A stretch of 64,000 nucleotides of DNA from Rhodobacterales bacterium (lineage in GTDB: Bacteria > Pseudomonadota > Alphaproteobacteria > Rhizobiales > Stappiaceae): positions 1-64,000 of the forward strand of contig VIRH01000044.1 of assembly GCA_008107755.1 (NCBI GenBank). Direction: 5' to 3'. How positions within the stretch are numbered: position 1 is the first letter of the stretch; each line of letters opens with the position of its first letter. Of the stretch, positions 1 to 64,000 are shown piece after piece. The notes beneath the pieces are model-generated. The model was not told the origin of the DNA. It saw only the letters and a program-made list of their open reading frames with translations, and did not search any database. The translations under genes and the position numbers were made by a program.

Positions 1-103
1 ACAGTGCACGATTATACAGAACCGTCCCATCGGATCCGACCGCACAAACCTGAAAGCTGCCTTTTGCTAAGTCGATCGCCAAAATGCTGATCTTCGATGT
101 CAT
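1..103 (-). CDS. IS110-family transposase, N-terminal part (cut by window edge)
   Basis: Reading leftward from the ATG at 101-103, the first 34 codons begin MTSKISILAIDLAKGSFQV, the typical start of IS110-family (DEDD) transposases; the Asp of AIDLAK is the first catalytic acid. A GGAGG ribosome site lies just upstream (about 110-116). The gene runs off the left edge, so completeness cannot be judged. IS110 elements lack conventional terminal inverted repeats and none were sought. The left border of catabolic module A is therefore a mobile element. Confidence 0.8.
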   Translation of the reverse strand, partial: MTSKISILAIDLAKGSFQVCAVGSDGTVLYNRAL

Positions 104-288
104 TGATCCGCCCTCCGCTCGGTGAATATAGAACCGTCTTGGTATACTCGATGCCGCTGGGTGGGGGCATCCACCGCATCAGTTCAGTTGTTTCAGGAAC
201 GGGCCAAAGACGCATTGGGTGAACGCGGAAGCATGCCGAGCCGGTCTGCTGTTCCTAATCCAAGCATTGCCTTGAGGATTGAGGGGGA

Positions 289-1662
289 TTAACCGGTGCC
301 GACGGCGCGGCCCAGGACTACGGCGCTCAGGAGGCCGTTGCCGGAAAGGTAGCCGCTGTCGCCGCTTCCCGACACACCGCACGCGGCGCCGCCGGCGGCA
401 AAGAGGTTCGGGAACCGGCTTCCGTCGGTGGCGAGCACCTGTCCGTTGGGAGCGACGTCCAGTCCGCCCTGTGTATGGAACAGCGCTCCGGTCACCTTCA
501 CCGCGCAATAGGGTGGTTCCAGGGGCGGGCCGGAAAACCGGCGACCGAACCTGTCCGCTGTGTCCCGAGGGATCGCCGAAAGCGAGGCGATCAGCTTATC
601 CGGATCAAGGCCGCAGATGCTGGCCAGCTCTGCAACGGTCGCCGCGTGGCGAATGGCGCCCTGGGCCTCGGCCTCCTTGAAATCAGCGAACTGGCGGGCG
701 ATGTCTGCGATGCGGTTGTCGAAGATCGTCCAGGCAATGCCGCCGGGCTGCGCCAGAACCTGGCGGGCGGCCTCCGAATAGCCCTGGCTTTCGTCCCAGA
801 AGCGCAGGCCGTCCGCGTTCACCTGAACGCCGCCTTCGGTGATCACAGCCCAGGTGATCAGGATGCCGTTCGGATGAGCAACGTTGCCGTGGCCCTGATA
901 GGCGCCGAGGTGCCGCGTGGCCGCACCCAGCTGCTCGGCCCAGCCGACTGCCTCGCCCCGGTTGCCTTCATGACCGAACCAGACTGCCCCGGCGATTTCC
1001 GGCATGTAGGTCCGGACGAGTTCCCGGTTGCCGCCAAAGCCGTTGCAGGCAAGGATCAGACGCTTGCAGCCGATCCTTTCCTCGCCGCCGTCGCCACGCG
1101 TCGCGATAACGCCGGTGATCTTCCGGCCCTCGGCAAGGAGGGTGCGGACGCGCCGCCTGCAGACGATGTCGATGCCTTCGTTCTCGCAGGCGCTGCGCAG
1201 CCGGTCGACGAGCTCCCGGCCTGATCGGCTCGCCAGCCCGTGCATGCGACGGCGAGAGTGGCCCGGATAATCGAAATCGTCGACAAGGGAAAAGGGCAGG
1301 CCGTAGCGATCCGCCAGCCATTCGATCGCCGGCGCGGCCCCTTGCGCGAGCGCATCGACGAGGGGCAGGTCGTTCTCTGCTTTTGCCTTGGCCTGGATGT
1401 CGGCCGCGAAGATCGCCGGCGTGTCATCGATGCCCGCCTGTTCCTGAAAACGGGTGCCGGCGGCCGGAATCAGGCCCGCAGAGAGTGCGGTCGAGCCGGA
1501 AGGTGTGGCATCGGCTTCCAGCACGAGGACGTCCTGACCGGCTTCATGGGCGGCGAGGGCCGCGACCATGCCACACGCACCGGCGCCGATGATCAGCGTC
1601 CCGGCGTCGAAATCCGTCTCCTGCGAGGGCAGGACCTGCGGTTCAGTCTCCCGATCCGTCAT
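289..1662 (-). CDS. FAD-dependent oxidoreductase (fumarate reductase / 3-ketosteroid dehydrogenase family)
   Basis: A 457-residue flavoprotein. The N-terminus has a dinucleotide-binding fold with LIIGAGACGMVAALAAHEAG followed by an acidic residue at the end of strand 2 (LVLEAD). A C-terminal GG-rich FAD-contacting stretch (FAAGGAACGVSGSGDSGYL) is typical of the FAD_binding_2 family that includes fumarate reductase, tricarballylate dehydrogenase and 3-ketosteroid dehydrogenase. No signal peptide, so probably cytoplasmic. The ATG at 1662 is preferred over upstream starts because it removes a non-conserved extension and gives a 20-nt overlap with the preceding lyase gene. It is the last gene of the leftward operon of module A. 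Likely role: desaturation or reduction of an organic acid from that pathway (inference). The exact substrate cannot be read from sequence. Confidence 0.75.
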   Translation of the reverse strand: MTDRETEPQVLPSQETDFDAGTLIIGAGACGMVAALAAHEAGQDVLVLEADATPSGSTALSAGLIPAAGTRFQEQAGIDDTPAIFAADIQAKAKAENDLPLVDALAQGAAPAIEWLADRYGLPFSLVDDFDYPGHSRRRMHGLASRSGRELVDRLRSACENEGIDIVCRRRVRTLLAEGRKITGVIATRGDGGEERIGCKRLILACNGFGGNRELVRTYMPEIAGAVWFGHEGNRGEAVGWAEQLGAATRHLGAYQGHGNVAHPNGILITWAVITEGGVQVNADGLRFWDESQGYSEAARQVLAQPGGIAWTIFDNRIADIARQFADFKEAEAQGAIRHAATVAELASICGLDPDKLIASLSAIPRDTADRFGRRFSGPPLEPPYCAVKVTGALFHTQGGLDVAPNGQVLATDGSRFPNLFAAGGAACGVSGSGDSGYLSGNGLLSAVVLGRAVGTG

Positions 1663-2509
1663 AGCGCTTCCCCGTTGCCAGCATGTCCGCGGTGCCAATC
1701 AGATCGTTCAACCCGGAAAAATCGAACATCCGGTCCGAGAACGGGCGGTTTGACCCGTGCTGGCCGAGGCTGGCGTAATAGTCTACCGCGGTGCGGGCGA
1801 GGGCCCGGACGATGCCACCCGGAAAGATCACGATCGAGAAGCCTGCTTCCTCGAGGTCCCGGGCGGAGCTTATCGGCGTGGCTCCGCCTTCGACCATGTT
1901 TGCGAGCAGCGGGATGCGAGTGCCGAAGCGGTCGGCGATCCTGGCCATCTCTTCGCCCGAGCGGGGCGCCTCGATGAAGAGCGCGTCGGCCCCGGCCTCG
2001 ACATAGCGTTCGGCACGTTCGATCGCCGCCTCAAAGCCCTCGACTGCAATGGCATCGGTGCGGGCGATGATCAGGGTGTCGGTGCTGGCGCGCGCGTCGG
2101 CCATCGCCGTGATCTTGCCGGCCATTTCCGCCGCCGAAATCAGGGATTTGTCGGCAAGGTGACCGCAGCGCTTTGGATAGGTCTGGTCCTCCACCTGAAG
2201 GGCGTTGGCGCCGGCACGCTCGTAGATGCGCATGGTCCTCTGCGCGTTGAGCGCATTGCCGAAGCCGGTGTCCGCGTCGATTATCACCGGCAGCTCGACC
2301 CGGTCGCGGATCAGCGCCATGGTGTCGGCCATCTCGGTGACCGACGTCAGCCCTATGTCCGGCCGGCCGAGCCTTGTGTAGGCGACTGCGGCACCGGACA
2401 GGTAAAGCGCCTCGAAACCGGCCTGTTCGGCAATCGCGGCGGTCAGCCCGTCGTAAACGCCGGGCGCTGTCAGGATCCGGTCCTGCTGGAGGCGCTGCCT
2501 TAGGCTCAT
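1643..2509 (-). CDS. Isocitrate lyase / PEP mutase family lyase (methylisocitrate or dimethylmalate lyase type)
   Basis: A 288-residue protein of the isocitrate lyase/PEP mutase superfamily. Visible motifs are the Mg-binding DADTGFGN loop, the VEDQ metal-ligand region and the catalytic-loop signature PKRCGH, which corresponds to the KKCGH/KRCGH motif of true lyases. It probably cleaves a substituted malate or methylisocitrate into a keto acid plus a second acid in the cytoplasm. Family members with this length include PrpB, 2,3-dimethylmalate lyase and oxaloacetate decarboxylases, and these cannot be separated by eye. The start overlaps the end of the isochorismatase-like gene by 4 nt, so the two are translationally coupled. 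With a LeuCD-like hydro-lyase encoded across the regulator, a hydratase-then-lyase sequence like that for dimethylmaleate is attractive (inference). Confidence 0.8.
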   Translation of the reverse strand: MSLRQRLQQDRILTAPGVYDGLTAAIAEQAGFEALYLSGAAVAYTRLGRPDIGLTSVTEMADTMALIRDRVELPVIIDADTGFGNALNAQRTMRIYERAGANALQVEDQTYPKRCGHLADKSLISAAEMAGKITAMADARASTDTLIIARTDAIAVEGFEAAIERAERYVEAGADALFIEAPRSGEEMARIADRFGTRIPLLANMVEGGATPISSARDLEEAGFSIVIFPGGIVRALARTAVDYYASLGQHGSNRPFSDRMFDFSGLNDLIGTADMLATGKRYDGSGD

Positions 2510-3111
2510 GACAGGGCCTCCACCGCTTGCGCGCAGGTCATGATGTCGGTCACGGATCCGAGCGAGACGAGGGTGGCTTCATGCACCTCCGGCTTGAAGG
2601 CGGCGCAGCCATCGCTCAGGACGATCGTGTGAAGGTTCCTGAGATGGGCATCGCGCACTGTCGAGGCAACGCCGCCGTTGGTCACGATGCCGCCAATGAT
2701 CAGCGTATCGAGGTCAAGGGCTCTGAGAATGTATTCGAGGCGGGTCTGGTAGAGCGCCGAATAGGCGACCTTTTCCACGACGTAGTCAGCAGGCGCCAGG
2801 GTCTCGACCAGCGCATGTCCGAAAGCGCCGGGCGCGAAGTCGCCCTTGCCGAGGAACGGTCGCAGTTTCTTGAGGTGCGACGCGATCAGCGGTTCTCCGT
2901 GCGGACCGGGCACGAGGGTAAACTGTGCGGAGATGTAGGTGCCGCCCTTTGCCCTCAGGGCATCGACCACCGGGCGGATACGCGCAGGCAGGGCGGTGAT
3001 GCTGTCCGCCGTCTGCCCGGCACGTCCATAGGCGCCTTCCTGATGCAGGAAGTCGTTCTGCAGGTCGATAGTCAAAAGTGCGGTCCGGGACGGTACGATG
3101 GTCTCGCTCAT
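2506..3111 (-). CDS. Isochorismatase-like hydrolase, catalytic Cys replaced by Gly
   Basis: A 201-residue protein of the isochorismatase-like (cysteine hydrolase) fold. The first catalytic acid is Asp16 in LLTIDLQNDFL and the catalytic Lys is Lys114 in VVEKVAYSAL. The nucleophile segment, usually TNxCVxST, reads TNGGVAST (residues 144-151), so Gly147 occupies the Cys position; the codons are clean GGC GGC. Amidohydrolases of this fold (nicotinamidase, N-carbamoylsarcosine amidase, maleamate amidohydrolase) need the Cys. True isochorismatases lack it and hydrolyse vinyl ethers without a covalent intermediate. The gene sits in an operon with overlapping HyuA and lyase genes. It may therefore be a non-amidase hydrolase or a binding protein; a sequencing error is unlikely because two codons would need change or misreading. 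Confidence 0.75.
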   Translation of the reverse strand: MSETIVPSRTALLTIDLQNDFLHQEGAYGRAGQTADSITALPARIRPVVDALRAKGGTYISAQFTLVPGPHGEPLIASHLKKLRPFLGKGDFAPGAFGHALVETLAPADYVVEKVAYSALYQTRLEYILRALDLDTLIIGGIVTNGGVASTVRDAHLRNLHTIVLSDGCAAFKPEVHEATLVSLGSVTDIMTCAQAVEALS

Positions 3112-5174
3112 GCGCGTTCCTCCACACGGGTGATGATGGTGTTGCCGTAAGCGTCGACCTGCCCGGTCAGGCCAGGTTCGATCAGCACCGTGGTATCCGG
3201 CTGCACCAGGATTGCGGGGCCGTCGACTCGGGCGCCAACGGGCAGCGCCAGGCGGTCGTAGATCCGTGTCTCGTGCCAGGCGTCGCCGAAATGGACCTTG
3301 CGGCTTCCAGTGCAGGCAGCTTCCGCGCTGCCCTGGCCGGTCGGCGCCAGTGTGGTCAGATCGAACTTCGGCCGCCGGCCGATGACCGAGGTGCGCAAAT
3401 TCATGATCCGGCGTACGCCTTTCGGCAGGAGCCTGCCGTAGGTGGCATGATAGGCCGCGTCGAAAGCACTGTCGATCTCGTCTATCGTCGGCGCAGCAAC
3501 CTTGCCGTCCCTGACTGAAACGGGCAGGGGGACGGCGACGGTGTGCGTTTGGCCGACGTAGGCCATGTCGAGCTCGAAAACCGTATCGCGCGCTTCGAAC
3601 CGGGTGCCGGATGCGCCCAGAAGTGCCATGCCGTCATCGATATGTCGCTGCATGATGCCGGCAAGCGCCGACGGATCAACCGCGGAGGTCAGCGTATTCA
3701 GCGTCTGGACAAAATCCTGGCGCATGTCGGCGATGACGCAGCCAAGGGCGCTGGTGACGCCCGGATAACGCGGGACAATGGCGCGGCCGATGCCCACCTC
3801 GCTCAGCATGGCGCCGGCATGAAGGGCTCCGCCGCCGCCGAAGGGCATGAAGGCGAAGCGCTTGGGATCGAAGCCGCGCTCGATGCTGACCAGCCGGATC
3901 GCTCCGGCCATGCGCGAATTGGCGACCTTCAGGATGGCCTCGGCCGCCTCCAGGGTGTCGAGCACCAGCGGCTTGCCGACATGTTCGTCGATGGCCTTCG
4001 CCGCGGCGTCGACATCCAGCCGGTCGAGCTTGCCGCCGATCGGGCGGTCCGGATCGATGCGGCCGAGCACGACGTTGGCGTCGGTCACGGTGGGGTGGGT
4101 GTTGCCCTGACCGTAGGCGACCGGCCCCGGTGTCGATCCGGCGCTTTCCGGGCCGATGTTCAGGAGGCCGCCCTTGTCGACCCAGGCGATGGAGCCGCCG
4201 CCCGCGCCGATGGTCGTGATCTCGATCATGGGAGTGCGGACCACCAGACCGTAGTCGATGGAGGTCTGCGGGCTGAGGACGCTGCTGCCGCCGGCGATCA
4301 GGGAGACATCGAAGCTCGTGCCGCCCATGTCACCGGTGATCACGTCCGGAAAGCCGGCTGTCTCGGCGATGTAACCGGCGGCGATGACGCCAGCGGCCGG
4401 GCCGCTCAGGGCGGTGCGCACCGGCAGGCGGCAAGCTGTCGCGGTGTCCATGACCCCGCCGTTGGACTGAACGATCATGAACTCGCCGGCAAAGTTTCCC
4501 TTGCGCAGAGCATTGTCCAGGCGGTCGAGATAGCCACTGACCTCCGGCTGTAGATAGGCGTTCAGCGCAGTCGTCGAGAACCTCTCGTACTCGCGGATCT
4601 CGGGCAGGATTTCCGAGGAACACGAGACATGCGGGTTGGGCCATAGCGCCCGCACCGCCTCGACCGCGCGGGCCTCGTTCTGCGGGTTGGCGTAGGCATT
4701 GGCAAACAGGATCGCGACCGCGACGCAGCCCTTTTCCAGAAGGTCCGTCGCAGCCTCGCGCACTGCGTCGAGGTCGACCGGCGTGCGGATCGTGCCGTCC
4801 GCCAGGGTCCGTTCGGGAACCTCCAGCCTCAGGTCGCGGTCGACAACCGGTTCGAAGTTGCCGCGCAGCCCCCAGGTGCGAGGGCGGTCGCGGCGGCGCA
4901 TTTCGAGGACGTCCTTGAGACCTTCCGTCGTGATCACGCCGATCCGGGCGCCCTTCCGTTCCAGAAGGGCGTTGGTACCGGCGGTCGTGCCGTGAACCAC
5001 GGCGGCGACGGTCGACAGGTCATCGACCCTGCGGCCGATCCCGTCCAGAAAGCCGCCTGACTGGTCCGGCCGCGTGGTCGGAACCTTGGCGACCTCGGCA
5101 GTGCCGGTGCTTTCGTCCAGCACGAAGATGTCGGTAAAGGTACCTCCGACGTCGACCCCGATCATCCGGCTCAT
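3108..5174 (-). CDS. hyuA: Hydantoinase/oxoprolinase family protein, A subunit
   Basis: A 688-residue protein that begins MSRMIGVDVGGTFTDIFVLD, the ASKHA-type phosphate-binding start of HyuA/oxoprolinase/acetone-carboxylase beta subunits, and carries the family signature GDMGGTSFDVSL near the middle. These enzymes hydrolyse cyclic amides (5-oxoproline, hydantoins, caprolactam) at ATP cost or carboxylate ketones, working with a B subunit. The gene overlaps hyuB by 4 nt upstream and the isochorismatase-like gene by 4 nt downstream, so it is the core of a tightly coupled operon. It probably forms a cytoplasmic heteromer with the adjacent HyuB. Substrate is unknown; the neighbours favour an imide or hydantoin whose ring-opened product becomes a substituted malate. 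Confidence 0.88.
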   Translation of the reverse strand: MSRMIGVDVGGTFTDIFVLDESTGTAEVAKVPTTRPDQSGGFLDGIGRRVDDLSTVAAVVHGTTAGTNALLERKGARIGVITTEGLKDVLEMRRRDRPRTWGLRGNFEPVVDRDLRLEVPERTLADGTIRTPVDLDAVREAATDLLEKGCVAVAILFANAYANPQNEARAVEAVRALWPNPHVSCSSEILPEIREYERFSTTALNAYLQPEVSGYLDRLDNALRKGNFAGEFMIVQSNGGVMDTATACRLPVRTALSGPAAGVIAAGYIAETAGFPDVITGDMGGTSFDVSLIAGGSSVLSPQTSIDYGLVVRTPMIEITTIGAGGGSIAWVDKGGLLNIGPESAGSTPGPVAYGQGNTHPTVTDANVVLGRIDPDRPIGGKLDRLDVDAAAKAIDEHVGKPLVLDTLEAAEAILKVANSRMAGAIRLVSIERGFDPKRFAFMPFGGGGALHAGAMLSEVGIGRAIVPRYPGVTSALGCVIADMRQDFVQTLNTLTSAVDPSALAGIMQRHIDDGMALLGASGTRFEARDTVFELDMAYVGQTHTVAVPLPVSVRDGKVAAPTIDEIDSAFDAAYHATYGRLLPKGVRRIMNLRTSVIGRRPKFDLTTLAPTGQGSAEAACTGSRKVHFGDAWHETRIYDRLALPVGARVDGPAILVQPDTTVLIEPGLTGQVDAYGNTIITRVEERA

Positions 5175-6868
5175 TGTTCAGCTTCCTTCCAGGCAGGGCC
5201 ATAGGTTTGCGTGGCCGCGTCGGCGCTGACGTATCCTTGCGCCACGTCGCGTGCGATGGCAGACGGGTCTCGCTGCTCGGACGGCCCGTATCCACCGCCG
5301 CCAGGGGTCATCAACCGCACCCTTTGGCCTTTCGTCAGACGGATGCCGCGCATCTTGGAAACCATGGGCGGCTGGTGCCAGCCATCGTCCTGTTCGTATT
5401 CGAAGACATTGGTGGTGGCGCTGCCGCCGCCGGCAACACCGCGGGGAGGGAACCGCCCGCGTTCGCCGAAGAGGAACGCTTCCGCCTGTTCCTCGAGAAG
5501 CTCGATTTCGTAGGTTGCCCCCAGGCCGCCCCGGTGGGTGCCGGCGCCGGCGCTGTCTGCACGCAGGGCCCATGTCCGGAACATGACCGGATAGGCCGCT
5601 TCCAGGATTTCAAGCGGCGGGATGGTTGCGGTCGAGATCGGCGCATTGCCGTGGTTCAGGCCATCGCCATCGGACGAGCCGCCGTGGCCACCTCCGTAGA
5701 AGCTGAACATCACCCAGGATTGGCCGTTGGCGCGTTTGCCGGCGATCGACAGGGCGTTGATGGTTCCGTAGGCATTGGCGACGACCCGCTCCGGTGCCGC
5801 CTGGGCGGCGGCCGAAAAGATCACGTCGATCATCCTGAGGATGGTTTCGGTGTAGCCGCCTACGGGTGCCGGAAACTCGGCCGCCAGCAGGGATTTCTCC
5901 GGAACCCGGATCTCGATCGGACGCATGACGCCGGCGTTGGCCGGGAGATCCGGGAAAATGTGCTTGATGGCGACGTAGCAGCAGGCGACCGCCGTTGGCA
6001 GCGCGATGTTGACAGGGCCCGCGGTTGCCGGCGCCGTCCCTTCGAAGTCCAGCACCATGCGATCGCCGCTTATCTGAAGGGCGACCCGGATCGGCAGTGG
6101 AACATCGGTGATGCCGTCGTTGTCGAGGAAGTCTTCCGCTTCCCAGCGGCCGTCGGGCAGCGTCTCCAGTTCGGAGCGCATCAGCGTCTCGGCGCGGTTG
6201 CCGAGGGCGTCGAGCGCCGCCGAAACGGTGTCGGCTCCGTATTCGTCGAGGAGTTCGTCAAGGCGCCGAGCTCCAAGATCGAGCGCGCCGAGCTGGCCGT
6301 TGAGGTCGCCCATGGCGGACTGGGGCAGGCGGGTGTTGCGCATCAGGATGTCGATGATGTCCTGCTGCAGGGTGCCGGCGCGCGCGATACGCACCGGCGG
6401 CAGGATGAAGGCTTCCTGAAAGGCTTCCGTCGCTGCCGGATTGTAGTTGCCGGGAACGGCCCCGCCGACATCGTGCCAATGTCCGACCGAGGCGAGATAG
6501 CAGAACAGCCGGCCGTCGCGGAAATAAGGGCGCACCAGTCGCATGTCGCTCAGGTGCGTGCCGCCAAGGTGGGCATCGTTGAAGATATAGATGTCGCCAT
6601 CGGCGAGGTCGCCGTCGGCGTGCGCCTTTTCGATCACTGCCTTGACCGCGAAGCTCATGACGCCGACGAAGATCGGCAGGCCCGACTTGCCCTGGACCAG
6701 CGTGTCGCCCGTCGCCGCATGGTAGAGCCCATGGCTGGCGTCGTGGGCTTCGGCGATGATCGGATTGAAGGCGGCGCGGAACAGCGTCGCGTCCATTTCG
6801 TCCGTGATCTGCTCCATACGCCCGGCGAGAACCGCCAGCGTGATCGGGTCGATGCTCTGATCTGTCAT
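5171..6868 (-). CDS. hyuB: Hydantoinase/oxoprolinase family protein, B subunit
   Basis: A 565-residue HyuB-type subunit. It begins MTDQSIDPITLAVLAGRMEQ and has the family stretches AEAHDASHGLY, YIFNDAHLGGTHLSDM and the C-terminal GGGGYG typical of hydantoinase B/oxoprolinase proteins. ATG at 6868 is chosen because it overlaps the preceding gene by 4 nt and matches family N-termini; the open frame extends 39 codons further upstream into a region coding the tautomerase fusion. It partners the HyuA encoded immediately downstream for ATP-dependent cyclic amide hydrolysis (family knowledge). No signal peptide. Confidence in family is high and in substrate is low. Confidence 0.87.
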   Translation of the reverse strand: MTDQSIDPITLAVLAGRMEQITDEMDATLFRAAFNPIIAEAHDASHGLYHAATGDTLVQGKSGLPIFVGVMSFAVKAVIEKAHADGDLADGDIYIFNDAHLGGTHLSDMRLVRPYFRDGRLFCYLASVGHWHDVGGAVPGNYNPAATEAFQEAFILPPVRIARAGTLQQDIIDILMRNTRLPQSAMGDLNGQLGALDLGARRLDELLDEYGADTVSAALDALGNRAETLMRSELETLPDGRWEAEDFLDNDGITDVPLPIRVALQISGDRMVLDFEGTAPATAGPVNIALPTAVACCYVAIKHIFPDLPANAGVMRPIEIRVPEKSLLAAEFPAPVGGYTETILRMIDVIFSAAAQAAPERVVANAYGTINALSIAGKRANGQSWVMFSFYGGGHGGSSDGDGLNHGNAPISTATIPPLEILEAAYPVMFRTWALRADSAGAGTHRGGLGATYEIELLEEQAEAFLFGERGRFPPRGVAGGGSATTNVFEYEQDDGWHQPPMVSKMRGIRLTKGQRVRLMTPGGGGYGPSEQRDPSAIARDVAQGYVSADAATQTYGPAWKEAEQ

Positions 6869-7428
6869 GCCTTGCCCCTGATTTCGGCTATGTCGTTCCA
6901 GACGTCCTGGCGGATGATGCTGTTGGCCTTCACCTCGAAGCGGTCGATGAACCGTATGTCGGAAAAGGCTGTTCCGTCCGGCCATTCGCCGGAGAGCGTA
7001 CCGCGGGTGTAGACAACCGCTCCGCTCTCGCCCTGAAAGGCCTCGACGCCCGTGTAGGTCTTTTTTACGAAACGGTATCGCGTCCGGGCCCAGTCGATCA
7101 GTTCCGCAAGTGTGGACATCTCGCCGGTCCCGGGAAAGACCATCGCAAATCCGTCTCCGAGAAGAGCTTCAGCCTTTGCCAGATTTCGGTCTTCCATCGC
7201 CTTGAGATAATCGAGGACGATCGCGGCCGGGTCTTCAAGGGCAGGCGCCGGTGTGCGCTGCGCGCCACCGCGCATGTACCCGGATGGCGGGACCTCGTTC
7301 AGAAAGACTGTCACTGCGTCGGGGGCGGCGGGTACCACAAAGCGAACCGCGTCGGTCAGCGCCTTCATGAGGCGGGTTTTCTCGTCAGGAGAGTATCCCT
7401 CCATCAGATGGACGTGGACGCTTGGCAT
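6865..7428 (-). CDS. Tautomerase (4-OT-like) fused to an NTF2/SnoaL-like domain
   Basis: A 187-residue protein with two parts. Residues 1-62 resemble the 4-oxalocrotonate tautomerase family: it starts MPSVHVHLMEGYS, leaving the catalytic N-terminal Pro after Met removal, and contains FLNEVPPSGYMRGG, the usual end of these small subunits. Residues 65-187 read like an NTF2-like/SnoaL domain (LDYLKAMEDRNLAKAEALLGD, then alternating strands ending IIRQDVWND). 4-OT enzymes isomerise enols or cis/trans acids; NTF2-like domains often isomerise or hydrate. It is the first gene of the leftward hyu operon, 141 bp from the divergent GntR gene. The fusion would colocalise tautomerisation with a second step on the same intermediate (inference). 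Confidence 0.75.
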   Translation of the reverse strand: MPSVHVHLMEGYSPDEKTRLMKALTDAVRFVVPAAPDAVTVFLNEVPPSGYMRGGAQRTPAPALEDPAAIVLDYLKAMEDRNLAKAEALLGDGFAMVFPGTGEMSTLAELIDWARTRYRFVKKTYTGVEAFQGESGAVVYTRGTLSGEWPDGTAFSDIRFIDRFEVKANSIIRQDVWNDIAEIRGKA

Positions 7429-7446
7429 GGATTGGCTCCCTTAATT

Positions 7447-7464
7447 TGTATTTTTTGTAATACA
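7447..7464. promoter_or_regulatory. Candidate GntR operator between divergent operons
   Basis: Inverted repeat TGTATT-N6-AATACA (arms 7447-7452 and 7459-7464) in an AT-rich stretch, 18 bp upstream of the tautomerase start. HutC/UTRA-type GntR regulators commonly bind TGTA...TACA dyads, so this is the likely site through which the adjacent regulator controls the leftward operon. Sequence and position only. Confidence 0.5.
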
Positions 7465-7569
7465 GATTTCTTCGATTAAAAAGACAAATTTTTGATCTCT
7501 TTAAGACCTTTGTTCTTGCTTTTCCGCAATCTGTCGCTACCGTTGGCACTCTATCCGAGGAGAAGCGGC

Positions 7570-8373
7570 GTGAGCGAACAGCAGCAGACAGGTTTGCCGG
7601 AAGGCGGCAAGGCTCGCAGGGTCTACCTATTGCTGCGCGACGAAATGGCGAGTGGCGCGCTCGCTGAAGGCGCCGCCATTCCGGCAGAGCAGAAGCTCGC
7701 CGAAATTCACGGTGTCTCGCGAGTGACCGTGCGCCGGGCGCTCGATTCGCTCGCCGCCGACGGCCTTATCGAGAAGCGGGCCGGGGCGGGCTCCTTTGTC
7801 CGTCCGCGGGCCCAATCCGCCGCACCGATCACAGGCGACATGGCGTCCCTGATGTCACAGCTCGTGGAGATGGGGCGCACCACCACGGCGCGTCTCATTT
7901 CCTTCGCCTACGGTCCGGCGCCGGCCACCGTCGCCACCGCCCTCGATCTTGTACCCGGCACCCGTGTCCAGACGGCCACGCGCGTCCGACTAGTGGACGA
8001 GACGCCTTTTTCCCATCTGACGACCTATGTGCCGGAGGAAATCGCCACCCATTACGACGAGGCCGATCTGGCGACCACACCGCTTTTTCAGCTGCTCGAG
8101 CGCAGCGGCGTCAAGGTGGACAATGCCCATCAGAGTGTCTCTGCGACGCTCGCGGCCCCCGATGTCGCCGAAGCACTCGGAGTTTCCGTCGGCGCGGCGC
8201 TACTGTCGCTGCGGAGGGTGGTTCGCGATGCCTCCGGGCGTGGCGTCGAGTATCTTTCCGCCTACTACCGCCCTGACATGTTCCATATGGAAATGTCCCT
8301 TGCCCGGGTCGGCTCCGACGATGAGCGTCACTGGCAGCCGGTCGTCGGGCCACAAGCGCAGGACGGATCGTGA
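7570..8373 (+). CDS. GntR family regulator with UTRA ligand domain (HutC type)
   Basis: A 267-residue one-component regulator. The GntR winged helix is at about residues 14-80 (LRDEMASGALAEGAAIPAEQ, then GVSRVTVRRALDSLAADGLI), followed by a UTRA effector domain with the typical AVLSLRR-like element (GAALLSLRRVVRD) and a YRPDMFHME ending. The GTG at 7570 is preferred to the ATG at 7492 because GAGGAG lies 7 nt upstream and the preceding 26 codons look non-coding. It overlaps the LeuC-like gene (TGATG junction), so regulator, hydro-lyase and TRAP transporter are probably one transcript, divergent from hyuAB. The effector is likely a pathway intermediate. Confidence 0.85.
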   Translation: MSEQQQTGLPEGGKARRVYLLLRDEMASGALAEGAAIPAEQKLAEIHGVSRVTVRRALDSLAADGLIEKRAGAGSFVRPRAQSAAPITGDMASLMSQLVEMGRTTTARLISFAYGPAPATVATALDLVPGTRVQTATRVRLVDETPFSHLTTYVPEEIATHYDEADLATTPLFQLLERSGVKVDNAHQSVSATLAAPDVAEALGVSVGAALLSLRRVVRDASGRGVEYLSAYYRPDMFHMEMSLARVGSDDERHWQPVVGPQAQDGS

Positions 8374-9776
8374 TGCCGGCTCCGTCCACCCTGTTCGACA
8401 AGATCTGGGACCGTCATATCGTCGTGCCGGGCGCGAACGGCCGGGCGCTTCTCTGGGTTGACCGGCATTTCGTACATGAAGGGTCCCATCACGCCTTCGC
8501 CAAGCTTGCCTCCCGGGGTCTGAAGCTGGCCGAGCCGAAGCTCACGTTCGGTGTCGTCGACCACTACGTTCCGACGCAAGGAGTGCTCTCGCAGGCCTCC
8601 GCCGATATCCGGCGGATGGTGCGCACGGTCGAGGACAATGCCGAGACCTACGGCTTCACCTGCTTCGGCCACGGCGATCCGCGCCAGGGTATCGTCCATG
8701 TCATCGGACCGGAACAGGGACTTACACTGCCCGGCCTGATCATCAACTGCGGTGACAGCCATACCTCGACACACGGTGCGTTCGGGGCGATCGGCTTCGG
8801 CATCGGCGCGACCGAGGTGGCTCATGTCCTGGCGACGCAGACCATCTGGCAGTCGCGGCCGAAGCGGATGCGGATCACATTCAGCGGCAGGCTTGGGCCG
8901 GGTGTCAGCGCGAAGGACATGGCGCTCAACTGGATCGCCGAGCTCGGCGCGGACGGAGCCCAGGGGCATGCCGTCGAGTACGCCGGATCAGCCGTCAGGG
9001 ACCTCTCCATGGAAGGGCGCATGACGCTTTGCAACCTGTCCATCGAGGGCGGGGCGCGGTTCGGACTGGTGGCGCCTGACGAGACGACTTTCGACTATCT
9101 TCGCGGCCGGCCCCATGCGCCCAGTGGCGATGCATTCCGGCGAGCCGTGGAAGACTGGTCTAGGCTCGCCAGCGACGGGGACGCCGACTTCGACAGGGAT
9201 GTCACTCTGGATGCCAGCGACATCGCGCCAATCGTGACCTGGGGCACGAGCCCCGAGGACGCCCTGCCGGTAACCGCCCCGGTGCCGGATCCGGAGCGCC
9301 TGCCGCAGACGAAGAGACAGCGTGCACGCGAGTCGCTCGACTACATGGGGCTGGTGCCGGGCCGTCCGATCTGCGGAACCCCGATCGACCTGGTTTTCAT
9401 CGGATCCTGTACCAATGCGCGGATCGAGGACCTGCGGGCTGCGGCAGCCGTTCTCGGCGGCCGGAAGGCGAAGGTTCCGGGTATCGTTTCGCCGGGATCG
9501 CGCAGCGTGAAGGCTCAGGCTGAACAGGAAGGTCTGGACCGTGTCTTCAGGGCGGCCGGCCTGGAGTGGGTTGGTTCCGGCTGCTCGATGTGCGTCGGCA
9601 TGAATGGGGATACGGTGGGCGAGGGGCAGCGCTGCGCATCGACCACGAACCGCAACTTCAAGGGCCGCCAGGGACGCGGGGCGCGAACGCACCTGATGTC
9701 GCCGGCAATGGTCGCGGCGGCGGCCGTGACCGGCGAGATCACCGATGTTCGTCCCTTGCTGGAGGGTCGCGCATGA
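8373..9776 (+). CDS. LeuC-like hydro-lyase, large subunit (3-isopropylmalate dehydratase family)
   Basis: A 467-residue aconitase-superfamily large subunit, close to the usual LeuC length. The 4Fe-4S ligands are visible: Cys in VFIGSCTNARI and the pair in GSGCSMCVGMN; GDSHTSTHGAFGAIGFGIG and ASTTNRNFKGRQGRG are family landmarks. It would catalyse dehydration/rehydration of a 2- or 3-hydroxy dicarboxylic acid with the small subunit encoded next (ATGA overlap). ATG at 8373 is chosen; GTG at 8370 is an alternative. Although LeuC by homology, no leuA or leuB is near, and it sits with a lyase, HyuAB and a TRAP carrier, so a catabolic hydratase (dimethylmaleate, citraconate or similar) is more likely than leucine synthesis (inference). 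Confidence 0.85.
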   Translation: MPAPSTLFDKIWDRHIVVPGANGRALLWVDRHFVHEGSHHAFAKLASRGLKLAEPKLTFGVVDHYVPTQGVLSQASADIRRMVRTVEDNAETYGFTCFGHGDPRQGIVHVIGPEQGLTLPGLIINCGDSHTSTHGAFGAIGFGIGATEVAHVLATQTIWQSRPKRMRITFSGRLGPGVSAKDMALNWIAELGADGAQGHAVEYAGSAVRDLSMEGRMTLCNLSIEGGARFGLVAPDETTFDYLRGRPHAPSGDAFRRAVEDWSRLASDGDADFDRDVTLDASDIAPIVTWGTSPEDALPVTAPVPDPERLPQTKRQRARESLDYMGLVPGRPICGTPIDLVFIGSCTNARIEDLRAAAAVLGGRKAKVPGIVSPGSRSVKAQAEQEGLDRVFRAAGLEWVGSGCSMCVGMNGDTVGEGQRCASTTNRNFKGRQGRGARTHLMSPAMVAAAAVTGEITDVRPLLEGRA

Positions 9777-10381
9777 GCGGATGGACGCGTCACGAAGGCC
9801 TTGCCGTCGCACTGCCGCTGGAAAACGTCGACACGGACCAGCTGATCCCGGCGCGGTTCATGTCCGCGCCGCGCAGTCAGGGCTACGGCTCCTTTCTTCT
9901 TTATGATCTTCGTCATCGTGGCGACGGTGAGTTTTTTGCCGAATTCCCGCTCAACCGGCACCCTGAAGCCAGCGTGCTCGTGAGCGGGCGGAATTTCGGC
10001 TGCGGATCCTCCCGCGAGGCTGCGGTCTATGCGCTGGCCGACCACGGTGTCCGGGTCGTCATTGCACCGAGCTTCGGGGACATTTTCGCCGCCAACGCCG
10101 TCAACAACGGACTGCTTCCCGCCCGCGTCAGCGAGGACGTGGTCGAGGCGCTGATGACCAGGCTCGGCGACGACGTTGCGGAGACGAGCGTCGACCTGTC
10201 TGCCGGCATCATCCGGATCGCCGGCGAAGACATCCCGTTGGACCTTGAGGAGGAGAAGCGGGCCAAGCTGATCGACGGTTGGGACGATATCGATCTGACG
10301 CGGTCTCACGCCGAGGCGATCACGGCGTTTGCGGATGAATATCGCAAGCGCACGCCCTGGGCCTGGCCCGCGGGCATATGA
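9773..10381 (+). CDS. LeuD-like hydro-lyase, small subunit
   Basis: A 202-residue small subunit with the LeuD signatures LENVDTDQLIPARFM near the N-terminus and VSGRNFGCGSSREAAVYAL in the swivel domain. The ATG at 9773 overlaps the stop of the large subunit (ATGA), giving translational coupling and 1:1 synthesis. The length matches LeuD proteins (about 200 residues). The longer open frame from 9566 lies within the large-subunit gene and is not used. It completes the active site of the aconitase-type hydro-lyase encoded upstream. The specificity-determining loop lies in this subunit, so experimental work on substrate should focus here. Confidence 0.86.
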   Translation: MSGWTRHEGLAVALPLENVDTDQLIPARFMSAPRSQGYGSFLLYDLRHRGDGEFFAEFPLNRHPEASVLVSGRNFGCGSSREAAVYALADHGVRVVIAPSFGDIFAANAVNNGLLPARVSEDVVEALMTRLGDDVAETSVDLSAGIIRIAGEDIPLDLEEEKRAKLIDGWDDIDLTRSHAEAITAFADEYRKRTPWAWPAGI

Positions 10382-10416
10382 AATTTCGCGTCGGTTACGG
10401 CGCGAAGAAAAGAGGA

Positions 10417-10433
10417 AACGGGTCAAACCCGTT
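10417..10433. terminator. Short hairpin between hydro-lyase and TRAP genes
   Basis: AACGGGT-CAA-ACCCGTT forms a 7-bp perfect stem with a 3-nt loop 36 nt after the LeuD-like stop. No run of T follows on the + strand, so it is more likely a pause or mRNA-processing hairpin than a full terminator. Confidence 0.35.
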
Positions 10434-10484
10434 CCGCACAAAAGGGGTTGGCCTTCCAGCCTCGGGGAACATTTGGAGAGACTG

Positions 10485-11498
10485 ATGAAGAAGCAAGTGA
10501 TCGGCGTGCTCGTCGCCGGGTCGGCCCTGTTCGGGGCGACCGCATATGCAGAAGAGACCGTGACGGCGGTACATGCGTTTCCGGAAACCCTGATCTACAC
10601 GAAAAGCTTCCTGTCTTACGTTGACAAGGTCAACGAAGCCGGCAAGGGGGTCGTGCAGATCGAGGTGCGAGGCGGTCCGGAGGCAATCGGCATGTTCCAG
10701 CAGCCCGACGCGGTGCGCGACGGGATCGTGGACATGGTCTACACGCCCGGGTCGTTCTACGGCGGCTCCCTGCCCGAGAAGGACGCATTGGTGACGTCAA
10801 ACCTGACGGCGGTCGAAACGCGTGCCAACGGCGGCATCGAGCTGATCGACCAGGTCCACCAGGAGAAGATGGGCCTGAAATATCTCGGCTGGTTCGATTC
10901 AGGTGTCTGCTACAATCTATGGACGCGCAACGCACCGGAGTTCGATGACAAGGGCAACCTCAAGGTCGAGGGCCTGAAACTGCGCGGCAATGCAGTCTAC
11001 AACGCCTTCTTTTCAAACTACCTGGGCGCACAGGTCATCGATCTGCCAACCGGCGAAGTCTACGCCGCCCTGCAGCGCGGGGTCGTCGACGCCACCGGCT
11101 GGACCCAGATCGGCCTAATCGACCTGAAATGGAACGAGTTCATCAACTACCGCGTCGAACCGTGCTTCTTCTCCACAGACCTCGGCGTGATCGTCAATCT
11201 CGAGAAGTGGGACAGCCTGAGCCCCGAGGCCAGGAAGATCCTGCAGGACGTTGCAATCCAGCACGAGAAGGACAGCGCGGAAGCTCTCCGGGCCAAACGC
11301 GACGAGGAGTTCGCCAAGCTTGAGGAGCAGGGCATGGAGGTCGTCAGCCTGGAAGGCGAGGCGAAGGCGCAATACCTGCTCGCGGCCCGGGAGACGACCT
11401 GGGAACGCATGAAGGAACTGATGGCCGAACAGCCGGGCGGTACCGCCAACTACGACAAGCTTATCGAGCTGTTCTACGACCCGGCTGCCGACAAGTAA
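10485..11498 (+). CDS. dctP: TRAP transporter substrate-binding protein (DctP family)
   Basis: A 337-residue periplasmic binding protein. The ATG at 10485 follows TTGGAGAG and starts a signal peptide (MKKQVIGVLVAGSALFGATA, cleavage after AYA). The mature protein has the DctP pattern, including the substrate carboxylate-binding Arg region VEGLKLRGNAV and LPTGEVYAALQRGVVDATGW. It delivers an organic acid to the DctQM membrane complex encoded next, driven by a Na+ or H+ gradient. The upstream in-frame extension from 10329 lies over the end of the LeuD-like gene and is rejected. Context says the ligand is the substrate of module A, presumably an acid or acid-like imide. Confidence 0.9.
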   Translation: MKKQVIGVLVAGSALFGATAYAEETVTAVHAFPETLIYTKSFLSYVDKVNEAGKGVVQIEVRGGPEAIGMFQQPDAVRDGIVDMVYTPGSFYGGSLPEKDALVTSNLTAVETRANGGIELIDQVHQEKMGLKYLGWFDSGVCYNLWTRNAPEFDDKGNLKVEGLKLRGNAVYNAFFSNYLGAQVIDLPTGEVYAALQRGVVDATGWTQIGLIDLKWNEFINYRVEPCFFSTDLGVIVNLEKWDSLSPEARKILQDVAIQHEKDSAEALRAKRDEEFAKLEEQGMEVVSLEGEAKAQYLLAARETTWERMKELMAEQPGGTANYDKLIELFYDPAADK

Positions 11499-11505
11499 GG
11501 CCTAT

Positions 11506-11532
11506 GGCCCGGCGCGTGTCGCGCGCCGGGCC
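11506..11532. terminator. Strong intergenic hairpin after dctP
   Basis: GGCCCGGCGCG-TGTCG-CGCGCCGGGCC is an 11-bp perfect GC stem directly after the dctP stop and before dctQ, without a T-run. Such structures often protect the upstream binding-protein mRNA and reduce membrane-subunit expression. A similar hairpin follows the RbsB-like gene at 47164. Confidence 0.5.
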
Positions 11533-11562
11533 TCTCGACGTTTGGACGGTACGGAGGGTGTA

Positions 11563-12069
11563 ATGCGTCTGATAACGCGCGTTTACGACAGGCTGATCGA
11601 TTTGATGGCCCTGGCGGCGGCGCTGTTGCTGATCTGGCTGATGGTGTCGATCGTCATTTCGGTCACTATGAGAAACATCGGCATCCAGCCGTTCTCATGG
11701 CTGTTCACCTCCTCGGAATATGCACTCCTCTATATGACCATGCTCGGGTCCCCGTGGCTGGTGCGCAAGAAGGGCCACGTGCACATCGAACTGGTGACCG
11801 CAAAACTCCCCGAGACCGGCAGGGTCATTGTCAGCCGCCTGGTCGCGCTGCTGTGCGTGCTCGTCTGTCTTGTGCTTGCCTGGAAGGGATTTGACCTCTT
11901 CCAGACCAATCTCGCGCGCAACGATTATGACGTGCGCGCCTATTTCTACCCCCGCTGGCTGCTGACGATCTCCTTCCCGATCGCCTTCGGAGCGATGGCG
12001 ATCGAGTTTTCTCGCTTCGTCTTCGGGGACAACTTGATACATACCGGCGAGGCGGGGATACACGAATAA
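11563..12069 (+). CDS. dctQ: TRAP transporter small permease (DctQ family)
   Basis: A 168-residue integral membrane protein with four hydrophobic helices and the family motif VTMRNIGIQPFSW after the first helix. The ATG at 11563 follows GGAGGG and is chosen over the TTG at 11542. Stop and next start share the bases TAATG, coupling it to dctM. It is the small membrane subunit that docks with DctM to form the TRAP translocation unit in the inner membrane. Confidence 0.88.
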   Translation: MRLITRVYDRLIDLMALAAALLLIWLMVSIVISVTMRNIGIQPFSWLFTSSEYALLYMTMLGSPWLVRKKGHVHIELVTAKLPETGRVIVSRLVALLCVLVCLVLAWKGFDLFQTNLARNDYDVRAYFYPRWLLTISFPIAFGAMAIEFSRFVFGDNLIHTGEAGIHE

Positions 12070-13379
12070 TGGAATGGTACGAGGCCCTCGCGATCCTGCT
12101 CGGCAGCATTGTCTTCCTCATGGCTATCGGCATGCCGGTGGCGCTGGCGTTTCTCGCAGCGAATATCATCGGCGCCTGGATGTTCATGGGCGGCGAGCGA
12201 GGCATCAGCGCGCTTCTCAACAACGGTTGGGGTGCGCTGACGACCTTCGCTCTGGTGCCCATCCCGCTATTTCTGCTGATGGGTGAAGTCTTCTTCCACA
12301 CAGGCCTTGGCAACCGCATGTTCAACGCCATCGATCGGCTCATGGGCAAGCTTCCGGGACGACTGAGCTATGTCACCGTGCTCGGCGGAACAGCATTCTC
12401 CACGCTGTCGGGGTCGTCCATGGGATCGACGGCGCTGCTTGGCTCGCTGATGGTGCCGGAGATGAAGGCACGCGGCTACAAGAGCCACATGTCCATTGGC
12501 CCGATCCTCGGAACCGGCGGGCTGGCGATCATCATTCCGCCTTCAGCCCTTGCCGTCCTCCTGGCGACGCTCGCCCAGATCGACGTTGGCGCGTTGCTGG
12601 TGGCCGGCATCATTCCCGGACTCATTCTCGCCGGCTTCTATCTGCTGACCATCTGGCTCCAGACAAAGCGCGATCCCGAGGCCGCGCCCGCCTATGAAGT
12701 CGAGCCCATGAACGGCGCTCGCAAGCTGGGCCTTCTGATGAGCGACGTGGTTCCGCAGGTCGGGTTGATGATCGTCATCGTCGTGCTGATGATCAACGGT
12801 TTCGTCACACCGTCGGAAGCGGCCGCCTTCGGGGCACTGGGGGTTTTCATTCTCGCAGCCCTTTACCGTTGCCTGACCTGGAACGCGATCAAGAAGTCGG
12901 TCTGGGGGGCACTCAGGGTAACCCTGATGGCCTATCTGATCGTGTTCGGCTCGGCGACCTTCAGTCAGCTGTTGGCTTTTTCCGGTGCGTCCCGTGGCCT
13001 GATCAACTGGGCGACCGGGTTCGACCTGGCGCCCACGATGATGCTGCTGGTCATGTTCGGCGTGCTGCTGCTGCTCGGCATGTTCATGGAGCAGATCTCG
13101 ATCATGCTCCTGACCGTGCCGATCTTCTTTCCGCTGGCCACCAGCATCGGCTTCGATCCGATCTGGTTCGGGTTGGTGATGCTGCTGTCGCTGGAAATCA
13201 GCTTCACCACGCCACCCTTCGGACTGCTTCTGTTCGTGATGAAGGGCGTCGCACCGCCCGGAACCACGATGAAGGAGATCTACAGCGCGGCGATGCCGTT
13301 CATCCTGTGTTCGCTCGCGGTCGTGGCACTCCTGGTCCTGTTCCCGGCGCTCGCCACCTGGTTGCCGTCGCAGGGTTAG
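12069..13379 (+). CDS. dctM: TRAP transporter large permease (DctM family)
   Basis: A 436-residue polytopic membrane protein of normal DctM length. It has the conserved segments VPIPLFLLMGEVFFHTGL and GTAFSTLSGSSMGSTALLGS and a long series of hydrophobic helices. It forms the ion-coupled channel for the substrate captured by the upstream DctP. The start codon overlaps the dctQ stop (TAATG). It is the last gene of the rightward operon of module A; the next gene lies on the opposite strand. Confidence 0.92.
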   Translation: MEWYEALAILLGSIVFLMAIGMPVALAFLAANIIGAWMFMGGERGISALLNNGWGALTTFALVPIPLFLLMGEVFFHTGLGNRMFNAIDRLMGKLPGRLSYVTVLGGTAFSTLSGSSMGSTALLGSLMVPEMKARGYKSHMSIGPILGTGGLAIIIPPSALAVLLATLAQIDVGALLVAGIIPGLILAGFYLLTIWLQTKRDPEAAPAYEVEPMNGARKLGLLMSDVVPQVGLMIVIVVLMINGFVTPSEAAAFGALGVFILAALYRCLTWNAIKKSVWGALRVTLMAYLIVFGSATFSQLLAFSGASRGLINWATGFDLAPTMMLLVMFGVLLLLGMFMEQISIMLLTVPIFFPLATSIGFDPIWFGLVMLLSLEISFTTPPFGLLLFVMKGVAPPGTTMKEIYSAAMPFILCSLAVVALLVLFPALATWLPSQG

Positions 13380-13533
13380 GTGTATGGGGTACAACGAATT
13401 GTTCTTGCCGCGCCGAAAGTGGTGACCTTGTCGAGATTGGCGGACAGGCCTTCTTGCAGCACCGATCACTGCCAAGCGCGTCGAACACGTCTGCAATCCG
13501 GACAGACACTCGTTTGATCTGACGTGGTACCCG

Positions 13534-14556
13534 TCAGGTCAATCCCTTCAGGAGCCCGTCTGTTTCCGGCATGCGTTTGAGGCTGGCGGCGATACCCCGG
13601 CGCCAGGCGGAGCCGCGCTCGATTGCGTCCTGGTATGCTTCCGACAGGTCTTCCGGCCGCGTGTCTGCCAGCGCCTCGATCAGAAATGCCGCCTGCGCAC
13701 GGTCCTTGTGCGCCTTGAGGGCGTCGGGTCCACCTTGCCGACGATCGGCGATAATCAGTTTGTGAACGGCATAGCGTTCCGGCCGTGGGACCTGGACGAG
13801 CACGCCGGCGCGATAGAGGAACGGAATGCGGATGGGGTCCGCGATGAGATAGTTCAGGAAGTGCAGACTTTGAGCATTTACGCCGAGGGCAGGAAGATCC
13901 CGGATCGCCTCGTCCTCTTCGAATGACGGGGTCAGGAACTCCACAAGTGTTTGCCGCTCCGTCTGGCGCCAACGCCAGGTCTTGCTCCGGTCGGTCGCCG
14001 GCAAGGGATCGAACTGGAGCTCGGTGAAGACGTCTGCGAGGGGAGGGTCAACGGTGTCGTCAAGCGCGACGGACAGGCGCTCGAAACTGGCAATGTCGAT
14101 ATCATCGGTCATGGCAGCCTGATCGAAGGCGATCCGAACGCCAAGCTCGCCCTCATAGCATCTGAAGGCGTGGGTACCGACGATTGTCCCTCCAAGCCGG
14201 AAGACGCCGGCTTTCGCCATCGCCGATACGATCTGCCCGGTTCCGACATCGGAAAACAGATAGCCTTCGGCACGGAGGACCCGCATAAGGCGCGCCCTCT
14301 CGCGCTCGGCCTGTTTTGCGCTTCTTGCGATCTCCGCGTGCCGCTCGAGACGCGCGCGCAGTTCAGGCGAGTCCTCGCCGATATACTGGTCGACGGTTTT
14401 GCTGCCGATGCGAAAGTGATCGTACCAGTAGGTTTTGCTGCCCACCGTTTTGGAGCGCGGCGTTCCGCGCAGGCCCGAGACGGCACCGTCGATCAGGGAT
14501 CGACGCAGGTCGGTCCAGGCGGATGTTCCAATCGGGCTGTGATAGGTGATGGTCAT
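13534..14556 (-). CDS. GSU2403-family nucleotidyltransferase-fold protein
   Basis: A 340-residue protein matching, by motif, the nucleotidyltransferase-fold family known from GSU2403 (NTP_transf_8 type). The fold core shows LGGTIVGTHAFRCYEG (residues 121-136) followed by MTDDIDIA (149-156), where Asp152 and Asp154 fit the DxD metal site of the polymerase-beta superfamily. Basic residues dominate the first 120 residues (EIARSAKQAERERARLMRV). Function of the family is not established; related nucleotidyltransferases include toxin components that modify tRNA. It stands alone, opposite to its neighbours, and its start codon is preceded by two striking inverted repeats at 14561-14637. It may be a mobile or defence-type cargo next to an IS3 remnant (inference). 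Confidence 0.65.
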   Translation of the reverse strand: MTITYHSPIGTSAWTDLRRSLIDGAVSGLRGTPRSKTVGSKTYWYDHFRIGSKTVDQYIGEDSPELRARLERHAEIARSAKQAERERARLMRVLRAEGYLFSDVGTGQIVSAMAKAGVFRLGGTIVGTHAFRCYEGELGVRIAFDQAAMTDDIDIASFERLSVALDDTVDPPLADVFTELQFDPLPATDRSKTWRWRQTERQTLVEFLTPSFEEDEAIRDLPALGVNAQSLHFLNYLIADPIRIPFLYRAGVLVQVPRPERYAVHKLIIADRRQGGPDALKAHKDRAQAAFLIEALADTRPEDLSEAYQDAIERGSAWRRGIAASLKRMPETDGLLKGLT

Positions 14557-14560
14557 CCCT

Positions 14561-14637
14561 TACCCCACAAAGAAATTCATGTGGGGTAAATGTAACATAA
14601 AGGCTCTACCCCACAAAAGGTTTTTAGTGGGGTAGAG
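14561..14637. promoter_or_regulatory. Two tandem inverted repeats over the nucleotidyltransferase start region
   Basis: Repeat 1: TACCCCAC (14561-14568), 12-nt loop, GTGGGGTA (14581-14588). Repeat 2: CTCTACCCCAC (14604-14614), 12-nt loop, GTGGGGTAGAG (14627-14637). All four half sites share GTGGGGTA, both loops are 12 nt and the centres are 46 bp apart. Read as leftward mRNA, repeat 1 ends 4 nt before the ATG and contains the likely ribosome site (GGGGTAAGGG), so a folded repeat would hide it. They may be twin operators or a pair of interchangeable mRNA hairpins. Confidence 0.6.
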
Positions 14638-14729
14638 CGGCCGCCAATGCCACAACAGGATTCGGAGCGATCTACCAAAGCCAGGACGGATCAACACGTT
14701 GGCAATGTCCGAAAGGAGGAATACCGCGA

Positions 14730-14827
14730 CGCAGCATGAAGCGACAAAGGCCTGCGCACTTCGCACTGGCCTCCTGCCCAGCCAGGATGCCGATGATCTA
14801 CTCATCCGTGAAACGCGTTCGCTTCAT
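14730..14827 (-). pseudogene. IS3-family OrfA remnant with in-frame stop
   Basis: Read leftward from the ATG at 14827, the first codons give MKRTRFTDE, a TAG stop, then IIGILAGQEASAKCAGLCR, matching the start of IS407-group IS3 OrfA proteins. The reading loses similarity after about 30 codons. The element is therefore decayed and truncated. Between it and the TetR gene (14828-15000) nothing further is recognisable. Confidence 0.65.
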
Positions 14828-15000
14828 TGTCCGTCCTCAAATGGGGCCGGACTCTAATCGAGGGTGGTGAAAAAATCGCGTTTCAGGTCAGCCTGCCTGG
14901 CCGGCCAAGTGGCGCCACGCAGTCTGGTACCCCGCGTCGCCCAGTGACACGTTCCTGGTGGAACGGTCTTATTTGTTGAGGTCGGTATCAGGATGCGCGA

Positions 15001-15600
15001 TCACATTTCTTCGAACTGAAAGCCCATTTCTCGTTCGATGGCCTCGCGTACAATCACCTCACGATCGAAATTAACGCCGTCGCTCCCAACGACCTCGTCG
15101 AAAGCGTCCAGCCCCAGGCACAGCGCAAGCATGCGATGCGCAGCGTGATCTTCATTGAGCGACTGCGAAAGATCACCCTGGGCATTCGCCTCAGCTAGCG
15201 CAGAGGCGATCACGTTCTGCCAATGCAGCAGCTCTTCACGGACCGCCTTGCGGACGCTTTCATCCATCCGTGCGGAGGCAAGCGCATCACGCCAAAGGCG
15301 CTGAATCAGCACATGCTGCTCATTTTTGGGTCCTGCAATAAGCACGGCAAGCCGCGCCAGCGGCTTCAGCGTCTCCAGATCATGCATCAGCGCGGGGGTC
15401 ATACGGCGCCAGGCTTCCCGAAACGCCTCGGCGCGCAGTTCATCAGCTGAGCCGAAATGATGGTGGATCTGCCCTGGCGATGCTTGCAGGGCTTCCGCCA
15501 CGGCGCGAACCGTTGCAGCTCCGAGACCTTTTTCCCATACCAGGCCTACAGCTGCGTCCACGATCGCGACGCGCCGCTCCTTCCTCGACATGTATTTCAT
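15001..15600 (-). CDS. TetR/AcrR family repressor of the adjacent RND pump
   Basis: A 199-residue TetR-type regulator. The helix-turn-helix is near the N-terminus (AAVGLVWEKGLGAATVRAVA, then GQIHHHFGSADELRAEAF); the remainder is a helical ligand and dimerisation domain. The ATG at 15600 follows GGAG and is chosen; 15591 is a second option. It is divergent from the RND adaptor gene with a 116-bp shared region holding a palindrome at 15658-15677, the usual arrangement of an efflux repressor. Inducer unknown. Confidence 0.82.
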   Translation of the reverse strand: MKYMSRKERRVAIVDAAVGLVWEKGLGAATVRAVAEALQASPGQIHHHFGSADELRAEAFREAWRRMTPALMHDLETLKPLARLAVLIAGPKNEQHVLIQRLWRDALASARMDESVRKAVREELLHWQNVIASALAEANAQGDLSQSLNEDHAAHRMLALCLGLDAFDEVVGSDGVNFDREVIVREAIEREMGFQFEEM

Positions 15601-15657
15601 GCATCCGCTCCAATAGATCGGCGCTCGGTGGCCCCGTTGATATTTATATAACGAGCG

Positions 15658-15677
15658 AACTGGACACGAGTCCAATT
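15658..15677. promoter_or_regulatory. Candidate TetR operator
   Basis: Near-palindrome centred on TGGAC-ACGA-GTCCA with AA/TT outer flanks, in the gap between the tetR-type gene and the RND adaptor gene. Position fits control of both promoters. No binding data. Confidence 0.5.
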
Positions 15678-15716
15678 CTCCTTCCCTGTGTGAGTTTGGT
15701 CAAATTGGTGACATCC

Positions 15717-16934
15717 ATGATGCGAATTGCTTTGCCGATTGCTGTTCTTGGCGCGGCTGCCCTTTTTCTGTACGCCTATGGCTCGGCTGGCAGCGGTGAT
15801 GCCACGGCTGAGAGTGTCGCCACGCCGCCGCCTGCCGAAGTCGGTGTCATCAAGGTCGTCGCACAGGATATCAAGGTCGCGGCGGAACTGCCCGACCGTA
15901 TCAATCCCGCTCGCATCGCCGAGGTTCGCCCTCGGGTCGGCGGCATCATTCTTGAGCGCGTGTTCGAGCAAGGCAGCAACGTGAACAAGGGCGACGTGCT
16001 GTTCCGGATTGATCCCATCACCTACGAAGCTGCTGTCGAAGCGGCGCGAGCAGGGGTCGCACGGGCAGAAGCGGTATTGCTGGATGCGACGCAAAGCGAA
16101 AGCCGGATTTCGCAGCTCGAGAAACGCAAGGTGTCGAGCACTGCCGAACTCGATCGCACGAAGGCCGCGCGCCTCCAGGCGGAAGCGGAACTCGCTGCCG
16201 CCAAGGCCGAGCTGCACCGCGCCGAGATCGATCTGAGCTTCACAAAGGTTACTGCGCCAATCACCGGCCGTATCGGCCGCGCCAGTGTAACCGAGGGTGC
16301 CCTTGTGTCCGCTGGCGGCGCCGAGGTGATGACGACGATCCAGGCGCTGGATCCAGTCTACGCGGACATCCTTCAGCCGGTGTCGGAGCTTCTCGCGCTG
16401 CGCCGCGCCCTGGAAAGCGGGGCGTTGAAGGAGCTCGAGCCGGGCGTCGCGCAGGCTCGTCTCTATCTGGATGACGGCGGTGCCTACCCCCATCCCGGCC
16501 GTCTCCTGTTCTTCGAAGCGACCGTGGAGCGAACCAGTGGACAGGTCATTCTACGCGCCGAGTTCCCCAACGCCGGAAACGTCCTGCTTCCCGGGATGTA
16601 CGTCCGCGTCAAGGTCGACCAGGCCATGCAGAGCGATGCCCTTGCGGTGCCGAGCCAGGCTGTACAGCGTGACGCGTCCGGTGCGGCCCAGGTCTATGTC
16701 GTTACCGATGAGAACACCGCGGTGCTTCGACCCGTGACCCTTGGCCATCCAGTCGGCAACCGCGTCGTGGTCCTTGCAGGCCTTGAGGAGGGAGATCGTG
16801 TTGTCGTCGATGGGTTTCAGAAGATCCGCTCTGGTGCAGCGGTGAAATCGGTGCAGTGGATCGACCCGACCACATCCGTCGAGACGCGGGTCGACGATAG
16901 CGCGCAGGCCGCGTCCACCCCCGCCTCGAACTGA
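15717..16934 (+). CDS. RND efflux periplasmic adaptor (membrane fusion protein)
   Basis: A 405-residue adaptor of the AcrA/MexA type. It has an N-terminal hydrophobic anchor (MMRIALPIAVLGAAALFLYA) without a lipobox Cys, then the lipoyl-like half motif AEVRPRVGGIILERVFEQGS and an alpha-hairpin rich in Ala, Glu and Lys (residues about 95-175). Further beta-barrel and membrane-proximal parts follow (VTAPITGRIGRASV). It bridges the inner-membrane pump encoded next (16 nt downstream) to an outer-membrane channel. Tandem ATGs at 15717 and 15720 are both possible. Expression is probably repressed by the divergent TetR protein. Confidence 0.88.
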   Translation: MMRIALPIAVLGAAALFLYAYGSAGSGDATAESVATPPPAEVGVIKVVAQDIKVAAELPDRINPARIAEVRPRVGGIILERVFEQGSNVNKGDVLFRIDPITYEAAVEAARAGVARAEAVLLDATQSESRISQLEKRKVSSTAELDRTKAARLQAEAELAAAKAELHRAEIDLSFTKVTAPITGRIGRASVTEGALVSAGGAEVMTTIQALDPVYADILQPVSELLALRRALESGALKELEPGVAQARLYLDDGGAYPHPGRLLFFEATVERTSGQVILRAEFPNAGNVLLPGMYVRVKVDQAMQSDALAVPSQAVQRDASGAAQVYVVTDENTAVLRPVTLGHPVGNRVVVLAGLEEGDRVVVDGFQKIRSGAAVKSVQWIDPTTSVETRVDDSAQAASTPASN

Positions 16935-16950
16935 GAACGGAGATCCATCG

Positions 16951-19900
16951 ATGGCACGCTTCTTCATCGATCACCCGGTTCTCGCCTGGGTAATCGCGAT
17001 CTTCATCGTTCTGGCCGGCGCCTTGGCACTGCCCAATCTACCGGTTTCTCAGTATCCGGACGTCGCACCGCCGCAGGTATCGATTCAAACCACGTTTCCA
17101 GGCGCCTCGCCTGAGGACCTCTATCGTCAGGTCACGCGGCCGATCGAAGAGGAACTCAATGGCATCGAAGGTATGCTCTATTTCGAGTCGACTTCGGAAT
17201 CGACCGGCGCTGTCACGATCAACGTGACCTTCGCGTCCGGCACGGACGTCGCCTTGGCCGTGGTGGACACACAAAACCGGCTGAAGCGGGTGGAGTCGTC
17301 GCTGCCGCAGCAGGTGCAACAACAGGGTGTGACCGTAGAAGAGGCGAGCACCAGTTTTCTCATGATGATCGCCCTGACCGCAAAGGAGGATGCTGGCTTC
17401 GACGCCGTCGGCCTCGGCGACTATGCGGCGCGTAACGTCCTGAATGAAGTCCGCCGGGTGCCGGGCGTCGGGCGCGCCCAGCTCTTCGCCGCCGAACGCG
17501 CCATGCGCGTGTGGGTCGATCCGGACAAGCTTGTCGGCCTCGGCCTCTCGATGACCGACGTCACCGACGCGATCCGCGAGCAGAACGCCCAGGTTGCCGC
17601 CGGCTCGGTCGGTGCCGATCCCAATCCGATCAGTCAGCAGACCCAGGCCACGCTTCTCGTTACCGGGCAGTTGTCGACGCCTGAGGAATTCGCCTCGATC
17701 GTGCTCCGCGCGGAGGACAACGGCGCCCTGGTGCGTCTTTCCGATGTGGCGCGCGTGGAGATCGATGCAGAGACCTTCGCGTTCAACACCTATCTCAACG
17801 GCGATGCTGTCGCCGCCATCGGTGTCCAGCTCTCGCCCACGGGCAATGCACTGGCGACTGCCGAAGGTGTGCGTGCCGTCCTGGAGCGCCTGGAGCCATT
17901 GTTTCCGGAAGGCGTCGCCTATGAGATTCCCTACGACACCACACCGTTTGTCGAAGCGTCCATCGAGAAGGTGATTCATACGCTTCTGGAGGCGATCGCC
18001 CTGGTTTTCGTGGTGATGTTCATCTTCCTCCAGAACTTCCGCTACACGATAATCCCCACGTTGGTCGTCCCCATCGCGCTGTCCGGTACGCTTGCCGTCA
18101 TGCTTGCGGCGGGCTTCTCGGTGAACGTCCTGACGATGTTCGCGATGGTTCTCGCCATCGGCATTCTCGTCGACGACGCGATCGTGGTGGTCGAGAACGT
18201 CGAGCGCATCATGTCGGAGGAAGGGCTTCCGCCGATGGAGGCCTCGAAGAAGGCGATGGGGCAAATCTCCGGCGCCATCGTTGGCATCACGCTTGCCTTG
18301 ATGGCGGTTTTCGTACCGCTTGCCTTCTTCCCCGGCTCCGTGGGCATCATCTATCAGCAGTTCTCGCTGACGATGGTGGTCTCGATCTTCTTTTCGGCCT
18401 TCCTCGCCCTGTCGCTCACGCCGGCTCTCTGTGCGACGTTTCTGAAGCCGATTCCGAAAGGGCATTCGCACTCCAAGGGTGGTGTCTTCGGCTGGTTCAA
18501 CCGCAATTTCGACCGGGCAGCGCACGGCTATGGGAACGGCGTGGGCTGGCTCATCACGCGTGCCGGGCGGATGATGATCATCTATGTGGCTCTGCTGGTC
18601 GGGCTCGGCTGGATCTATGTAAAGATCCCTTCGGCCTTCCTGCCTCAGGAAGACCAGGGGTTCCTCATCGCCGACCTGCAGGCCCCGCCGGCCGCCACAT
18701 CCAATCGTTTGCGGGAAGTGACAAAAAAGGCAGAAGAACTCGCCTTGTCGCTCGAGGGCGTGGACTCGATTCTCATCATCCAGGGCTACTCGTTCTCAGG
18801 TCAGGGCCCCAACTCCGGTCTCGCCTTTGTAACGCTTGAAGACTGGGGCGAACGCGAGGAAGAGGGTCAGAGCGCCGCGGCGCTGTCGGGCACTCTCTCA
18901 GGCATGCTCATGTCGCTCCGTGATGCCATCGCCTACGCTCTGTCGCCTCCACCGATTCAGGGGCTGGGCCAGAGCTCTGGCTTCGCCTTCCGGCTGCAGG
19001 ATCGAGCCAACCTCGGCGACGCGGCGCTCAGGCAGGCGACGCAACAGCTCCTCGCAGCCGCGGCGGAGAGCCCCGTCATCGCCATCACTTATACGGAAGG
19101 TTTGCCACCCGGACCGCAGCTGAAGCTGAACGTGGATCGCGAAAAAGCGAATGCGTTCGGGGTCACCTTCGGAGAGATCAACCGCACCATCTCGGCCGCG
19201 CTCGGCTCATCCTACATCAACGACTTTCCGAACCAGGGTCGCATGCAGAGAGTCATCGTGCAGGCCGAAGCGCGCGCCCGCATGTCGGTTGATGATGTCT
19301 TGAAGCTCAATGTGCGCAATGCTCAGGGAGGAATGGTGCCGCTCTCCGCCTTCGCCAAGGCTGAATGGGCCTTCGGACCGGCTCAGCTCGTCGGCTATAA
19401 TGGCTACCCCTCCATGCGGATCGGCGGATCGGCCGCCCCAGGGTACTCTTCCGGCGACGCGATCGGAGAGATGGAACGCCTCGCCGGCGCGTTGCCGCAG
19501 GGTTTCGCCTTCGAGTGGACAGGGCAATCGCTCCAGGAGATCCAGTCCGGGTCACAGGCCCCGTTGCTGATCGGCCTGTCGGTCGTCTTCGTGTTTCTCT
19601 GCCTTGCGGGGCTCTATGGCAGTTGGTCGATACCCTTCTCGGTCATGCTGATCGTGCCGATGGGCGCGATTGGCTCGGTCGCCGCGGTCACACTCGCGGG
19701 GCTGTCGAATGACGTCTATTTCACCGTCGGGCTCATCACGATTGTCGGCCTGTCGGCCAAGAACGCCATTCTCATCGTCGAGGTCGCAAAGGACCTGATG
19801 GCCGAGGGACATTCGATGCGCGAGGCGACCATCACGGCGTGTCGGTTGCGCTTTCGGCCGATCCTGATGACCTCGCTCGCCTTCACGATGGGTGTCGTGC

Positions 19901-20136
19901 CGATGGCGATCGCCACCGGAGCGAGCGCGGCGAGCCAGAACGCGATCGGCATCAATGTGGTCGGCGGAATGATCTCGGCCACCGTTCTGGGTATCATCTT
20001 CGTACCGGTGTTCTTCTCATTCGTCATGAGGCTGACCGGTGGCGACAAGAAGTTCGTTGGAAAGCGCTCGGGCACTGCGCAAGATGATGAAGAGCCCGGA
20101 GAGGGTGGTGCACCGGCTGTGCCGTCCTCGACGTAG
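16951..20136 (+). CDS. RND multidrug efflux permease (HAE-1, AcrB/MexB type)
   Basis: A 1061-residue inner-membrane pump of standard HAE-1 length. It begins MARFFIDHPVLAWVIAIFIV (TM1), has the proton-relay acidic pair in TM4 (GILVDDAIVVVENVERI), and the second-half TM10-11 signature SAKNAILIVEVAKDLMAEG. Large periplasmic loops follow TM1 and TM7. It exports hydrophobic or amphiphilic compounds with the upstream adaptor. No outer-membrane factor gene is in the window, so it presumably borrows a TolC-type channel encoded elsewhere. Confidence 0.93.
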   Translation: MARFFIDHPVLAWVIAIFIVLAGALALPNLPVSQYPDVAPPQVSIQTTFPGASPEDLYRQVTRPIEEELNGIEGMLYFESTSESTGAVTINVTFASGTDVALAVVDTQNRLKRVESSLPQQVQQQGVTVEEASTSFLMMIALTAKEDAGFDAVGLGDYAARNVLNEVRRVPGVGRAQLFAAERAMRVWVDPDKLVGLGLSMTDVTDAIREQNAQVAAGSVGADPNPISQQTQATLLVTGQLSTPEEFASIVLRAEDNGALVRLSDVARVEIDAETFAFNTYLNGDAVAAIGVQLSPTGNALATAEGVRAVLERLEPLFPEGVAYEIPYDTTPFVEASIEKVIHTLLEAIALVFVVMFIFLQNFRYTIIPTLVVPIALSGTLAVMLAAGFSVNVLTMFAMVLAIGILVDDAIVVVENVERIMSEEGLPPMEASKKAMGQISGAIVGITLALMAVFVPLAFFPGSVGIIYQQFSLTMVVSIFFSAFLALSLTPALCATFLKPIPKGHSHSKGGVFGWFNRNFDRAAHGYGNGVGWLITRAGRMMIIYVALLVGLGWIYVKIPSAFLPQEDQGFLIADLQAPPAATSNRLREVTKKAEELALSLEGVDSILIIQGYSFSGQGPNSGLAFVTLEDWGEREEEGQSAAALSGTLSGMLMSLRDAIAYALSPPPIQGLGQSSGFAFRLQDRANLGDAALRQATQQLLAAAAESPVIAITYTEGLPPGPQLKLNVDREKANAFGVTFGEINRTISAALGSSYINDFPNQGRMQRVIVQAEARARMSVDDVLKLNVRNAQGGMVPLSAFAKAEWAFGPAQLVGYNGYPSMRIGGSAAPGYSSGDAIGEMERLAGALPQGFAFEWTGQSLQEIQSGSQAPLLIGLSVVFVFLCLAGLYGSWSIPFSVMLIVPMGAIGSVAAVTLAGLSNDVYFTVGLITIVGLSAKNAILIVEVAKDLMAEGHSMREATITACRLRFRPILMTSLAFTMGVVPMAIATGASAASQNAIGINVVGGMISATVLGIIFVPVFFSFVMRLTGGDKKFVGKRSGTAQDDEEPGEGGAPAVPSST

Positions 20137-20339
20137 TGTCGGAGACGGCGCATGATGACCTTCAAAAAATGACTTCAAGGGCCCGCACTTCTAGGTACGG
20201 CTGACTGTGCAGGCAGTCAGCCGGCATTTGCGCTATCCGCTCGGCTATCTGGATATGGAAGAGAGGTTCCGCGAGGGCGGCCTTGACGTCGACCACAGCG
20301 CCGCCAACTGCGTGAGAGCAGCAATTGACGCCGTTCGTT

Positions 20340-21605
20340 TCAGCTATTCTCGTTGCCTTCTGTTTCGGCCTGTTCAACCGCCCAGGCGCTCGCAGCTTCC
20401 ACGGCAACCGGCGAGGCCGTCGGCGTGACGTTGAGATAGCTTTCGGTCTGGCTGGCGGGAATAGGGGCCCGTTGGGTCATGCGATACAGCGCATAAAGAG
20501 CGATCACCGCGAAAGTGACGCTAAGGACCAGCCAGAAGGCGAACGGTCCGGCCCATTCCATGGCCCAGCCTGTGACCAGCGGACCGATGATCGCACCGAG
20601 CCCGAAGGTGAATACGAGCCCCCCCGATGCGGCCGGCATATCTTCCGGCGCGAGAAAATCATTCGTATAGGCCAGGAAGAGCGCATAAAGGGGCGTCGTC
20701 ATTCCGCCAGCGAAGAAGGCAGACGCCATCAGTGGCCACAATTCGTCACCGGTCAGAAAACCGCAAAGGCCTGATACTGCGCCAGCAAGCGATGCCGCGA
20801 AGATCAGTTTGCGCCGATCCATGCGATCCGAGATCCAGCCGATCGGATACTGCAGGGCAATCGCGCCCGCGAACAGCATTGCCACGAGCAGGGATATCTG
20901 GTCCGCCGTCATGCCGATGAGCGAGCCGAAGACAGCGCCCATCCCCGACTGCGTCGCATAGACACTTCCGAGAAAAAATATTCCGACCGTCCCGAGCGGC
21001 GATTGGCGGTAAAGTTCGCGCAGCGTCATCGGTCGCGTGACCTCCGTGCGGGGGGCCTGCCCAACGGTCAGCAGGACTGGAGCGAACGAGATCGACACGA
21101 GAATGGAAGCGCCGATAAAAAGCACGGGGGTCTGAGCGTCGCCAAGCGTCAGCAGCCCCTGGGCGCCGATAATGCCGAGCGTTTGCGCGATCATGTAGGC
21201 GGACAGTATCTTCCCGCGCGTTTCGTTGGTCGAAGCGTCGTTGAGCCAGCTTTCAGCCGTGACGTAAATGCCCGACATGCAAAAGCCGATGAGCACTCTC
21301 AGCAGCGTCCATGCCCAGGGCTCCACGATCAGGGGAAAGGTGATCAGCCCGGCCGACATGAAGCTGCCAAGCGCCGCGAAGACCCGCACATGTCCGACGT
21401 TGCGGATCAGGGCCGGGGTGTAGCGGGCGCCTGACAGAAAGCCGATGAAATAGCCGGATGTCACCACCGCTAGCGCCGTGGCCGAAAAGCCCTCCAGTCC
21501 GCCACGCAGGCCGATAAGGGTAAATTGCATGCCGTTGCCGAGCATGATCAAAACAATGCCCAGCAGAAGAGCCCATATGCCTGAAAAGACCTTGACCATC
21601 GCCAT
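20340..21605 (-). CDS. MFS transporter (12-helix, YcaD-like)
   Basis: A 421-residue major facilitator with about 12 hydrophobic helices. MFS-type loop motifs are visible as SGYFIGFLSGARYTP after TM2 and PIGWISDRMDRRKLIF in the second half, the latter being the repeated motif-A analogue (GWxSDRxDRR). The N-terminus MAMVKVFSGIWALLLGIVLI fits the YcaD-like group of uncharacterised carriers. Substrate unknown. It stands alone on the minus strand after the RND pump, with 200 bp of unremarkable sequence between their ends. The C-terminal tail (after TM12) is hydrophilic and Ala/Glu rich. Confidence 0.8.
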   Translation of the reverse strand: MAMVKVFSGIWALLLGIVLIMLGNGMQFTLIGLRGGLEGFSATALAVVTSGYFIGFLSGARYTPALIRNVGHVRVFAALGSFMSAGLITFPLIVEPWAWTLLRVLIGFCMSGIYVTAESWLNDASTNETRGKILSAYMIAQTLGIIGAQGLLTLGDAQTPVLFIGASILVSISFAPVLLTVGQAPRTEVTRPMTLRELYRQSPLGTVGIFFLGSVYATQSGMGAVFGSLIGMTADQISLLVAMLFAGAIALQYPIGWISDRMDRRKLIFAASLAGAVSGLCGFLTGDELWPLMASAFFAGGMTTPLYALFLAYTNDFLAPEDMPAASGGLVFTFGLGAIIGPLVTGWAMEWAGPFAFWLVLSVTFAVIALYALYRMTQRAPIPASQTESYLNVTPTASPVAVEAASAWAVEQAETEGNENS

Positions 21606-22118
21606 ACCCTGAGAGCGGATCCGCGTAGTGCGTCCTGCAACAAGAAGTCTTGCATGTCTGACCCTTGGGAAGGTGTCTCATTTGCGTACTGGAAATGACA
21701 CAAACGCGCCCAGGGCCTGTCGGGGCCATATTTTTCATGCTGCAAATAGAAACAGGCTTTTTCTTCGGCAACGAGCGGCAATTCTGCGAGCCGAGGGATC
21801 AAGTGCGGTTCCTGATCAGGTCCTGGACGATCCGCAGAAGATTTCAGCGCCTGGTGGCTATTTCCGCGCAAGGATAGACAGGTCAGGGGAGGGCAAGTTG
21901 CATTTCCAGAATTCCCTGCATCGATTGGCGCGTTGACGCCCGGTTTTCGATAACGCCCGGAGTTTCAGAGGCGCGCTTGCGGGAAAACTGTTAGATCCTG
22001 TTTGATTAATACTGCAGGAAAGCTAATAGTAGGCGCGAAATAATCGTTTGCACCCTAATATCGCCAGAAAGACGCTCGAAAAGCGCGTTCGATAGACAAC
22101 CTGCCCGCAAGGAACAAC
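21606..22118. other. Intergenic region upstream of the MFS gene and mucR
   Basis: About 510 bp without a convincing gene. The half near the MFS start has an imperfect dyad (CATTT...AAATG, about 21676-21700). The half before mucR is AT-richer, as is common for MucR targets, which often include their own promoter. No RNA gene was recognised. Confidence 0.5.
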
Positions 22119-22568
22119 ATGACCGATACACCAGAGAACGACGCCACTCAGGACGCAGCCTTCATTGAACTGACCAGCGATATCGTTTCGGCCTATGTCG
22201 CCAACAACACGATCGCCGCGCCTGAACTGGCGGGCTTGATTGCCTCTGTCCATACGGCGCTCAGCTCGACCGCGAAAAAGGCCCTGGAGCCGGAAGTCGT
22301 GGAACTCGTTCCCGCGGTCCCGATCAGGAAATCTGTCGGTGACGACTTCATCATCTGCCTGGAAGACGGCAAGAAGTTCAAATCACTGAAGCGGCATCTG
22401 CGCACCCACTATGACCTGACCCCGGAAGACTACCGCGCAAAGTGGAACCTGCCGGCGGATTACCCGATGGTCGCGCCCAACTACGCCGCCGCCCGCTCCG
22501 AACTCGCCAAGAAAATGGGCCTCGGTCAGCAGCGCGCCAAGCCGGCCAGAAGGTCACGAAAGGCGTAA
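22119..22568 (+). CDS. mucR: MucR/Ros family zinc-finger transcriptional regulator
   Basis: A 149-residue protein with the Ros/MucR zinc finger ([20 protein letters not shown], around residues 80-99) and the highly conserved tail [20 protein letters not shown] followed by [16 protein letters not shown]. MucR proteins are abundant alphaproteobacterial regulators that bind AT-rich DNA, act in an H-NS-like manner, and control exopolysaccharide, motility and cell-cycle genes. Length is standard. Monocistronic, with a long leader. This gene is one of the better taxonomic markers in the window. Confidence 0.93.
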
Positions 22569-22987
22569 GGCTTAAGATAGGGGAGGGCAGCATCGCTGCG
22601 GCAGTGAGCCTGGTCCCCGTTGTACAATTCTTTCAGGATCTTGGATGATTGGCGCATTTGCAAACCCGCACCCGCTAGCTTAGGCGTCTTGGCTGATGAG
22701 CTGGACGGAGCGGTTGAAGTCGTCGGCTTTCATGTTGACTTTGGCGAAATAGAACGCGCCACCGCGTGCGATGAGGGCGGCGACGGCCAAGGTGACCAAA
22801 TCCCGTTTCAAGCGCTCGTCGCGTTCTTCAATGCGGTAAGCGAGGCCGGAGAGAAGGGCTGTTTCTGAGCGGCACCTGTGATCGTTTTAACCTGTTCCCG
22901 CAGAACCCGAACTTCAACAAAAGCGCCTATCGCCGGTGGGAGGTGTCCCTCCGGTGAAGGCGGTCTTCATGGTGGCGACGCGCTCTG
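22569..22987. other. Gene-free border of an IS66 remnant
   Basis: No gene can be supported. Leftward, a frame ending at 22681 gives a peptide fragment (LVTLAVAALIARGGAFYFAK, then VNMKADDFNRSVQLISQDA) without a plausible start; it could be a decayed gene end. The stretch 22935-22965 (CCTCCGGTGAAG region) may be an eroded IS66 end. Confidence is low. Confidence 0.35.
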
Positions 22988-23335
22988 TTACGATGCTTTT
23001 GCAGGGTAACGCCAAGGCATGAGTTCGTTGATGCGATTGATCTTGTGGTCGGCGATTTGTGCCGGAACCCAGGTCAGCCAGGCTTGCGGGTCGATGCCGT
23101 TGAGTTTGGCGGTTTCGATCAGGGTATAGGCGATAGCCGCGGATTTGCCGCCGCCTTCTGAGCCCATGAAGAGGTAGTTTTTTCGTCCAAGGGCGATCGG
23201 CTTCATCGCCCGCTCCGCGCAATTGTTGTCCAGTTCCAGATGCCCGTTGCCGAGGTACGGCCGGGCTTTCGGTAGGCAGCTGAGTGCATAGCGGATCGCT
23301 GCGGCCAGCGGTGATTTTCCCGATATGCGCGTCAA
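22988..23335 (-). pseudogene. IS66-family transposase (TnpC), C-terminal remnant
   Basis: The leftward frame from about 23335 gives [20 protein letters not shown], then [40 protein letters not shown] and a [17 protein letters not shown] end, the unmistakable C-terminal part of IS66 TnpC (about 115 of 500 residues). All upstream parts are missing; the break lies just after the end of pncB. The fragment is therefore inactive and marks an old insertion-deletion event. Confidence 0.85.
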
Positions 23336-23373
23336 ACCGTGATAGGTCCAGATTGCGTATGTCCGGTAACTCG

Positions 23374-24666
23374 TCAGACGACGACTTCCACTGCCTTTTG
23401 CGCACCGACATCGAAGACGCGCTTGTAGCGTTCGATCTGGTCGTCCGGGCCCATGGCCTTGTTCGGGTTGTCGCTGAGCTTGACTGTCGGGCGGCCGTTC
23501 GCGGAAACCGCCTTGCACACCAGGGAAAAGGGGGCGAGGGCGTCGTCGGTGGTGAGGCCGCGAAAATCGTTCGTCAGCAGCGTTCCCCAGCCAAAGGACG
23601 TCCGGACGCGGCCCTGGAACTGCTTGTGCAGCTCGATGATTTTGTCCGTGTCCAGCCCATCGGAAAAGATGACGAGCTTCTGAGTTGGGTCCTCGCCGCG
23701 TGAGCGCCACCAGTCGATCGCCGCTTCTGCTCCCTGTGCAGGGTCGCCCGAGTCGATACGGATGCCCGTCCAGCTGGTCAGCCAGTCAGGCGCATGCTCT
23801 AGAAATCCTTTGGTGCCATAAGTATCCGGCAAAATGATGCGCAGGTTGCCTTCATGCTCCTCGTGCCAGTCTCGCAGCACATCGTAGGGGGCGGCGGCGA
23901 GTTTCTCGTCCGTCATTGCGAGAGCAGAATAGATCATCGGTAGCTCGTGGGCATTGGTGCCGACTGCCTCCAGATCGCGTTGCATGGCAATGTGGCAATT
24001 GGACGTGCCGGTGAACTTGTTGCCAAGGCCTTCGATCATCGCCTGAACGCACCAGTCCTGCCACAGGTAGGAGTGCCGCCTGCGGGTGCCGAAGTCGGCA
24101 ATCTTGAGACCTTCGAGCGGTTGCAGGCGCTTGATCTTTTCCCAGAGCTTGGCCATGGCCCGGGCATAGAGGATCTGAAGTTCAAACCTCTTCATGGAAT
24201 TGAGCACGGCGCGCGAGCGCAGTTCCATAAGGATCGCGAGGGCCGGGATCTCCCAGAGCATCACTTCCGGCCAGGCGCCTTCGAACGTCAGTTCGTACTG
24301 TCCGTCCCGCTTTTCCAGATGGTAGGGCGGCAGGCGCAGGTTCTCGAACCATTCCATGAAGTCGGAACGGAACATCTGCCGCTTGCCGTAAAACATGTTT
24401 CCGCGCATCCAGGTGCTCTCGCCTCGGCTGAGGGAGAGCGAGCGTACATGGTCGAGTTGCTCGCGCAGTTCGCCTTCATCGACCATCTCGGCCAGGCGGA
24501 CGGACCTGGAGCGGTTGATCAGGGAAAACGTCACTTTGGTGTCCGGCTTGTTTCGGAACACAGACTGACACATCAGGAGTTTGTAGAAATCCGTGTCTAT
24601 AAGGGACCGGACGATCGGATCGATCTTCCATTTGTGATTATAGACGCGAGTAGCAATATCGACCAT
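23374..24666 (-). CDS. pncB: Nicotinate phosphoribosyltransferase
   Basis: A 430-residue enzyme that joins nicotinate and PRPP to nicotinate mononucleotide with ATP hydrolysis, the entry of the Preiss-Handler NAD salvage route. Characteristic segments are [33 protein letters not shown] (the His of this region is the phosphorylated residue in the family), GTSNCHIAM and [19 protein letters not shown]. The ATG at 24666 is preceded by a strong AGGAGG; the open frame reaching 24849 includes IS-like sequence and is ignored. The gene is intact, although both flanks are IS debris, so it has been kept under selection. Confidence 0.94.
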
Positions 24667-24988
24667 GTCCCTGGTTTTCCTCCTGTAATGGCGCGCATAA
24701 GGTAGGAGAGGAACCCGGATTGCAAGCCCTTGGCCGGGTTGAAGTGACCTGCCCTTAGGTGAGGAACTGCACCAAGCGGGCACACGCTGAGGCCCCGCAG
24801 TGGCGCCCGGAAGTCCGGGGTCAGCATGAACGGAGACATGTCCGGGCACAAGTGGTCAATCCAGAAACGTTGCATCAACGCGGCAGCGAGGTGCGCGATC
24901 AGAAATCCAGTAGATGGTCAATCAGACGACGACGCCTGCTGGTGCCGAGAACAAGCCCGCGCTGCAACATTCAAAAGCGAGCCGGGCA

Positions 24989-25423
24989 ATGGGCAAGAAG
25001 GTCAAGGGCCGCAAGCGCCACATCGTCACCGATACGCTTGGGGTGATGCTGTTCGTGCTTGTCCACGCCGCCGACATCTAGGGCCGGGACGGTGCGCCCG
25101 ATGTTCTGAAAGCCATCCGGTACCGGTTCCCCTGGCTGCGCCATGTCTTCGCCGACGGCGGCTACGCGGGTGAAAAGCTACGCGCCGCCCTGGTGGGCAA
25201 CGGCAAGTGGACGATCAAGATCATCAAACGCTCCGATGCAGCCAAGGGTTTCGAGGTCCTGCCCCGCAGATGGGTTGTGGAGCGCACATTCGCGTGGCTG
25301 GGCAGATGTCGCCGGTTGGCCAAGGACTGCGAGGCGTCAATCGAAAGCTCCACCGCATGGGTAAACATCGCCAGCATCAGGATCGTGACACGCAGGCTCG
25401 AAACCTATTTTGCTATCTCATGA
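24989..25423 (+). pseudogene. IS5-family transposase remnant with in-frame TAG
   Basis: One frame encodes MGKKVKGRKRHIVTDTLG, a TAG stop at 25079-25081 after VLVHAADI, then RYRFPWLRHVFADGGYAGEK and RRWVVERTFAWLGRCRRLAK to a TGA at 25423. These are the second Asp (ADGGYAG) and Glu (VVERTF) parts of the DDE domain of IS5/IS427-group transposases. The first Asp domain is absent. Truncated and nonsense-mutated, so inactive. The flanks 24667-24988 and 25424-25513 hold no recognisable gene. Confidence 0.85.
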
Positions 25424-25513
25424 ACTTTTGAATCGGAACCTAAAGGCCCGTTTGCATTGTTCCTTTCAGAGCAGTTATCCAGCCCTGTTTCTTGGTCAGG
25501 CTCCGGTTTTGAT

Positions 25514-26947
25514 TTATGCACGCCATCCGACAATGCCCTTGATCTCAAGGAAATCATGAATGCCCCAATCGGCGTATTCCCGTCCATTCCCGGATTGCTT
25601 GTAGCCTCCGAAAGGGGCCATGGGATCGTGGTCGGGATAATTGATATAGACTGATCCGGCCCTTAATTTCCTCGCCATGCGTCTCGCGCGCGGAATGTCA
25701 CCGGCCTGGATGTAAGCGGCAAGGCCATAGACGCTGTCGTTCGCCAGAGCGATGACCTCTTCATCAGTCTCGTAAGGCAGGATGGCGAGCACCGGTCCGA
25801 AAATCTCGTCCCGGGAGATTGTCATGTCCGGCGCAACGCCGCCAAATACAGTCGGCTTCACATAAAACCCGGTCTGCATCCCGTCCGGTCTTCCAGGCCC
25901 TCCCGTCACCAGGACAGCGCCTTCGTCCTGGGCGATCGAGATATAGGACTGGATCTTGTCAAACTGCACTTGGCTGATGACGGGCCCCAGGTCGTTCGAC
26001 GTATCCGAAGGTTCGCCGACTTTCAGGGAGGCGGCCGCCTGTTTCGCGATTTCAAGCGCGCGTTCATACTGGGCGCGCGGAACGTACATGCGGGTTGGCG
26101 CGTCGCATGATTGTCCGGAGTTACTGAAGCATGATTGAACGCCCATGGTTACGGAGCTCTCAAGGTCGGCGTCATCCAAGATGATGTTTGCCGATTTGCC
26201 GCCGAGTTCCTGGGCAACGCGCTTCACGGTGTCGGCGGCCGCTTTCGCCACGGCCACGCCCGCCCTTGTGGACCCTGTGAACGAGACCATATCGGCCTCG
26301 GGATGTTCAGCCATCAGTTGACCGGCGTCCGGTCCGGTCCCGTTGATGAGATTGAAGACACCGGGTGGCGTTCCGGCCGCGTCCATGATCTCTGCAAATA
26401 TGATCCCCGACATCGGAGCGATCTCCGATGGCTTCAGGACGACGGTACAACCTGCTGCCAGAGCCGGGGCGACCTTGCAGACGATCTGGTTCATCGGCCA
26501 GTTCCAGGGCGTGATCAATGCGCAGACGCCGATCGGCTCTTTCGCAATCAAGGATGTGCCCCGTACCTCATCGAAGCTCATGTCGCGCAGAACCTTTATG
26601 GTCGCATTCAAATGCGCGACGCCAACGGCCACCTGCTCGTCCCTTGAGAACGAAATCGGACACCCGAGCTCGCGCGTGATTGCCTGCGCCAGGTCTTCAG
26701 CGCGCTTCTCATACTCGACGCAAATTCTCTCCAGCAAAGCCACGCGCTCTTCCTTCGTAGAGAAGGCAAAGGTTTCGAACGCAGCTCGCGCGGCCTTCAT
26801 CGCCCTGTCCACATCTGCGGATCCTCCCAGTGCGATCTTGGCGAACGATTTTTCCGTTGAGGGGTCGACGACGTCGAGTGTGATGTCCGTCGAGGAGGGC
26901 GACCACGCGCCATCGATGAAGAAATTCAGGTCGTTCTTGGTGTACAT
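25514..26947 (-). CDS. NAD-dependent aldehyde dehydrogenase (polyamine-derived aminoaldehyde type)
   Basis: A 477-residue aldehyde dehydrogenase with all hallmarks: the VTPW-like cofactor start ITPWNWPMNQIVCKVAPALA, nucleotide loop SFTGSTRAG, general base Glu in QELGGKSAN, and nucleophile Cys in NSGQSCDAPTRMYVP. EIFGPVLAI lies near the C-terminus. The ATG at 26947 is chosen because upstream codons overlap the previous gene. It lies 32 nt downstream of the acetylpolyamine amidohydrolase gene in a polyamine transport operon, so the likely substrate is 4-aminobutyraldehyde, 3-aminopropanal or an acetylated analogue formed by the aminotransferase encoded at 33404 (inference). Confidence 0.85.
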   Translation of the reverse strand: MYTKNDLNFFIDGAWSPSSTDITLDVVDPSTEKSFAKIALGGSADVDRAMKAARAAFETFAFSTKEERVALLERICVEYEKRAEDLAQAITRELGCPISFSRDEQVAVGVAHLNATIKVLRDMSFDEVRGTSLIAKEPIGVCALITPWNWPMNQIVCKVAPALAAGCTVVLKPSEIAPMSGIIFAEIMDAAGTPPGVFNLINGTGPDAGQLMAEHPEADMVSFTGSTRAGVAVAKAAADTVKRVAQELGGKSANIILDDADLESSVTMGVQSCFSNSGQSCDAPTRMYVPRAQYERALEIAKQAAASLKVGEPSDTSNDLGPVISQVQFDKIQSYISIAQDEGAVLVTGGPGRPDGMQTGFYVKPTVFGGVAPDMTISRDEIFGPVLAILPYETDEEVIALANDSVYGLAAYIQAGDIPRARRMARKLRAGSVYINYPDHDPMAPFGGYKQSGNGREYADWGIHDFLEIKGIVGWRA

Positions 26948-26979
26948 ATCATCCACTTTGTCATGTTGAAACGTTGCCC

Positions 26980-28011
26980 TCAGGCGCTCTCGAAGCCCTG
27001 AAGCACCGCGAGCACGTTCTCGCCGACAGCCTCGACCGCGTAACCGCCCTCCATCACGAAAAGAGTCGGCAGCCCCATTTGCGCGATCAGTGCTCCCGTC
27101 TGACGGAAATGCTCTTTCCGCAGTTTGAAGCGGCTGATGGGATCGCCTTCGAACGTGTCGACACCCAGGGAAACGACAAGCCTTTCCGGCGAGAACGAGC
27201 GAACCTCCCCAAGCGCGTGTTCGAGGGCTTGCGACCAGGCAGACCATTCCGTGCCCGCGGGCATGGGATAGTTGACGGTGAAGCCCAGACCTGGACCTGC
27301 GCCTTTTTCTTCCGCCGCACCGATGTAGAACGGATACTCGTAGCTGGGATCGGCATGCAGGTTCACGACTTGAACATCATCGCGTTCGTAAAAGATTTCC
27401 TGCGTCCCGTTGCCGTGATGATAGTCGATGTCAAGGACCGTGACGCGGTCGGCACCCGAGTTGCGCAAACGCTGGGCGGCAACAGCCGCGTTATTGATGA
27501 AACAGTACCCGCCTGCGAAATCCGGGCCGGCATGATGTCCAGGTGGCCGGCAAAGGGCGAATGCAGCGGGGTTGCCGGCACTGACGATATCGGCGCCTGT
27601 GAGCACCGTGTCGTGCGAGGCCTTGACGGCCTCCCACGTCCCGCGGACGAACCCGGTACTCGCATCGAAGGAGTAATAGCCGAGGAGACCATCAAGGCTC
27701 GTAGGCCGCACGCGACCACGTAGTCCGCGGCTCGGCCAGGCGTATGGAAGCGCCGTACCTGAGCGGCCGTCTCTCTCCCACATGTCCCAAGCCTTCGAGA
27801 GAAACTCAAGATAGTCGGGCACGTGGATCTGCCTGGCCGTTTCCAGGTCGTGTGTCTCCGGTTCAAGGACCTGACCGAGGTCCGCCCGCTTGAGACTCGA
27901 CAGGATGAATTCCGACCTGGCGTGCGTCTCGAAACCTGGCACGAGCTCGCCGTTATAGAGTTCGTGATGGTCACGATGCCCGAGTTGCTTGTTCGAAAAG
28001 ATCGTTTTCAT
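26980..28011 (-). CDS. aphA: Acetylpolyamine amidohydrolase (histone deacetylase family)
   Basis: A 343-residue class II histone-deacetylase-fold enzyme. Zinc and catalytic residues are visible in RPPGHHAGPDFAGGYCFINN (tandem His) and VLDIDYHHGNGTQEIFY (Asp and His ligands), with a third Asp in SLGVDTFEGDP. It resembles acetylpolyamine amidohydrolases, which deacetylate acetylputrescine, acetylcadaverine or acetylspermidine in the cytoplasm. The gene lies between the Pot permeases and the aldehyde dehydrogenase, all in one direction, consistent with import, deacetylation and oxidation of acetylated polyamines. No signal peptide. Confidence 0.85.
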   Translation of the reverse strand: MKTIFSNKQLGHRDHHELYNGELVPGFETHARSEFILSSLKRADLGQVLEPETHDLETARQIHVPDYLEFLSKAWDMWERDGRSGTALPYAWPSRGLRGRVRPTSLDGLLGYYSFDASTGFVRGTWEAVKASHDTVLTGADIVSAGNPAAFALCRPPGHHAGPDFAGGYCFINNAAVAAQRLRNSGADRVTVLDIDYHHGNGTQEIFYERDDVQVVNLHADPSYEYPFYIGAAEEKGAGPGLGFTVNYPMPAGTEWSAWSQALEHALGEVRSFSPERLVVSLGVDTFEGDPISRFKLRKEHFRQTGALIAQMGLPTLFVMEGGYAVEAVGENVLAVLQGFESA

Positions 28012-28041
28012 GTGCTGACCGAATAACCTTGGAAGGAGGTG

Positions 28042-28851
28042 TCACTGCTTTCGGCGACCGCTCGATTGCAGGATGAAGAAGACGGTGACGACTATGATCG
28101 ATAGCAGCAGGAAGATTGCTGATATCGCGTTGATCTCCGGGGTCACAGTTCTGCGAAGCTGACCAAGCATGTAAGTCGGCAGCGTATCCTGGCCCGGAGA
28201 CTTGACGAACTCGGTGATGACAACATCGTCGAGTGAAATCACAAAGGCCAGCATGAAACCTGCGAGAACGCCAGGCAGAAGCTGAGGCAGGGTGATGTGG
28301 AGAAAAGCTTCGAAGGGACGGGCGTAAAGGTCGCTGGCTGCCGCTTCCAGATTGATGTCCATCGTTTCCAACCTAGCCCTGATCGGCAGATATGCAAACG
28401 GGATGCAGAACGCGGTATGCGCGATAATGAGATATCCGAGTCCAATATATCCGGTCCAGGACTTAATCGCCGCGACAACGATCAGAAGAGCGACCGCAGT
28501 CACGATCTCTGGCACCATCAAGGGAAGGCTGATGAGCGCATATTGGAACATCCAGCCCTTGTAAGGGGCCGTGCGTGTCATCGCGATCGCGGCCGGAATG
28601 GCTACTGCCGTGGAGATCAAAGCAGATGTGAAGGCTAGCTGCAGGGACAGGATCGATGCGTCGACGACCTGGGGGTTCTCCATGGCACTCCAGAACCATT
28701 TGGTCGAGAACCCTTGCCAGTCCGCCGAACTCAATCCGGCATTGAACGCCAGTACGACCAGGATCAGCAACGGCGCATAAAGGCAGAAGAAGGTGACCAG
28801 CGCGATGGTGTTGAAGCCGCGCTGGCGGGTTACCGAGAATTTCTTAGCCAT
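28042..28851 (-). CDS. potC: Spermidine/putrescine ABC transporter permease (PotC type)
   Basis: A 269-residue inner-membrane permease with about six hydrophobic helices and the ABC docking (EAA) loop LEAAASDLYARPFEAFLHIT followed by LPQLLPGVLAGFMLAF. The ATG at 28851 overlaps the end of potB by 8 nt. It is one half of the translocation channel. Its N-terminus (NTIALVTFFCLYAPLLILVV) is typical of PotC/PotI. Role: import of a polyamine captured by the binding protein encoded at 30937. Confidence 0.9.
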   Translation of the reverse strand: MAKKFSVTRQRGFNTIALVTFFCLYAPLLILVVLAFNAGLSSADWQGFSTKWFWSAMENPQVVDASILSLQLAFTSALISTAVAIPAAIAMTRTAPYKGWMFQYALISLPLMVPEIVTAVALLIVVAAIKSWTGYIGLGYLIIAHTAFCIPFAYLPIRARLETMDINLEAAASDLYARPFEAFLHITLPQLLPGVLAGFMLAFVISLDDVVITEFVKSPGQDTLPTYMLGQLRRTVTPEINAISAIFLLLSIIVVTVFFILQSSGRRKQ

Positions 28852-29749
28852 GAGCGCCTCCCTTGGGTCCGCCCGCTCGCGCATAGATCAGAAGAGCGGC
28901 CATCACGATCGTCATGAGGACGATGGACACGGCCGAACCATAGGGCCAGTCCTTGCCCTGGCCGAATAGCAGCTCGATGTAATTGCCCATCATCAGCCTT
29001 TTCCCGCCGCCCAGCATGATAGGTGTCACGTAGGTGCTGATTGCCGGGATGAAGACCAGGGTGCTTCCAGCGATCAACCCGGATCGGGAGGACGGCAGGA
29101 TCACGTTCCAAAGAACGGAGCGCGGTCTGGCATAGAGATCAGAGGCAGCCTCCAAAAGCCGACTGTCGAGCTTTTCCAGGCTCGCGTAGACAGGCAGCAC
29201 CATGAGAGGCAGATAAACATAGACCATGCCGATGAGGACTGCGGTGTCGGTATACAAAATCTGCAACGGTTCCGACACCATGCCGAGCTTGATCAAAGCC
29301 GTGTTGAGAAGGCCTTCCTGTCTGATGATGTCCTGAATAGCGAAAGTTCTGATCACGAGGTTGGTCCAGAAGGGGATTGTGATCAGCAACAGCCACAGAT
29401 CACGGCGCGTTCGCGGTCGCGTGGCGATAAAATAGGCGGTGGGAAATCCCGCCAAAAGCGTGATGATTGTCGTCACGAGGGCGAGCCAGATGGACCTCGC
29501 AAAAATCGTAAGATTACTGGTCGCCAGGGTGAGTTCATCGCTGAACAGATCTCGTTCAAAAAGAACTTTGACCCAGCTGTCCCAGGAAAACTTCCAGGTC
29601 ACGCCGCCATATGCCCCTGGCGTCAGGAAAGAATAGACAACGACGATAAGCAGAGGCCCCGCGGCGGCGGCGAGGATGATCGTCAAAGCCGGAGCGGTCA
29701 GTATCCACTTCCGTCCCGGGGCGCCGCGTCCTTTGAAATTCTGTGCCAT
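28844..29749 (-). CDS. potB: Spermidine/putrescine ABC transporter permease (PotB type)
   Basis: A 301-residue permease with about six transmembrane helices and an EAA loop (LLEAASDLYARPRSVLWNVI). It starts 7 nt after potA in the same operon and overlaps potC by 8 nt. With PotC it forms the heterodimeric channel of a polyamine-type ABC importer. RTFAIQDIIRQEGLLN after the third helix is a landmark of PotB/PotH proteins. Confidence 0.9.
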   Translation of the reverse strand: MAQNFKGRGAPGRKWILTAPALTIILAAAAGPLLIVVVYSFLTPGAYGGVTWKFSWDSWVKVLFERDLFSDELTLATSNLTIFARSIWLALVTTIITLLAGFPTAYFIATRPRTRRDLWLLLITIPFWTNLVIRTFAIQDIIRQEGLLNTALIKLGMVSEPLQILYTDTAVLIGMVYVYLPLMVLPVYASLEKLDSRLLEAASDLYARPRSVLWNVILPSSRSGLIAGSTLVFIPAISTYVTPIMLGGGKRLMMGNYIELLFGQGKDWPYGSAVSIVLMTIVMAALLIYARAGGPKGGAHG

Positions 29750-29756
29750 GGCCGGG

Positions 29757-30854
29757 TCAACCCCTCAACAGCCGGACGGCATTGGGCAGAAATTCCAAGG
29801 TCACCAAAGCCCCTACCTCGAAGTCAGTCTCCGCTCCATCAAGGCTTTGCTGACGCACCTTAATTTCCTCGCCGCCATCGGAGAGCACAACGGTGTAGAA
29901 CGTGTCCATCCCGTTGTAGGTGACCAGTTGTACAGTGGCTTTCGGGCCGGACGATTGGCTGTCGGCTTGCAAGATACGCACCTTCTCGGGCCTTATCGCA
30001 GCGGTCACCTCTCCCGCTCCGCTATCGATGTCGGGATCCTGGACCTCTACGGTACCAAGTCCTGGGACGTTCACCGAGACGTTCGCTCCAGCGCGCTCGC
30101 CAACGGCGGCAGGGAGAAAGTTGGTGTCGCCTATAAAATTCGCGACGAACCGATTGGCCGGACGGTCGTAGATTTCCCGCGGAGAACCGATCTGAACAAT
30201 CTCGCCGCCTGACAAGACGGCGATGCGGTCCGACATTGAGAGGGCTTCCTCCTGATCATGGGTCACGAATATGAACGTGATCCCGGTTTGGGCCTGGAGG
30301 GCCTTGAGCTCGACCTGCATTTCCTTGCGGAGCTTGTAATCCAGCGCCGAGAGAGATTCATCCAGAAGCAGGACCTTCGGTTCGGGAGCCAGTGCTCTTG
30401 CCAGCGCGACGCGCTGTTGCTGACCGCCCGACAGCGCATCTACGTGACGTGTCGCTAGATGATCCAGCTTGACCAGCTCGAGCATCTCACGAACCCTGTC
30501 ATCCGCTCTCTTGCGAGGATATCGTTTCATGCGCAGCCCGAAGCGCACGTTCTGTTCAACCGTCATGTGCGGGAAGAGAGCGTAACTCTGGAAGACCGTG
30601 TTGATTGACCGCATGTAGGGCGGCATGCCGCCGACCTGCTCGTCGTTCAGGTGTATCGAGCCACTGGTGGGAAATTCGAACCCACCGATCAGTCGTAGCA
30701 GGCTTGTCTTTCCGCAGCCCGACGGCCCGAGGAGAGTGAAGAATTCGTTGTGCCGGATTTCAATCGAAACATCTTTGACGGCATGGACTGCTACCGGTCC
30801 CACACCATATGTCTTGCACAGTCCGTCAAGACGGATTGCCGAAGTCGTGTTCAT
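29757..30854 (-). CDS. potA: Spermidine/putrescine ABC transporter ATPase (PotA type)
   Basis: A 365-residue ATPase: Walker A GPSGCGKTSLLRLIGG, Q-loop region around FQSYALFPHMTV, signature LSGGQQQRVALARALA, Walker B KVLLLDESLSALD, and a C-terminal TOBE/OB domain from about residue 280. The Walker B tail has Ser where Pro is more common (DESLSALD), a mild variation. It energises polyamine import by PotB and PotC, encoded directly downstream. Confidence 0.93.
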   Translation of the reverse strand: MNTTSAIRLDGLCKTYGVGPVAVHAVKDVSIEIRHNEFFTLLGPSGCGKTSLLRLIGGFEFPTSGSIHLNDEQVGGMPPYMRSINTVFQSYALFPHMTVEQNVRFGLRMKRYPRKRADDRVREMLELVKLDHLATRHVDALSGGQQQRVALARALAPEPKVLLLDESLSALDYKLRKEMQVELKALQAQTGITFIFVTHDQEEALSMSDRIAVLSGGEIVQIGSPREIYDRPANRFVANFIGDTNFLPAAVGERAGANVSVNVPGLGTVEVQDPDIDSGAGEVTAAIRPEKVRILQADSQSSGPKATVQLVTYNGMDTFYTVVLSDGGEEIKVRQQSLDGAETDFEVGALVTLEFLPNAVRLLRG

Positions 30855-30936
30855 CGCAATTTCTCCACCAGTGCCTGGACGCCACCAGGCCTGCGGCGAA
30901 CATGCCGCCGGACCTTGGCCGCGTCCAGGCCACCGC

Positions 30937-31968
30937 TTATTTCTGGATGTCGAGCCAGATGCGGCCGTACAGTGCGGTCGTCTCGGGATCGCAAAGGCGG
31001 AGCAGTTCTCCGTTGCCGCGAACAGCTGCGGGGATAGACAGTTCGGGCGCGCCCTTCATGTCGTCTGGATAAAAGTCTTCAGCACCTTCGATAGCTGCGG
31101 GATAACGTGTATAGGCGGAGTTGAGTGCGGCGTTTTCGGGATCCATGAGGAAGTTCTGGAAAAGCTTTGCGTTTTCCATGTTGGGAGCATCCTTGAGCAC
31201 GACGATGTTGTCGGAACCGTAGGTAAAGCCCTCTTTGGGAAATCCAAACGCGATTTTCGGATTGCCGAGCCTGCGCTTGAGCGCGGACCCACTCCAGTCG
31301 AGCGACGCCGCGATATCACCCGTACCGATCTTCTCGATCCCGCTGTAATCGATGGAGGCCCAATATTGCTTCGCGTCTTTGAGGAGCGTGTGCACCTTCT
31401 TCAGCAACGCCTTGTCGTTGGAACACCACTCGCCGCCCGAATACCGAATTGCGGCGTACATAATGTCGTTCATCTCGGGTACGATATTGATCTTGCCTTT
31501 GAGGCTCTCCGGTGGGTCGAGTACCAGTCCCCAGGTGTTCACATCGCCGTCGTAGTTCTCGGTGTTCACCGTTACGCCGGAGGTGTACCAGAGCCACGGC
31601 ACTGAATACTTTCGCCCCGGGTCGAAATCGGGATTGGCCCAATCATCCGCGATGTTCTTGCCATTTTCCATCTGACCAGGATTGGTTTCCGCGATCAGGC
31701 CCTCGCCGATGTAAATGGGCATGAAGCTCTGCGAGGGGACCACGACGTCAAATCCGGTGTAGCCTTGGCGAATTTTGGCCAGTGCGGTGTCGTTGGAGTC
31801 GAAGTCAGTGATGGTGACGTCGACGTCATATTCTTTTTCAAACTTGGTAATCAGCTCAGGGCTCGTGTAATTGCCCCAGTTGTAGATGCTCAGTTTTCCT
31901 TCGGCCGACGCAATCGTGGTCGACGCGGCAAATGCCAACGTAGCCAATGCGATGGAATGCAATTTCAT
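30937..31968 (-). CDS. potD: Polyamine ABC transporter substrate-binding protein (PotD/PotF type)
   Basis: A 343-residue periplasmic binding protein. The ATG at 31968 begins a signal peptide (MKLHSIALATLAFAASTTIA, cleavage near ASA-EG). The mature start KLSIYNWGNYTSPELITKFE is the classic PotD/PotF beginning, and AKQYWASIDYSGIEKIGTGD fits the family. It binds a polyamine, possibly acetylated given the adjacent amidohydrolase gene. First gene of the operon potD-potA-potB-potC-aphA-aldehyde dehydrogenase; a 326-bp leader with direct repeats separates it from the AraC gene. Confidence 0.9.
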   Translation of the reverse strand: MKLHSIALATLAFAASTTIASAEGKLSIYNWGNYTSPELITKFEKEYDVDVTITDFDSNDTALAKIRQGYTGFDVVVPSQSFMPIYIGEGLIAETNPGQMENGKNIADDWANPDFDPGRKYSVPWLWYTSGVTVNTENYDGDVNTWGLVLDPPESLKGKINIVPEMNDIMYAAIRYSGGEWCSNDKALLKKVHTLLKDAKQYWASIDYSGIEKIGTGDIAASLDWSGSALKRRLGNPKIAFGFPKEGFTYGSDNIVVLKDAPNMENAKLFQNFLMDPENAALNSAYTRYPAAIEGAEDFYPDDMKGAPELSIPAAVRGNGELLRLCDPETTALYGRIWLDIQK

Positions 31969-32124
31969 AGGTTCCCCAATCAATGTTTGTGTTTTCATTG
32001 AACGCGCGATATCGCGAGGGCCACTTGACGGCGGCGAGCGGGTGTCAAAGGTCGACTGCCTCGGCAGGTTCTCGTTGAACTCCCGCGACGACACCAGCGG
32101 TCACGTTTTTGTAGGCGGACTAGT

Positions 32125-32158
32125 GGGGGGGCGCTATCCACCTCTCAGGGGGGGCGCT
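32125..32158. promoter_or_regulatory. Direct repeats upstream of potD (candidate AraC-protein sites)
   Basis: G7CGCT occurs at 32125-32135 and again at 32148-32158 in the same orientation, 23 bp apart (about two helical turns). On the potD coding strand it reads AGCGCCCCCCC twice. AraC-type activators commonly bind tandem direct repeats upstream of the promoter; these lie 157-190 bp before the potD start. The rest of 31969-32294 shows no gene. Confidence 0.45.
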
Positions 32159-32294
32159 GCACAGAAAGCAGGCAGGGCGAATATCAGGTTTTTTCAGATC
32201 CTTGAGGGGGAACGATGGATATCGCCGCGACTGGCAATAGTGATGTCGGGCTGTCCTTGGCGTTGCGAACAATGACGCGCGTTGCTGGAGGCAA

Positions 32295-33203
32295 TCATCG
32301 ACCTTCTTTTAACGTCGTAGACGGCGTTTCGCCGAAAAGCAACTTGTAGCGTCCTGCGAAGCGGCCCCAATGCATGAAGCCCCAATCCATCGCAATTTCA
32401 GACACCGATTTTCCTTGTTCCCGGGCCAATATCAAATCCCGTCTTGCACCGTTCAGGCGCAAATAGATCAACATCCGGTCGAGGGGAAGCCCTGCATATT
32501 CGCGGCAGACCCGACGGAGCTTATGCGTTTCGATGCCAAGATCGCTCGCAAGCGAGCGAACGCAGGGAATGTGCTCCGGTGTAAAATCCTCTAGACGATC
32601 ACGCAAACGCCTGTAAATCCGTTCTCCCTCGACGATCCCTGGAGGCTCTATGAGTTGGCTGTTCTCCGCGAGAAGGTCAAGTCGATCCTGAATCAAACCC
32701 GGCAGCACATTCTTCATCGACATCTGCTGCCGATCGCAGCTAGTGATTTTCGCGATTTGGATCAATGAGTTCAGCCACTCGGCCAGAAAGTCCGCCTGGT
32801 CCGACATCGGCCCGCAGACGAAACCTGAAAAAGCTGAGGGATTTTTTGCGATGTCGGGTTGATCTACGACGACCATCAACAGATCGCTGTTGGTATCCAT
32901 GATTCCAACACGGTCGATCCAATCGAAGGCGAAGCCTGCCTTCGACAACATTTCTTCGCCCTGGATCAGCTGCGTCATATCGTTTTTGGGATAGTAATAG
33001 AAGACCATGCTGCCTTCCGGCGCGGAGTAGACCTGCTCTGTCGCAACGTTGATCTGTTCTCTGTAGATTTCGACGCCCGGCATGCGCAAGGCCAAGACCT
33101 GACCGTCATAGGCGCCGGTTGAAATTTGCCTGTATTCCTGATGCCAACGCGGTAGCGCGGACTCCTGTTCAACTGCATCGTTATAACTGTACCGATAATA
33201 CAT
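32295..33203 (-). CDS. AraC family transcriptional regulator
   Basis: A 302-residue regulator with a C-terminal AraC/XylS DNA-binding domain: first helix-turn-helix around HIPCVRSLASDLGIETHKLR, linker LPLDRMLIYLRLNGARRDLI, then the second around KSVSEIAMDWGFMHWGRFAG and RYKLLFGETPSTTL. The N-terminal 180 residues form an unassigned sensor domain without the cupin signature. The ATG at 33203 follows AGAGGAG. It lies just upstream of the pot operon and divergent from the aminotransferase gene, so it probably activates both in response to a polyamine. Confidence 0.85.
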   Translation of the reverse strand: MYYRYSYNDAVEQESALPRWHQEYRQISTGAYDGQVLALRMPGVEIYREQINVATEQVYSAPEGSMVFYYYPKNDMTQLIQGEEMLSKAGFAFDWIDRVGIMDTNSDLLMVVVDQPDIAKNPSAFSGFVCGPMSDQADFLAEWLNSLIQIAKITSCDRQQMSMKNVLPGLIQDRLDLLAENSQLIEPPGIVEGERIYRRLRDRLEDFTPEHIPCVRSLASDLGIETHKLRRVCREYAGLPLDRMLIYLRLNGARRDLILAREQGKSVSEIAMDWGFMHWGRFAGRYKLLFGETPSTTLKEGR

Positions 33204-33403
33204 CGCGTCTCCTCTTCTCTCCCCCTCCCGACACAGCGCAGTTCGCATTGCCATCGAAAACAGTACCGCCTCCAATATCTCTCCCGGTGCGGGGCGCGGC
33301 AACAGCTGCCGAAAAATAAGGCACGCGATACCGCGTGGCTGGATAGATCGGCACTATGTCTCTCATCTAAACGACGGTGGACGACATGAATCCGGAGAGA
33401 CCG

Positions 33404-34813
33404 ATGTCACAAACAGAAAATACCGTGCCCGCCGTCAATGTCGAAGCAACGTCCGATGACGTGGAAGACTTCGCGCTGCTGCAACCGGCACCCGTGGCAA
33501 AGGAGATGGGTGCGGAGCGACGAGGCCGAATGGTCGAAAGCGACGGTATCTACGTTACAGACACCGAGGGACGACGTTTGATCGACGGCCCTGCGGGCAT
33601 GTGGTGCGTTAATCTGGGCCATCGGCATCCGACACTTGCCGATGTTCTTCGAGATCAGGCACTGTCCCTTACCTATACATCTCCATGGTACACGAGCAAC
33701 TCGCCTGCCGAAAGACTGGCAAGAATGCTAGCTGACCGAGCACCCGGCGACCTCAACCACGTGTTCCTGACCACTGGCGGATCGTCGGCCGTTGAGACCG
33801 GACTGCGCCTCATGCAGTTCTACAACAATCTTAAAGGGCGGCCAGAGAAGAAGCTGATCGTTTCGCGCGATGGCTCCTACCACGGTTCTACCTACCTTTC
33901 GGCGTCGCTGAACGGCAGGCCACGAGACCACGACTGGATGGACGGCGCCAGCGAAATGGTCCGCAAGCTGACCTGCCCGAATCCTTTTCACCGGCCAAGA
34001 GATATGACGGTCGATGAATTTGAAGACTTCCTCATCAAGGAGTTCGAAACCCTCATCGAAAAAGAGGGCGCGGACAAGATCGGAGCGTTCATCGCCGAGC
34101 CGATTCAGGCGAGCGGCGGCGTCCTCATGCCGACACCCAATTATATCAAGCGTATGCATGCTCTCTGCCGCGAGAACGACATCCTCTACATCTCCGACGA
34201 GGTTGTCACGGCCTTTGGCCGCCTCGGCCACACCTTCGCCTCCCAGGATGTTTTCGGGATTGAGCCCGACATGATCAGCTTTGCCAAGGGAGTGACGTCT
34301 GGTTATTTCCCACTTGGCGGCTTGATGGTCTCCGATCGGCTGCTCGCGGAGATAAGAAAGTCCAATCATCCTGACGCCGGGTTCGTGCATGGTCTCACCT
34401 ACTCCAGCCATCCCATCGGATGCGCGGTTGCGATCCGGACCATCGAGCTCATGGAAGACGGCCTGCTGGAGCATGTGCGAGAGATCAGCCCGTACTTTCA
34501 GGACAGTCTGAAGACGCTGGAAGAGCTTCCTCTGGTGGGTGAGGTCCGGGGGCAAGGGCTCATGGCCGGCATTGAGGCAGTCGCCGACAGGGATTCCAAC
34601 AACCCGCTGAATCTCGACATGCGGGTGGGACAGCGCATCGACAAGCATTGCCAGGAAGAGGGCCTGCTGTTGCGGCCCCTCATCAACATGTGCGTCATGT
34701 CCCCGCCACTGATAATACAGCGCGATCACATCGATGAGATGACCAGAATATTGCGGGTTGCCATAACGCGGACAACTGACGAGTTGGTCCGAGAGGGATT
34801 CGAACTCGCGTGA
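33404..34813 (+). CDS. Class III aminotransferase (putrescine/omega-amino acid:pyruvate type)
   Basis: A 469-residue PLP-dependent aminotransferase. The PLP Lys lies in DMISFAKGVTSGYFPLGGLM; the DEV motif ILYISDEVVTAFGR holds the Asp that contacts the pyridine N; TTGGSSAVETGLRLMQFYN is the phosphate-binding region. The closest characterised types are polyamine:pyruvate aminotransferases (SpuC-like). The ATG at 33404 has GGAGAG 6 nt upstream; GTG 33377 and ATG 33386 are alternatives. Divergent from araC and beside pot genes, it presumably converts putrescine or another imported polyamine to an aminoaldehyde for the dehydrogenase encoded at 25514 (inference). Confidence 0.87.
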   Translation: MSQTENTVPAVNVEATSDDVEDFALLQPAPVAKEMGAERRGRMVESDGIYVTDTEGRRLIDGPAGMWCVNLGHRHPTLADVLRDQALSLTYTSPWYTSNSPAERLARMLADRAPGDLNHVFLTTGGSSAVETGLRLMQFYNNLKGRPEKKLIVSRDGSYHGSTYLSASLNGRPRDHDWMDGASEMVRKLTCPNPFHRPRDMTVDEFEDFLIKEFETLIEKEGADKIGAFIAEPIQASGGVLMPTPNYIKRMHALCRENDILYISDEVVTAFGRLGHTFASQDVFGIEPDMISFAKGVTSGYFPLGGLMVSDRLLAEIRKSNHPDAGFVHGLTYSSHPIGCAVAIRTIELMEDGLLEHVREISPYFQDSLKTLEELPLVGEVRGQGLMAGIEAVADRDSNNPLNLDMRVGQRIDKHCQEEGLLLRPLINMCVMSPPLIIQRDHIDEMTRILRVAITRTTDELVREGFELA

Positions 34814-34886
34814 GCCGGCGCGCGTGCTGATGCCTCGCCTGGTCGATTTTCCAGCCATCTGATGACTGACATTCAGCCTCCCAAAG

Positions 34887-34920
34887 CGGCCCCGGTGACC
34901 TCCGAACGTCACCGGGGCCG
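34887..34920. terminator. Strong hairpin downstream of the aminotransferase gene
   Basis: CGGCCCCGGTGAC-N8-GTCACCGGGGCCG, a 13-bp perfect stem with 8-nt loop 73 nt after the stop codon. It is followed by TAAAAT rather than a T-run, so it may act as a terminator or mRNA stabiliser. The rest of 34814-35090 has no recognisable gene. Confidence 0.55.
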
Positions 34921-35090
34921 TAAAATCCGGGCTTGCCTCGCGTTTGTCCGATTGCCGCCTGTTTGCTAGCACCCCTTGGATTGGGGTCCATTCGCACTTG
35001 GCAGATAGCCAAATTGTCAATCGGCATTGAATGTTGGTTCTGACTCATTCCTGATGATGTTTGGGATTCAACTGGCACGGTTTTCGAAGG

Positions 35091-35924
35091 GGTTCTGTCG
35101 CAATTTTTTTGCCCCAAGTTCCCTTTGATAGTGCCGGCCTTTAGAACCCAGGTTTCCAATCAGATTTCTCCAGGTGCACAGCGTTGATCAGTTTCAAAGG
35201 AAACCATTTCCCAAAGGATGTCACTCTTTTCGCGGTTTTCTTTTATGTCCGCTACTCGGTTTCCTATCGGGATCTGGAGGAAATCATGCAGGAGCGCGGC
35301 GTTGATGTTGACCACGCCACGCTGAACCGCTGGGTCCTTCGCTACAGCCCGGCGATCGCCGCAAAAGCCAAAGCCAGAAAGCGGCCGGTTTGTTCATCCT
35401 GGCGGATGGATGAAACCTACCTCAAGGTCCGGGACAGATGGGTCTATCTCTATCGCGCCATCGACAAATACGGCGATACGGTTGATTTCATGCTGTCCGA
35501 GGCGTGGGACGAAGCGGCGGCAACGGCCTTTTTCGAGAAGGCCATCGGGACCAATGCTCTGCCGGAAAAGGTTGTGATGGACAAGAGCGGCGCCAACCTG
35601 GCGGGCTTGACCAACGTCAACATCTATCTGCTTCTCACCGGCTGTTGGTGGTCCTTCATCGACATTGTGCAGGTCAAATATCTGAACAACATCGTCGAAC
35701 AGGATCACCGGGTCGTCAAGAAACTGACCAGACCGATGATGGGCTTCAAGGCTTTTCATTCAGCAAGCGCAACACTGGACGGGATCGAGACGGCTCACAT
35801 GATCCGCAAGGGGCAACTGAACCAAGCCGGCGTTCCCGCCTACCAACAGTTCATGGCGCTCGCAGGATAACTGCATCCAGAGGGAGACACGACCCTGCGC
35901 CAACCAAAAGTTTGCGACAGAACC
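35091..35924 (+). mobile_element. IS6-family insertion sequence
   Basis: An 834-bp element bounded by perfect 13-bp inverted repeats, GGTTCTGTCGCAA at 35091-35103 and its complement at 35912-35924, the usual IS6-type ends. It holds one transposase gene. The flanking 8-mers (TTCGAAGG left, ACGGGGAG right) differ, so there is no target duplication; IS6 elements normally make 8-bp duplications, so recombination between copies or a flanking deletion has probably occurred. Confidence 0.9.
35184..35870 (+). CDS. IS6-family transposase
   Basis: A 228-residue DDE transposase beginning MISFKGNHFPKDVTLFAVFF, the standard IS6/IS26 start (here from a TTG codon). Catalytic residues: Asp in WRMDETYLKVRDRWVYLYRA, Asp in KVVMDKSGANLAGL, Glu in NNIVEQDHRVVKKLTRPMMG. 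YSVSYRDLEEIMQERGVDVD contains the N-terminal helix-turn-helix. The frame is intact, so the element may still be active; it transposes by replicative cointegration in this family. Confidence 0.92.
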   Translation: MISFKGNHFPKDVTLFAVFFYVRYSVSYRDLEEIMQERGVDVDHATLNRWVLRYSPAIAAKAKARKRPVCSSWRMDETYLKVRDRWVYLYRAIDKYGDTVDFMLSEAWDEAAATAFFEKAIGTNALPEKVVMDKSGANLAGLTNVNIYLLLTGCWWSFIDIVQVKYLNNIVEQDHRVVKKLTRPMMGFKAFHSASATLDGIETAHMIRKGQLNQAGVPAYQQFMALAG

Positions 35925-36089
35925 ACGGGGAGAACCGATATCGTCCACCGCATTCCCGTTGCCGAAATGCAGCGCGAATACAATGAGGTCGTCTTTGCGC
36001 TCGGCGACCAGAGCAGCCTTCTGTTCGATGCCTTCTTTTCCACGGTAGAAGCTTTTCGCAAGGATGACGACATCATCCTCGACCCCTGA
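35925..36089 (+). pseudogene. C-terminal fragment of an unknown gene truncated by IS6
   Basis: Starting directly at the IS6 right end, one frame reads GRTDIVHRIPVAEMQREYNE, then GDQSSLLFDAFFSTVEAFRK and ends DDDIILDP at a TGA (36087-36089). Composition looks protein-like, but no family was recognised. An internal ATG at 35967 would give only 40 residues. Probably the remnant of a gene cut when the IS joined this region. 36090-36202 holds nothing recognisable. Confidence 0.4.
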
Positions 36090-36202
36090 CCTGTCAGCTG
36101 TTTCAGCAGACGAGCCTATCCTGTTCCGGGAGTATATCCAAGGCTTCGCCCATAGGATCAAACCCAGCTCGAATGAAGGCGCCATCAACGCGAAGTGGCC
36201 CC

Positions 36203-37105
36203 TCAGATCACCATCCGCCTCGGCTCGGCGATCAGTCCTGCATAATACCCGAGAAATCTTGCCGCGTCGGCGCCGTTGATGACGCGGTGGTCGTAGGAGA
36301 GGTCGAGGGGGACCTTGGGGACCGGGCGGAAGGTCTCGCCATCCCATTCGGGCACGATGGCCGTGCGCGTGATGCCGAGGATGGCGACTTCCGGCGGGTT
36401 GACGATGGGGGTGAAGGCTTCGCCGCCGATGCCGCCGAGGCTCGAGATTGTCATGGAGGCTCCGCCCATTTCCTCTGGCCGCACCTTGCGTTCCTGTGCA
36501 CGGGAGGCGATGTCGGCGATGTCGCGGGCGATCTGCCAGAGGCCCTTGCGGTCCGCGTCGCGGATGACGGGAACCATCAGGCCGTGGGCCGTGTCGACGG
36601 CAATGCCGATATGGACGTAATCCTTCAGGAAAAGCATTTTGCCGTCAGCGCTGAGCGAGGCATTGAACTTCGGAAATTCGCGCAAGGTCCGCGCCAGCGC
36701 CTTCACGTGGAAGCCGAGCGGTGTCAGCCTGACACCGCGTGCCTGGGCTTCCTCTTTCAGCTCCTTGCGGAAAGCCTCGACGGCGGAAACGTCGGCGCTG
36801 TCGTGATGGGTGACGGCGGGGATCAGCGTCTGGGCGGCGGCCATGTTCTGCGCCGCGACCTGAGCAAAGCGGCTCATGGGCTCCGCGCTGACCGGGCCGT
36901 ATTGCGCATGATCGACATCCCAGTAGGAGGTTTCCGTCGAGGCCGACGGGACAGCCCCGGCCGATGGACTTCCAGCGGAACCGCCGCCTTCCACGTCCTC
37001 GCGGGCGATGGAGGTCCGGCCGATGTCTTTCGCCAGTTTCTCGATGTCGATGCCCTTCTGGCGGGCAAGCGCCCGGACGGAAGGCGGTGCGATGACTTCG
37101 GGCAT
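36203..37105 (-). CDS. 2-oxoacid dehydrogenase E2 acyltransferase, catalytic part without lipoyl domain
   Basis: A 300-residue E2-type protein. Residues 3-35 are a peripheral-subunit-binding domain (APPSVRALARQKGIDIEKLA). From about residue 75 it is the trimeric acyltransferase core, ending with the active-site region DLSYDHRVINGADAARFLGY: the catalytic His is present and the usual Asp of DHRxxDG is Asn. There is no lipoyl domain, unlike ordinary E2 proteins of 400-600 residues. Lipoyl domains are encoded two genes away (38564-39898). It would transfer acyl groups to CoA within a complex with the E1 alpha/beta pair. No E3 gene is present here. Confidence 0.82.
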   Translation of the reverse strand: MPEVIAPPSVRALARQKGIDIEKLAKDIGRTSIAREDVEGGGSAGSPSAGAVPSASTETSYWDVDHAQYGPVSAEPMSRFAQVAAQNMAAAQTLIPAVTHHDSADVSAVEAFRKELKEEAQARGVRLTPLGFHVKALARTLREFPKFNASLSADGKMLFLKDYVHIGIAVDTAHGLMVPVIRDADRKGLWQIARDIADIASRAQERKVRPEEMGGASMTISSLGGIGGEAFTPIVNPPEVAILGITRTAIVPEWDGETFRPVPKVPLDLSYDHRVINGADAARFLGYYAGLIAEPRRMVI

Positions 37106-37116
37106 GATGCGCTCCC

Positions 37117-38547
37117 CTACCAGCTTGCCGAGATATACTGGGTCTCCATGAACTCCAGCATGCCTTCATGGCCGCCTTCCCGGCCAAGACCGGACTGCTT
37201 GGTGCCGCCGAAGGGGGCTGCCGGATCGGACACGAGACCCCGGTTCAGCCCGACCATGCCGTAGTCCAGCCGCTCGCAGACCTGAAGGCCGCGTTTCATG
37301 TTTTCGGTAAAGACATAGGCGACAAGACCATATTCGGTGTCGTTGGCGCGGCGGATGACGTCCTCCTGATCGGTGAAGGTCTGGATGGCAGCCACGGGTC
37401 CGAAGATCTCGTCATGGACGCAGTCGGCGCTTTCCGGAACGTTGGACAGCACCGTCGGCGGATAGAAGAAGCCCTTGCCGGTCGGCGCCGTACCGCCGAC
37501 CTCGATCCTGGCGCCCTTCTCGACAGCATCGGCGACGAATTCGGCGACCTTGTCGCGGGTTTCCGCGTTGACCAGAGGGCCTACGTCCACGGCAGGGTCC
37601 GCGCCGTCGCCCACCCTGAGCTTTCCCATCGCCTCGGCAAAGCGCTTCGTGAATTCGGTGGCGACTTTCTCGTGCACGTAGATGCGGTTGGCGGCCGTAC
37701 AGGCTTCTCCGAGATTGCGCATCTTGGCGAGCATCGCCCCTTCCACCGCTACATTGATATCGGCGTCGTCGAAGACGATCAGCGGCGCGTTGCCGCCCAG
37801 TTCCATGGCAGGTTTCAGCACCTGATCGGCCGCTGCATGCAGGAGCTTGCGGCCGACGGCGGTGGATCCGGTGAAGGAAACGACGCGCACGCGGGGGTCG
37901 TGCAGCATGTGGTCGACCAGGGCGCCGGTGCGTTTCGACGGCAGAACGTTGACGAGGCCTGCCGGAACGCCGGCTTCTTCAAGCAGCGGCATCAGGGCCA
38001 GCATTGTCAGCGGTGTTTCGGAAGCGGGTTTGATGATGACCGCACAGCCGGCGGCCAGCGCGGGAGCGATCTTCCGGGTGCCCATGGCGGCGGGATAATT
38101 CCAGGGCGTTACCAGAACGGCGAGGCCCGCCGGCTTGTGCTGAACCATGATGCGCGCGCCGGACGCAGGGGCGTGGGTTATCAGACCGTCCGCGCGCACC
38201 GCCTCCTCCGCGAACCAGCGGAAGAATTCGGCCGCATAGGTCGCCTCGCCCATGGCGTCAGACCTTGCCTTGCCGTTTTCCAGTGTGATCAGGCGGGCGA
38301 AGTGTTCGAGCCGCTCGGACATCAGTTCCCAGGCCTTCCGGAGAACCTCGGAGCGCTGGCGCGGCGTGCGCGCCGCCCACTCCTTCATGGCCGCCTCGGC
38401 GGCATCGAGCGCAAGATCGGCATCGTCGATTTCGGCGGAAGCTACGGTCGCAAGCTCGGCTTCCGTTGCCGGGTTGATGACGGCAAAGCGTTCGCCAGAA
38501 GCGCCCGAGCGCCATTTGCCGCCGATATAAAGATCCGTGTAGTCCAT
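37117..38547 (-). CDS. Succinate-semialdehyde dehydrogenase-type aldehyde dehydrogenase
   Basis: A 476-residue aldehyde dehydrogenase of the GabD group. Cofactor region VLVTPWNYPAAMGTRKIAPA, loop SFTGSTAVGRKLL, base Glu in MELGGNAPLIVFDDADI, nucleophile Cys in GEACTAANRIYV, and IFGPVAAIQTF near the C-terminus. It oxidises a semialdehyde or other aldehyde with NAD(P). Placed between the two halves of the split E2, 11-16 nt from each, so it is cotranscribed with the dehydrogenase complex. The physiological aldehyde is unknown. Confidence 0.86.
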   Translation of the reverse strand: MDYTDLYIGGKWRSGASGERFAVINPATEAELATVASAEIDDADLALDAAEAAMKEWAARTPRQRSEVLRKAWELMSERLEHFARLITLENGKARSDAMGEATYAAEFFRWFAEEAVRADGLITHAPASGARIMVQHKPAGLAVLVTPWNYPAAMGTRKIAPALAAGCAVIIKPASETPLTMLALMPLLEEAGVPAGLVNVLPSKRTGALVDHMLHDPRVRVVSFTGSTAVGRKLLHAAADQVLKPAMELGGNAPLIVFDDADINVAVEGAMLAKMRNLGEACTAANRIYVHEKVATEFTKRFAEAMGKLRVGDGADPAVDVGPLVNAETRDKVAEFVADAVEKGARIEVGGTAPTGKGFFYPPTVLSNVPESADCVHDEIFGPVAAIQTFTDQEDVIRRANDTEYGLVAYVFTENMKRGLQVCERLDYGMVGLNRGLVSDPAAPFGGTKQSGLGREGGHEGMLEFMETQYISASW

Positions 38548-38563
38548 GACACTCTCCCGGAGG

Positions 38564-39898
38564 TCAGAGCAGGTGGCGGAGCGGCTGCTCCATCCGGCCT
38601 GCGAAATTTGAAAGAAGGCTCACCGCTTCTTCGGCGGCAAGGTGATGGCCGGCGCATTCGAGTATCAAGCCGACGCCGCTTCCCGATCGTACGATGCTGA
38701 TCACCGGGCAGTCTTCGGCGCCAAGCCCAAGCGCGCTGATCCGGCTGTGCCTGAGATCGCGCACCTTCAGGTCTGGCGCGGCGTCCGCCTTTGCTTTCGA
38801 CACCTCGCCGAGCCGGGCTGCAGGCACGGTATAGGCGCTCGCGCGGCCGGCGCTTTCGACCGCAACCACGGCCGGCAGGCTGCCGAAGCTGACAGCCGCC
38901 AGTCCCGCGATCAGTGCATTTGCATCGCGCAGGCCCGCACTCTCTCCGGCCCAGACAGCGAAGGCGTCGAACCCGTCGCCGTCAATTTCGGCCGAGAGGT
39001 GGCGGACCGGAACGGCCGCCGGAGCCGTGTCGGGCCGGGCCGGTGGCAGCGCCTTCAAGGTCTCGAGATCCTTGACGTGGTAGGGCTGTTCACGGCCGGC
39101 CTCGGCGAGGAGGGCGAGATCGAGCCCCTGTTCCCGCGCCAGGCGGCGCGCCTTCGGCGAGGCTAGCACCCGTCCTCCGGACGATGCGGATTGAGCTGCA
39201 GGTTTTCCCGTCTTCTGCGCGACAGGCGAAGGCGCAGCGGGTTCCGGCTCATCTTTTTGTTCTGCCGCGGCGGGGGGCGGTTCAAGGTTTCCAGCCGCGC
39301 CGGTTGCCATGCTCCTTTGCACCGGTTTTTCCGGTTTTTCCGCGCTGATGATGGCGATGGTCTGCCCGACAGGCACCTCTTCGCCTGCCTCTGCCAAAAG
39401 GGCTGCAACGAAGCCGTCGAACCCGGCGTTGACTTCAACCGCGCTCTTGTCGGTCTCCACCTCGAAGAGAACATCATCCGCGCCCACCGCCTCGCCGGGC
39501 GCCTTGCGCCAGCCGATCAGAAGGCCGGTGTCCTGCGCCATACCAAGGGTCGGCATGATCACCGACTTGCCTTCCGGCAATGCGTCTTCCCCGGCATTGG
39601 GCTCTGAAGGCGTTTCCGGCGCCGCGCCGTTCGAGGAAGATGCCGCGCCGCTGTCTTCCGGCGTCTCGGAAATCAGCGCGATGACCTGTCCGACGGGAAT
39701 ATCCGTGCCTGCCTCCCCGGAGACATCCGTCAGATATCCGCCGGACTGGGCCTCCACCTCCATCGCGGCCTTGTCGGTTTCCACCTCGAAGAGCACGTCG
39801 CCTGCGGAAACCGCCTCCCCCGGCTTCTTGTGCCAGGCGAGAAGCTGACCGGTGTCCTGGGCCATGCCGAGGGCAGGCATGATCACCTCATGCGGCAT
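38564..39898 (-). CDS. Di-lipoyl E2-like protein with degenerate acyltransferase domain
   Basis: A 444-residue protein. Two lipoyl domains occupy residues 3-78 and 112-187, each with the lipoylated Lys in ETDKAAMEV or ETDKSAVEV. A peripheral-subunit-binding domain follows at about 245-275 (ASPKARRLAREQGLDLALLA). The C-terminal 150 residues resemble the E2 core but are shrunken, and the active-site position reads CAGHHLAAEEA, with no HxxxDG motif. It therefore resembles an E3-binding or lipoyl-carrier component, while catalysis would reside in the protein encoded at 36203. The ATG at 39898 overlaps the end of the E1 beta gene by 11 nt. Confidence 0.82.
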   Translation of the reverse strand: MPHEVIMPALGMAQDTGQLLAWHKKPGEAVSAGDVLFEVETDKAAMEVEAQSGGYLTDVSGEAGTDIPVGQVIALISETPEDSGAASSSNGAAPETPSEPNAGEDALPEGKSVIMPTLGMAQDTGLLIGWRKAPGEAVGADDVLFEVETDKSAVEVNAGFDGFVAALLAEAGEEVPVGQTIAIISAEKPEKPVQRSMATGAAGNLEPPPAAAEQKDEPEPAAPSPVAQKTGKPAAQSASSGGRVLASPKARRLAREQGLDLALLAEAGREQPYHVKDLETLKALPPARPDTAPAAVPVRHLSAEIDGDGFDAFAVWAGESAGLRDANALIAGLAAVSFGSLPAVVAVESAGRASAYTVPAARLGEVSKAKADAAPDLKVRDLRHSRISALGLGAEDCPVISIVRSGSGVGLILECAGHHLAAEEAVSLLSNFAGRMEQPLRHLL

Positions 39899-40886
39899 GG
39901 ACCAGCTCCCCGCGGCAGATCCTGCGCGCGTTTTCCACGACACCGTCCGGTGTCGGAACCGTGATATCCTCGAGCGCCGGCGAGAACGGAACCGGCACAT
40001 CCATTGCGCCCATGCGAATGACCGGCGCATCGAGATGATAGAAGGCCTTCTCGCTGATCCGGGCCGCGATTTCCGCCGTGACGCCGAAGCTCTGGTGGCC
40101 TTCATCTATGACAATAGCCCGGGAGGTCTTCTTCACCGACTGGAGGATGGTTTCCTCGTCAAAGGGCACGAGCGTGCGCGGATCGATGACCTCTGCGCTG
40201 ATGTTTTCCCTAGAGAGGATCTCGGCCGCCTTTTCGGCGACCTGGACCATTGATGAGGTCGCTACCAGCGTCACATCGCGGCCTTCCCGCTTGATGTTCG
40301 CCTTGCCGAAGGGGATGAGATACTCCTCTTCCGGCACCTCCGCCTTGTCGTTGTACATGAGCTTGTCTTCAAAGATCACGACCGGGTTGTTGTCCCGGAT
40401 CGCGGTCTTCATAAGACCCTTGGCCTCATAGGCGGACGACGGCATGGCAACCTTCAGTCCCGGAACATGGGCGACAAGCGCCTGCAGGGACTGGCTGTGC
40501 TGGGCCGCCGACCGGCGTGTCGCGCCCATATTGGTGCGAAGGACGAGGGGAACGTTCAGCTTGCCGCCGGACATGTAGTGGGTCTTGGCGGCCTGATTGC
40601 AGAGCTGATCCATGATGAGATAGAGGAAATCGCCGAACATCAGGTCGACGATCGGCCGGCAGCCGGTCATGGCCGCGCCGACGGCAATGCCCATGAATCC
40701 AGGTTCTGAAATCGGTGTGTCGATGATCCGGTCCATGCCGAATTCCTCGACTAGGCCGGAGAGGACCTTGAAAGGCGTGCCGGCTTCGGCGACGTCCTCG
40801 CCGAGCAGAATGACCGACGGGTCGCGGCGCATTTCCTCGGCAATCGCCTCGTTGACGGCTTTGGACAGGGTGATCTGGCGTGTCAT
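39888..40886 (-). CDS. 2-oxoacid/acetoin dehydrogenase E1 component, beta subunit
   Basis: A 332-residue E1 beta subunit (transketolase pyrimidine-binding family). It starts MTRQITLSKAVNEAIAEEMR, with LGEDVAEAGTPFKVLSGL and TPISEPGFMGIAVGAAMTG providing the TPP-aminopyrimidine-binding region, and a C-terminal transketolase domain (EVIDPRTLVPFDEETIL). Forms an alpha2beta2 thiamine enzyme with the upstream E1 alpha and decarboxylates a 2-oxoacid or acetoin-like ketone, passing the acyl group to the lipoyl domains. Start is 11 nt after the alpha-subunit stop. Confidence 0.9.
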   Translation of the reverse strand: MTRQITLSKAVNEAIAEEMRRDPSVILLGEDVAEAGTPFKVLSGLVEEFGMDRIIDTPISEPGFMGIAVGAAMTGCRPIVDLMFGDFLYLIMDQLCNQAAKTHYMSGGKLNVPLVLRTNMGATRRSAAQHSQSLQALVAHVPGLKVAMPSSAYEAKGLMKTAIRDNNPVVIFEDKLMYNDKAEVPEEEYLIPFGKANIKREGRDVTLVATSSMVQVAEKAAEILSRENISAEVIDPRTLVPFDEETILQSVKKTSRAIVIDEGHQSFGVTAEIAARISEKAFYHLDAPVIRMGAMDVPVPFSPALEDITVPTPDGVVENARRICRGELVHAA

Positions 40887-40897
40887 TGCATCCCTCC

Positions 40898-41881
40898 TCA
40901 GGCCGCCGTCTCGGCAAAGACGTGCATGGAAACCTCGTTGACGTCAGGGTATTTGGCGTCGAGCGCGTATGTGACGGCAGCTTCCGCGTCTGCGGAGATC
41001 TCCTTGTCGATTTCCACCAGCTCGTCCGCGGTCATGATCTTCTGCTCCATCAGCCACTTGCCGAAGTTGGTGATCGGATCGCGCACCTTCTTCCACTCAG
41101 ATTCCTCGTCCTTCGAGCGGTAGTAGTCGCGGTTGATGTCGCCGACGTGGTGGCCGTGGTAGCGGTAGGTTTCCAGCTCGATGAAGAACGGTCCTTCGCC
41201 CTTGCGGCAGCGCTCAGTGAGTGAGCGGGCAAGCTCGTTGACGGCGAGCACGTCCTGCCCGTCGACCTTGTGCGCCTCGATTCCGAAGGCCTCGGCACGG
41301 GCCGTCAGCGACCCTGCTGCGATTTCCGCGGTTTTTGTGTACTCGCTGTAGCCATTGTTTTCGCAGGCGTAGATCACCGGCAGCTTCCAGAGCGCGGCCA
41401 TGTTCATGACCTCATACCAGAGGCCCTGCGCCGTTGCGCCGTCACCGAAAAAGCAGACAGTCACATGGCTTGTGCCGAGGTATTTCGCTGACAGCGCGGA
41501 CCCCGTGGCAATGCCCATGGAGCCGCCGACGATGGCGTTGGCGCCGAGATTGCCGTTGGCCTGATCGGCGATGTGCATCGAACCGCCCTTGCCCCGGCAA
41601 TAGCCTTCCTCCTTGCCAAGGAGTTCGCAGAACATCTCCCTGAATTCGGCCCCCTTGGCGACGCAGTGACCATGGCCGCGATGGGTGGAGGTGATCTTGT
41701 CTTCCGATGTCAGGGCCTCGCAGATACCGACGGCGACCGCTTCCTGACCGGAATACATGTGCGTCAGGCCGGGCATCTTGGCGGAGAGATATAGCTGGTT
41801 CGCATTGTCCTCGAAGGCACGGATGCGGACCATTTGCCGGTACATGCGCAGATAATCTTCCGTGTTGTGCTTCGCACTCAT
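40898..41881 (-). CDS. 2-oxoacid/acetoin dehydrogenase E1 component, alpha subunit
   Basis: A 327-residue thiamine-diphosphate-binding subunit. The Mg-TPP motif is intact: CFFGDGATAQGLWYEVMNMA followed by LPVIYACENNGYSEYT. RGHGHCVAKGAE and GKGGSMHIAD are typical of PDH, acetoin and branched-chain E1 alpha chains, and the phosphorylation-loop region ETYRYHGHHVGD resembles acetoin dehydrogenases. The ATG at 41881 matches family N-termini; the longer frame is rejected. It heads a catabolic operon with the SDR and M24 genes upstream, so the keto compound likely comes from substrate processing in module C. Confidence 0.9.
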   Translation of the reverse strand: MSAKHNTEDYLRMYRQMVRIRAFEDNANQLYLSAKMPGLTHMYSGQEAVAVGICEALTSEDKITSTHRGHGHCVAKGAEFREMFCELLGKEEGYCRGKGGSMHIADQANGNLGANAIVGGSMGIATGSALSAKYLGTSHVTVCFFGDGATAQGLWYEVMNMAALWKLPVIYACENNGYSEYTKTAEIAAGSLTARAEAFGIEAHKVDGQDVLAVNELARSLTERCRKGEGPFFIELETYRYHGHHVGDINRDYYRSKDEESEWKKVRDPITNFGKWLMEQKIMTADELVEIDKEISADAEAAVTYALDAKYPDVNEVSMHVFAETAA

Positions 41882-41948
41882 GACGTTGTCCCTCGGAAAA
41901 GGGCCCGGCCCAAAGTGGCCGGGCAAGTTGGGGAGGATGGGTCGCGGT

Positions 41949-43247
41949 TCAGTAGCGGTTGGCGATCGGCAGCTCTTCTGCGGGAAACAGGCTGATGACC
42001 TCGACGCCGGTATCGGTCACGACCACTTCCTCCTCGATCCGGGCAGCGGAGTAGCCATCCGCCGCCGGACAATAGGTCTCGAGCGCGAAGACCATGCCGG
42101 TCTTGATCTCCATCGGGTGATCGAGCGAGACGGCGCGCGAGATGATCGGACGCTCGTGAAGGGCAAGGCCCAGTCCGTGCCCGAACTGCAGGCCGAAGGC
42201 CGTTTCCTCGTTCGGAAAGCCGAATTCCTCCGCCTTTGGCCAGACCTCGGCGACCTTGTCGGTGGAGACGCCGGGCCGGATCATCGAGATGGACGCGTCG
42301 ATCCATTCACGCGCCTTGACATAGGCATCGCGCTGCGCGGGCGTCGCCCGGCCGATGTTGAAGGTGCGGTAGTAGCAGGTCCTGTAGCCCTGGTAGGACT
42401 GCAGGATGTCAAAGAACGCCTGGTCCCCGGGGCGGAAATAGCGGTCCGTGAAATTGTGCGGATGCGGGTTGCAGCGCTCGCCGGAGATCGCGTTGATCGC
42501 CTCCACGTCATCCGAGCCCATCTCGTAGAGCATCTTGTTGGAGAGCGCGACGATGTCATTCTCGCGGATGCCGGGCTTCAGCTCCTCGTAAATCATGTGA
42601 TAGACGCCGTCGACCATCGAGGCGGCCTGGGTGAGAAGCTGGATCTCGTCCCAGTTCTTGATCTCGCGGGCCGCCAGCATGATCTGCTGACCGTCGATCA
42701 CGTTCAGCCCCTCTTCCTTCAGGGCATGGAACATTGCCGTTTCGGCGTAATCGACCCCGACCGGCATGTCGGCCATGCCCGCGTCGCGGATGAGGCCGGC
42801 GATTTCCTTGGCGTATTTTCGCATCAGGCCGAATTCCGGCGGGATCGTGCCGCGCATTCCGACAACGCCCGCCCGGCAGTGATCGGGCTCCAGCCAGTCG
42901 GAGAACTTCTTGTGGTGGACGGCGGCGGAGCCGAAGTCCCAGACGTATGGGGAATCGTCACCGGTCAGCAGGCAGAAGCGGCACATCTTGTCCCGTTCCC
43001 ATTCGCCGATCTTGGTCGCCGAGACATATCGGATGTTGTTGACGTCGAAGAGCAGCAGCGTGCCTGCATTCGACGCCTGAAGGGCCTGGCGCGTCCGGCT
43101 CAGCCGATACCGCCTCAGACGGTCATGGTCGATGCGTCGTTCGAAGTCGACGGAGGTGTGTCCCCAGGCGGGCAGCCGCCCCTCCCAGCGCCAATTCGGC
43201 TCCAGGTCGGCGGGGGTCAGGATATTAGGTGTGAGTGCGCGGTTCAT
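41949..43247 (-). CDS. M24 (creatinase/aminopeptidase P-like) protein with altered metal site
   Basis: A 432-residue pita-bread-fold protein. The first metal Asp is in QAFFDILQSYQGYRTCYYRT; the second, expected 11 residues later, is Cys. The remaining ligand positions are kept: His in FGHGLGLALHE, Glu in VFALETY, Glu in ARIEEEVVVTDTG. An N-terminal creatinase-like domain (about residues 40-190) precedes. Family members hydrolyse Xaa-Pro bonds or creatine, or cleave DMSP (DddP). With Cys in place of a bridging Asp, classical dimetal peptidase activity is doubtful. It follows E1 alpha upstream in the same operon and has an AAGGAG ribosome site. Function in the pathway is unknown. Confidence 0.78.
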   Translation of the reverse strand: MNRALTPNILTPADLEPNWRWEGRLPAWGHTSVDFERRIDHDRLRRYRLSRTRQALQASNAGTLLLFDVNNIRYVSATKIGEWERDKMCRFCLLTGDDSPYVWDFGSAAVHHKKFSDWLEPDHCRAGVVGMRGTIPPEFGLMRKYAKEIAGLIRDAGMADMPVGVDYAETAMFHALKEEGLNVIDGQQIMLAAREIKNWDEIQLLTQAASMVDGVYHMIYEELKPGIRENDIVALSNKMLYEMGSDDVEAINAISGERCNPHPHNFTDRYFRPGDQAFFDILQSYQGYRTCYYRTFNIGRATPAQRDAYVKAREWIDASISMIRPGVSTDKVAEVWPKAEEFGFPNEETAFGLQFGHGLGLALHERPIISRAVSLDHPMEIKTGMVFALETYCPAADGYSAARIEEEVVVTDTGVEVISLFPAEELPIANRY

Positions 43248-43311
43248 GGCATCTCCTTCAGGCGTGCGAAAACAAGCCTGCTGATTGAAAAGATCGTCTG
43301 ATTTCAGTGCG

Positions 43312-44118
43312 CTACTGGATGCACCAGCCGCCATCGATGTGGATCATCTGGCCGGTCATGTAGTCGCTGTCGGGGCTGGCAAGGAACGACGCGGTGCCGG
43401 TGATGTCGTCGGGATAGGAGACCCGCTTGATCGCCAGTTCGTTGGCGGCGATGTCCTCATAGGCCTGGCCCTTGCGTTCCTTGAATCCGATCTCCACTAG
43501 ATCCTTGTCCAGTTGCTCCCAGAGCGGCGTCACCACGACACCCGGCGCGTAACCGTTGACGGTGATATTGTGCTCGGCCAGCGAGACGGCGCCGCAATGG
43601 GTCAGTGCCAGGCAGCCGTATTTCGATGTGCAATAGACGGTGACGTCGATCAGCGGCTTGCGCGAGGCGATGGAGCCGACGTTGATCAGCTTGTAGGGGT
43701 AGTCCTGCGGCCCCTGCTTGATCATCTGGCGTGCGGTTTCCTGCATACCGAGCCACATGGCCTTCGTGTTCACGCCCATGATGAGGTCCCAGTTGTCCTC
43801 ATCGATGTCCATGAAGAACCGCGGCTTGTTGAGACCGGCGTTAAAGACCCCGACATTGATGCTGCCGAAAGCCTCCACCGTTGCGGCGACCGCCGCCGCG
43901 TTGTCCTCGCGCTTCGTCACGTCCATGCGGACCGCGATCGCCTTGCCATTGCCGCGGGCGTTGATCCGGTCGGCGACTTTCTGGGCCTCCTCCTGGTCCA
44001 GGTCACCCAGACAGATGTTCGCACCCTGCTCGGCGAAGTTCTCGGCGTTGGCCGACCCCATGCCGCGTGCGGCACCGGTTATCAGTATGTTCTTTCCCTT
44101 CAGGCGATTGGGGTCCAT
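43312..44118 (-). CDS. Short-chain dehydrogenase/reductase (paralogue of 47225 SDR)
   Basis: A 268-residue classical SDR: cofactor motif ITGAARGMGSANAENFAEQG, NAG element VFNAGLNKPRFF, catalytic Ser in NVGSIASRKP, YxxxK as YCTSKYG, and a C-terminal SPDSDYMTGQMIHIDGGWCI. The acidic residue after strand 2 (CLGDLDQEE) suggests NAD. It is clearly related to the SDR on the other side of the regulator, including the unusual shared region YAPGVVVTPLWEQLDKDL. It probably oxidises a hydroxyl of the imported compound. Start is 12 nt downstream of the regulator stop. Confidence 0.88.
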   Translation of the reverse strand: MDPNRLKGKNILITGAARGMGSANAENFAEQGANICLGDLDQEEAQKVADRINARGNGKAIAVRMDVTKREDNAAAVAATVEAFGSINVGVFNAGLNKPRFFMDIDEDNWDLIMGVNTKAMWLGMQETARQMIKQGPQDYPYKLINVGSIASRKPLIDVTVYCTSKYGCLALTHCGAVSLAEHNITVNGYAPGVVVTPLWEQLDKDLVEIGFKERKGQAYEDIAANELAIKRVSYPDDITGTASFLASPDSDYMTGQMIHIDGGWCIQ

Positions 44119-44130
44119 GAATTCCTCCCG

Positions 44131-45960
44131 TTAAAGTTTTCCCGCCTCCCGCATGATCCTGTCGGCACGGTTCTGCGCTGCCTTCAAGGTAGCTTTGGGT
44201 GACTGCACGCCACGAAGCATGTCGTGGCACTCCTCTCCGCAGATGCGGATGATTTCGTTGATTTCCGGGACCGGCGGTCTTGGCCAGAACTGCAGCTCAT
44301 CGCGCCAGGACATGGAGTCCACGGCCTCGAAGATCGGCGAGAGGCGGCTCACTTCCGGGTCGGCCCCGACCGAATAGCGCGGATTGGTCCGGCTGCCGTG
44401 CTCCACATAGAGTTTCTGTGCCTCCGGCGAGGTGAAGACGATCAGCGCCTCGATGGCTGCCTCCAGTCGCTCCGGGGCAATGTTTGCCGGAATGCCAAGC
44501 AAATAACCGCCGACCGGTGCGATGTTGGGGGCGCCGAGACCGGATGGATGCGGCAGATAGCCGACATTGCCATGGGCTTCACATGTCGGGTTCTGCTCGA
44601 AATAGGGTGCCAGGAGTGTGTAGCCGTAGGCCAGGGCGACCTTGCCGCTGGCGAAGGGACGGACACGTTCGTACCAGGACATCGACAGGATGTCGGGCGG
44701 CGAATAACGCAGCAGCGCCATCATGTACTCGAGCGCCGCAAGACTGCGCTCGGTGTCGATGGTCGGGCGGTAGCTCGTGTCCGCGAGGCGGGTCGCATCG
44801 AAGCCGCCGGCCTGCCGTGGAAGATCCAGAACGGGCTGCCCGAAGGCCGCGCACATCATCATGAACGTATGTCCGAGCGCGGTGCCGCGCGCGGCATTCC
44901 AGGCGATGCCGTAGCGGCCATGTGTCGGATCGTGCAGTTCGGCGGCGGCAGCAAGAAGCGCGTCCGTCGTTAGCGGCGGCTCAAGTCCTGCCTCGGCCAG
45001 GAGATCCTTGCGGTAGAACAGAAGTTCCGGCGTCGTCTGCGACGGGACGCCATAAGGCTTGCCGCCCCAATGTGCCGCCTGCCAGCCGGCTGTGTGAAAG
45101 TCACTCGGCTGAAGCCGTTCCACATCCAGGATATCGTCGAGCGGCAGCAGGTGGCCGCTGCCGGCGAATTCTCCGAGCCATGGAAGATCGAGGGCAATGA
45201 GATCGTAGCGGCTTGTCGGACGCTGCGCATTTCGCACAGCTTCCTCGTGGAGACGGTCGATGGAAAAAGCCCGCTGCTGGATCGAACAGCCGACAACCTG
45301 CTCGAACTGACGTTTCAGACCGTGCATGACCATGAAGGTCGGATCGCCGTGCACGAGCACGCGCAGGCCGCCGGCAACCTTGAGCGGTTCCAGCAATACC
45401 TGAGGGGGCTGAATGGTCTGCGCCTCCAGATAAGAGCCGCCGAAATAATAGTCCTGGGTATCCGCGCGCCTTTCCTGCGTGCCGAAGGACTGGGCGGCCA
45501 GGCGGCGAATTCGCCCACTGAACTGGGTCCAGGCCTCCAGCATTTCGGCACTCGGGTGGAGAGAAAAGCTCTTGCCCGTCGATGTACGCGCGCGCTGCTC
45601 GATCAGGCCGCAGTCAATCATCTCCTTCATCCGGCGGTTGGCGGTCGCGTAGGGAACGCCGGACGCACCGATGAGAGAGGTCGGGGTCACGGCCTTGGCT
45701 TCGAGATGTCTTTTGACGAGGTAGGTCGACATTTTGACATAGGGGTTCGGGGCGGATATCTCCATGAAGCCGTCCATCTCGTCTTCGAAATTCTCCAGAA
45801 AGGACAGAACCTGAAGAATTTCCGTCTTCGCCTGTTGCGTGAGATAGGACGCGCCCTGAACCAACTCTCCCTGTTGCTGGTTCATCACGCGGCTCCAGTT
45901 TTCCGGACGGGACGAACCACCGTTACGTTTCCTCAATTTGGATATTTTCTGGATCGACAT
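44131..45960 (-). CDS. Winged-helix regulator fused to a solute-binding-protein domain
   Basis: A 609-residue protein without signal peptide. Residues 1-75 are hydrophilic and basic near the start; about 76-137 form a winged helix (HLEAKAVTPTSLIGASGVPY, ATANRRMKEMIDCGLIEQRA); about 198-600 are a full family-1 solute-binding-protein domain (VLVHGDPTFMVMHGLKRQFE, GGKPYGVPSQTTPELLFYRK, GKVALAYGYTLLAPYF, VGGYLLGIPANI). The ATG at 45960 has GGAAGGA upstream; the frame reaches 46041. A periplasmic-type binding domain in the cytoplasm joined to a DNA-binding domain suggests a one-component sensor for the substrate of module C. It lies divergent from the Rbs-type transporter operon, with dyad sites at 46031-46053. 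Confidence 0.75.
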   Translation of the reverse strand: MSIQKISKLRKRNGGSSRPENWSRVMNQQQGELVQGASYLTQQAKTEILQVLSFLENFEDEMDGFMEISAPNPYVKMSTYLVKRHLEAKAVTPTSLIGASGVPYATANRRMKEMIDCGLIEQRARTSTGKSFSLHPSAEMLEAWTQFSGRIRRLAAQSFGTQERRADTQDYYFGGSYLEAQTIQPPQVLLEPLKVAGGLRVLVHGDPTFMVMHGLKRQFEQVVGCSIQQRAFSIDRLHEEAVRNAQRPTSRYDLIALDLPWLGEFAGSGHLLPLDDILDVERLQPSDFHTAGWQAAHWGGKPYGVPSQTTPELLFYRKDLLAEAGLEPPLTTDALLAAAAELHDPTHGRYGIAWNAARGTALGHTFMMMCAAFGQPVLDLPRQAGGFDATRLADTSYRPTIDTERSLAALEYMMALLRYSPPDILSMSWYERVRPFASGKVALAYGYTLLAPYFEQNPTCEAHGNVGYLPHPSGLGAPNIAPVGGYLLGIPANIAPERLEAAIEALIVFTSPEAQKLYVEHGSRTNPRYSVGADPEVSRLSPIFEAVDSMSWRDELQFWPRPPVPEINEIIRICGEECHDMLRGVQSPKATLKAAQNRADRIMREAGKL

Positions 45961-46054
45961 TGACTGTCCTTCCCAAGGGTGTGCGAGGCGGTGGTCTTGC
46001 AACACCGCCAAAAGATCCGATCTGGACATAAAAACATCCATTTTGGATATTTTC
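45937..46054. promoter_or_regulatory. Repeated TTTGGATATTTTC motifs and dyad between divergent operons
   Basis: The 13-mer TTTGGATATTTTC occurs at 45937-45949 and at 46042-46054, exactly 105 bp apart (ten helical turns). The second copy is part of a near-perfect dyad, AAAACATCCA-TTT-TGGATATTTT (46031-46053, one mismatch). One site lies inside the first codons of the regulator gene and the other in the divergent promoter region, a layout suited to looping autoregulation. Confidence 0.55.
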
Positions 46055-46178
46055 GAGGGCGCGTTGAACCGCAGCGAGGTGCAGGGTTTCCATCGACGCT
46101 CATCGGGAGCGCATTCGCGTCTGGAGGGACGCGGTCCAAATTCGGCCGATCAACGGTCGCTCAGGGAGGAGTATGATC

Positions 46179-47141
46179 ATGACGAACACGTTTCGTTCGT
46201 TGCTTGCCGTCTCAACTGCTGTTGCTGGTCTCACACTTGCGGGTTCCGCATCCGCGGAAACAATGAAGATCGGCATCACCCAGAACAACGTCGGCGTAGA
46301 CAGCTATCAAACAACCTACGAGAAGGCCTTCATCGAAGCCGCGGGCGCAAATCCGGACGTCGAGACCGTTGTGCTTGACGCAGGCGGCGACGTCGCCCGT
46401 CAGATCGCGCAGATGGAAGACCTGATTCAGCAGGAAGTCGATGCCATAATCATCTGGCCGACCAACGGCGAAGCTGTCATCCCCGCGGTGCGAAAAGCCC
46501 AGCAGGCCGGTATTCCGGTTATCGTCACCAACTCGAACATTGCCGAACAGGGCTTCGAATTCGTGAAATCCTTCTCCGGTCCGGACAACATCACGCAGGG
46601 ATCGCGTTCTGCGGAGATCATGTGCGACAAGTTCAAGGAAATGGGCATCGACAAGGAAGCCAGGATTGTCCAGATCTCCGGCCAGCCCGGCTACACCACG
46701 GCCATCGAACGGGCCAAGGGGTTCGAAGACCGGCTTCCCGAAGTCTGTCCGGACGTGACGCTCATGGAGACGCAGCCCGGAGACTGGAACCGCGAGAAGT
46801 CTCAGAAGGTCATGGAGGCCTTTCTGGTAAAATATGACGATATCGACGGTGTCTACGCGGGCGACGACAACATGGGTGTCGGCGCGCTCAACGCCGCCAA
46901 GGCGGCCGGACGCGACGGCATCATCTTCGTCGGTGCAACCAATTTCGCTGTCGGCTACGAGGCCATGGAACGCGGCGAGTACTGGGGGTCCATCTACCAG
47001 TCGCCGGTCGATGACGCGGAAGCCGCGCTCCAGACCGCAGTCGACATTCTGTCCGAAAAGGACGTGCCGTTCCTGAACTACTTCGACACTCCGAAGATCA
47101 CCCAGGACAACATGGCCGAATTCGACAAGCCGGTCTTCTGA
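46179..47141 (+). CDS. Sugar-type ABC transporter substrate-binding protein (RbsB family)
   Basis: A 320-residue periplasmic binding protein of the type I (RbsB/LacI-like) fold. Signal peptide MTNTFRSLLAVSTAVAGLTL with cleavage near ASA-ET, then KIGITQNNVGVDSYQTTYEK and DAIIIWPTNGEAVIPAVRKA, the hinge and ligand regions of the family. ATG 46179 is preferred to 46173 because AGGGAGGAG then lies at proper spacing. It captures the ligand for the ABC importer formed by the three genes at 48049-51600. Ligand is probably a sugar, polyol or related small compound. Confidence 0.88.
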   Translation: MTNTFRSLLAVSTAVAGLTLAGSASAETMKIGITQNNVGVDSYQTTYEKAFIEAAGANPDVETVVLDAGGDVARQIAQMEDLIQQEVDAIIIWPTNGEAVIPAVRKAQQAGIPVIVTNSNIAEQGFEFVKSFSGPDNITQGSRSAEIMCDKFKEMGIDKEARIVQISGQPGYTTAIERAKGFEDRLPEVCPDVTLMETQPGDWNREKSQKVMEAFLVKYDDIDGVYAGDDNMGVGALNAAKAAGRDGIIFVGATNFAVGYEAMERGEYWGSIYQSPVDDAEAALQTAVDILSEKDVPFLNYFDTPKITQDNMAEFDKPVF

Positions 47142-47163
47142 GACGGTCGCTCTGGAACATCCA

Positions 47164-47189
47164 CGGGCGCGAGCTGAGGGTCGCGCCCG
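47164..47189. terminator. Intergenic hairpin after the binding-protein gene
   Basis: CGGGCGCGA-N8-TCGCGCCCG, a 9-bp perfect stem 22 nt after the stop. No T-run follows. Likely protects the binding-protein mRNA and sets higher expression relative to downstream genes. Confidence 0.5.
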
Positions 47190-47224
47190 GCCTATAACAA
47201 CAACAAGATGACAGGGAGGAGACC

Positions 47225-48022
47225 ATGGGCCGTGTGTCCGGGCGTTCCTGTATTGTGACCGGTGCGGCAAGAGGAATCGGTCGTGCCATAGGCGAAGCGC
47301 TGCTCAGCGAGGGGGCCGATGTCTGTTTCGCCGATATCAACGGCGACCAGGCCAGATCCGTTGCCGAAGCCAACCGCCGGCGGGCGGACGAAAATGCGGC
47401 AGGCGTCACCTGGGCGAAGGTCGATGTGACCGACCGCCAGCAGGTCCGCGACATGATTGGCGAGACAGTGGACACCTTCGGCAAGCTGGACGTGAAGTTC
47501 AACAATGCCGGTGTCAACAAGCCGATGAATTTCCTCGATGTCACCGAGGAAAACTGGAACTTCATCATGAACGTAAACGGTCTCGGGTGCCTGATCGGCA
47601 TGCAGGAGGCCGCCCGGCAGATGATCGCACAGGGGCAGGGCGGAAAGATCATCAATACCGCGTCGATAGCCAGCCGGCAGGGCTTCGACAATGTTGCCCC
47701 CTATTGCGCGTCGAAGTTCGCCGTTCTGTCGCTGACCCAGTCAGGGGCGCGCGATCTTGCGCGGCACAACATCACTGTGACGGGCTTTGCGCCCGGCGTC
47801 GTCGCAACGGAAATGTGGGAGCAGGTCGACCAGGATCTAATGAACATCGGTGCGGCGGAACGGCCTGGTCAGGCGATGGATGAATTTTCTTCCGAAATCC
47901 TGCGCGGTAGAGTTGCCTCGCCTGCGGACATTACCGGCACCACGACCTTTCTGGCGTCCGGCGACAGCGACTACATGACAGGACAGATCGTGATGATCGA
48001 CGGCGGCATGACGCTCGTTTGA
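47225..48022 (+). CDS. Short-chain dehydrogenase/reductase (paralogue of 43312 SDR)
   Basis: A 265-residue classical SDR with IVTGAARGIGRAIGEALLSE, FNNAGVNKPMNFLDV, catalytic Ser in TASIASRQG, Tyr/Lys in YCASKFAVL and the ending YMTGQIVMIDGGM. An Asp after strand 2 (FADINGD) suggests NAD. Paralogous to the SDR at 43312, sharing NxAGxNKP and the PGVVxTxxWEQxDxDL stretch. It is inserted between the binding-protein and permease genes of an ABC importer, a strong hint that its substrate is the imported compound or its first product. Confidence 0.88.
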   Translation: MGRVSGRSCIVTGAARGIGRAIGEALLSEGADVCFADINGDQARSVAEANRRRADENAAGVTWAKVDVTDRQQVRDMIGETVDTFGKLDVKFNNAGVNKPMNFLDVTEENWNFIMNVNGLGCLIGMQEAARQMIAQGQGGKIINTASIASRQGFDNVAPYCASKFAVLSLTQSGARDLARHNITVTGFAPGVVATEMWEQVDQDLMNIGAAERPGQAMDEFSSEILRGRVASPADITGTTTFLASGDSDYMTGQIVMIDGGMTLV

Positions 48023-48048
48023 GGCATCAGCAGATTAGGGAGGATCTG

Positions 48049-49080
48049 TTGTCCGACATATCAACCAAGGCAGCCCGCGTTCCAGGCGGCGAAAAGGAGA
48101 AAACCATGCGGCCGGACCGTTTGTCGGGCATCGGCGCCTTTCTGGCCAGGCAGGGCATCCTGATCGCTTTCGCCCTGTTCATGATAGGCTTCACCATCGC
48201 CAACGGGCGCTTTCTGGATCCCGATAACATCATGGGCGTGGTCCGCTCGTCTGCTATTCTCGGCGTGATGGCAATCGGCGTCACCTTTGTCGTCATCAGC
48301 GGGAACCTCGACCTTTCCGTCGGTTCGATGATGTCGTTTGCAACCATCGTGGTTCTGGATCTTCATGACAAGCTTGGTCCGGTGCTCGCGATCCCCTCCA
48401 TGTACGCGATGGTTTTGTGTCTCGGAGCCTTCATTGGCTTTCTGGTCGGCTATCTCAGGCTCAATTCGCTTATCGTGACCCTCGGCATGCTGTCGGCGAT
48501 CCACGGACTGACGCTGATGTACTCCGGCGGCAAGAACATGGATATAGCCGACAAGGAAGGTACCTGGTTCAGCGTGTTCGGCCAGTCCGACTTCGTCGGC
48601 GTTCCGGTGCCGATCCTGCTGTTCGCGCTCGTTGCATCTGTCCTCGGGATCGTTCTTGCGAAAACCCCGTTCGGACGCAAGGTCTACGCTGTCGGTGGCA
48701 ACGGCACGGCGGCTACCTTTTCCGGCATCCGCAGGGCTCGCGTCGTCTTCTTCTGCTACATGATTTCCGCCTTCTGCGTCGGCACGGCCGGGCTGATCCA
48801 GGCGAGCCGCTCACTCGGTAGCCAGAACACGGTCGGTCAGGGGCTCGAGCTGGAAGTTCTCGCCGCCATCATCCTGGGTGGAGCCTCGCTGATGGGCGGG
48901 TCCGGAACGATCTTCAAGACGGTCATCGGCGTCCTGATCCTTGGATTTATCCAGAATGGACTGCTTCTGGTCGGCCTCCAGTTCTACGTCCAGTACGTGG
49001 TCACATGGATCATCATCATTCTTGCAGTCTGGCTCGACATCGCTGCAAAGCGCGGCAAGCTCTGGTCGCCCATCGCGTGA
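48049..49080 (+). CDS. Rbs-type ABC transporter permease 1
   Basis: A 343-residue permease of the RbsC/BPD_transp_2 group, about eight to ten helices, with VTFVVISGNLDLSVGSMMSF (the family SGxxDLSVG motif) and AAIILGGASLMGGSGTIFKT near the C-terminus. TTG at 48049 with GGGAGG upstream gives an N-terminus MSDISTKAARV-like; ATG 48106 with AAGGAG is a credible alternative. It probably pairs with the second permease encoded next rather than forming a homodimer. Confidence 0.85.
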   Translation: MSDISTKAARVPGGEKEKTMRPDRLSGIGAFLARQGILIAFALFMIGFTIANGRFLDPDNIMGVVRSSAILGVMAIGVTFVVISGNLDLSVGSMMSFATIVVLDLHDKLGPVLAIPSMYAMVLCLGAFIGFLVGYLRLNSLIVTLGMLSAIHGLTLMYSGGKNMDIADKEGTWFSVFGQSDFVGVPVPILLFALVASVLGIVLAKTPFGRKVYAVGGNGTAATFSGIRRARVVFFCYMISAFCVGTAGLIQASRSLGSQNTVGQGLELEVLAAIILGGASLMGGSGTIFKTVIGVLILGFIQNGLLLVGLQFYVQYVVTWIIIILAVWLDIAAKRGKLWSPIA

Positions 49081-49090
49081 GGAGAAAAGC

Positions 49091-50092
49091 ATGGAACCCG
49101 GTACCCTCAGCACATTCCTGAAACGCGGCGCGATCTGGGGCTTCATTGTCCTTGAGCTGGTTTTCTTTTCCGTTGCCGGCGAGTTCCTGTCGCTCAGCGA
49201 CAAGGCCTTCATGGATGTCGACAACATGCTGCTTCTCTTCAAGCAGTCCGCCCCCATCGGCATCATCGCCATCGGCATGACGATCATCATGATCAATGGC
49301 AACATCGACCTGAGTGTCGGCGCCACCTTTGCGCTCAGCGCCGTCGTGCTTCTGGACAGCATGACATGGTCGGTCTTCGCGGGGCTCGGCGACGGCGTCA
49401 TCCCGATCGCCTGGGGCCTGGCGCTGATGACCGGTGTGCTTCTGGGCGCATTGAACGGCCTGATAGTCTGGAAGACCGGCGTTGACGCCTTCATCGTCAC
49501 GCTCGGCTCCATGCTCGGCTACCGCGGGCTCGTGTTCATGTATCACGGCGAACAGCCGACTTCGCATCTCAACTGGACGCTGGTCGATTTCGCGGAGGCC
49601 CAGTTCCTTGGTCTGCATACGGCAACCTGGTTCCTGATCGCCGTCACGGCCGCGGGCTGGTATCTCACGAACCGCTCGGTTCACGGCCGCAACGCCTATG
49701 CGATCGGCGACAACCGGACGGCGGCGATCAACGCCGGCATCAGGGTCGGCCCGCACATGATGATCAATTTCATGATCATCGGCTTTCTCGCCGCGCTTTC
49801 CGCAGTGGTCTTCTATTCGGAATCTGGATCTGTGAACCCCAACGACGGCGAGCTCTATGAGCTCTGGGTCATCACCGCTGTCGTTCTGGGCGGCACCAAG
49901 CTGACCGGCGGCGCCGGATCGGTGCTGTCGACCCTCGGCGGGGTTCTGGCGATTCAGCTGTTGCGGAAAGGGCTCGGCCACATCGGTGCGGATACGGAGA
50001 CGGTCAATCTTGTGATCGGCCTGATCCTGATCGCGGTCCTTTTCCTCGACCGGCAACTCAATCTCAAGGGCAGAGAGGCATTGCGCATATGA
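49091..50092 (+). CDS. Rbs-type ABC transporter permease 2
   Basis: A 333-residue permease of the same family as its neighbour but distinctly divergent: GMTIIMINGNIDLSVGATFA, LGALNGLIVWKTGVDAFIVT and ITAVVLGGTKLTGGAGSVLS. ATG 49091 follows GGAG by a short gap. Two unlike permeases suggest a heterodimeric channel. It overlaps the ATPase gene by 4 nt. Confidence 0.88.
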   Translation: MEPGTLSTFLKRGAIWGFIVLELVFFSVAGEFLSLSDKAFMDVDNMLLLFKQSAPIGIIAIGMTIIMINGNIDLSVGATFALSAVVLLDSMTWSVFAGLGDGVIPIAWGLALMTGVLLGALNGLIVWKTGVDAFIVTLGSMLGYRGLVFMYHGEQPTSHLNWTLVDFAEAQFLGLHTATWFLIAVTAAGWYLTNRSVHGRNAYAIGDNRTAAINAGIRVGPHMMINFMIIGFLAALSAVVFYSESGSVNPNDGELYELWVITAVVLGGTKLTGGAGSVLSTLGGVLAIQLLRKGLGHIGADTETVNLVIGLILIAVLFLDRQLNLKGREALRI

Positions 50093-51600
50093 CCGAACAA
50101 CTCCCCGCACTGAGGCTGGAAGGCATCGTCAAGACCTTTCCCGGCGTCCGGGCCCTCGACAAGGTCTCATTCTCCGTCATGCCCGGTGAAGTCCATGCCC
50201 TCATGGGCGAAAACGGCGCCGGAAAATCCACCTTGATGAAAGTCCTCGGTGGCATCCACCAACCGGATGAGGGGAGTATCATCGTGGAGGAAACCCCCGT
50301 CGTCATGACCTCTCCGCTGCAGGCGAAGGGCAAGGGCATCGTTTTCATCCACCAGGAATTGAGCCTGGCCGAAGAACTGACGGTCGCGGAAAACATCTAT
50401 CTGGGCGAACTGCCGAAAAAGAGCTTCGGGCGTGTCGACTGGAAGACGCTCTTCGACCGGACAGACGCAATTCTGGCGAAGCTGAAGGTCGGCTTCACCG
50501 CCAGGACGCGCGTCGGTGACCTATCGATCGCCAACCAGCAGATGGTCGAGATTGCAAGGGCCCTGACGGTCGATGCCAAGGCAGTCATCTTCGACGAACC
50601 GACCGCCTCGCTCACGGACGCGGAAAAGGTGGTTCTTTTCGACGTGATCGCAGACCTGAAGACCCACGGCGTCGGCATCATCTACATTTCTCACCGCATG
50701 GAGGAAATCTTCAGGATCACCGACCGCATCAGCGTCCTGAGAGACGGTCAGTACCGTGGCACGCTGACGACAGCCGAGACAGGCGAGGATGAGATCACCC
50801 AGCTGATGATCGGCCGCAAGCTGGACCTTTCGCGCAACGCCAGTGATCACGAGATCGGTGATGTCGCGCTCGAAGTTCGGAACCTCTCCTGTGGCCGATT
50901 GTTCAAGGACATCAGCTTCGAGGTTCGCCGGGGCGAAGTGGTCGGTTTCTACGGACTGGTGGGGGCCGGCCGGACGGAAATCGCCGAGACGCTGTTCGGT
51001 CTCCGGGAGCCAAGCCGCGGCCAGATCCTGCTTGACGGCGAGGAAACCGTCATCCACTCGCCGGCCGATGCGATCGCCAAGGGCATCTCGCTGGTTCCCG
51101 AGGACCGAAAGGGCCAGGGGCTGGTCCTCGGCATGAACTGCCGGGACAACATGACCCTGCCACAGGTGGGCGACCTGAAGGCCGGACCGTTCGTGGCGGA
51201 GGGCGCTGAGATAGCCATCTTCGATCAGTACCGCGACAAGCTGGACATCCGCACACCAGGCTGGCGGCAACTGGTCGGCAATCTTTCCGGTGGAAACCAG
51301 CAGAAGATCGTCATCGGCAAATGGCTGTCCATGCATCCGAAAGTCCTGATCGTCGACGAGCCGACGCGCGGCATCGACGTCGGCAGCAAGTCTGAGATCC
51401 ATAATCTCATCCGCGATCTTGCCAGACAGGGATATGCGGTCATCGTCATCAGTTCGGAGATGCCTGAAGTGCTGCATGTCAGTGACCGGATCGTCGCCAT
51501 GTACAGCGGGGAGATCATCAGGAGCTTCACCTCCAAAGAGGTGACAGAAGACAATCTCATCCAGGCGATTTCCGGCATTACCCCCGACAAGGCGGCCTGA
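50089..51600 (+). CDS. Sugar-type ABC transporter ATPase (RbsA type, two nucleotide-binding domains)
   Basis: A 503-residue tandem ATPase. Domain 1: Walker A GENGAGKSTLMKVLGG, signature region SIANQQMVEIARAL, Walker B VIFDEPTASL. Domain 2: the family-typical degenerate Walker A GLVGAGRTEIAETLFG, signature LSGGNQQKIVIGKWLSM, Walker B LIVDEPTRGIDVGSK. It energises the importer formed by the two permeases just upstream. The stop overlaps the next start (TGATG). Confidence 0.93.
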   Translation: MTEQLPALRLEGIVKTFPGVRALDKVSFSVMPGEVHALMGENGAGKSTLMKVLGGIHQPDEGSIIVEETPVVMTSPLQAKGKGIVFIHQELSLAEELTVAENIYLGELPKKSFGRVDWKTLFDRTDAILAKLKVGFTARTRVGDLSIANQQMVEIARALTVDAKAVIFDEPTASLTDAEKVVLFDVIADLKTHGVGIIYISHRMEEIFRITDRISVLRDGQYRGTLTTAETGEDEITQLMIGRKLDLSRNASDHEIGDVALEVRNLSCGRLFKDISFEVRRGEVVGFYGLVGAGRTEIAETLFGLREPSRGQILLDGEETVIHSPADAIAKGISLVPEDRKGQGLVLGMNCRDNMTLPQVGDLKAGPFVAEGAEIAIFDQYRDKLDIRTPGWRQLVGNLSGGNQQKIVIGKWLSMHPKVLIVDEPTRGIDVGSKSEIHNLIRDLARQGYAVIVISSEMPEVLHVSDRIVAMYSGEIIRSFTSKEVTEDNLIQAISGITPDKAA

Positions 51601-52475
51601 TGCGGGTCGGCTTTGCGGGACTTGGCCGGATGGGCGTGCGCATGGCCGCCAATCTGGCACGGGCGGGACATGAGGTGATCGTCTGGAACCGGACGTCGGA
51701 AAAGGCTGAGGTCTTCACGAAGGTCCACGGTGCCAGGAGCGCCGCAACGCCCCGCGCGCTCGCCGAACAATCGGATGCGGTCATCTCGATGCTGGCGGAT
51801 GACGTTGCGCTTGATGCGGTTTATTCCGGCCCGGACGGTATTCTGAACGCCGCGGGCGGCGCCATGGTTCTCGCCGAAATGGGCACCATCTCGGTACCGC
51901 GGATCCTGAATCTTCACGAGGTCGTGCCGGCTTCCGGTCGCCGGTTCGTCGACGCGCCGGTTTCGGGTGCGACGCAGGCCGCGGAAGCTGCGCAATTGCT
52001 GATCATGGCGGGTGCTGCGGAAGGAAGTGCACCTGAACTCGAACCCCTGTTCGCAGCCATGGGCAAACGGACGATCTGGCTCGGAAAACCCGGAACGGGC
52101 GCGGCGATGAAGCTCGGGGTCAACATGCTGATCCACGGTCTCAACCAGACCCTCGCCGAGGCTTTGTCGCTTACGACGGCTGCCGGTATCGATCCGGAAG
52201 CAGCCTATGAGGTTCTGGAAAACTCGGCCGTCGCCGCGCCTGTTCTGTTCTACAGGAAAGGGCTCTATCTGGACGAGGCCGCCCATGAGGTCAGCTTCAC
52301 CGTCGCGCTCGCCCGAAAGGACGTTGGCCTTGCGCTCGATCTTGCCCGCGCCAACGGCGTGGTGATGCCTCAGGCGGAGCTCAACAAGGCGGTTCTGAAA
52401 GCCGCCGGCGAAGCCGGCTTCGACGCGCGCGACATGGCGTCCATCCTGTCATTTGTGAAACGAGGTCTTAAATGA
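51600..52475 (+). CDS. Beta-hydroxyacid dehydrogenase (3-hydroxyisobutyrate dehydrogenase family)
   Basis: A 291-residue dehydrogenase with cofactor motif VGFAGLGRMGVRMAANLARA, substrate motif FVDAPVSGATQAAEAAQLLI (DxPVSGxxxxA), and catalytic Lys region GTGAAMKLGVNMLI. The residue after strand 2 (WNRTSEKA) suggests NADP. Members oxidise 3-hydroxyisobutyrate, tartronate semialdehyde or similar. Coupled to the transporter ATPase by a 1-nt overlap and to the ThuA gene by 4 nt. Specific substrate unknown. Confidence 0.88.
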   Translation: MRVGFAGLGRMGVRMAANLARAGHEVIVWNRTSEKAEVFTKVHGARSAATPRALAEQSDAVISMLADDVALDAVYSGPDGILNAAGGAMVLAEMGTISVPRILNLHEVVPASGRRFVDAPVSGATQAAEAAQLLIMAGAAEGSAPELEPLFAAMGKRTIWLGKPGTGAAMKLGVNMLIHGLNQTLAEALSLTTAAGIDPEAAYEVLENSAVAAPVLFYRKGLYLDEAAHEVSFTVALARKDVGLALDLARANGVVMPQAELNKAVLKAAGEAGFDARDMASILSFVKRGLK

Positions 52476-53221
52476 AAGCGGTGCTTTTTGTCGGTGGCTG
52501 GGAAGGTCACACGCCGACAGCGTTCAGCGACTGGTACGAAGCGCTCCTGAAGGAGAACGGCTTTGACGTCGATGTCTACGACACGATGGAGCCGCTGGAG
52601 CGCCCGGGCGACCTTGCGGACGTCGACCTGATCACGCCGATCTGGTCCTCAGCGCGCTCCGGGCACCAGCAGGAATTCGGCAACATGACCAAAAATCAGG
52701 AGGACGGGCTCCTGCAACTCATCGCCAACGGCTGCGGCATTGCCGGCTGGCACGGCCATATGGGCGATGCCTTCCGCGACCGGCCAACCTACCACTTCCT
52801 GATCGGCGGCCAGTTCGTCGCCCATCCGCCGGGCTGGCCGGATAACCTGCAGCCTCGGGAAGACTATATCGACTACGACGTCACCATCTGCCGGCCCGCC
52901 GACCCGATCGTCCGGGGCATCAGGAGTTTCCGGCTGAAGACAGAGCAGTATTTCATGCTGACCGATGCCTCCAACGAAGTTCTGGCGACGACGACCTTTT
53001 CCGGAGACCACCTGTGGTGGATCGAGGGAACGGTTATCCCGGTGGTCTGGAAACGTCGCTGGGACAAGGGCCGCGTCTTCTACTGCTCCATCGGCCACGA
53101 ACTGGACGACCTGAAGGTGCCTCAGGTAACGGAAATCATTCGCCGCGGAGCTCTTTGGGCCGCGGAAGGAAAGACACTCGCAAACGGCGATCATTCGAGC
53201 ATGTCGCAAACCTCTCAGTAG
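52472..53221 (+). CDS. ThuA domain-containing protein
   Basis: A 249-residue ThuA-like (glutamine-amidotransferase-like fold) protein: it starts MKAVLFVGGWEGHTPTAFSD, with NGCGIAGWHGHMGDAFRDRP in the middle (Gly-His-rich family hallmark) and GRVFYCSIGHELDD toward the end. ThuA proteins accompany disaccharide or polyol catabolism in rhizobia, but their reaction is uncertain. Last gene of the rightward operon of module C. It supports a sugar-like substrate for the transporter. Confidence 0.82.
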   Translation: MKAVLFVGGWEGHTPTAFSDWYEALLKENGFDVDVYDTMEPLERPGDLADVDLITPIWSSARSGHQQEFGNMTKNQEDGLLQLIANGCGIAGWHGHMGDAFRDRPTYHFLIGGQFVAHPPGWPDNLQPREDYIDYDVTICRPADPIVRGIRSFRLKTEQYFMLTDASNEVLATTTFSGDHLWWIEGTVIPVVWKRRWDKGRVFYCSIGHELDDLKVPQVTEIIRRGALWAAEGKTLANGDHSSMSQTSQ

Positions 53222-53414
53222 GCTGAGCCCAACCTGCGATCAGCAGCGTTTCCGTGCGTCTTTACCCTTTGGAAGTTCGTAGAGGCGCACGAGCAGTTCG
53301 GTGTGACCTTTGATCGGCTAGGTCCACTGAACGGGGCAAAGTGTGAATTCGCTGTGCTCGAGCGCGTGAGCGCTTTAAAACGTCAGTACACCGGGTGATC
53401 CCGCGTTGGCATGA

Positions 53415-53858
53415 TCAGGTTGGTCGGCCGCGCGCGCCTTTCAGCCGCAGTCCGTCGCGCATGTTCAAGCCGAGTAGCACGATGTTCAACGCCCCCACGA
53501 TCAACTCGACGGCCTGCACGGTATAGAACCCGGTATCGAAGGCACCTGCCTCCGCTTTAAACGAAAGATAGAGCGCCGAGGGAACCAGGATCAGGATACC
53601 GTTGGCCGCGATGAAGGGCATGCGTTTCTGCTTCGAGGCGACCAGCGGCCCTCGCATCTTCCTGGCCAACTGGAAGCCCGTTCCGCCCGCTGCGACAAGC
53701 GCCGGGATCAGGATGAAAAATCCCCAAGGGATAGTGGTTTTGATCATTGTGACGACCGTGTCGCTCGCAAAAATCTCCGACAGGGCAGTGGACAGCCAGA
53801 AAGTCAGGATGGTGACGAGGGCGATGCTGCCCGCGACAGGGTGGATGATTTTGGTCAT
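53415..53858 (-). CDS. Small four-helix membrane protein of unknown function
   Basis: A 147-residue hydrophobic protein with about four membrane segments (residues about 8-28, 44-62, 82-101, 112-130). The N-terminus MTKIIHPVAGSIALVTILTF and a basic C-terminal end (RDGLRLKGARGRPT) suggest inner-membrane location. No family name can be given. It is divergent from a MarR gene with two operator-like palindromes between them, so it is probably the MarR target. 53222-53414 shows no gene. Confidence 0.7.
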   Translation of the reverse strand: MTKIIHPVAGSIALVTILTFWLSTALSEIFASDTVVTMIKTTIPWGFFILIPALVAAGGTGFQLARKMRGPLVASKQKRMPFIAANGILILVPSALYLSFKAEAGAFDTGFYTVQAVELIVGALNIVLLGLNMRDGLRLKGARGRPT

Positions 53859-53874
53859 CGTTGCTCTCCATAAT

Positions 53875-53908
53875 ATAGCACGCTATGTATCATTGCATAG
53901 CTTGCTAT
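53875..53908. promoter_or_regulatory. Two MarR operator candidates
   Basis: ATAGC-AC-GCTAT at 53875-53886 and ATAGC-TT-GCTAT at 53897-53908, identical arms, centres 22 bp apart (about two turns), in the 69-bp gap between divergent genes. This is a textbook layout for MarR control of both promoters. Confidence 0.7.
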
Positions 53909-53927
53909 ACAAGTGTTATCGGAAGGC

Positions 53928-54377
53928 ATGAAATTCGATAAGGACCAATCGGCGGGGTATCTCGTAAACCACGTGGCGCGGCTCTTCGCCCGGGGGCTGA
54001 GCGCACGGATCAAGCCGCTGGGTCTGACCACCGGCACATTTCCAGCCTTGCTGGAGTTGTGGGAGATCGACGGGCTAACGCAAAAGCAACTGGTCGAGCG
54101 GCTGGACATTGAACAGGCGACCATGGCCAACACGCTTGTGCGAATGGAACGAGATGGCCTGATCATTCGCAAGAAGGATGAAAGCGACGGACGCGTGCAG
54201 CGCATCTGGTTGTCCGAGCGGGCGCGCCGATTGCGCGATCCGGCGATCCGGGCGGCCATCGCCGAGAACGCCGAAGCCGCTTCTGACCTGTCCGAAGACG
54301 AATTGCGTCAGTTCATCACGCTGATGCAGAAAGTGATCGCCACCAAGAAGCGGCGGGCAGGTCCCGGGACAGCTTAG
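53928..54377 (+). CDS. MarR family transcriptional regulator
   Basis: A 149-residue MarR protein: N-terminal helices for dimerisation (SAGYLVNHVARLFARGLSAR), winged helix LTQKQLVERLDIEQATMANT with LVRMERDGLIIRKKDESDGR as the wing (DxR motif), then a C-terminal helix pair. The ATG at 53928 has GGAAGG just upstream. Divergent from the small membrane protein; palindromes at 53875-53908 are its probable sites. Effector unknown. Confidence 0.87.
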   Translation: MKFDKDQSAGYLVNHVARLFARGLSARIKPLGLTTGTFPALLELWEIDGLTQKQLVERLDIEQATMANTLVRMERDGLIIRKKDESDGRVQRIWLSERARRLRDPAIRAAIAENAEAASDLSEDELRQFITLMQKVIATKKRRAGPGTA

Positions 54378-54731
54378 GGTGTGGACCCATAAAATTAAGC
54401 TCTGAGGTCGATCCGAAGGACGCCACTCCGGTTGCGGAGAGCCACGTCAAAGCCCTTGCACCGTGCACTTTGCGGACTGTCATACGATCGCACCCGGGGC
54501 CGCACCCTAGCTGCACTTCTTGACGTCGGCGTTCAAGCAATGCGCTGCATCCGTCCGTCATGTTGGGATCGAAGCGGACCTCGGTCGTCTTTGACCTGAA
54601 GGGCTCCAGCGCACGATCTAGGTCAGTTGAGCAGATAGCGGCCGTTTGCGGTCGGATAAAGGTTGCGGCTCTGACGGTGCGAAAGCCCCTGCACAGTGTC
54701 ACCAGGGATTTCCGGCAAGTCTGGAATGCCC
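54378..54731. other. Intergenic region without recognisable gene
   Basis: About 350 bp between the MarR stop and the end of the leftward glutamine-synthetase-like gene. No convincing coding sequence, RNA or IS was recognised. A frame on the minus strand is open across it but has no family features. Confidence 0.5.
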
Positions 54732-56192
54732 TCAGAACAGTGAGAAATACTCCCGCTGTTCCCATTCGGAGACGGTCATCAGATAGCGCGCCCATTCGGC
54801 GTGCTTGATGCGCGAGAGATAGGAACAGAGTTCGGATCCGATCGCCTGAGGGTAGAAGCTGCTTGCGTCGAAGTGCTCGAGTGCGGCAATCAGGCTCTTG
54901 GGCAGGCTGGCTGCTTCGCTTGTGTAGGGGTTTTCGACCGGGGCAGGGGCCCGCAACTCGCGTTTGATCCCGTCATGACCTGACACGATCTGCGACAGCA
55001 TGAAGAGATAAGGATTTGCGGTCGGCTCCCCGACGCGGTTCTCGATCCGGCTTGCCTTGTCGCCCGGTGCCATCAGCCCACGGATCATGGCGCCCTTGTT
55101 GTCGCGGCCCCACTGGATGCGGTCGGGGGCGAGTTGATACGGCTGGTAGCGTTTGTAGCCATTGACCGTCGGCGTCGTCATGAGGCAGCTTTCCGCCGCA
55201 TGCTCCAGCAGGCCTGCGATCCAGCTGTCGGCAATCGGCGTCAGCCCGTCGGCGGTCTCCGGTATCATCAGATTGGCCCCCGTCGCCACATCGACGATGG
55301 ACTGATGCATGTGCCAGCCGCTGGGGATGATCCCTTCCAGCTTTGGCCGGCACATGAACGTCGCATGCAGGCCCTTGCGGGCGCAGATCTGCTTGACCGC
55401 CGAGCGGAAAAGCAACGTGTCGTCCGCATTTTGCAGCGGTGAACCGGGCTCGAAGGTGAATTCGCACTGGCTCGGACCGAATTCCGCCTCCATGGAACGC
55501 ACCGGCAGTCCCAGTGCCTGGCACGCCCGGCGCAGGTCGTCCATGACCTCTTCGAGCGCGTCGTAGCGCGCCTCCGTCAGATACTGGTAGCCATGGGAGA
55601 TCAGGCTGGTCTCGGGTGGTGTGGCCGGCATGCCGGTGTCTTCATGAGAGAGACGGGCGTTCTCCATGCGGAACACGTAGAACTCGAACTCCAGGCCGCA
55701 CTTGAGGGCATAACCGTCCCGAGCGAGATCGGCCGTTGCGTCCTTCAGGGCGGTGCGCACGCAGAAGGGCATCTTGCTGCCGTCCTTGTAGCGCACGTCG
55801 CACAGCATCCAGCCGCTGTGCGGTGACCAGGGCAGAACCTTGAACGTCGACGGATCGGGCAGGACCAGAACGTCGCCCGCGCCCGTCAGCGTGTTGGTCC
55901 CCAGTCCTATATCGTCCTCCCAGACGGGAAAAACCGTTCGGTGGGAGGTGTCCTTCAGCAGCAGCGTCGAGGTCATGGCCATGCCGCTGCGAAAGGCGGA
56001 CGCCAGCCCCGAGGCAACGATGGTCTTGCCTCGCAGGATGCCATGCTGGTCCGCGAAGGCCAGGCGCACAGTTTCTAGGCCTTTGGCGTCGATTTGATCA
56101 ATGACGTCGGCTGCCATCCGCAGCTCTTCATCGCTGTACCAGCCCTTGTCGGACTCAAGATCTGCCGGCGTGGTCTTGGAGGTGGCGCCCAC
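54732..56192 (-). CDS. Glutamine synthetase-family ligase (gamma-glutamylamide synthetase-like)
   Basis: A 486-residue member of the glutamine synthetase fold. Family positions are visible: metal Glu cluster in KCGLEFEFYVF and MEAEFGPSQCEFTF, ATP region KGLHATFMCRPKLEG, GWHMHQSI (the His of GxGxHxHxS), and IENRVGEPTANPYLFMLSQI. The adenylylation Tyr region of GlnA is not seen. Relatives outside GlnA ligate glutamate to amines such as putrescine, isopropylamine or aniline. It is the third gene of a tight operon with ferredoxin reductase and flavodoxin genes, divergent from oxygenase genes. This resembles aniline degradation, where gamma-glutamylation precedes Rieske oxygenation (inference). 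Confidence 0.85.
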   Translation of the reverse strand: MGATSKTTPADLESDKGWYSDEELRMAADVIDQIDAKGLETVRLAFADQHGILRGKTIVASGLASAFRSGMAMTSTLLLKDTSHRTVFPVWEDDIGLGTNTLTGAGDVLVLPDPSTFKVLPWSPHSGWMLCDVRYKDGSKMPFCVRTALKDATADLARDGYALKCGLEFEFYVFRMENARLSHEDTGMPATPPETSLISHGYQYLTEARYDALEEVMDDLRRACQALGLPVRSMEAEFGPSQCEFTFEPGSPLQNADDTLLFRSAVKQICARKGLHATFMCRPKLEGIIPSGWHMHQSIVDVATGANLMIPETADGLTPIADSWIAGLLEHAAESCLMTTPTVNGYKRYQPYQLAPDRIQWGRDNKGAMIRGLMAPGDKASRIENRVGEPTANPYLFMLSQIVSGHDGIKRELRAPAPVENPYTSEAASLPKSLIAALEHFDASSFYPQAIGSELCSYLSRIKHAEWARYLMTVSEWEQREYFSLF

Positions 56193-56195
56193 GAT

Positions 56196-56660
56196 TCAAA
56201 CTTCCTTCGATTGCTCGGAAAACGTTGCAAGAACCTCGGTGATCCACGGCAACGCCAGGTCTTCCGGCATGTCGTCGCCGGAGGCATCATGCGTCATGCG
56301 CTCACCGATCTGGGTTGCGCCGCATGCCTTGAGGAGGTCCGCGAGCCTGATGGACCCGTGGGTGAATGTCTCGGCATATTCGGCATCGCCCAGTCCGAAC
56401 ACAGCAAAGGAGATGCCAGACAGGTCTGGCCGGTTCTGTTCAAGCGATTGCGCAAAAGGCCGGGCGGACTCCGGCAGTTCGCCGTCACCATAGGTGGAGC
56501 AGACGATCACGTGGAAAGTCTCCTTGCCCAAGTCGGCGGGATCGACATCGCAGAGGTTTGCGCAATCGACCTGGTGGTCGTCGCTCAGCGCCGTCTCGAT
56601 GTCATCGGCGAGCATTTCCGCATTCCCGGTTTCGGTCCCGTAGAGGACGCAAATCTTCAT
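56196..56660 (-). CDS. Flavodoxin-like electron carrier (MioC/flavodoxin family)
   Basis: A 154-residue flavodoxin-fold protein. The FMN phosphate loop is VLYGTETGNAEMLADDIE, the second loop VCSTYGDGELPESARPFAQS and the third FAVFGLGDAEYAETFTHGSI, resembling the CysJ/MioC class. ATG 56660 fits; stop and next start are 3 nt apart. With the reductase gene directly upstream (4-nt gap) it forms an NAD(P)H to flavodoxin chain. The natural acceptor is probably the divergent Rieske protein or the oxygenase (inference). Confidence 0.85.
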   Translation of the reverse strand: MKICVLYGTETGNAEMLADDIETALSDDHQVDCANLCDVDPADLGKETFHVIVCSTYGDGELPESARPFAQSLEQNRPDLSGISFAVFGLGDAEYAETFTHGSIRLADLLKACGATQIGERMTHDASGDDMPEDLALPWITEVLATFSEQSKEV

Positions 56661-56664
56661 GAAG

Positions 56665-57912
56665 TCAGTCCCTCTGTCTCGCAGCATGGAGGAGGTCGTC
56701 GGTTGAGGTGAATTTCCGCCGGCAGCGGGATGGCGCGGCAAGGGCCTGTTCCGCCGCGTCGATGCGTTGCCAGCCGGCGAAGTCGATCAGCTCGGGGAGG
56801 CCCGCGAAGATCTCGTTGCCGACACGTGCCGGATCAATGCTGAGCTCTTTCAGGATCATGGCAGCGGTCGCCTGTGCGTCGGAGCGGCTTTGCGCGATGG
56901 TGCCGCGTGGTCCATGTCGAAACCAGCCGGCGCCATATAGACCGTCATCCAGTTTGCCATCGGGAAGGGCGCCGCCGGAAAGCAACGCCTCCCGGCCCAG
57001 GTCGCCGGCGGACGCAAAGCCGATGGCGGTAATGATCGATGTCGCCTTGATGACATCCCTGCCGCCCGTGCCTTCCACCGCAAGCCCGGTGACGCGGTCC
57101 ACTCCCTCAATGGCAGTCGGCTGCAGTCCGAAGCGGAAGACCACACGGACAGGGCCTTCGCCATGACCATCGATATCGGTCAGTGCCTGTTGGCGTTTCT
57201 GCGTGTCCGGATCGTCGGACGGCGCGAATTTCTCGACTTCGATGCTGACATTCGACAGCTTGCCGAGTTCCCGCACCATCACCGGGTCGAACTTTGCGTG
57301 CGCAGCGGGCGAGCGGCCGACGATCGTCAGACGTTCAATGCGGTTTGCTGCCAGCCATGCGGTTGGGCCCGGCCCCAGGTCCGAACCGTCGAGCTCCGCG
57401 GGCGTCTTGCACATGAGACGCAGCAGATCGAGGGCGACATTTCCGTTGCCCAGGATCACGGGATGAGATCCGAGGTCCGGCAGGGACACAGCCTGCGGGT
57501 GCTCGTTGAGTGCGCGTGTCAACTTGGCGGAGCCATGAACGCCAGGCAGATCCTCACCGGGAATATTCAAACGCCGGTCTGCGGAAAGCCCCGCTGCCAG
57601 AACCGTTGCGTCGTAGGCCGCGCGCAGCTGCTCAAGCGGCACATCCCGGCCGATCCGCAGATTGCCGAAGAAGCGGGCGCCCTGGCGCTCGAAGATGCGG
57701 GAAAACTGGCGTGTCACGGCCTTCGTGCCCTGATGATCGGCGGCGACGCCGTAACGAGCTAGCCCGAAGGGGACGGGGAGGGCGTCGATCAGGTCAACCT
57801 GCAGATCCGGGCGGCTCTTCAGCAGAGCCTGTGCCAGATAACATCCGGAGGGACCGGCTCCCACGATCGCTATCTTGCCTGACACTATGATGGAGCCCCT
57901 CGTCTCAGCCAT
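56665..57912 (-). CDS. FAD-dependent ferredoxin/flavodoxin reductase (adrenodoxin reductase family)
   Basis: A 415-residue two-dinucleotide-fold reductase: FAD motif KIAIVGAGPSGCYLAQALLK, then VPFGLARYGVAADHQGTKAV (a hallmark of adrenodoxin-reductase/FprA-type enzymes), NADP region PVILGNGNVALDLLRLMCKT, and a C-terminal GAGWFRHGPRGTIAQSRSDA FAD-contact stretch. ATG 57912 lacks a clear ribosome site; GTG 57885, just before SGKIAIVG, is a good alternative. Such enzymes pass NADPH electrons to 2Fe-2S ferredoxins or flavodoxins. First gene of the leftward operon reductase-flavodoxin-GS-like. Confidence 0.87.
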   Translation of the reverse strand: MAETRGSIIVSGKIAIVGAGPSGCYLAQALLKSRPDLQVDLIDALPVPFGLARYGVAADHQGTKAVTRQFSRIFERQGARFFGNLRIGRDVPLEQLRAAYDATVLAAGLSADRRLNIPGEDLPGVHGSAKLTRALNEHPQAVSLPDLGSHPVILGNGNVALDLLRLMCKTPAELDGSDLGPGPTAWLAANRIERLTIVGRSPAAHAKFDPVMVRELGKLSNVSIEVEKFAPSDDPDTQKRQQALTDIDGHGEGPVRVVFRFGLQPTAIEGVDRVTGLAVEGTGGRDVIKATSIITAIGFASAGDLGREALLSGGALPDGKLDDGLYGAGWFRHGPRGTIAQSRSDAQATAAMILKELSIDPARVGNEIFAGLPELIDFAGWQRIDAAEQALAAPSRCRRKFTSTDDLLHAARQRD

Positions 57913-58025
57913 CCGCAGACGGACACCTGCCGCAGGCAGCTCCGTAAAACTGTCCTGAGGGGATATCCCTGCTTGCATTCAGCCAGCCCGTCCCGGCCGA
58001 TTGACTCCATTCGAGAATGAAGTAT

Positions 58026-58049
58026 GTTCGATATTCGAACTTATGTTCG
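58026..58049. promoter_or_regulatory. Palindromic half-site array between divergent oxygenase and reductase operons
   Basis: GTTCGATATTCGAAC (58026-58040) is a palindrome overlapping CGAAC-TTAT-GTTCG (58036-58049); TATGTTCG is also repeated 19 bp apart. The 15-mer resembles the IclR-family PcaR box (GTTCGATAATCGCAC, recalled) and the site upstream of the TRAP genes. Likely operator of the IclR regulator encoded at 60825. Confidence 0.6.
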
Positions 58050-58127
58050 TATAACGCACATATTCTTAGTCGTAAATCAGATTGTGTCAATCAACGAAAC
58101 GCGCAGCGCAGAGAGAGTGGAACGACT

Positions 58128-58565
58128 ATGGGGGCTGTCATGGAGAAAAGCACGGAAGAGACGAATGCGACGCCGCCGGATGCATGGGTCAGGGCGGCTC
58201 TTGCAAGCGACCTGGACATCCCGCGTCCTGTCATTCCGATCACCCTGTTCGGGCAGTCTCTTGTTCTTTTCCGTGACGACGAGGGCGAACTCGGACTGAT
58301 CGGCCGCCATTGCCCGCACAGGGGCGCGGATCTGTGTTTCGGCCGACGCGAGGACAATGGTCTTCGCTGCCCCTTCCACGGCTGGCACTTCGACCGCACG
58401 GGTCAGTGCGTCGAACAGCCTGCCGAGCCGGAGGATTCCACCATGTACAAGACTATCAAGCTTCCCAGCTATCCGCTGATGGAAAAAGATGGTGTCATCT
58501 TCACCTATATGGGCAGGGGCGAGCCGGACGATGACACGGCCTTTGCCGATCCGTCCCTCACCTGA
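58128..58565 (+). CDS. Stand-alone Rieske [2Fe-2S] protein related to oxygenase alpha N-terminus
   Basis: A 145-residue protein consisting of a Rieske domain. Cluster ligands: Cys62 and His64 in RHCPHRGADLCFG, Cys81 and His84 in LRCPFHGWHFD, with exact CxH-x16-CxxH spacing. After it, LPSYPLMEKDGVIFTYMG corresponds to the strand that links the Rieske domain to the catalytic domain in oxygenase alpha subunits, then the protein ends; no catalytic domain follows. ATG 58128 is chosen, 58140 is possible. The next gene encodes a matching catalytic subunit whose Rieske cluster is missing, so the two probably act together. Confidence 0.85.
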   Translation: MGAVMEKSTEETNATPPDAWVRAALASDLDIPRPVIPITLFGQSLVLFRDDEGELGLIGRHCPHRGADLCFGRREDNGLRCPFHGWHFDRTGQCVEQPAEPEDSTMYKTIKLPSYPLMEKDGVIFTYMGRGEPDDDTAFADPSLT

Positions 58566-58628
58566 GCCACTTGCACATTGACGTGCCGGCGATGCATCGG
58601 GCGCGCCGAGAGATCGAAGGACAATCAC

Positions 58629-59855
58629 ATGATCACTCAGAAGCTGAACGATCAGATTACCCGCGTCGGACCGGGAACCTCCGCCGGCGAAGTGTTGCGC
58701 CGATACTGGCAGCCGGCCGCCCTCGTCGATGAGCTCACCGAGGAGCGCGCCCTCGTTCCTGTCAACCTGCTCGGAGAACGGCTGGTGCTTCTGCGCCAGC
58801 AGGACGGCAATCTCGTCCTGAAGACCCGCATCGCATCGGCAGATGAAGCCCCGGCCTTCTATCCGGAGCCGGATGCGATCGAGATCGTGGAAGACAGCCC
58901 GGCCTATCCCGTGATCGAGAAGAAGGGCATGTACTTCGCCTACATGGGCCCGGGCGAACCGCCCGCTTTTGCAAACTTCGACTGCTTTCGCGCACCCGAC
59001 AGCCATGTCTTCGCCTTCAAGGGACTGTGGCAATGCAACTGGTTGCAGGCGCTGGAGGTGGGCATCGATCCGTCGCATGCCTCCTTCCTGCATCGCTTCC
59101 TGCAGGACGAAGACCCGGAAAACAGCTACGGCCGGCAGTTCCGCGACAAGGCGGCCCACACGGACATGCCGATGACCCAGGTCCTGCGCGAATATCCGCG
59201 CCCGGACATCGAAGTCGAGGAAACGGATTTCGGCCTCAAGATCACGGCCCTGCGGCACATGGATAATGATCTGACCCATGTGCGGGTCACCAACCAGATC
59301 TTCCCGGAAGCGATCTGCATCCCCATGTCGCGGGAAATGACGATCACGCAGTGGCACGTGCCGATCGATGATGAGAACTGCTACTGGTACTCACTCTTCA
59401 CCAGTTTCGCCAAGCCGGTCGACAAGCAGGTCATGCGTGAGCAGCGGCTGACGGAGCATCGGCTGCCCGACTACGCCCCTTTGAAGAACCGCGCCAACGA
59501 CTACCATTTCGACCCGGAAGAACAAGCATCGCTGACGTACACGGGCATGGGGCTCGACATCAATGTGCATGACCAGTGGGCGGTCGAAAGCATGGGCTCC
59601 ATCCAGGACCGGACCCGCGAGCACCTGGGGCGCGGCGACGCGGCCATCGTCCGCTACCGCCTGATGCTGCGCAAGGCAATCAAGGCGGTCGAAACCAGTC
59701 GCGAGGGCGCGCTTCCCATGCGCGATGAGGCAACCACCGCCATCGTGGGGCCGCTGTCCAATGACGCCATCACCGCTACGGGGGAGTGGCTGGCGGCCAG
59801 TCAGGCAGCCGATCACGAGCGCCGCGCCGAGTGTCCGTGGGATGCGACGGTCTGA
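58629..59855 (+). CDS. Ring-hydroxylating oxygenase catalytic subunit lacking its Rieske cluster
   Basis: A 408-residue oxygenase alpha-type protein. Start matches phthalate-type oxygenases (TRVGPGTSAGEVLRRYWQPA, LVPVNLLGERLVLL). Where the CxH...CxxH cluster should lie, residues 61-91 form a short Cys- and His-free connector; the frame resumes at AYPVIEKKGMYFAYMGPGEP. The mononuclear iron motif is intact: ALEVGIDPSHASFLHRFL with Asp147, His150 and His155 (Dx2Hx4H). INVHDQWAVESMGSIQDRTR is the later conserved part. AAGGA precedes ATG 58629. Catalysis would need an external Rieske donor, presumably the upstream protein; NdmC of caffeine demethylation is a known Rieske-less precedent. The substrate is unknown. 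Confidence 0.85.
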   Translation: MITQKLNDQITRVGPGTSAGEVLRRYWQPAALVDELTEERALVPVNLLGERLVLLRQQDGNLVLKTRIASADEAPAFYPEPDAIEIVEDSPAYPVIEKKGMYFAYMGPGEPPAFANFDCFRAPDSHVFAFKGLWQCNWLQALEVGIDPSHASFLHRFLQDEDPENSYGRQFRDKAAHTDMPMTQVLREYPRPDIEVEETDFGLKITALRHMDNDLTHVRVTNQIFPEAICIPMSREMTITQWHVPIDDENCYWYSLFTSFAKPVDKQVMREQRLTEHRLPDYAPLKNRANDYHFDPEEQASLTYTGMGLDINVHDQWAVESMGSIQDRTREHLGRGDAAIVRYRLMLRKAIKAVETSREGALPMRDEATTAIVGPLSNDAITATGEWLAASQAADHERRAECPWDATV

Positions 59856-59917
59856 AACACGCAAGTGCCGCCGGACGGAGAAAGCCCGTCCGGTTTTTCA
59901 GTTTGACAGCGGAGTGA

Positions 59918-60649
59918 ATGACCATCGCCTGTGATCCGGAACTGCGTTCGCTCAGCGGACGCCCGTTCGAAGATATCCTCGACGGATATTTCCCGTTGCG
60001 CGAAAGCGTGAGGCAGCTTCTGCAGCGTCAGGGGTTCAAGGCCATGTGGATCACCCTTCTGCAAGCGCCTATCATGCACATTGAGGGGCTGGCACCCGAG
60101 GCGCCCGTGCCGCTGCACCTGCGCAAGATCTATTCCGGCATGATCGATCACATGCTTCTGCTTGCCGTTTCATCCGCGCCCGATGGGGCCGGTGGGACGG
60201 GAGAGATGCAGCTATCTGGTAAAGGAGACTGGTTCTTCGCAGAGGCAGAAGAGGATCGTGACGTCTTTCCCGATCTCATTCGGCTCGGAGAACCGGCGTT
60301 CGTGCGCGGGATTGGCATCTCCGGATTTGAGACAGAAAACGAAAAAACCGGTCTTGCACTGACTCAGACCGACAGCCGCGAACGGTCCATTCAGGCCGCT
60401 ACTGCCCGGCTTGGCTGGACGGGCGGGCTGGGCTTCCGCCTTGGATCAGCCGAAGGCGCCATCTGTCGGCGATCAGGCCTGGACGGCCAGTTCATCCCTT
60501 TCGGATCGGTTCCCGGCGCGTTCCAGGACCGGCCCGAAGAATGGCCTTTGCCCTTGCCGGACTTCCTGAGACCCGCCAGCTGGCTTTTGCTTGATACCAG
60601 CCAGGGCGCGTTTGATCGCGAAACGCAGGAAGTGGCAATGCGCCTCTGA
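59918..60649 (+). CDS. Conserved-looking hypothetical protein in the oxygenase cluster
   Basis: A 243-residue soluble protein beginning MTIACDPELRSLSGRPFEDI, 62 nt after the oxygenase gene and in the same direction. No signal peptide, membrane helix or cofactor motif was recognised. Hydrophobic helices alternate with acidic loops (GKGDWFFAEAEEDRDVFPDL), and the C-terminal half is Gly/Pro rich. No family can be assigned. Its place between the oxygenase and IclR genes suggests a role in the same pathway, perhaps as a partner, chaperone or later enzyme. Confidence 0.65.
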   Translation: MTIACDPELRSLSGRPFEDILDGYFPLRESVRQLLQRQGFKAMWITLLQAPIMHIEGLAPEAPVPLHLRKIYSGMIDHMLLLAVSSAPDGAGGTGEMQLSGKGDWFFAEAEEDRDVFPDLIRLGEPAFVRGIGISGFETENEKTGLALTQTDSRERSIQAATARLGWTGGLGFRLGSAEGAICRRSGLDGQFIPFGSVPGAFQDRPEEWPLPLPDFLRPASWLLLDTSQGAFDRETQEVAMRL

Positions 60650-60725
60650 CGCTGCCTTTGTAGCCAGTGCTCGAAACCTCCCGATCCGGCGTCTTCTTGT
60701 GTTTTTGCAGGCCGACCCATTTATT

Positions 60726-60742
60726 GTCACGCAAATCGTGAC
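60726..60742. promoter_or_regulatory. Palindrome upstream of the IclR gene
   Basis: GTCACG-CAAAT-CGTGAC, 6-bp perfect arms, 83 bp before the IclR start codon; a further GTGAC lies at about 60751. Candidate autoregulatory operator or promoter-proximal dyad. Confidence 0.4.
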
Positions 60743-60824
60743 TATTCAGAGTGACGTAGAAGCAAGCACACAAGTGGACCGGACCGGCAATGCCGACGCG
60801 GGCCGCCAAAAGGAGCAGCCAGAC

Positions 60825-61604
60825 ATGCAGGCGGACGCCGGGGAGCGCAAGATTCAGGACCGTGACATCTCCCTGACCTTTGCAAAGGGCATGGCGGTCT
60901 TGAAGGCGTTCGACACGAGCTCGACCCATCTGACCCTGCCGCAGATCGCCAAGATAACGGGACTGGACCGGGCCACGACGCGCCGACTGGTGCTGACCCT
61001 CGTGCACCTTGGCTATGTCAAACAGGAAGACAGGGTGTTTTCCCTGACGCCGCGCATTCTGGTGCTGGCGGGCGGCTTCCTGCAGGGTCGCCAGTTCGGC
61101 AAGACCATCGAGCCGGTCATGCGCAGTTTCTCCAACCAGATCTCGGAGCCGATTTCGATGGCGATGGTGGATGGCGATCAGGCTGTCTATGTTGCCCACG
61201 CCGGAGCAAAGGCCAATTCCGTCAGCATCGGATTTACCGTCGGCTCCAGGCTGCCCCTGCTCAGCAGCGCCATCGGCCGCGCGCTCCTGGCCGGATTTCC
61301 CGCAGCGGAAGCCGAAGAACTGATCGCCTCGGCGCCGCTGACGCCTTATACGGATGTCACCAACCTCGACCGGGCCTCCATTTCAGCTGACGTGGCGGAG
61401 ATTTCGCGTCGCGGATATTCCTCTGTCATTGGCGAATTCGAGGCCGGGGTCGCGGCCATAGCGGTCCCCATCCGCTCGGACAATGCCGAACCCGGCGCGA
61501 TCGGCGTTTCAGGGGACGCCTCGCGTTTCGAAGATCCGCAAGTGAGGCAGAACATCATTGCCACACTGCGCGAGTGCGCCAAGGTGCTCGCAGGTCTGCT
61601 TTGA
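60825..61604 (+). CDS. IclR family transcriptional regulator (PcaR/PobR-like)
   Basis: A 259-residue IclR protein: winged helix at about 20-80 (LTFAKGMAVLKAFDTSSTHL, AKITGLDRATTRRLVLTLVH, LGYVKQEDRVFSLTPRIL), then the effector domain with GSRLPLLSSAIGRALLAGFP and GEFEAGVAAIAVPIRSDN typical of the beta-ketoadipate regulator subgroup. ATG 60825 has AGGAG at good spacing; the frame open to 60591 is ignored. It lies between the oxygenase and TRAP operons and presumably controls both through boxes at 58026 and 61722. Confidence 0.87.
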   Translation: MQADAGERKIQDRDISLTFAKGMAVLKAFDTSSTHLTLPQIAKITGLDRATTRRLVLTLVHLGYVKQEDRVFSLTPRILVLAGGFLQGRQFGKTIEPVMRSFSNQISEPISMAMVDGDQAVYVAHAGAKANSVSIGFTVGSRLPLLSSAIGRALLAGFPAAEAEELIASAPLTPYTDVTNLDRASISADVAEISRRGYSSVIGEFEAGVAAIAVPIRSDNAEPGAIGVSGDASRFEDPQVRQNIIATLRECAKVLAGLL

Positions 61605-61653
61605 GCGGCAATTGGCGATTGCCAATCATCTATGCATGCCTAAAAAAGCAACG

Positions 61654-61671
61654 CGAAACTGGAAGGTTTCG
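61654..61671. promoter_or_regulatory. Palindrome just upstream of the TRAP promoter
   Basis: CGAAAC-TGGAAG-GTTTCG, 6-bp perfect arms, ending 1 bp before the -35 candidate at 61673. Placed to act as an activator or repressor site for the TRAP operon. Also nearby, ATTGGC-GATT-GCCAAT follows the IclR stop at about 61611-61626. Confidence 0.45.
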
Positions 61672-61672
61672 T

Positions 61673-61700
61673 TTGACAGCGAAGGCTTGGATGATACCAT
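61673..61700 (+). promoter_or_regulatory. Sigma70-like promoter of the second TRAP operon
   Basis: TTGACA (61673-61678) and TACCAT (61695-61700) separated by 16 bp, 78 bp upstream of dctP. The -35 is a perfect consensus; the -10 is weak, consistent with regulation. Confidence 0.5.
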
Positions 61701-61721
61701 TTGATCAATAAACAATAATTT

Positions 61722-61736
61722 GCGCGATAATCGCAC
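61722..61736. promoter_or_regulatory. IclR-type operator candidate upstream of dctP
   Basis: GCGCGATAATCGCAC differs at only two positions from the PcaR box GTTCGATAATCGCAC (as recalled) and shares the GATA(A/T)TCG core with the site at 58026-58040. It lies downstream of the promoter at 61673-61700, where binding would block transcription. Supports joint control of uptake and oxygenation. Confidence 0.55.
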
Positions 61737-61778
61737 AACTTTGATGCGAGTGCTATCACCAACCATTCGGGGAATTCC

Positions 61779-62792
61779 ATGAAATTCAAAGTCCTATCCG
61801 CAACGCTTGTCTCCCTCGGCCTGTTCGCCACGGCATCAAAGGCCGAGACGCTTCGCTATGCTCACTTCATGCCGGCACAGAGCTGGCAGCAGAGCACCAT
61901 GTTTGAAGCCTGGGCGGATGCTGTCGACAAGGAGTCCGACGGCGAACTGAGCGTGAAGATCTTCCCGGCCCAGACACTCGGCAAGGCCCCCAGCGGCTAC
62001 GACAACGCGAAGAATGGCGTTGCCGACATTGCCTGGACGGTCCAGGGCTATACGGCCGGCCGTTTTCCGCTGAGCCAGATCATGGAACTGCCGGGTTTGT
62101 TCAAGACCGCCGAAGTCGGCTCCTGCGCCTTCCAGAAGCTTTATGAATCCGGCGCTCTCGATGAAGAATACAAGGACACCCACGTCCTCTTCGTCCACAC
62201 GCATGGCCCCGGCCAGCTGCACATGGGCAACGAGCCGGTGAAGGCCCTTGGCGATCTGAAGGGTCTCAAGCTGCGCCGCCCGACTGCGGTGATCGGCACG
62301 CTTCTTGGAGAGCTGGGCGCAGAGCCTGTCGGCCTGCCTGCGCCGGCCATCTATGAAAACCTCGAACGCGGTGTGATCGACGGCTACATGCTGACCTGGG
62401 AGTCCGTGGAAGCCTTCCGTCTGGCGGAACTGACAAAATATCACACTGACTTCGGCTTCTATTCGCTCGCCTTTGTCACCACGATGAACAAGCGCAAGTA
62501 TGACGCCCTCTCTCCCAAGGCCAAGGCGGCCGTGGATGCCAACTCCGGCATGAAATGGTCGCTGATCGCGGGCAAGGGGTACGACGACGCGGATGCCGCC
62601 GCCATTCAGTCCCTCAAGGACAGCTCCGAAACCTTCGAGATTCCGGAGGCGGAAATGGCGGAATGGCAGGCAGCCGCTGCCCGCGCAAAAGACATCTACC
62701 TGAGTGAACTGGATGGGAAGGGTCTTCCGGGTACGGAAACCTACAAGGCGGTCCAGGGCTACGTCAGTGAGTGTCAGTCCGAACTGAACTGA
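61779..62792 (+). CDS. dctP: TRAP transporter substrate-binding protein (DctP family)
   Basis: A 337-residue periplasmic binding protein. Signal peptide MKFKVLSATLVSLGLFATAS with cleavage near SKA-ET; mature part TLRYAHFMPAQSWQQSTMFE; conserved Arg region DLKGLKLRRPTAVIGTLLGE; ENLERGVIDGYMLTWESVEA. It belongs to a different subgroup than the DctP at 10485. It presumably collects the substrate of the oxygenase module for DctQM, encoded next. Preceded by a promoter and operator candidates at 61654-61736. Confidence 0.9.
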   Translation: MKFKVLSATLVSLGLFATASKAETLRYAHFMPAQSWQQSTMFEAWADAVDKESDGELSVKIFPAQTLGKAPSGYDNAKNGVADIAWTVQGYTAGRFPLSQIMELPGLFKTAEVGSCAFQKLYESGALDEEYKDTHVLFVHTHGPGQLHMGNEPVKALGDLKGLKLRRPTAVIGTLLGELGAEPVGLPAPAIYENLERGVIDGYMLTWESVEAFRLAELTKYHTDFGFYSLAFVTTMNKRKYDALSPKAKAAVDANSGMKWSLIAGKGYDDADAAAIQSLKDSSETFEIPEAEMAEWQAAAARAKDIYLSELDGKGLPGTETYKAVQGYVSECQSELN

Positions 62793-62879
62793 TCAGCAGT
62801 ACTGATCGAGAGGGGCGGGGGCCCGGTGACAGTCTGCGCCGGGTTCCATCGATTTGTCGCGGGACGGGACGGAAGCGAG

Positions 62880-63410
62880 ATGAGCAGATCGGCACATCAT
62901 CACGACCTCATGTCGCGGGTGGTCTCGGTCACCACGCGCGCATGCGAGGTTGTCGCAAGCACGGCCATTCTGGGGCTGTTTGGCGTGGTTGCGATCAATA
63001 TCCTGATGCGGGCACTGTTCGATGCCTCGGGCGCGGAGATCAATCTGATGATCCCCGGCGCCGTGGAACTGGCGAAATATGCGCTGTTGATCGCCGTCTT
63101 TGCCGCCCTGCCGGCTGCGCTGGAAAACGGCCTGATCCGGGTGGATGTCCTGACCGGCTTGATGTCGAGGCGCTCGCAGGCGCTCATCGACCGCTTCTGG
63201 TTCCTGGCGCTTTTTCTCTTTGTCGCCGCTCTGGTCTGGCTCTTCGCTGCGCAGGGTGTGGAAACCTGGGAGCGGGGCGAGGTCACGCAGGACTGGGGGA
63301 TCCCGCTCTGGATCTTTTACATGGTCATCGCTGTTGAATGCGCAGCCTTCGCGGTGGTCTCGCTCGCCGTCACCCTCAACCCTGCCCTGATCAAATCGGA
63401 GCCGGCGTAA
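62880..63410 (+). CDS. dctQ: TRAP transporter small permease (DctQ family)
   Basis: A 176-residue membrane protein with four hydrophobic helices; VVAINILMRALFDASGAEIN after the first helix is the DctQ pattern. ATG 62880 has GGAAG upstream and is chosen over GTG 62826. Stop and next start overlap (TAATG). Small subunit of the second TRAP carrier. Confidence 0.87.
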   Translation: MSRSAHHHDLMSRVVSVTTRACEVVASTAILGLFGVVAINILMRALFDASGAEINLMIPGAVELAKYALLIAVFAALPAALENGLIRVDVLTGLMSRRSQALIDRFWFLALFLFVAALVWLFAAQGVETWERGEVTQDWGIPLWIFYMVIAVECAAFAVVSLAVTLNPALIKSEPA

Positions 63411-64000
63411 TGGATCCTTTGTTTGTCGGCCTGGTGTCCATCGCGTTTCTTTTCGTGATCGTTCTGCTTGGCGCTCCGGTCGGATTGGCCATGGCCATTG
63501 TCGGTGTCGGCGGTTTCGGCGTGATCGTCGGTTTTGACGCCGCATTCTCGGTGTTGCAGACATCCGCTTTCGAGACGGCTTCCAGCTATTCCTTCACCCT
63601 CGTGCCGCTCTTCATGCTGATGGGCAACCTGATATCCCAGTCGGGCATGGCTGCCGATCTTTTCCGCGGTGCGGAGCGGCTGACCCGGGGACAACCGGGC
63701 GGGCTTGGGGTCGCAGGTGTCACCGCAAGCGCGGTCTTTTCCACGGTCTCCGGTTCCTCCCTTGCCACAGCCTCGACAATGACGAAGGTCGCCTATCCGG
63801 AGATGCTGAAACGCGGATATGATCAGCGTCTTGCGGCCGGGTCGCTGGCGGCCGGCGGCACGCTCGGCATCATGATTCCTCCCTCGATCGCCCTGCTGCT
63901 TTATGCGCTGATCACCGAACAGTCGGTGGGCGAGATGTTTCTGGCCGGCATCCTCCCGGGCGTTCTGGGGTATGTTCTCTACGTGATCACGGTGCAGATC
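63410..64000 (+). CDS. dctM: TRAP transporter large permease (DctM family), N-terminal part (cut by window edge)
   Basis: The ATG at 63410 overlaps the dctQ stop. The 197 codons present encode MDPLFVGLVSIAFLFVIVLL, the loop TLVPLFMLMGNLISQSG and VFSTVSGSSLATASTMTKVA, conserved in DctM, then GTLGIMIPPSIALLLYALIT. The reading frame is open to the right edge, so about half of the usual 430 residues lie outside. Forms the ion-coupled channel of the second TRAP system. Confidence 0.9.
   Translation, partial: MDPLFVGLVSIAFLFVIVLLGAPVGLAMAIVGVGGFGVIVGFDAAFSVLQTSAFETASSYSFTLVPLFMLMGNLISQSGMAADLFRGAERLTRGQPGGLGVAGVTASAVFSTVSGSSLATASTMTKVAYPEMLKRGYDQRLAAGSLAAGGTLGIMIPPSIALLLYALITEQSVGEMFLAGILPGVLGYVLYVITVQI

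Follow-up and report, generated by a model that had tools for sequence, protein, structure and literature searches.

Gene content of the locus

The window, i.e. the whole stretch of 64,000 nt analysed here, carries two neighboring genes which divide the two metal sites of a Rieske oxygenase between them. The first gene (58128..58565, + strand) encodes a Rieske-only protein of 145 aa, P0001, whose [2Fe-2S] ligand stretch, C62-x-H64 ... C81-x2-H84, was located at 58311..58379 (+) by translation and by alignment A3. The second gene (58629..59855, +) encodes a Rieske-less catalytic subunit of 408 aa, P0002. It has a short connector at residues 65-91 (58821..58901, +), in which the cluster-binding loops are missing, and a mononuclear iron motif, D147-x2-H150-x4-H155, at 59067..59093 (+; alignment A2). 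A third gene (59918..60649, +) follows and encodes a protein of 243 aa, here called U, of which the first ~135 residues are conserved and which matches no Pfam family.

Divergently from the Rieske-only gene runs a gene for an FprA/adrenodoxin-reductase-like NADPH flavoprotein (56665..57978, - strand; FprA, PDB 1lqt, E 8e-50). On the same strand lie a flavodoxin gene (56196..56660, -; PF00258, E 1.2e-26), with a likely start at 56660 and an open frame from 56741, and a gene for a glutamine synthetase (GS)-like gamma-glutamyl ligase (54732..56192, -; PF00120, E 3e-78). The divergent intergenic region contains two tandem 15-mers, GTTCG-N5-CGNAC (58026..58059, +). On the other side of U, an IclR-family regulator (60591..61604, +), nearest to the PcaR/PcaU/PobR type (TIGR02431, E 8.4e-65), precedes a TRAP transporter. 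Its solute-binding protein (61779-62792, +) was labeled from its position and from the product name of the homologue in the split locus L108, and its DctQ (62826-63410, +) and DctM (+, from 63338 and continuing past the window end at 64000) were labeled by Pfam. The order GS, flavodoxin, FprA-like reductase / Rieske-only, catalytic, U, IclR, TRAP recurs in a second genome of the same genus (G026), which also has homologues of the TRAP genes.

Two proteins with complementary domains

The Rieske-only protein has a single Pfam match, the Rieske domain PF00355 (E 1.2e-20). Its four ligands, C62, H64, C81, and H84, are invariant in alignment A3 (20 sequences), and CxH-x16-CxxH is present in 24/24 Rieske-only homologues. 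The original prediction of a complete Rieske domain, in a protein which ends shortly past the linker, is confirmed by the Pfam match and the ligands. P0001 is one domain in 145 aa, with no reductase fused to it. Six of its seven NCBIfam matches are oxygenase subunits or monooxygenases, and one is a ferredoxin. Further Rieske-bearing places in the window's genome are at most 34% identical to P0001.

The catalytic protein has no Rieske match by Pfam and matches LigXa_C (PF19301, E 1.2e-27). It had been read as lacking the Rieske domain while keeping an intact iron motif, and both Pfam and alignment A2 agree. D147, H150, and H155, which form the D-x2-H-x4-H motif of a Rieske oxygenase alpha subunit, are invariant in the alignment (30 sequences). 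The motif is found in all 24 catalytic proteins from split loci, as is the longer G[IV]DPxHAS[FY]LHR. The Rieske domain and the mononuclear iron domain are thus not in one chain: P0001 has only the former, and P0002 only the latter. By Foldseek, the best structural matches of the P0002 model are isophthalate and phthalate dioxygenases (9ina, E 3.8e-26), and both this alpha-subunit catalytic fold and its nesting among full-length members (midpoint root) assign P0002 to the alpha subunits.

Compared with its full-length relatives, P0002 shows a single clean deletion of 29 columns after residue 78, spanning the cluster-binding loops. All 24 split proteins have a gap at the same 29 contiguous columns, which are occupied in no fewer than 64 of the 65 full-length proteins compared (without L109 and L110). 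About 78 residues ahead of the deletion are retained, together with the strands at 93-105. In the structural model, residues 1-110 are largely beta, with short helices at 4-11 and 18-23 and a block pLDDT of 80-97; pLDDT falls below 50 at 151-163, 166-174, and 301-334. Because the residues flanking the deletion remain, and because the model has a beta fold here, P0002 still carries a cluster-less remnant of the Rieske domain.

Two details of the original prediction were only partly upheld. The connector was described as free of Cys and His, which is true for the window's P0002, but not for the family: 18 of the 24 members have 1-3 His or Cys within this stretch, mostly in two columns just before the deletion (13/24 and 10/24). 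The linker common to P0001 and P0002 is clear in the window, but has decayed in several Rieske-only homologues.

Conservation of the split

A scan with P0002 of contigs from one genome per species gave at least 591 confirmed relatives, of which the best 80 loci were used. Twenty of these are split. Together with the window, G026 (L008), and two plasmids (L107 and L108), they make up 24 split loci, a number which is a lower bound and includes near-duplicates, e.g. two Pseudooceanicola marinus strains. The loci were chosen by a catalytic protein without a Rieske motif, and its absence in all 24 is therefore by construction. The plasmids come from 13 plasmid records with a P0002 match, of which four were examined; the other two (L109 and L110) are full-length.

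A Rieske-only gene lies directly upstream, on the same strand, in 24/24 split loci, with a gap of -4 to 66 bp, and in 11 of them the two genes overlap by 4 bp. The adjacency that the original prediction called for is a property of every split locus found, and the split seen in the window is real. For both genes dN/dS is 0.04-0.18, with six of seven pairs computable for each; dS is high or near saturation, which makes these values rough. U evolves faster, with a dN/dS of 0.13-0.30 in five of seven pairs. The split genes are under purifying selection. Pairwise distances of the Rieske-only and catalytic proteins correlate at 0.67, no higher than those of the Rieske-only and GS-like proteins (0.77); the highest correlation of any pair is that of the catalytic protein with U (0.84).

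A frameshift, an assembly error, or a decaying pseudogene pair could also leave two such reading frames. The split form is rare in the genus, being found in 2 of 45 genomes, the window's included, and another member, G018, has a clear full-length relative, both of which would speak for damage. Against this stand 24 loci with the same architecture, the one common 29-residue deletion, and the low dN/dS. As the split is present in 24 records and dN/dS is well below 1 in the pairs computed, chance or sequencing error is not credible, and we regard damage to a normal gene as practically out of the question.

A full-length paralogue that lends its Rieske domain to the catalytic protein was also considered and rejected. 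None of the 21 split genomes searched has a second P0002 homologue at E <= 1e-60, several of them being metagenome-assembled and maybe incomplete, and the window's genome has no homologue beyond P0002 itself at E <= 0.001. With a single homologue per split genome, no full-length copy was found which could act as the lender.

These counts also bear on whether the catalytic protein is still an oxygenase. Judging from its anatomy, P0002 alone would be incapable of the two-electron cycle that an intact alpha subunit performs, which would fit a substrate-binding or regulatory protein, with the Rieske protein serving another enzyme. A protein released from catalysis would hardly be expected to keep the iron motif in 24/24 cases under low dN/dS, nor to stay paired with a Rieske gene in 24/24 loci whose genomes gave no full-length homologue. 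We consider such a change of function very unlikely.

Origin of the split

The catalytic-domain tree comprised 89 rows, 24 of them split, and was rooted at the midpoint; L013 and L099 had no trimming motif and were dropped. The Rieske-domain tree comprised 91 rows, 24 of them split, and 103 columns, which is few for this number of rows. Repeat genomes (L020-L026) and distant full-length loci under the score limit (L014-L019) were outside both trees. On the catalytic domain, the 24 split proteins form one clade (support 100/96) within the full-length proteins, and every protein with a normal Rieske domain lies outside it. Neither of the two refutations named with the original prediction, an assembly error or frameshift on the one hand and homologues of the second gene with a normal Rieske domain on the other, was borne out. 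The sister of the split clade is the group L045/L060/L048/L059, itself weakly supported (89/50). On the Rieske domain, the Rieske-only proteins likewise form one clade (100/100), and mean path lengths place L059 and L048 closest to it among the full-length rows. These two proteins, both from Mameliella, are among the nearest relatives of both halves.

The simplest history supported by the two trees would be a single duplication, followed by complementary loss. Several independent splits are not supported, there being one change on each tree. A simple gene fission can be dismissed as well: the strands ahead of the deletion are present in both products, the Rieske-only proteins nearest to the window keep the linker, and P0001 and P0002 thus share sequence on either side of what was deleted. 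The original prediction of two duplicated alpha subunits with complementary losses agrees with the clades and with the retained flanks, but its notion of lost "halves" needs correction, as the aligned sequences indicate that the catalytic copy lost 29 residues, i.e. the cluster-binding loops only, and not half its sequence.

A third protein linked to the split

A homologue of U is present in 24/24 split loci. In the first reading of the window this protein went unmentioned, though it is linked in every split locus found. Among 50 genomes, taken from 50 of the 80 loci, U was found in 13/13 split and 0/37 full-length genomes; for L033, whose genome is one of the split ones, a TGA lies within the stretch matched by the profile. 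Among 385 genomes of the class, U was found only in the window's own genome. Twenty-nine others of these have a P0002 homologue (E <= 1e-80). In 28 of the 29 the best match begins within query residues 72-91, as in full-length homologues, and in one it begins at 204. In a group of 14 genomes around G434, eight have a P0002 homologue and none has U, this group having no positive control. The gene directly ahead of U is the catalytic gene in one half of the loci (12) and the GS-like gene in the other half (12), and U thus stays with the module despite rearrangement. So far, the U family is known to us only from loci in which the Rieske domain is no longer part of the catalytic chain, which echoes NdmE, the third protein of a caffeine-pathway demethylase discussed below.

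U matches no Pfam or NCBIfam family, and 20 members gave chance-level matches only, so that an assignment to a known family was rejected. There is no invariant Cys or His among the 20 sequences. The AlphaFold2 model has a mean pLDDT of 78. Its top five Foldseek matches are 2hx0, 2nmu, 2h6l, 3hwu, and 2dt4 (E 5e-4 to 2e-2), with TM-scores of 0.19-0.42 and rmsd of 7-14. By its title 2dt4 is a PPC-type protein, and we take the other four to be of this type as well. The profile evidence is negative: PF03479 (PCC/PPC, DUF296) gave no match among the 20 members and none in the window's genome, and hhalign of U against three PCC proteins gave a probability of 0.2%. With weak fold support and negative profiles, U was not accepted as a PCC/PPC protein. 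A GST fold was also absent from the 50 fold matches listed. U is most likely a structural subunit.

Electron supply

The FprA-like reductase is present in 10/25 and the flavodoxin in 8/25 split rows, and both in 0/62 full-length rows; the 25 split rows count one locus twice, as L007 and as the window, and some of the loci are short. Both genes are present in G026. Counted by distinct loci, homologues of either gene occur in 9/24 split loci and were not found in 15/24, some of which are short, and the generality of this donor is thus not established. A [2Fe-2S] ferredoxin of the type seen in L109 and L110 was found in 0/25 split rows and 7/62 full-length rows, and the ferredoxin reductase of the full-length systems in two split rows (L027 and L032) and five full-length rows. 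With so few ferredoxins and reductases, most loci of either form have no linked classical donor. As the absence of a neighbor from a short contig counts for little, it is the whole-genome counts for U and P0002 that carry our argument.

In the window's genome, the donor chain most likely leads from NADPH through the FprA-like reductase and the flavodoxin to the Rieske-only protein. For flavodoxin as donor to a ring-hydroxylating enzyme, a search of open-access PMC gave, by title, an azoreductase paper. Since some split loci have flavodoxin and reductase genes next to the oxygenase genes, the catalytic protein might instead be fed from another source, i.e. by the flavodoxin directly or by a cofactor in U, leaving the Rieske protein as an accessory. 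We give this hardly any weight: the Rieske gene is there in all 24 split loci, including the 15 in which flavodoxin and reductase were not found, and U has no invariant Cys or His in 20 sequences.

Regulation, transport, and substrate

The tandem 15-mers are a candidate operator of the PcaR/PobR-type IclR regulator, and the GTTCG-N5-CGNAC 15-mer may resemble the PcaR box. Across the whole genome there is a single copy of the double site, and none of the reversed control. Single 15-mers have four matches in the window, against 1.04 expected, a count reached by 3 of 100 shuffles. The regulator scores 218.5 bits against TIGR02431, below the cut-off of 284.75, and its true start is probably further in.

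The GS-like gene is present in 23/25 split and 61/62 full-length rows. It is missing from only two split rows, L007 and L008, and these are shortened extracts of the loci of the window and G026, in both of which the gene is present. Being common to full-length loci, the ligase says nothing specific about the split. It does bear on the substrate. The closest solved structure to the window's ligase is NpaA1 (8wwu, E 1.3e-126; the next has E 3.6e-51), and by sequence it resembles the aromatic-amine gamma-glutamyl ligases of the AtdA/NpaA type. According to the sections of the NpaA1 report used here, that enzyme gamma-glutamylates aromatic amines ahead of a Rieske oxygenase (PMC11335346). By analogy with this neighboring NpaA1-like ligase, the likeliest substrate class is probably a gamma-glutamylated amine, perhaps an aromatic one. 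The proteins scanned in the surroundings of the window's system gave no sign of a ring-cleavage gene, although pcaGH lie ~11 kb downstream in the split locus L107. Among the papers listed from the open-access literature on aminobenzoate, homarine, and Roseobacter, judged from titles and abstract starts, there was none on this system.

A probable two-piece oxygenase

Taken as a whole, the locus is probably best explained as a working two-piece Rieske non-heme iron oxygenase. The sequence anatomy, the single origin, the tight linkage, and the purifying selection are demonstrated; electron flow, the assembly of a complex, the part played by U, and the substrate are inferred. Its ancestor would have been a full-length alpha subunit similar to phthalate/isophthalate dioxygenases, and already paired with the GS-like gamma-glutamyl ligase. 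The ancestral alpha gene would then have been duplicated, with one copy being reduced to the Rieske domain, and the other losing the cluster-binding loops.

Electrons in ordinary alpha3 enzymes pass between subunits, from a Rieske domain across a bridging Asp to the iron of the neighbor. We take D147 of P0002 to be the residue that bridges to the neighbor's Rieske His in other Rieske oxygenases. With D147 and both Rieske His kept, the reading with the best support is an alpha3-type route whose donor acts in trans. The free Rieske protein, once reduced (here most likely by the flavodoxin chain), would deliver electrons one at a time to the mononuclear iron in the catalytic subunit, and so replace the Rieske domain that a neighboring subunit would provide in a normal alpha3 enzyme. 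The gap left by the deleted loops is a plausible docking place, which the cluster tip of the Rieske protein would occupy. The docking geometry is not obvious, as the base remnant of the Rieske domain is still within the catalytic protein.

The same retained base fold, as seen in the model, would suit a looser arrangement, in which the Rieske-only protein acts as a soluble ferredoxin of the Rieske type and, instead of being a stoichiometric subunit, binds a catalytic trimer transiently, maybe with U as docking adaptor. The lack of an L109/L110-type ferredoxin in the split rows points the same way, and counts for little, given that only 7/62 full-length rows have one. A ferredoxin is harder to reconcile with a protein that is alpha-derived, forms one clade with the split, and has an alpha-type Rieske sequence (six of its seven NCBIfam matches being oxygenase subunits or monooxygenases), or with the 4-bp overlap of 11/24 gene pairs, which is usual for subunits of one complex. 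Transient docking is thus a minority option, with perhaps a modest chance of being right.

For the two-piece oxygenase, U would be the required structural subunit that joins the Rieske-only and catalytic proteins, in a role comparable to that of NdmE. Its most specific form, a trimer of Rieske-less subunits driven by flavodoxin in place of a ferredoxin, together with three free Rieske proteins, held together by U as a possibly trimeric PPC-like platform, is speculative and, in all its particulars, rather unlikely. If true, it would be a second, independent removal of the Rieske domain from a Rieske oxygenase.

In ordinary enzymes, cluster and iron are in one chain, which makes electron transfer hard to titrate or to mutate apart. 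The co-conserved split genes offer a natural system for studying how electrons cross between enzyme parts, as donor and acceptor could be loaded, labeled, mutated, and swapped independently. Electron number, timing, and the gating of the iron site by the Rieske redox state would thereby become testable.

Comparison with known systems

The best solved relatives of P0002 by sequence are 9ina, 7fjl, and 7fhr. The isophthalate and phthalate dioxygenases of Comamonas testosteroni KF1 (9ina, 7fjl) are also its best structural matches (TMq 0.65-0.73 over the first 16 rows, 7fhr included), at 25-28% identity. Unlike P0002, their chains match the Rieske-only profile too, and so have both domains in one chain. 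Much closer are the full-length GS-linked oxygenases (L045, L048, L059, and others), which are 65-72% identical to P0002 across the aligned columns (ten aligned). They share the GS-like gene (61/62 rows), but keep the whole Rieske domain in one chain, and U was found in 0/37 of their genomes searched.

The AtdA1-A5 (aniline) and NpaA1-A5 (1-naphthylamine) systems, as far as the sections of PMC11335346 used here describe them, gamma-glutamylate the amine with a GS-like ligase before a Rieske oxygenase acts on it. The pairing of an NpaA1-type ligase with a Rieske oxygenase is therefore shared. These systems, as described in the same sections, have an oxygenase composed of a large and a small subunit (A3A4), a reductase dedicated to it, and a GAT-like enzyme (PMC11335346); the families of the small subunit A4 and of the GAT-like A2 were not among the Pfam matches of 26 proteins in or just beyond the window.

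Among the papers listed from open-access PMC, judged by titles and abstract starts, there was none on a free-standing Rieske protein of this kind, which is a weak absence; those listed concern caffeine (NdmCDE) or, by title, other subjects. The closest precedent is a published Rieske-domain split, NdmCDE, the 7-methylxanthine N7-demethylase of Pseudomonas putida CBB5 (PMC4408171). In the account that this source gives, in the sections used here, the reductase NdmD bears the Rieske cluster in an additional domain, and the GST-like NdmE is required (PMC4408171). Set against that account, our system is alike in having an oxygenase component without a Rieske cluster, the Rieske domain in trans, and a linked third protein. 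It differs in that the Rieske protein is free-standing, alpha-derived, and not fused to a reductase, and in that U matches no family, whereas NdmE is glutathione-S-transferase-like. P0002, moreover, lies within the phthalate/LigXa-like group. The original prediction of a solution different from that of NdmC and NdmD, with a free-standing alpha-derived domain as donor, thus stands, at least against these parts of the NdmCDE description. The present system shares the logic of NdmCDE and, as far as tested, no parts beyond the oxygenase superfamily, and is a variant of that design rather than a member of the same system.

Genes accompanying the split oxygenase

An uncharacterised protein family, U (window 59918-60649), accompanies the split form at all 24 loci, which were gathered from the best 80 of at least 591 relatives, the window, a same-genus genome and two plasmids. 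U was not found in any of the 37 searched genomes carrying the full-length form.

In the window, the Rieske gene and the gene for the FprA-like reductase diverge, and the region separating them holds two tandem 15-mers, GTTCG-N5-CGNAC (58026-58059), 19 bp apart; this double site occurs once in the whole genome. Three loci with the full-length form (L055, L062, L066) each have one palindromic copy, approximately 46-62 bp upstream of the oxygenase gene. No copy was found in the split-form region of the same-genus genome (G026, L137). The tandem 15-mers are a candidate operator for the PcaR-type IclR regulator.

On one plasmid (L108), a small protein annotated as 5-carboxymethyl-2-hydroxymuconate isomerase (16364-16702) adjoins the gene for the glutamine-synthetase-like ligase, which hints at an aromatic substrate. 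Its homologues occur in 8 of the 25 split rows (the window counted twice) versus 5 of the 62 full-length rows. On the Palleronia plasmid (L107), the split catalytic gene is followed downstream, at a distance of approximately 8-13 kb, by protocatechuate genes: pcaGH, pcaC, pcaD and a carboxymuconate cycloisomerase (23668-28030).

Adjoining the Rieske oxygenase, the window encodes an FprA-like NADPH reductase and a flavodoxin (56196-57978). Homologues of the reductase and the flavodoxin appear in 10/25 and 8/25 split rows, respectively, and of either in 0/62 full-length rows. A Rieske oxygenase driven by flavodoxin, if true, would be unusual in its own right.
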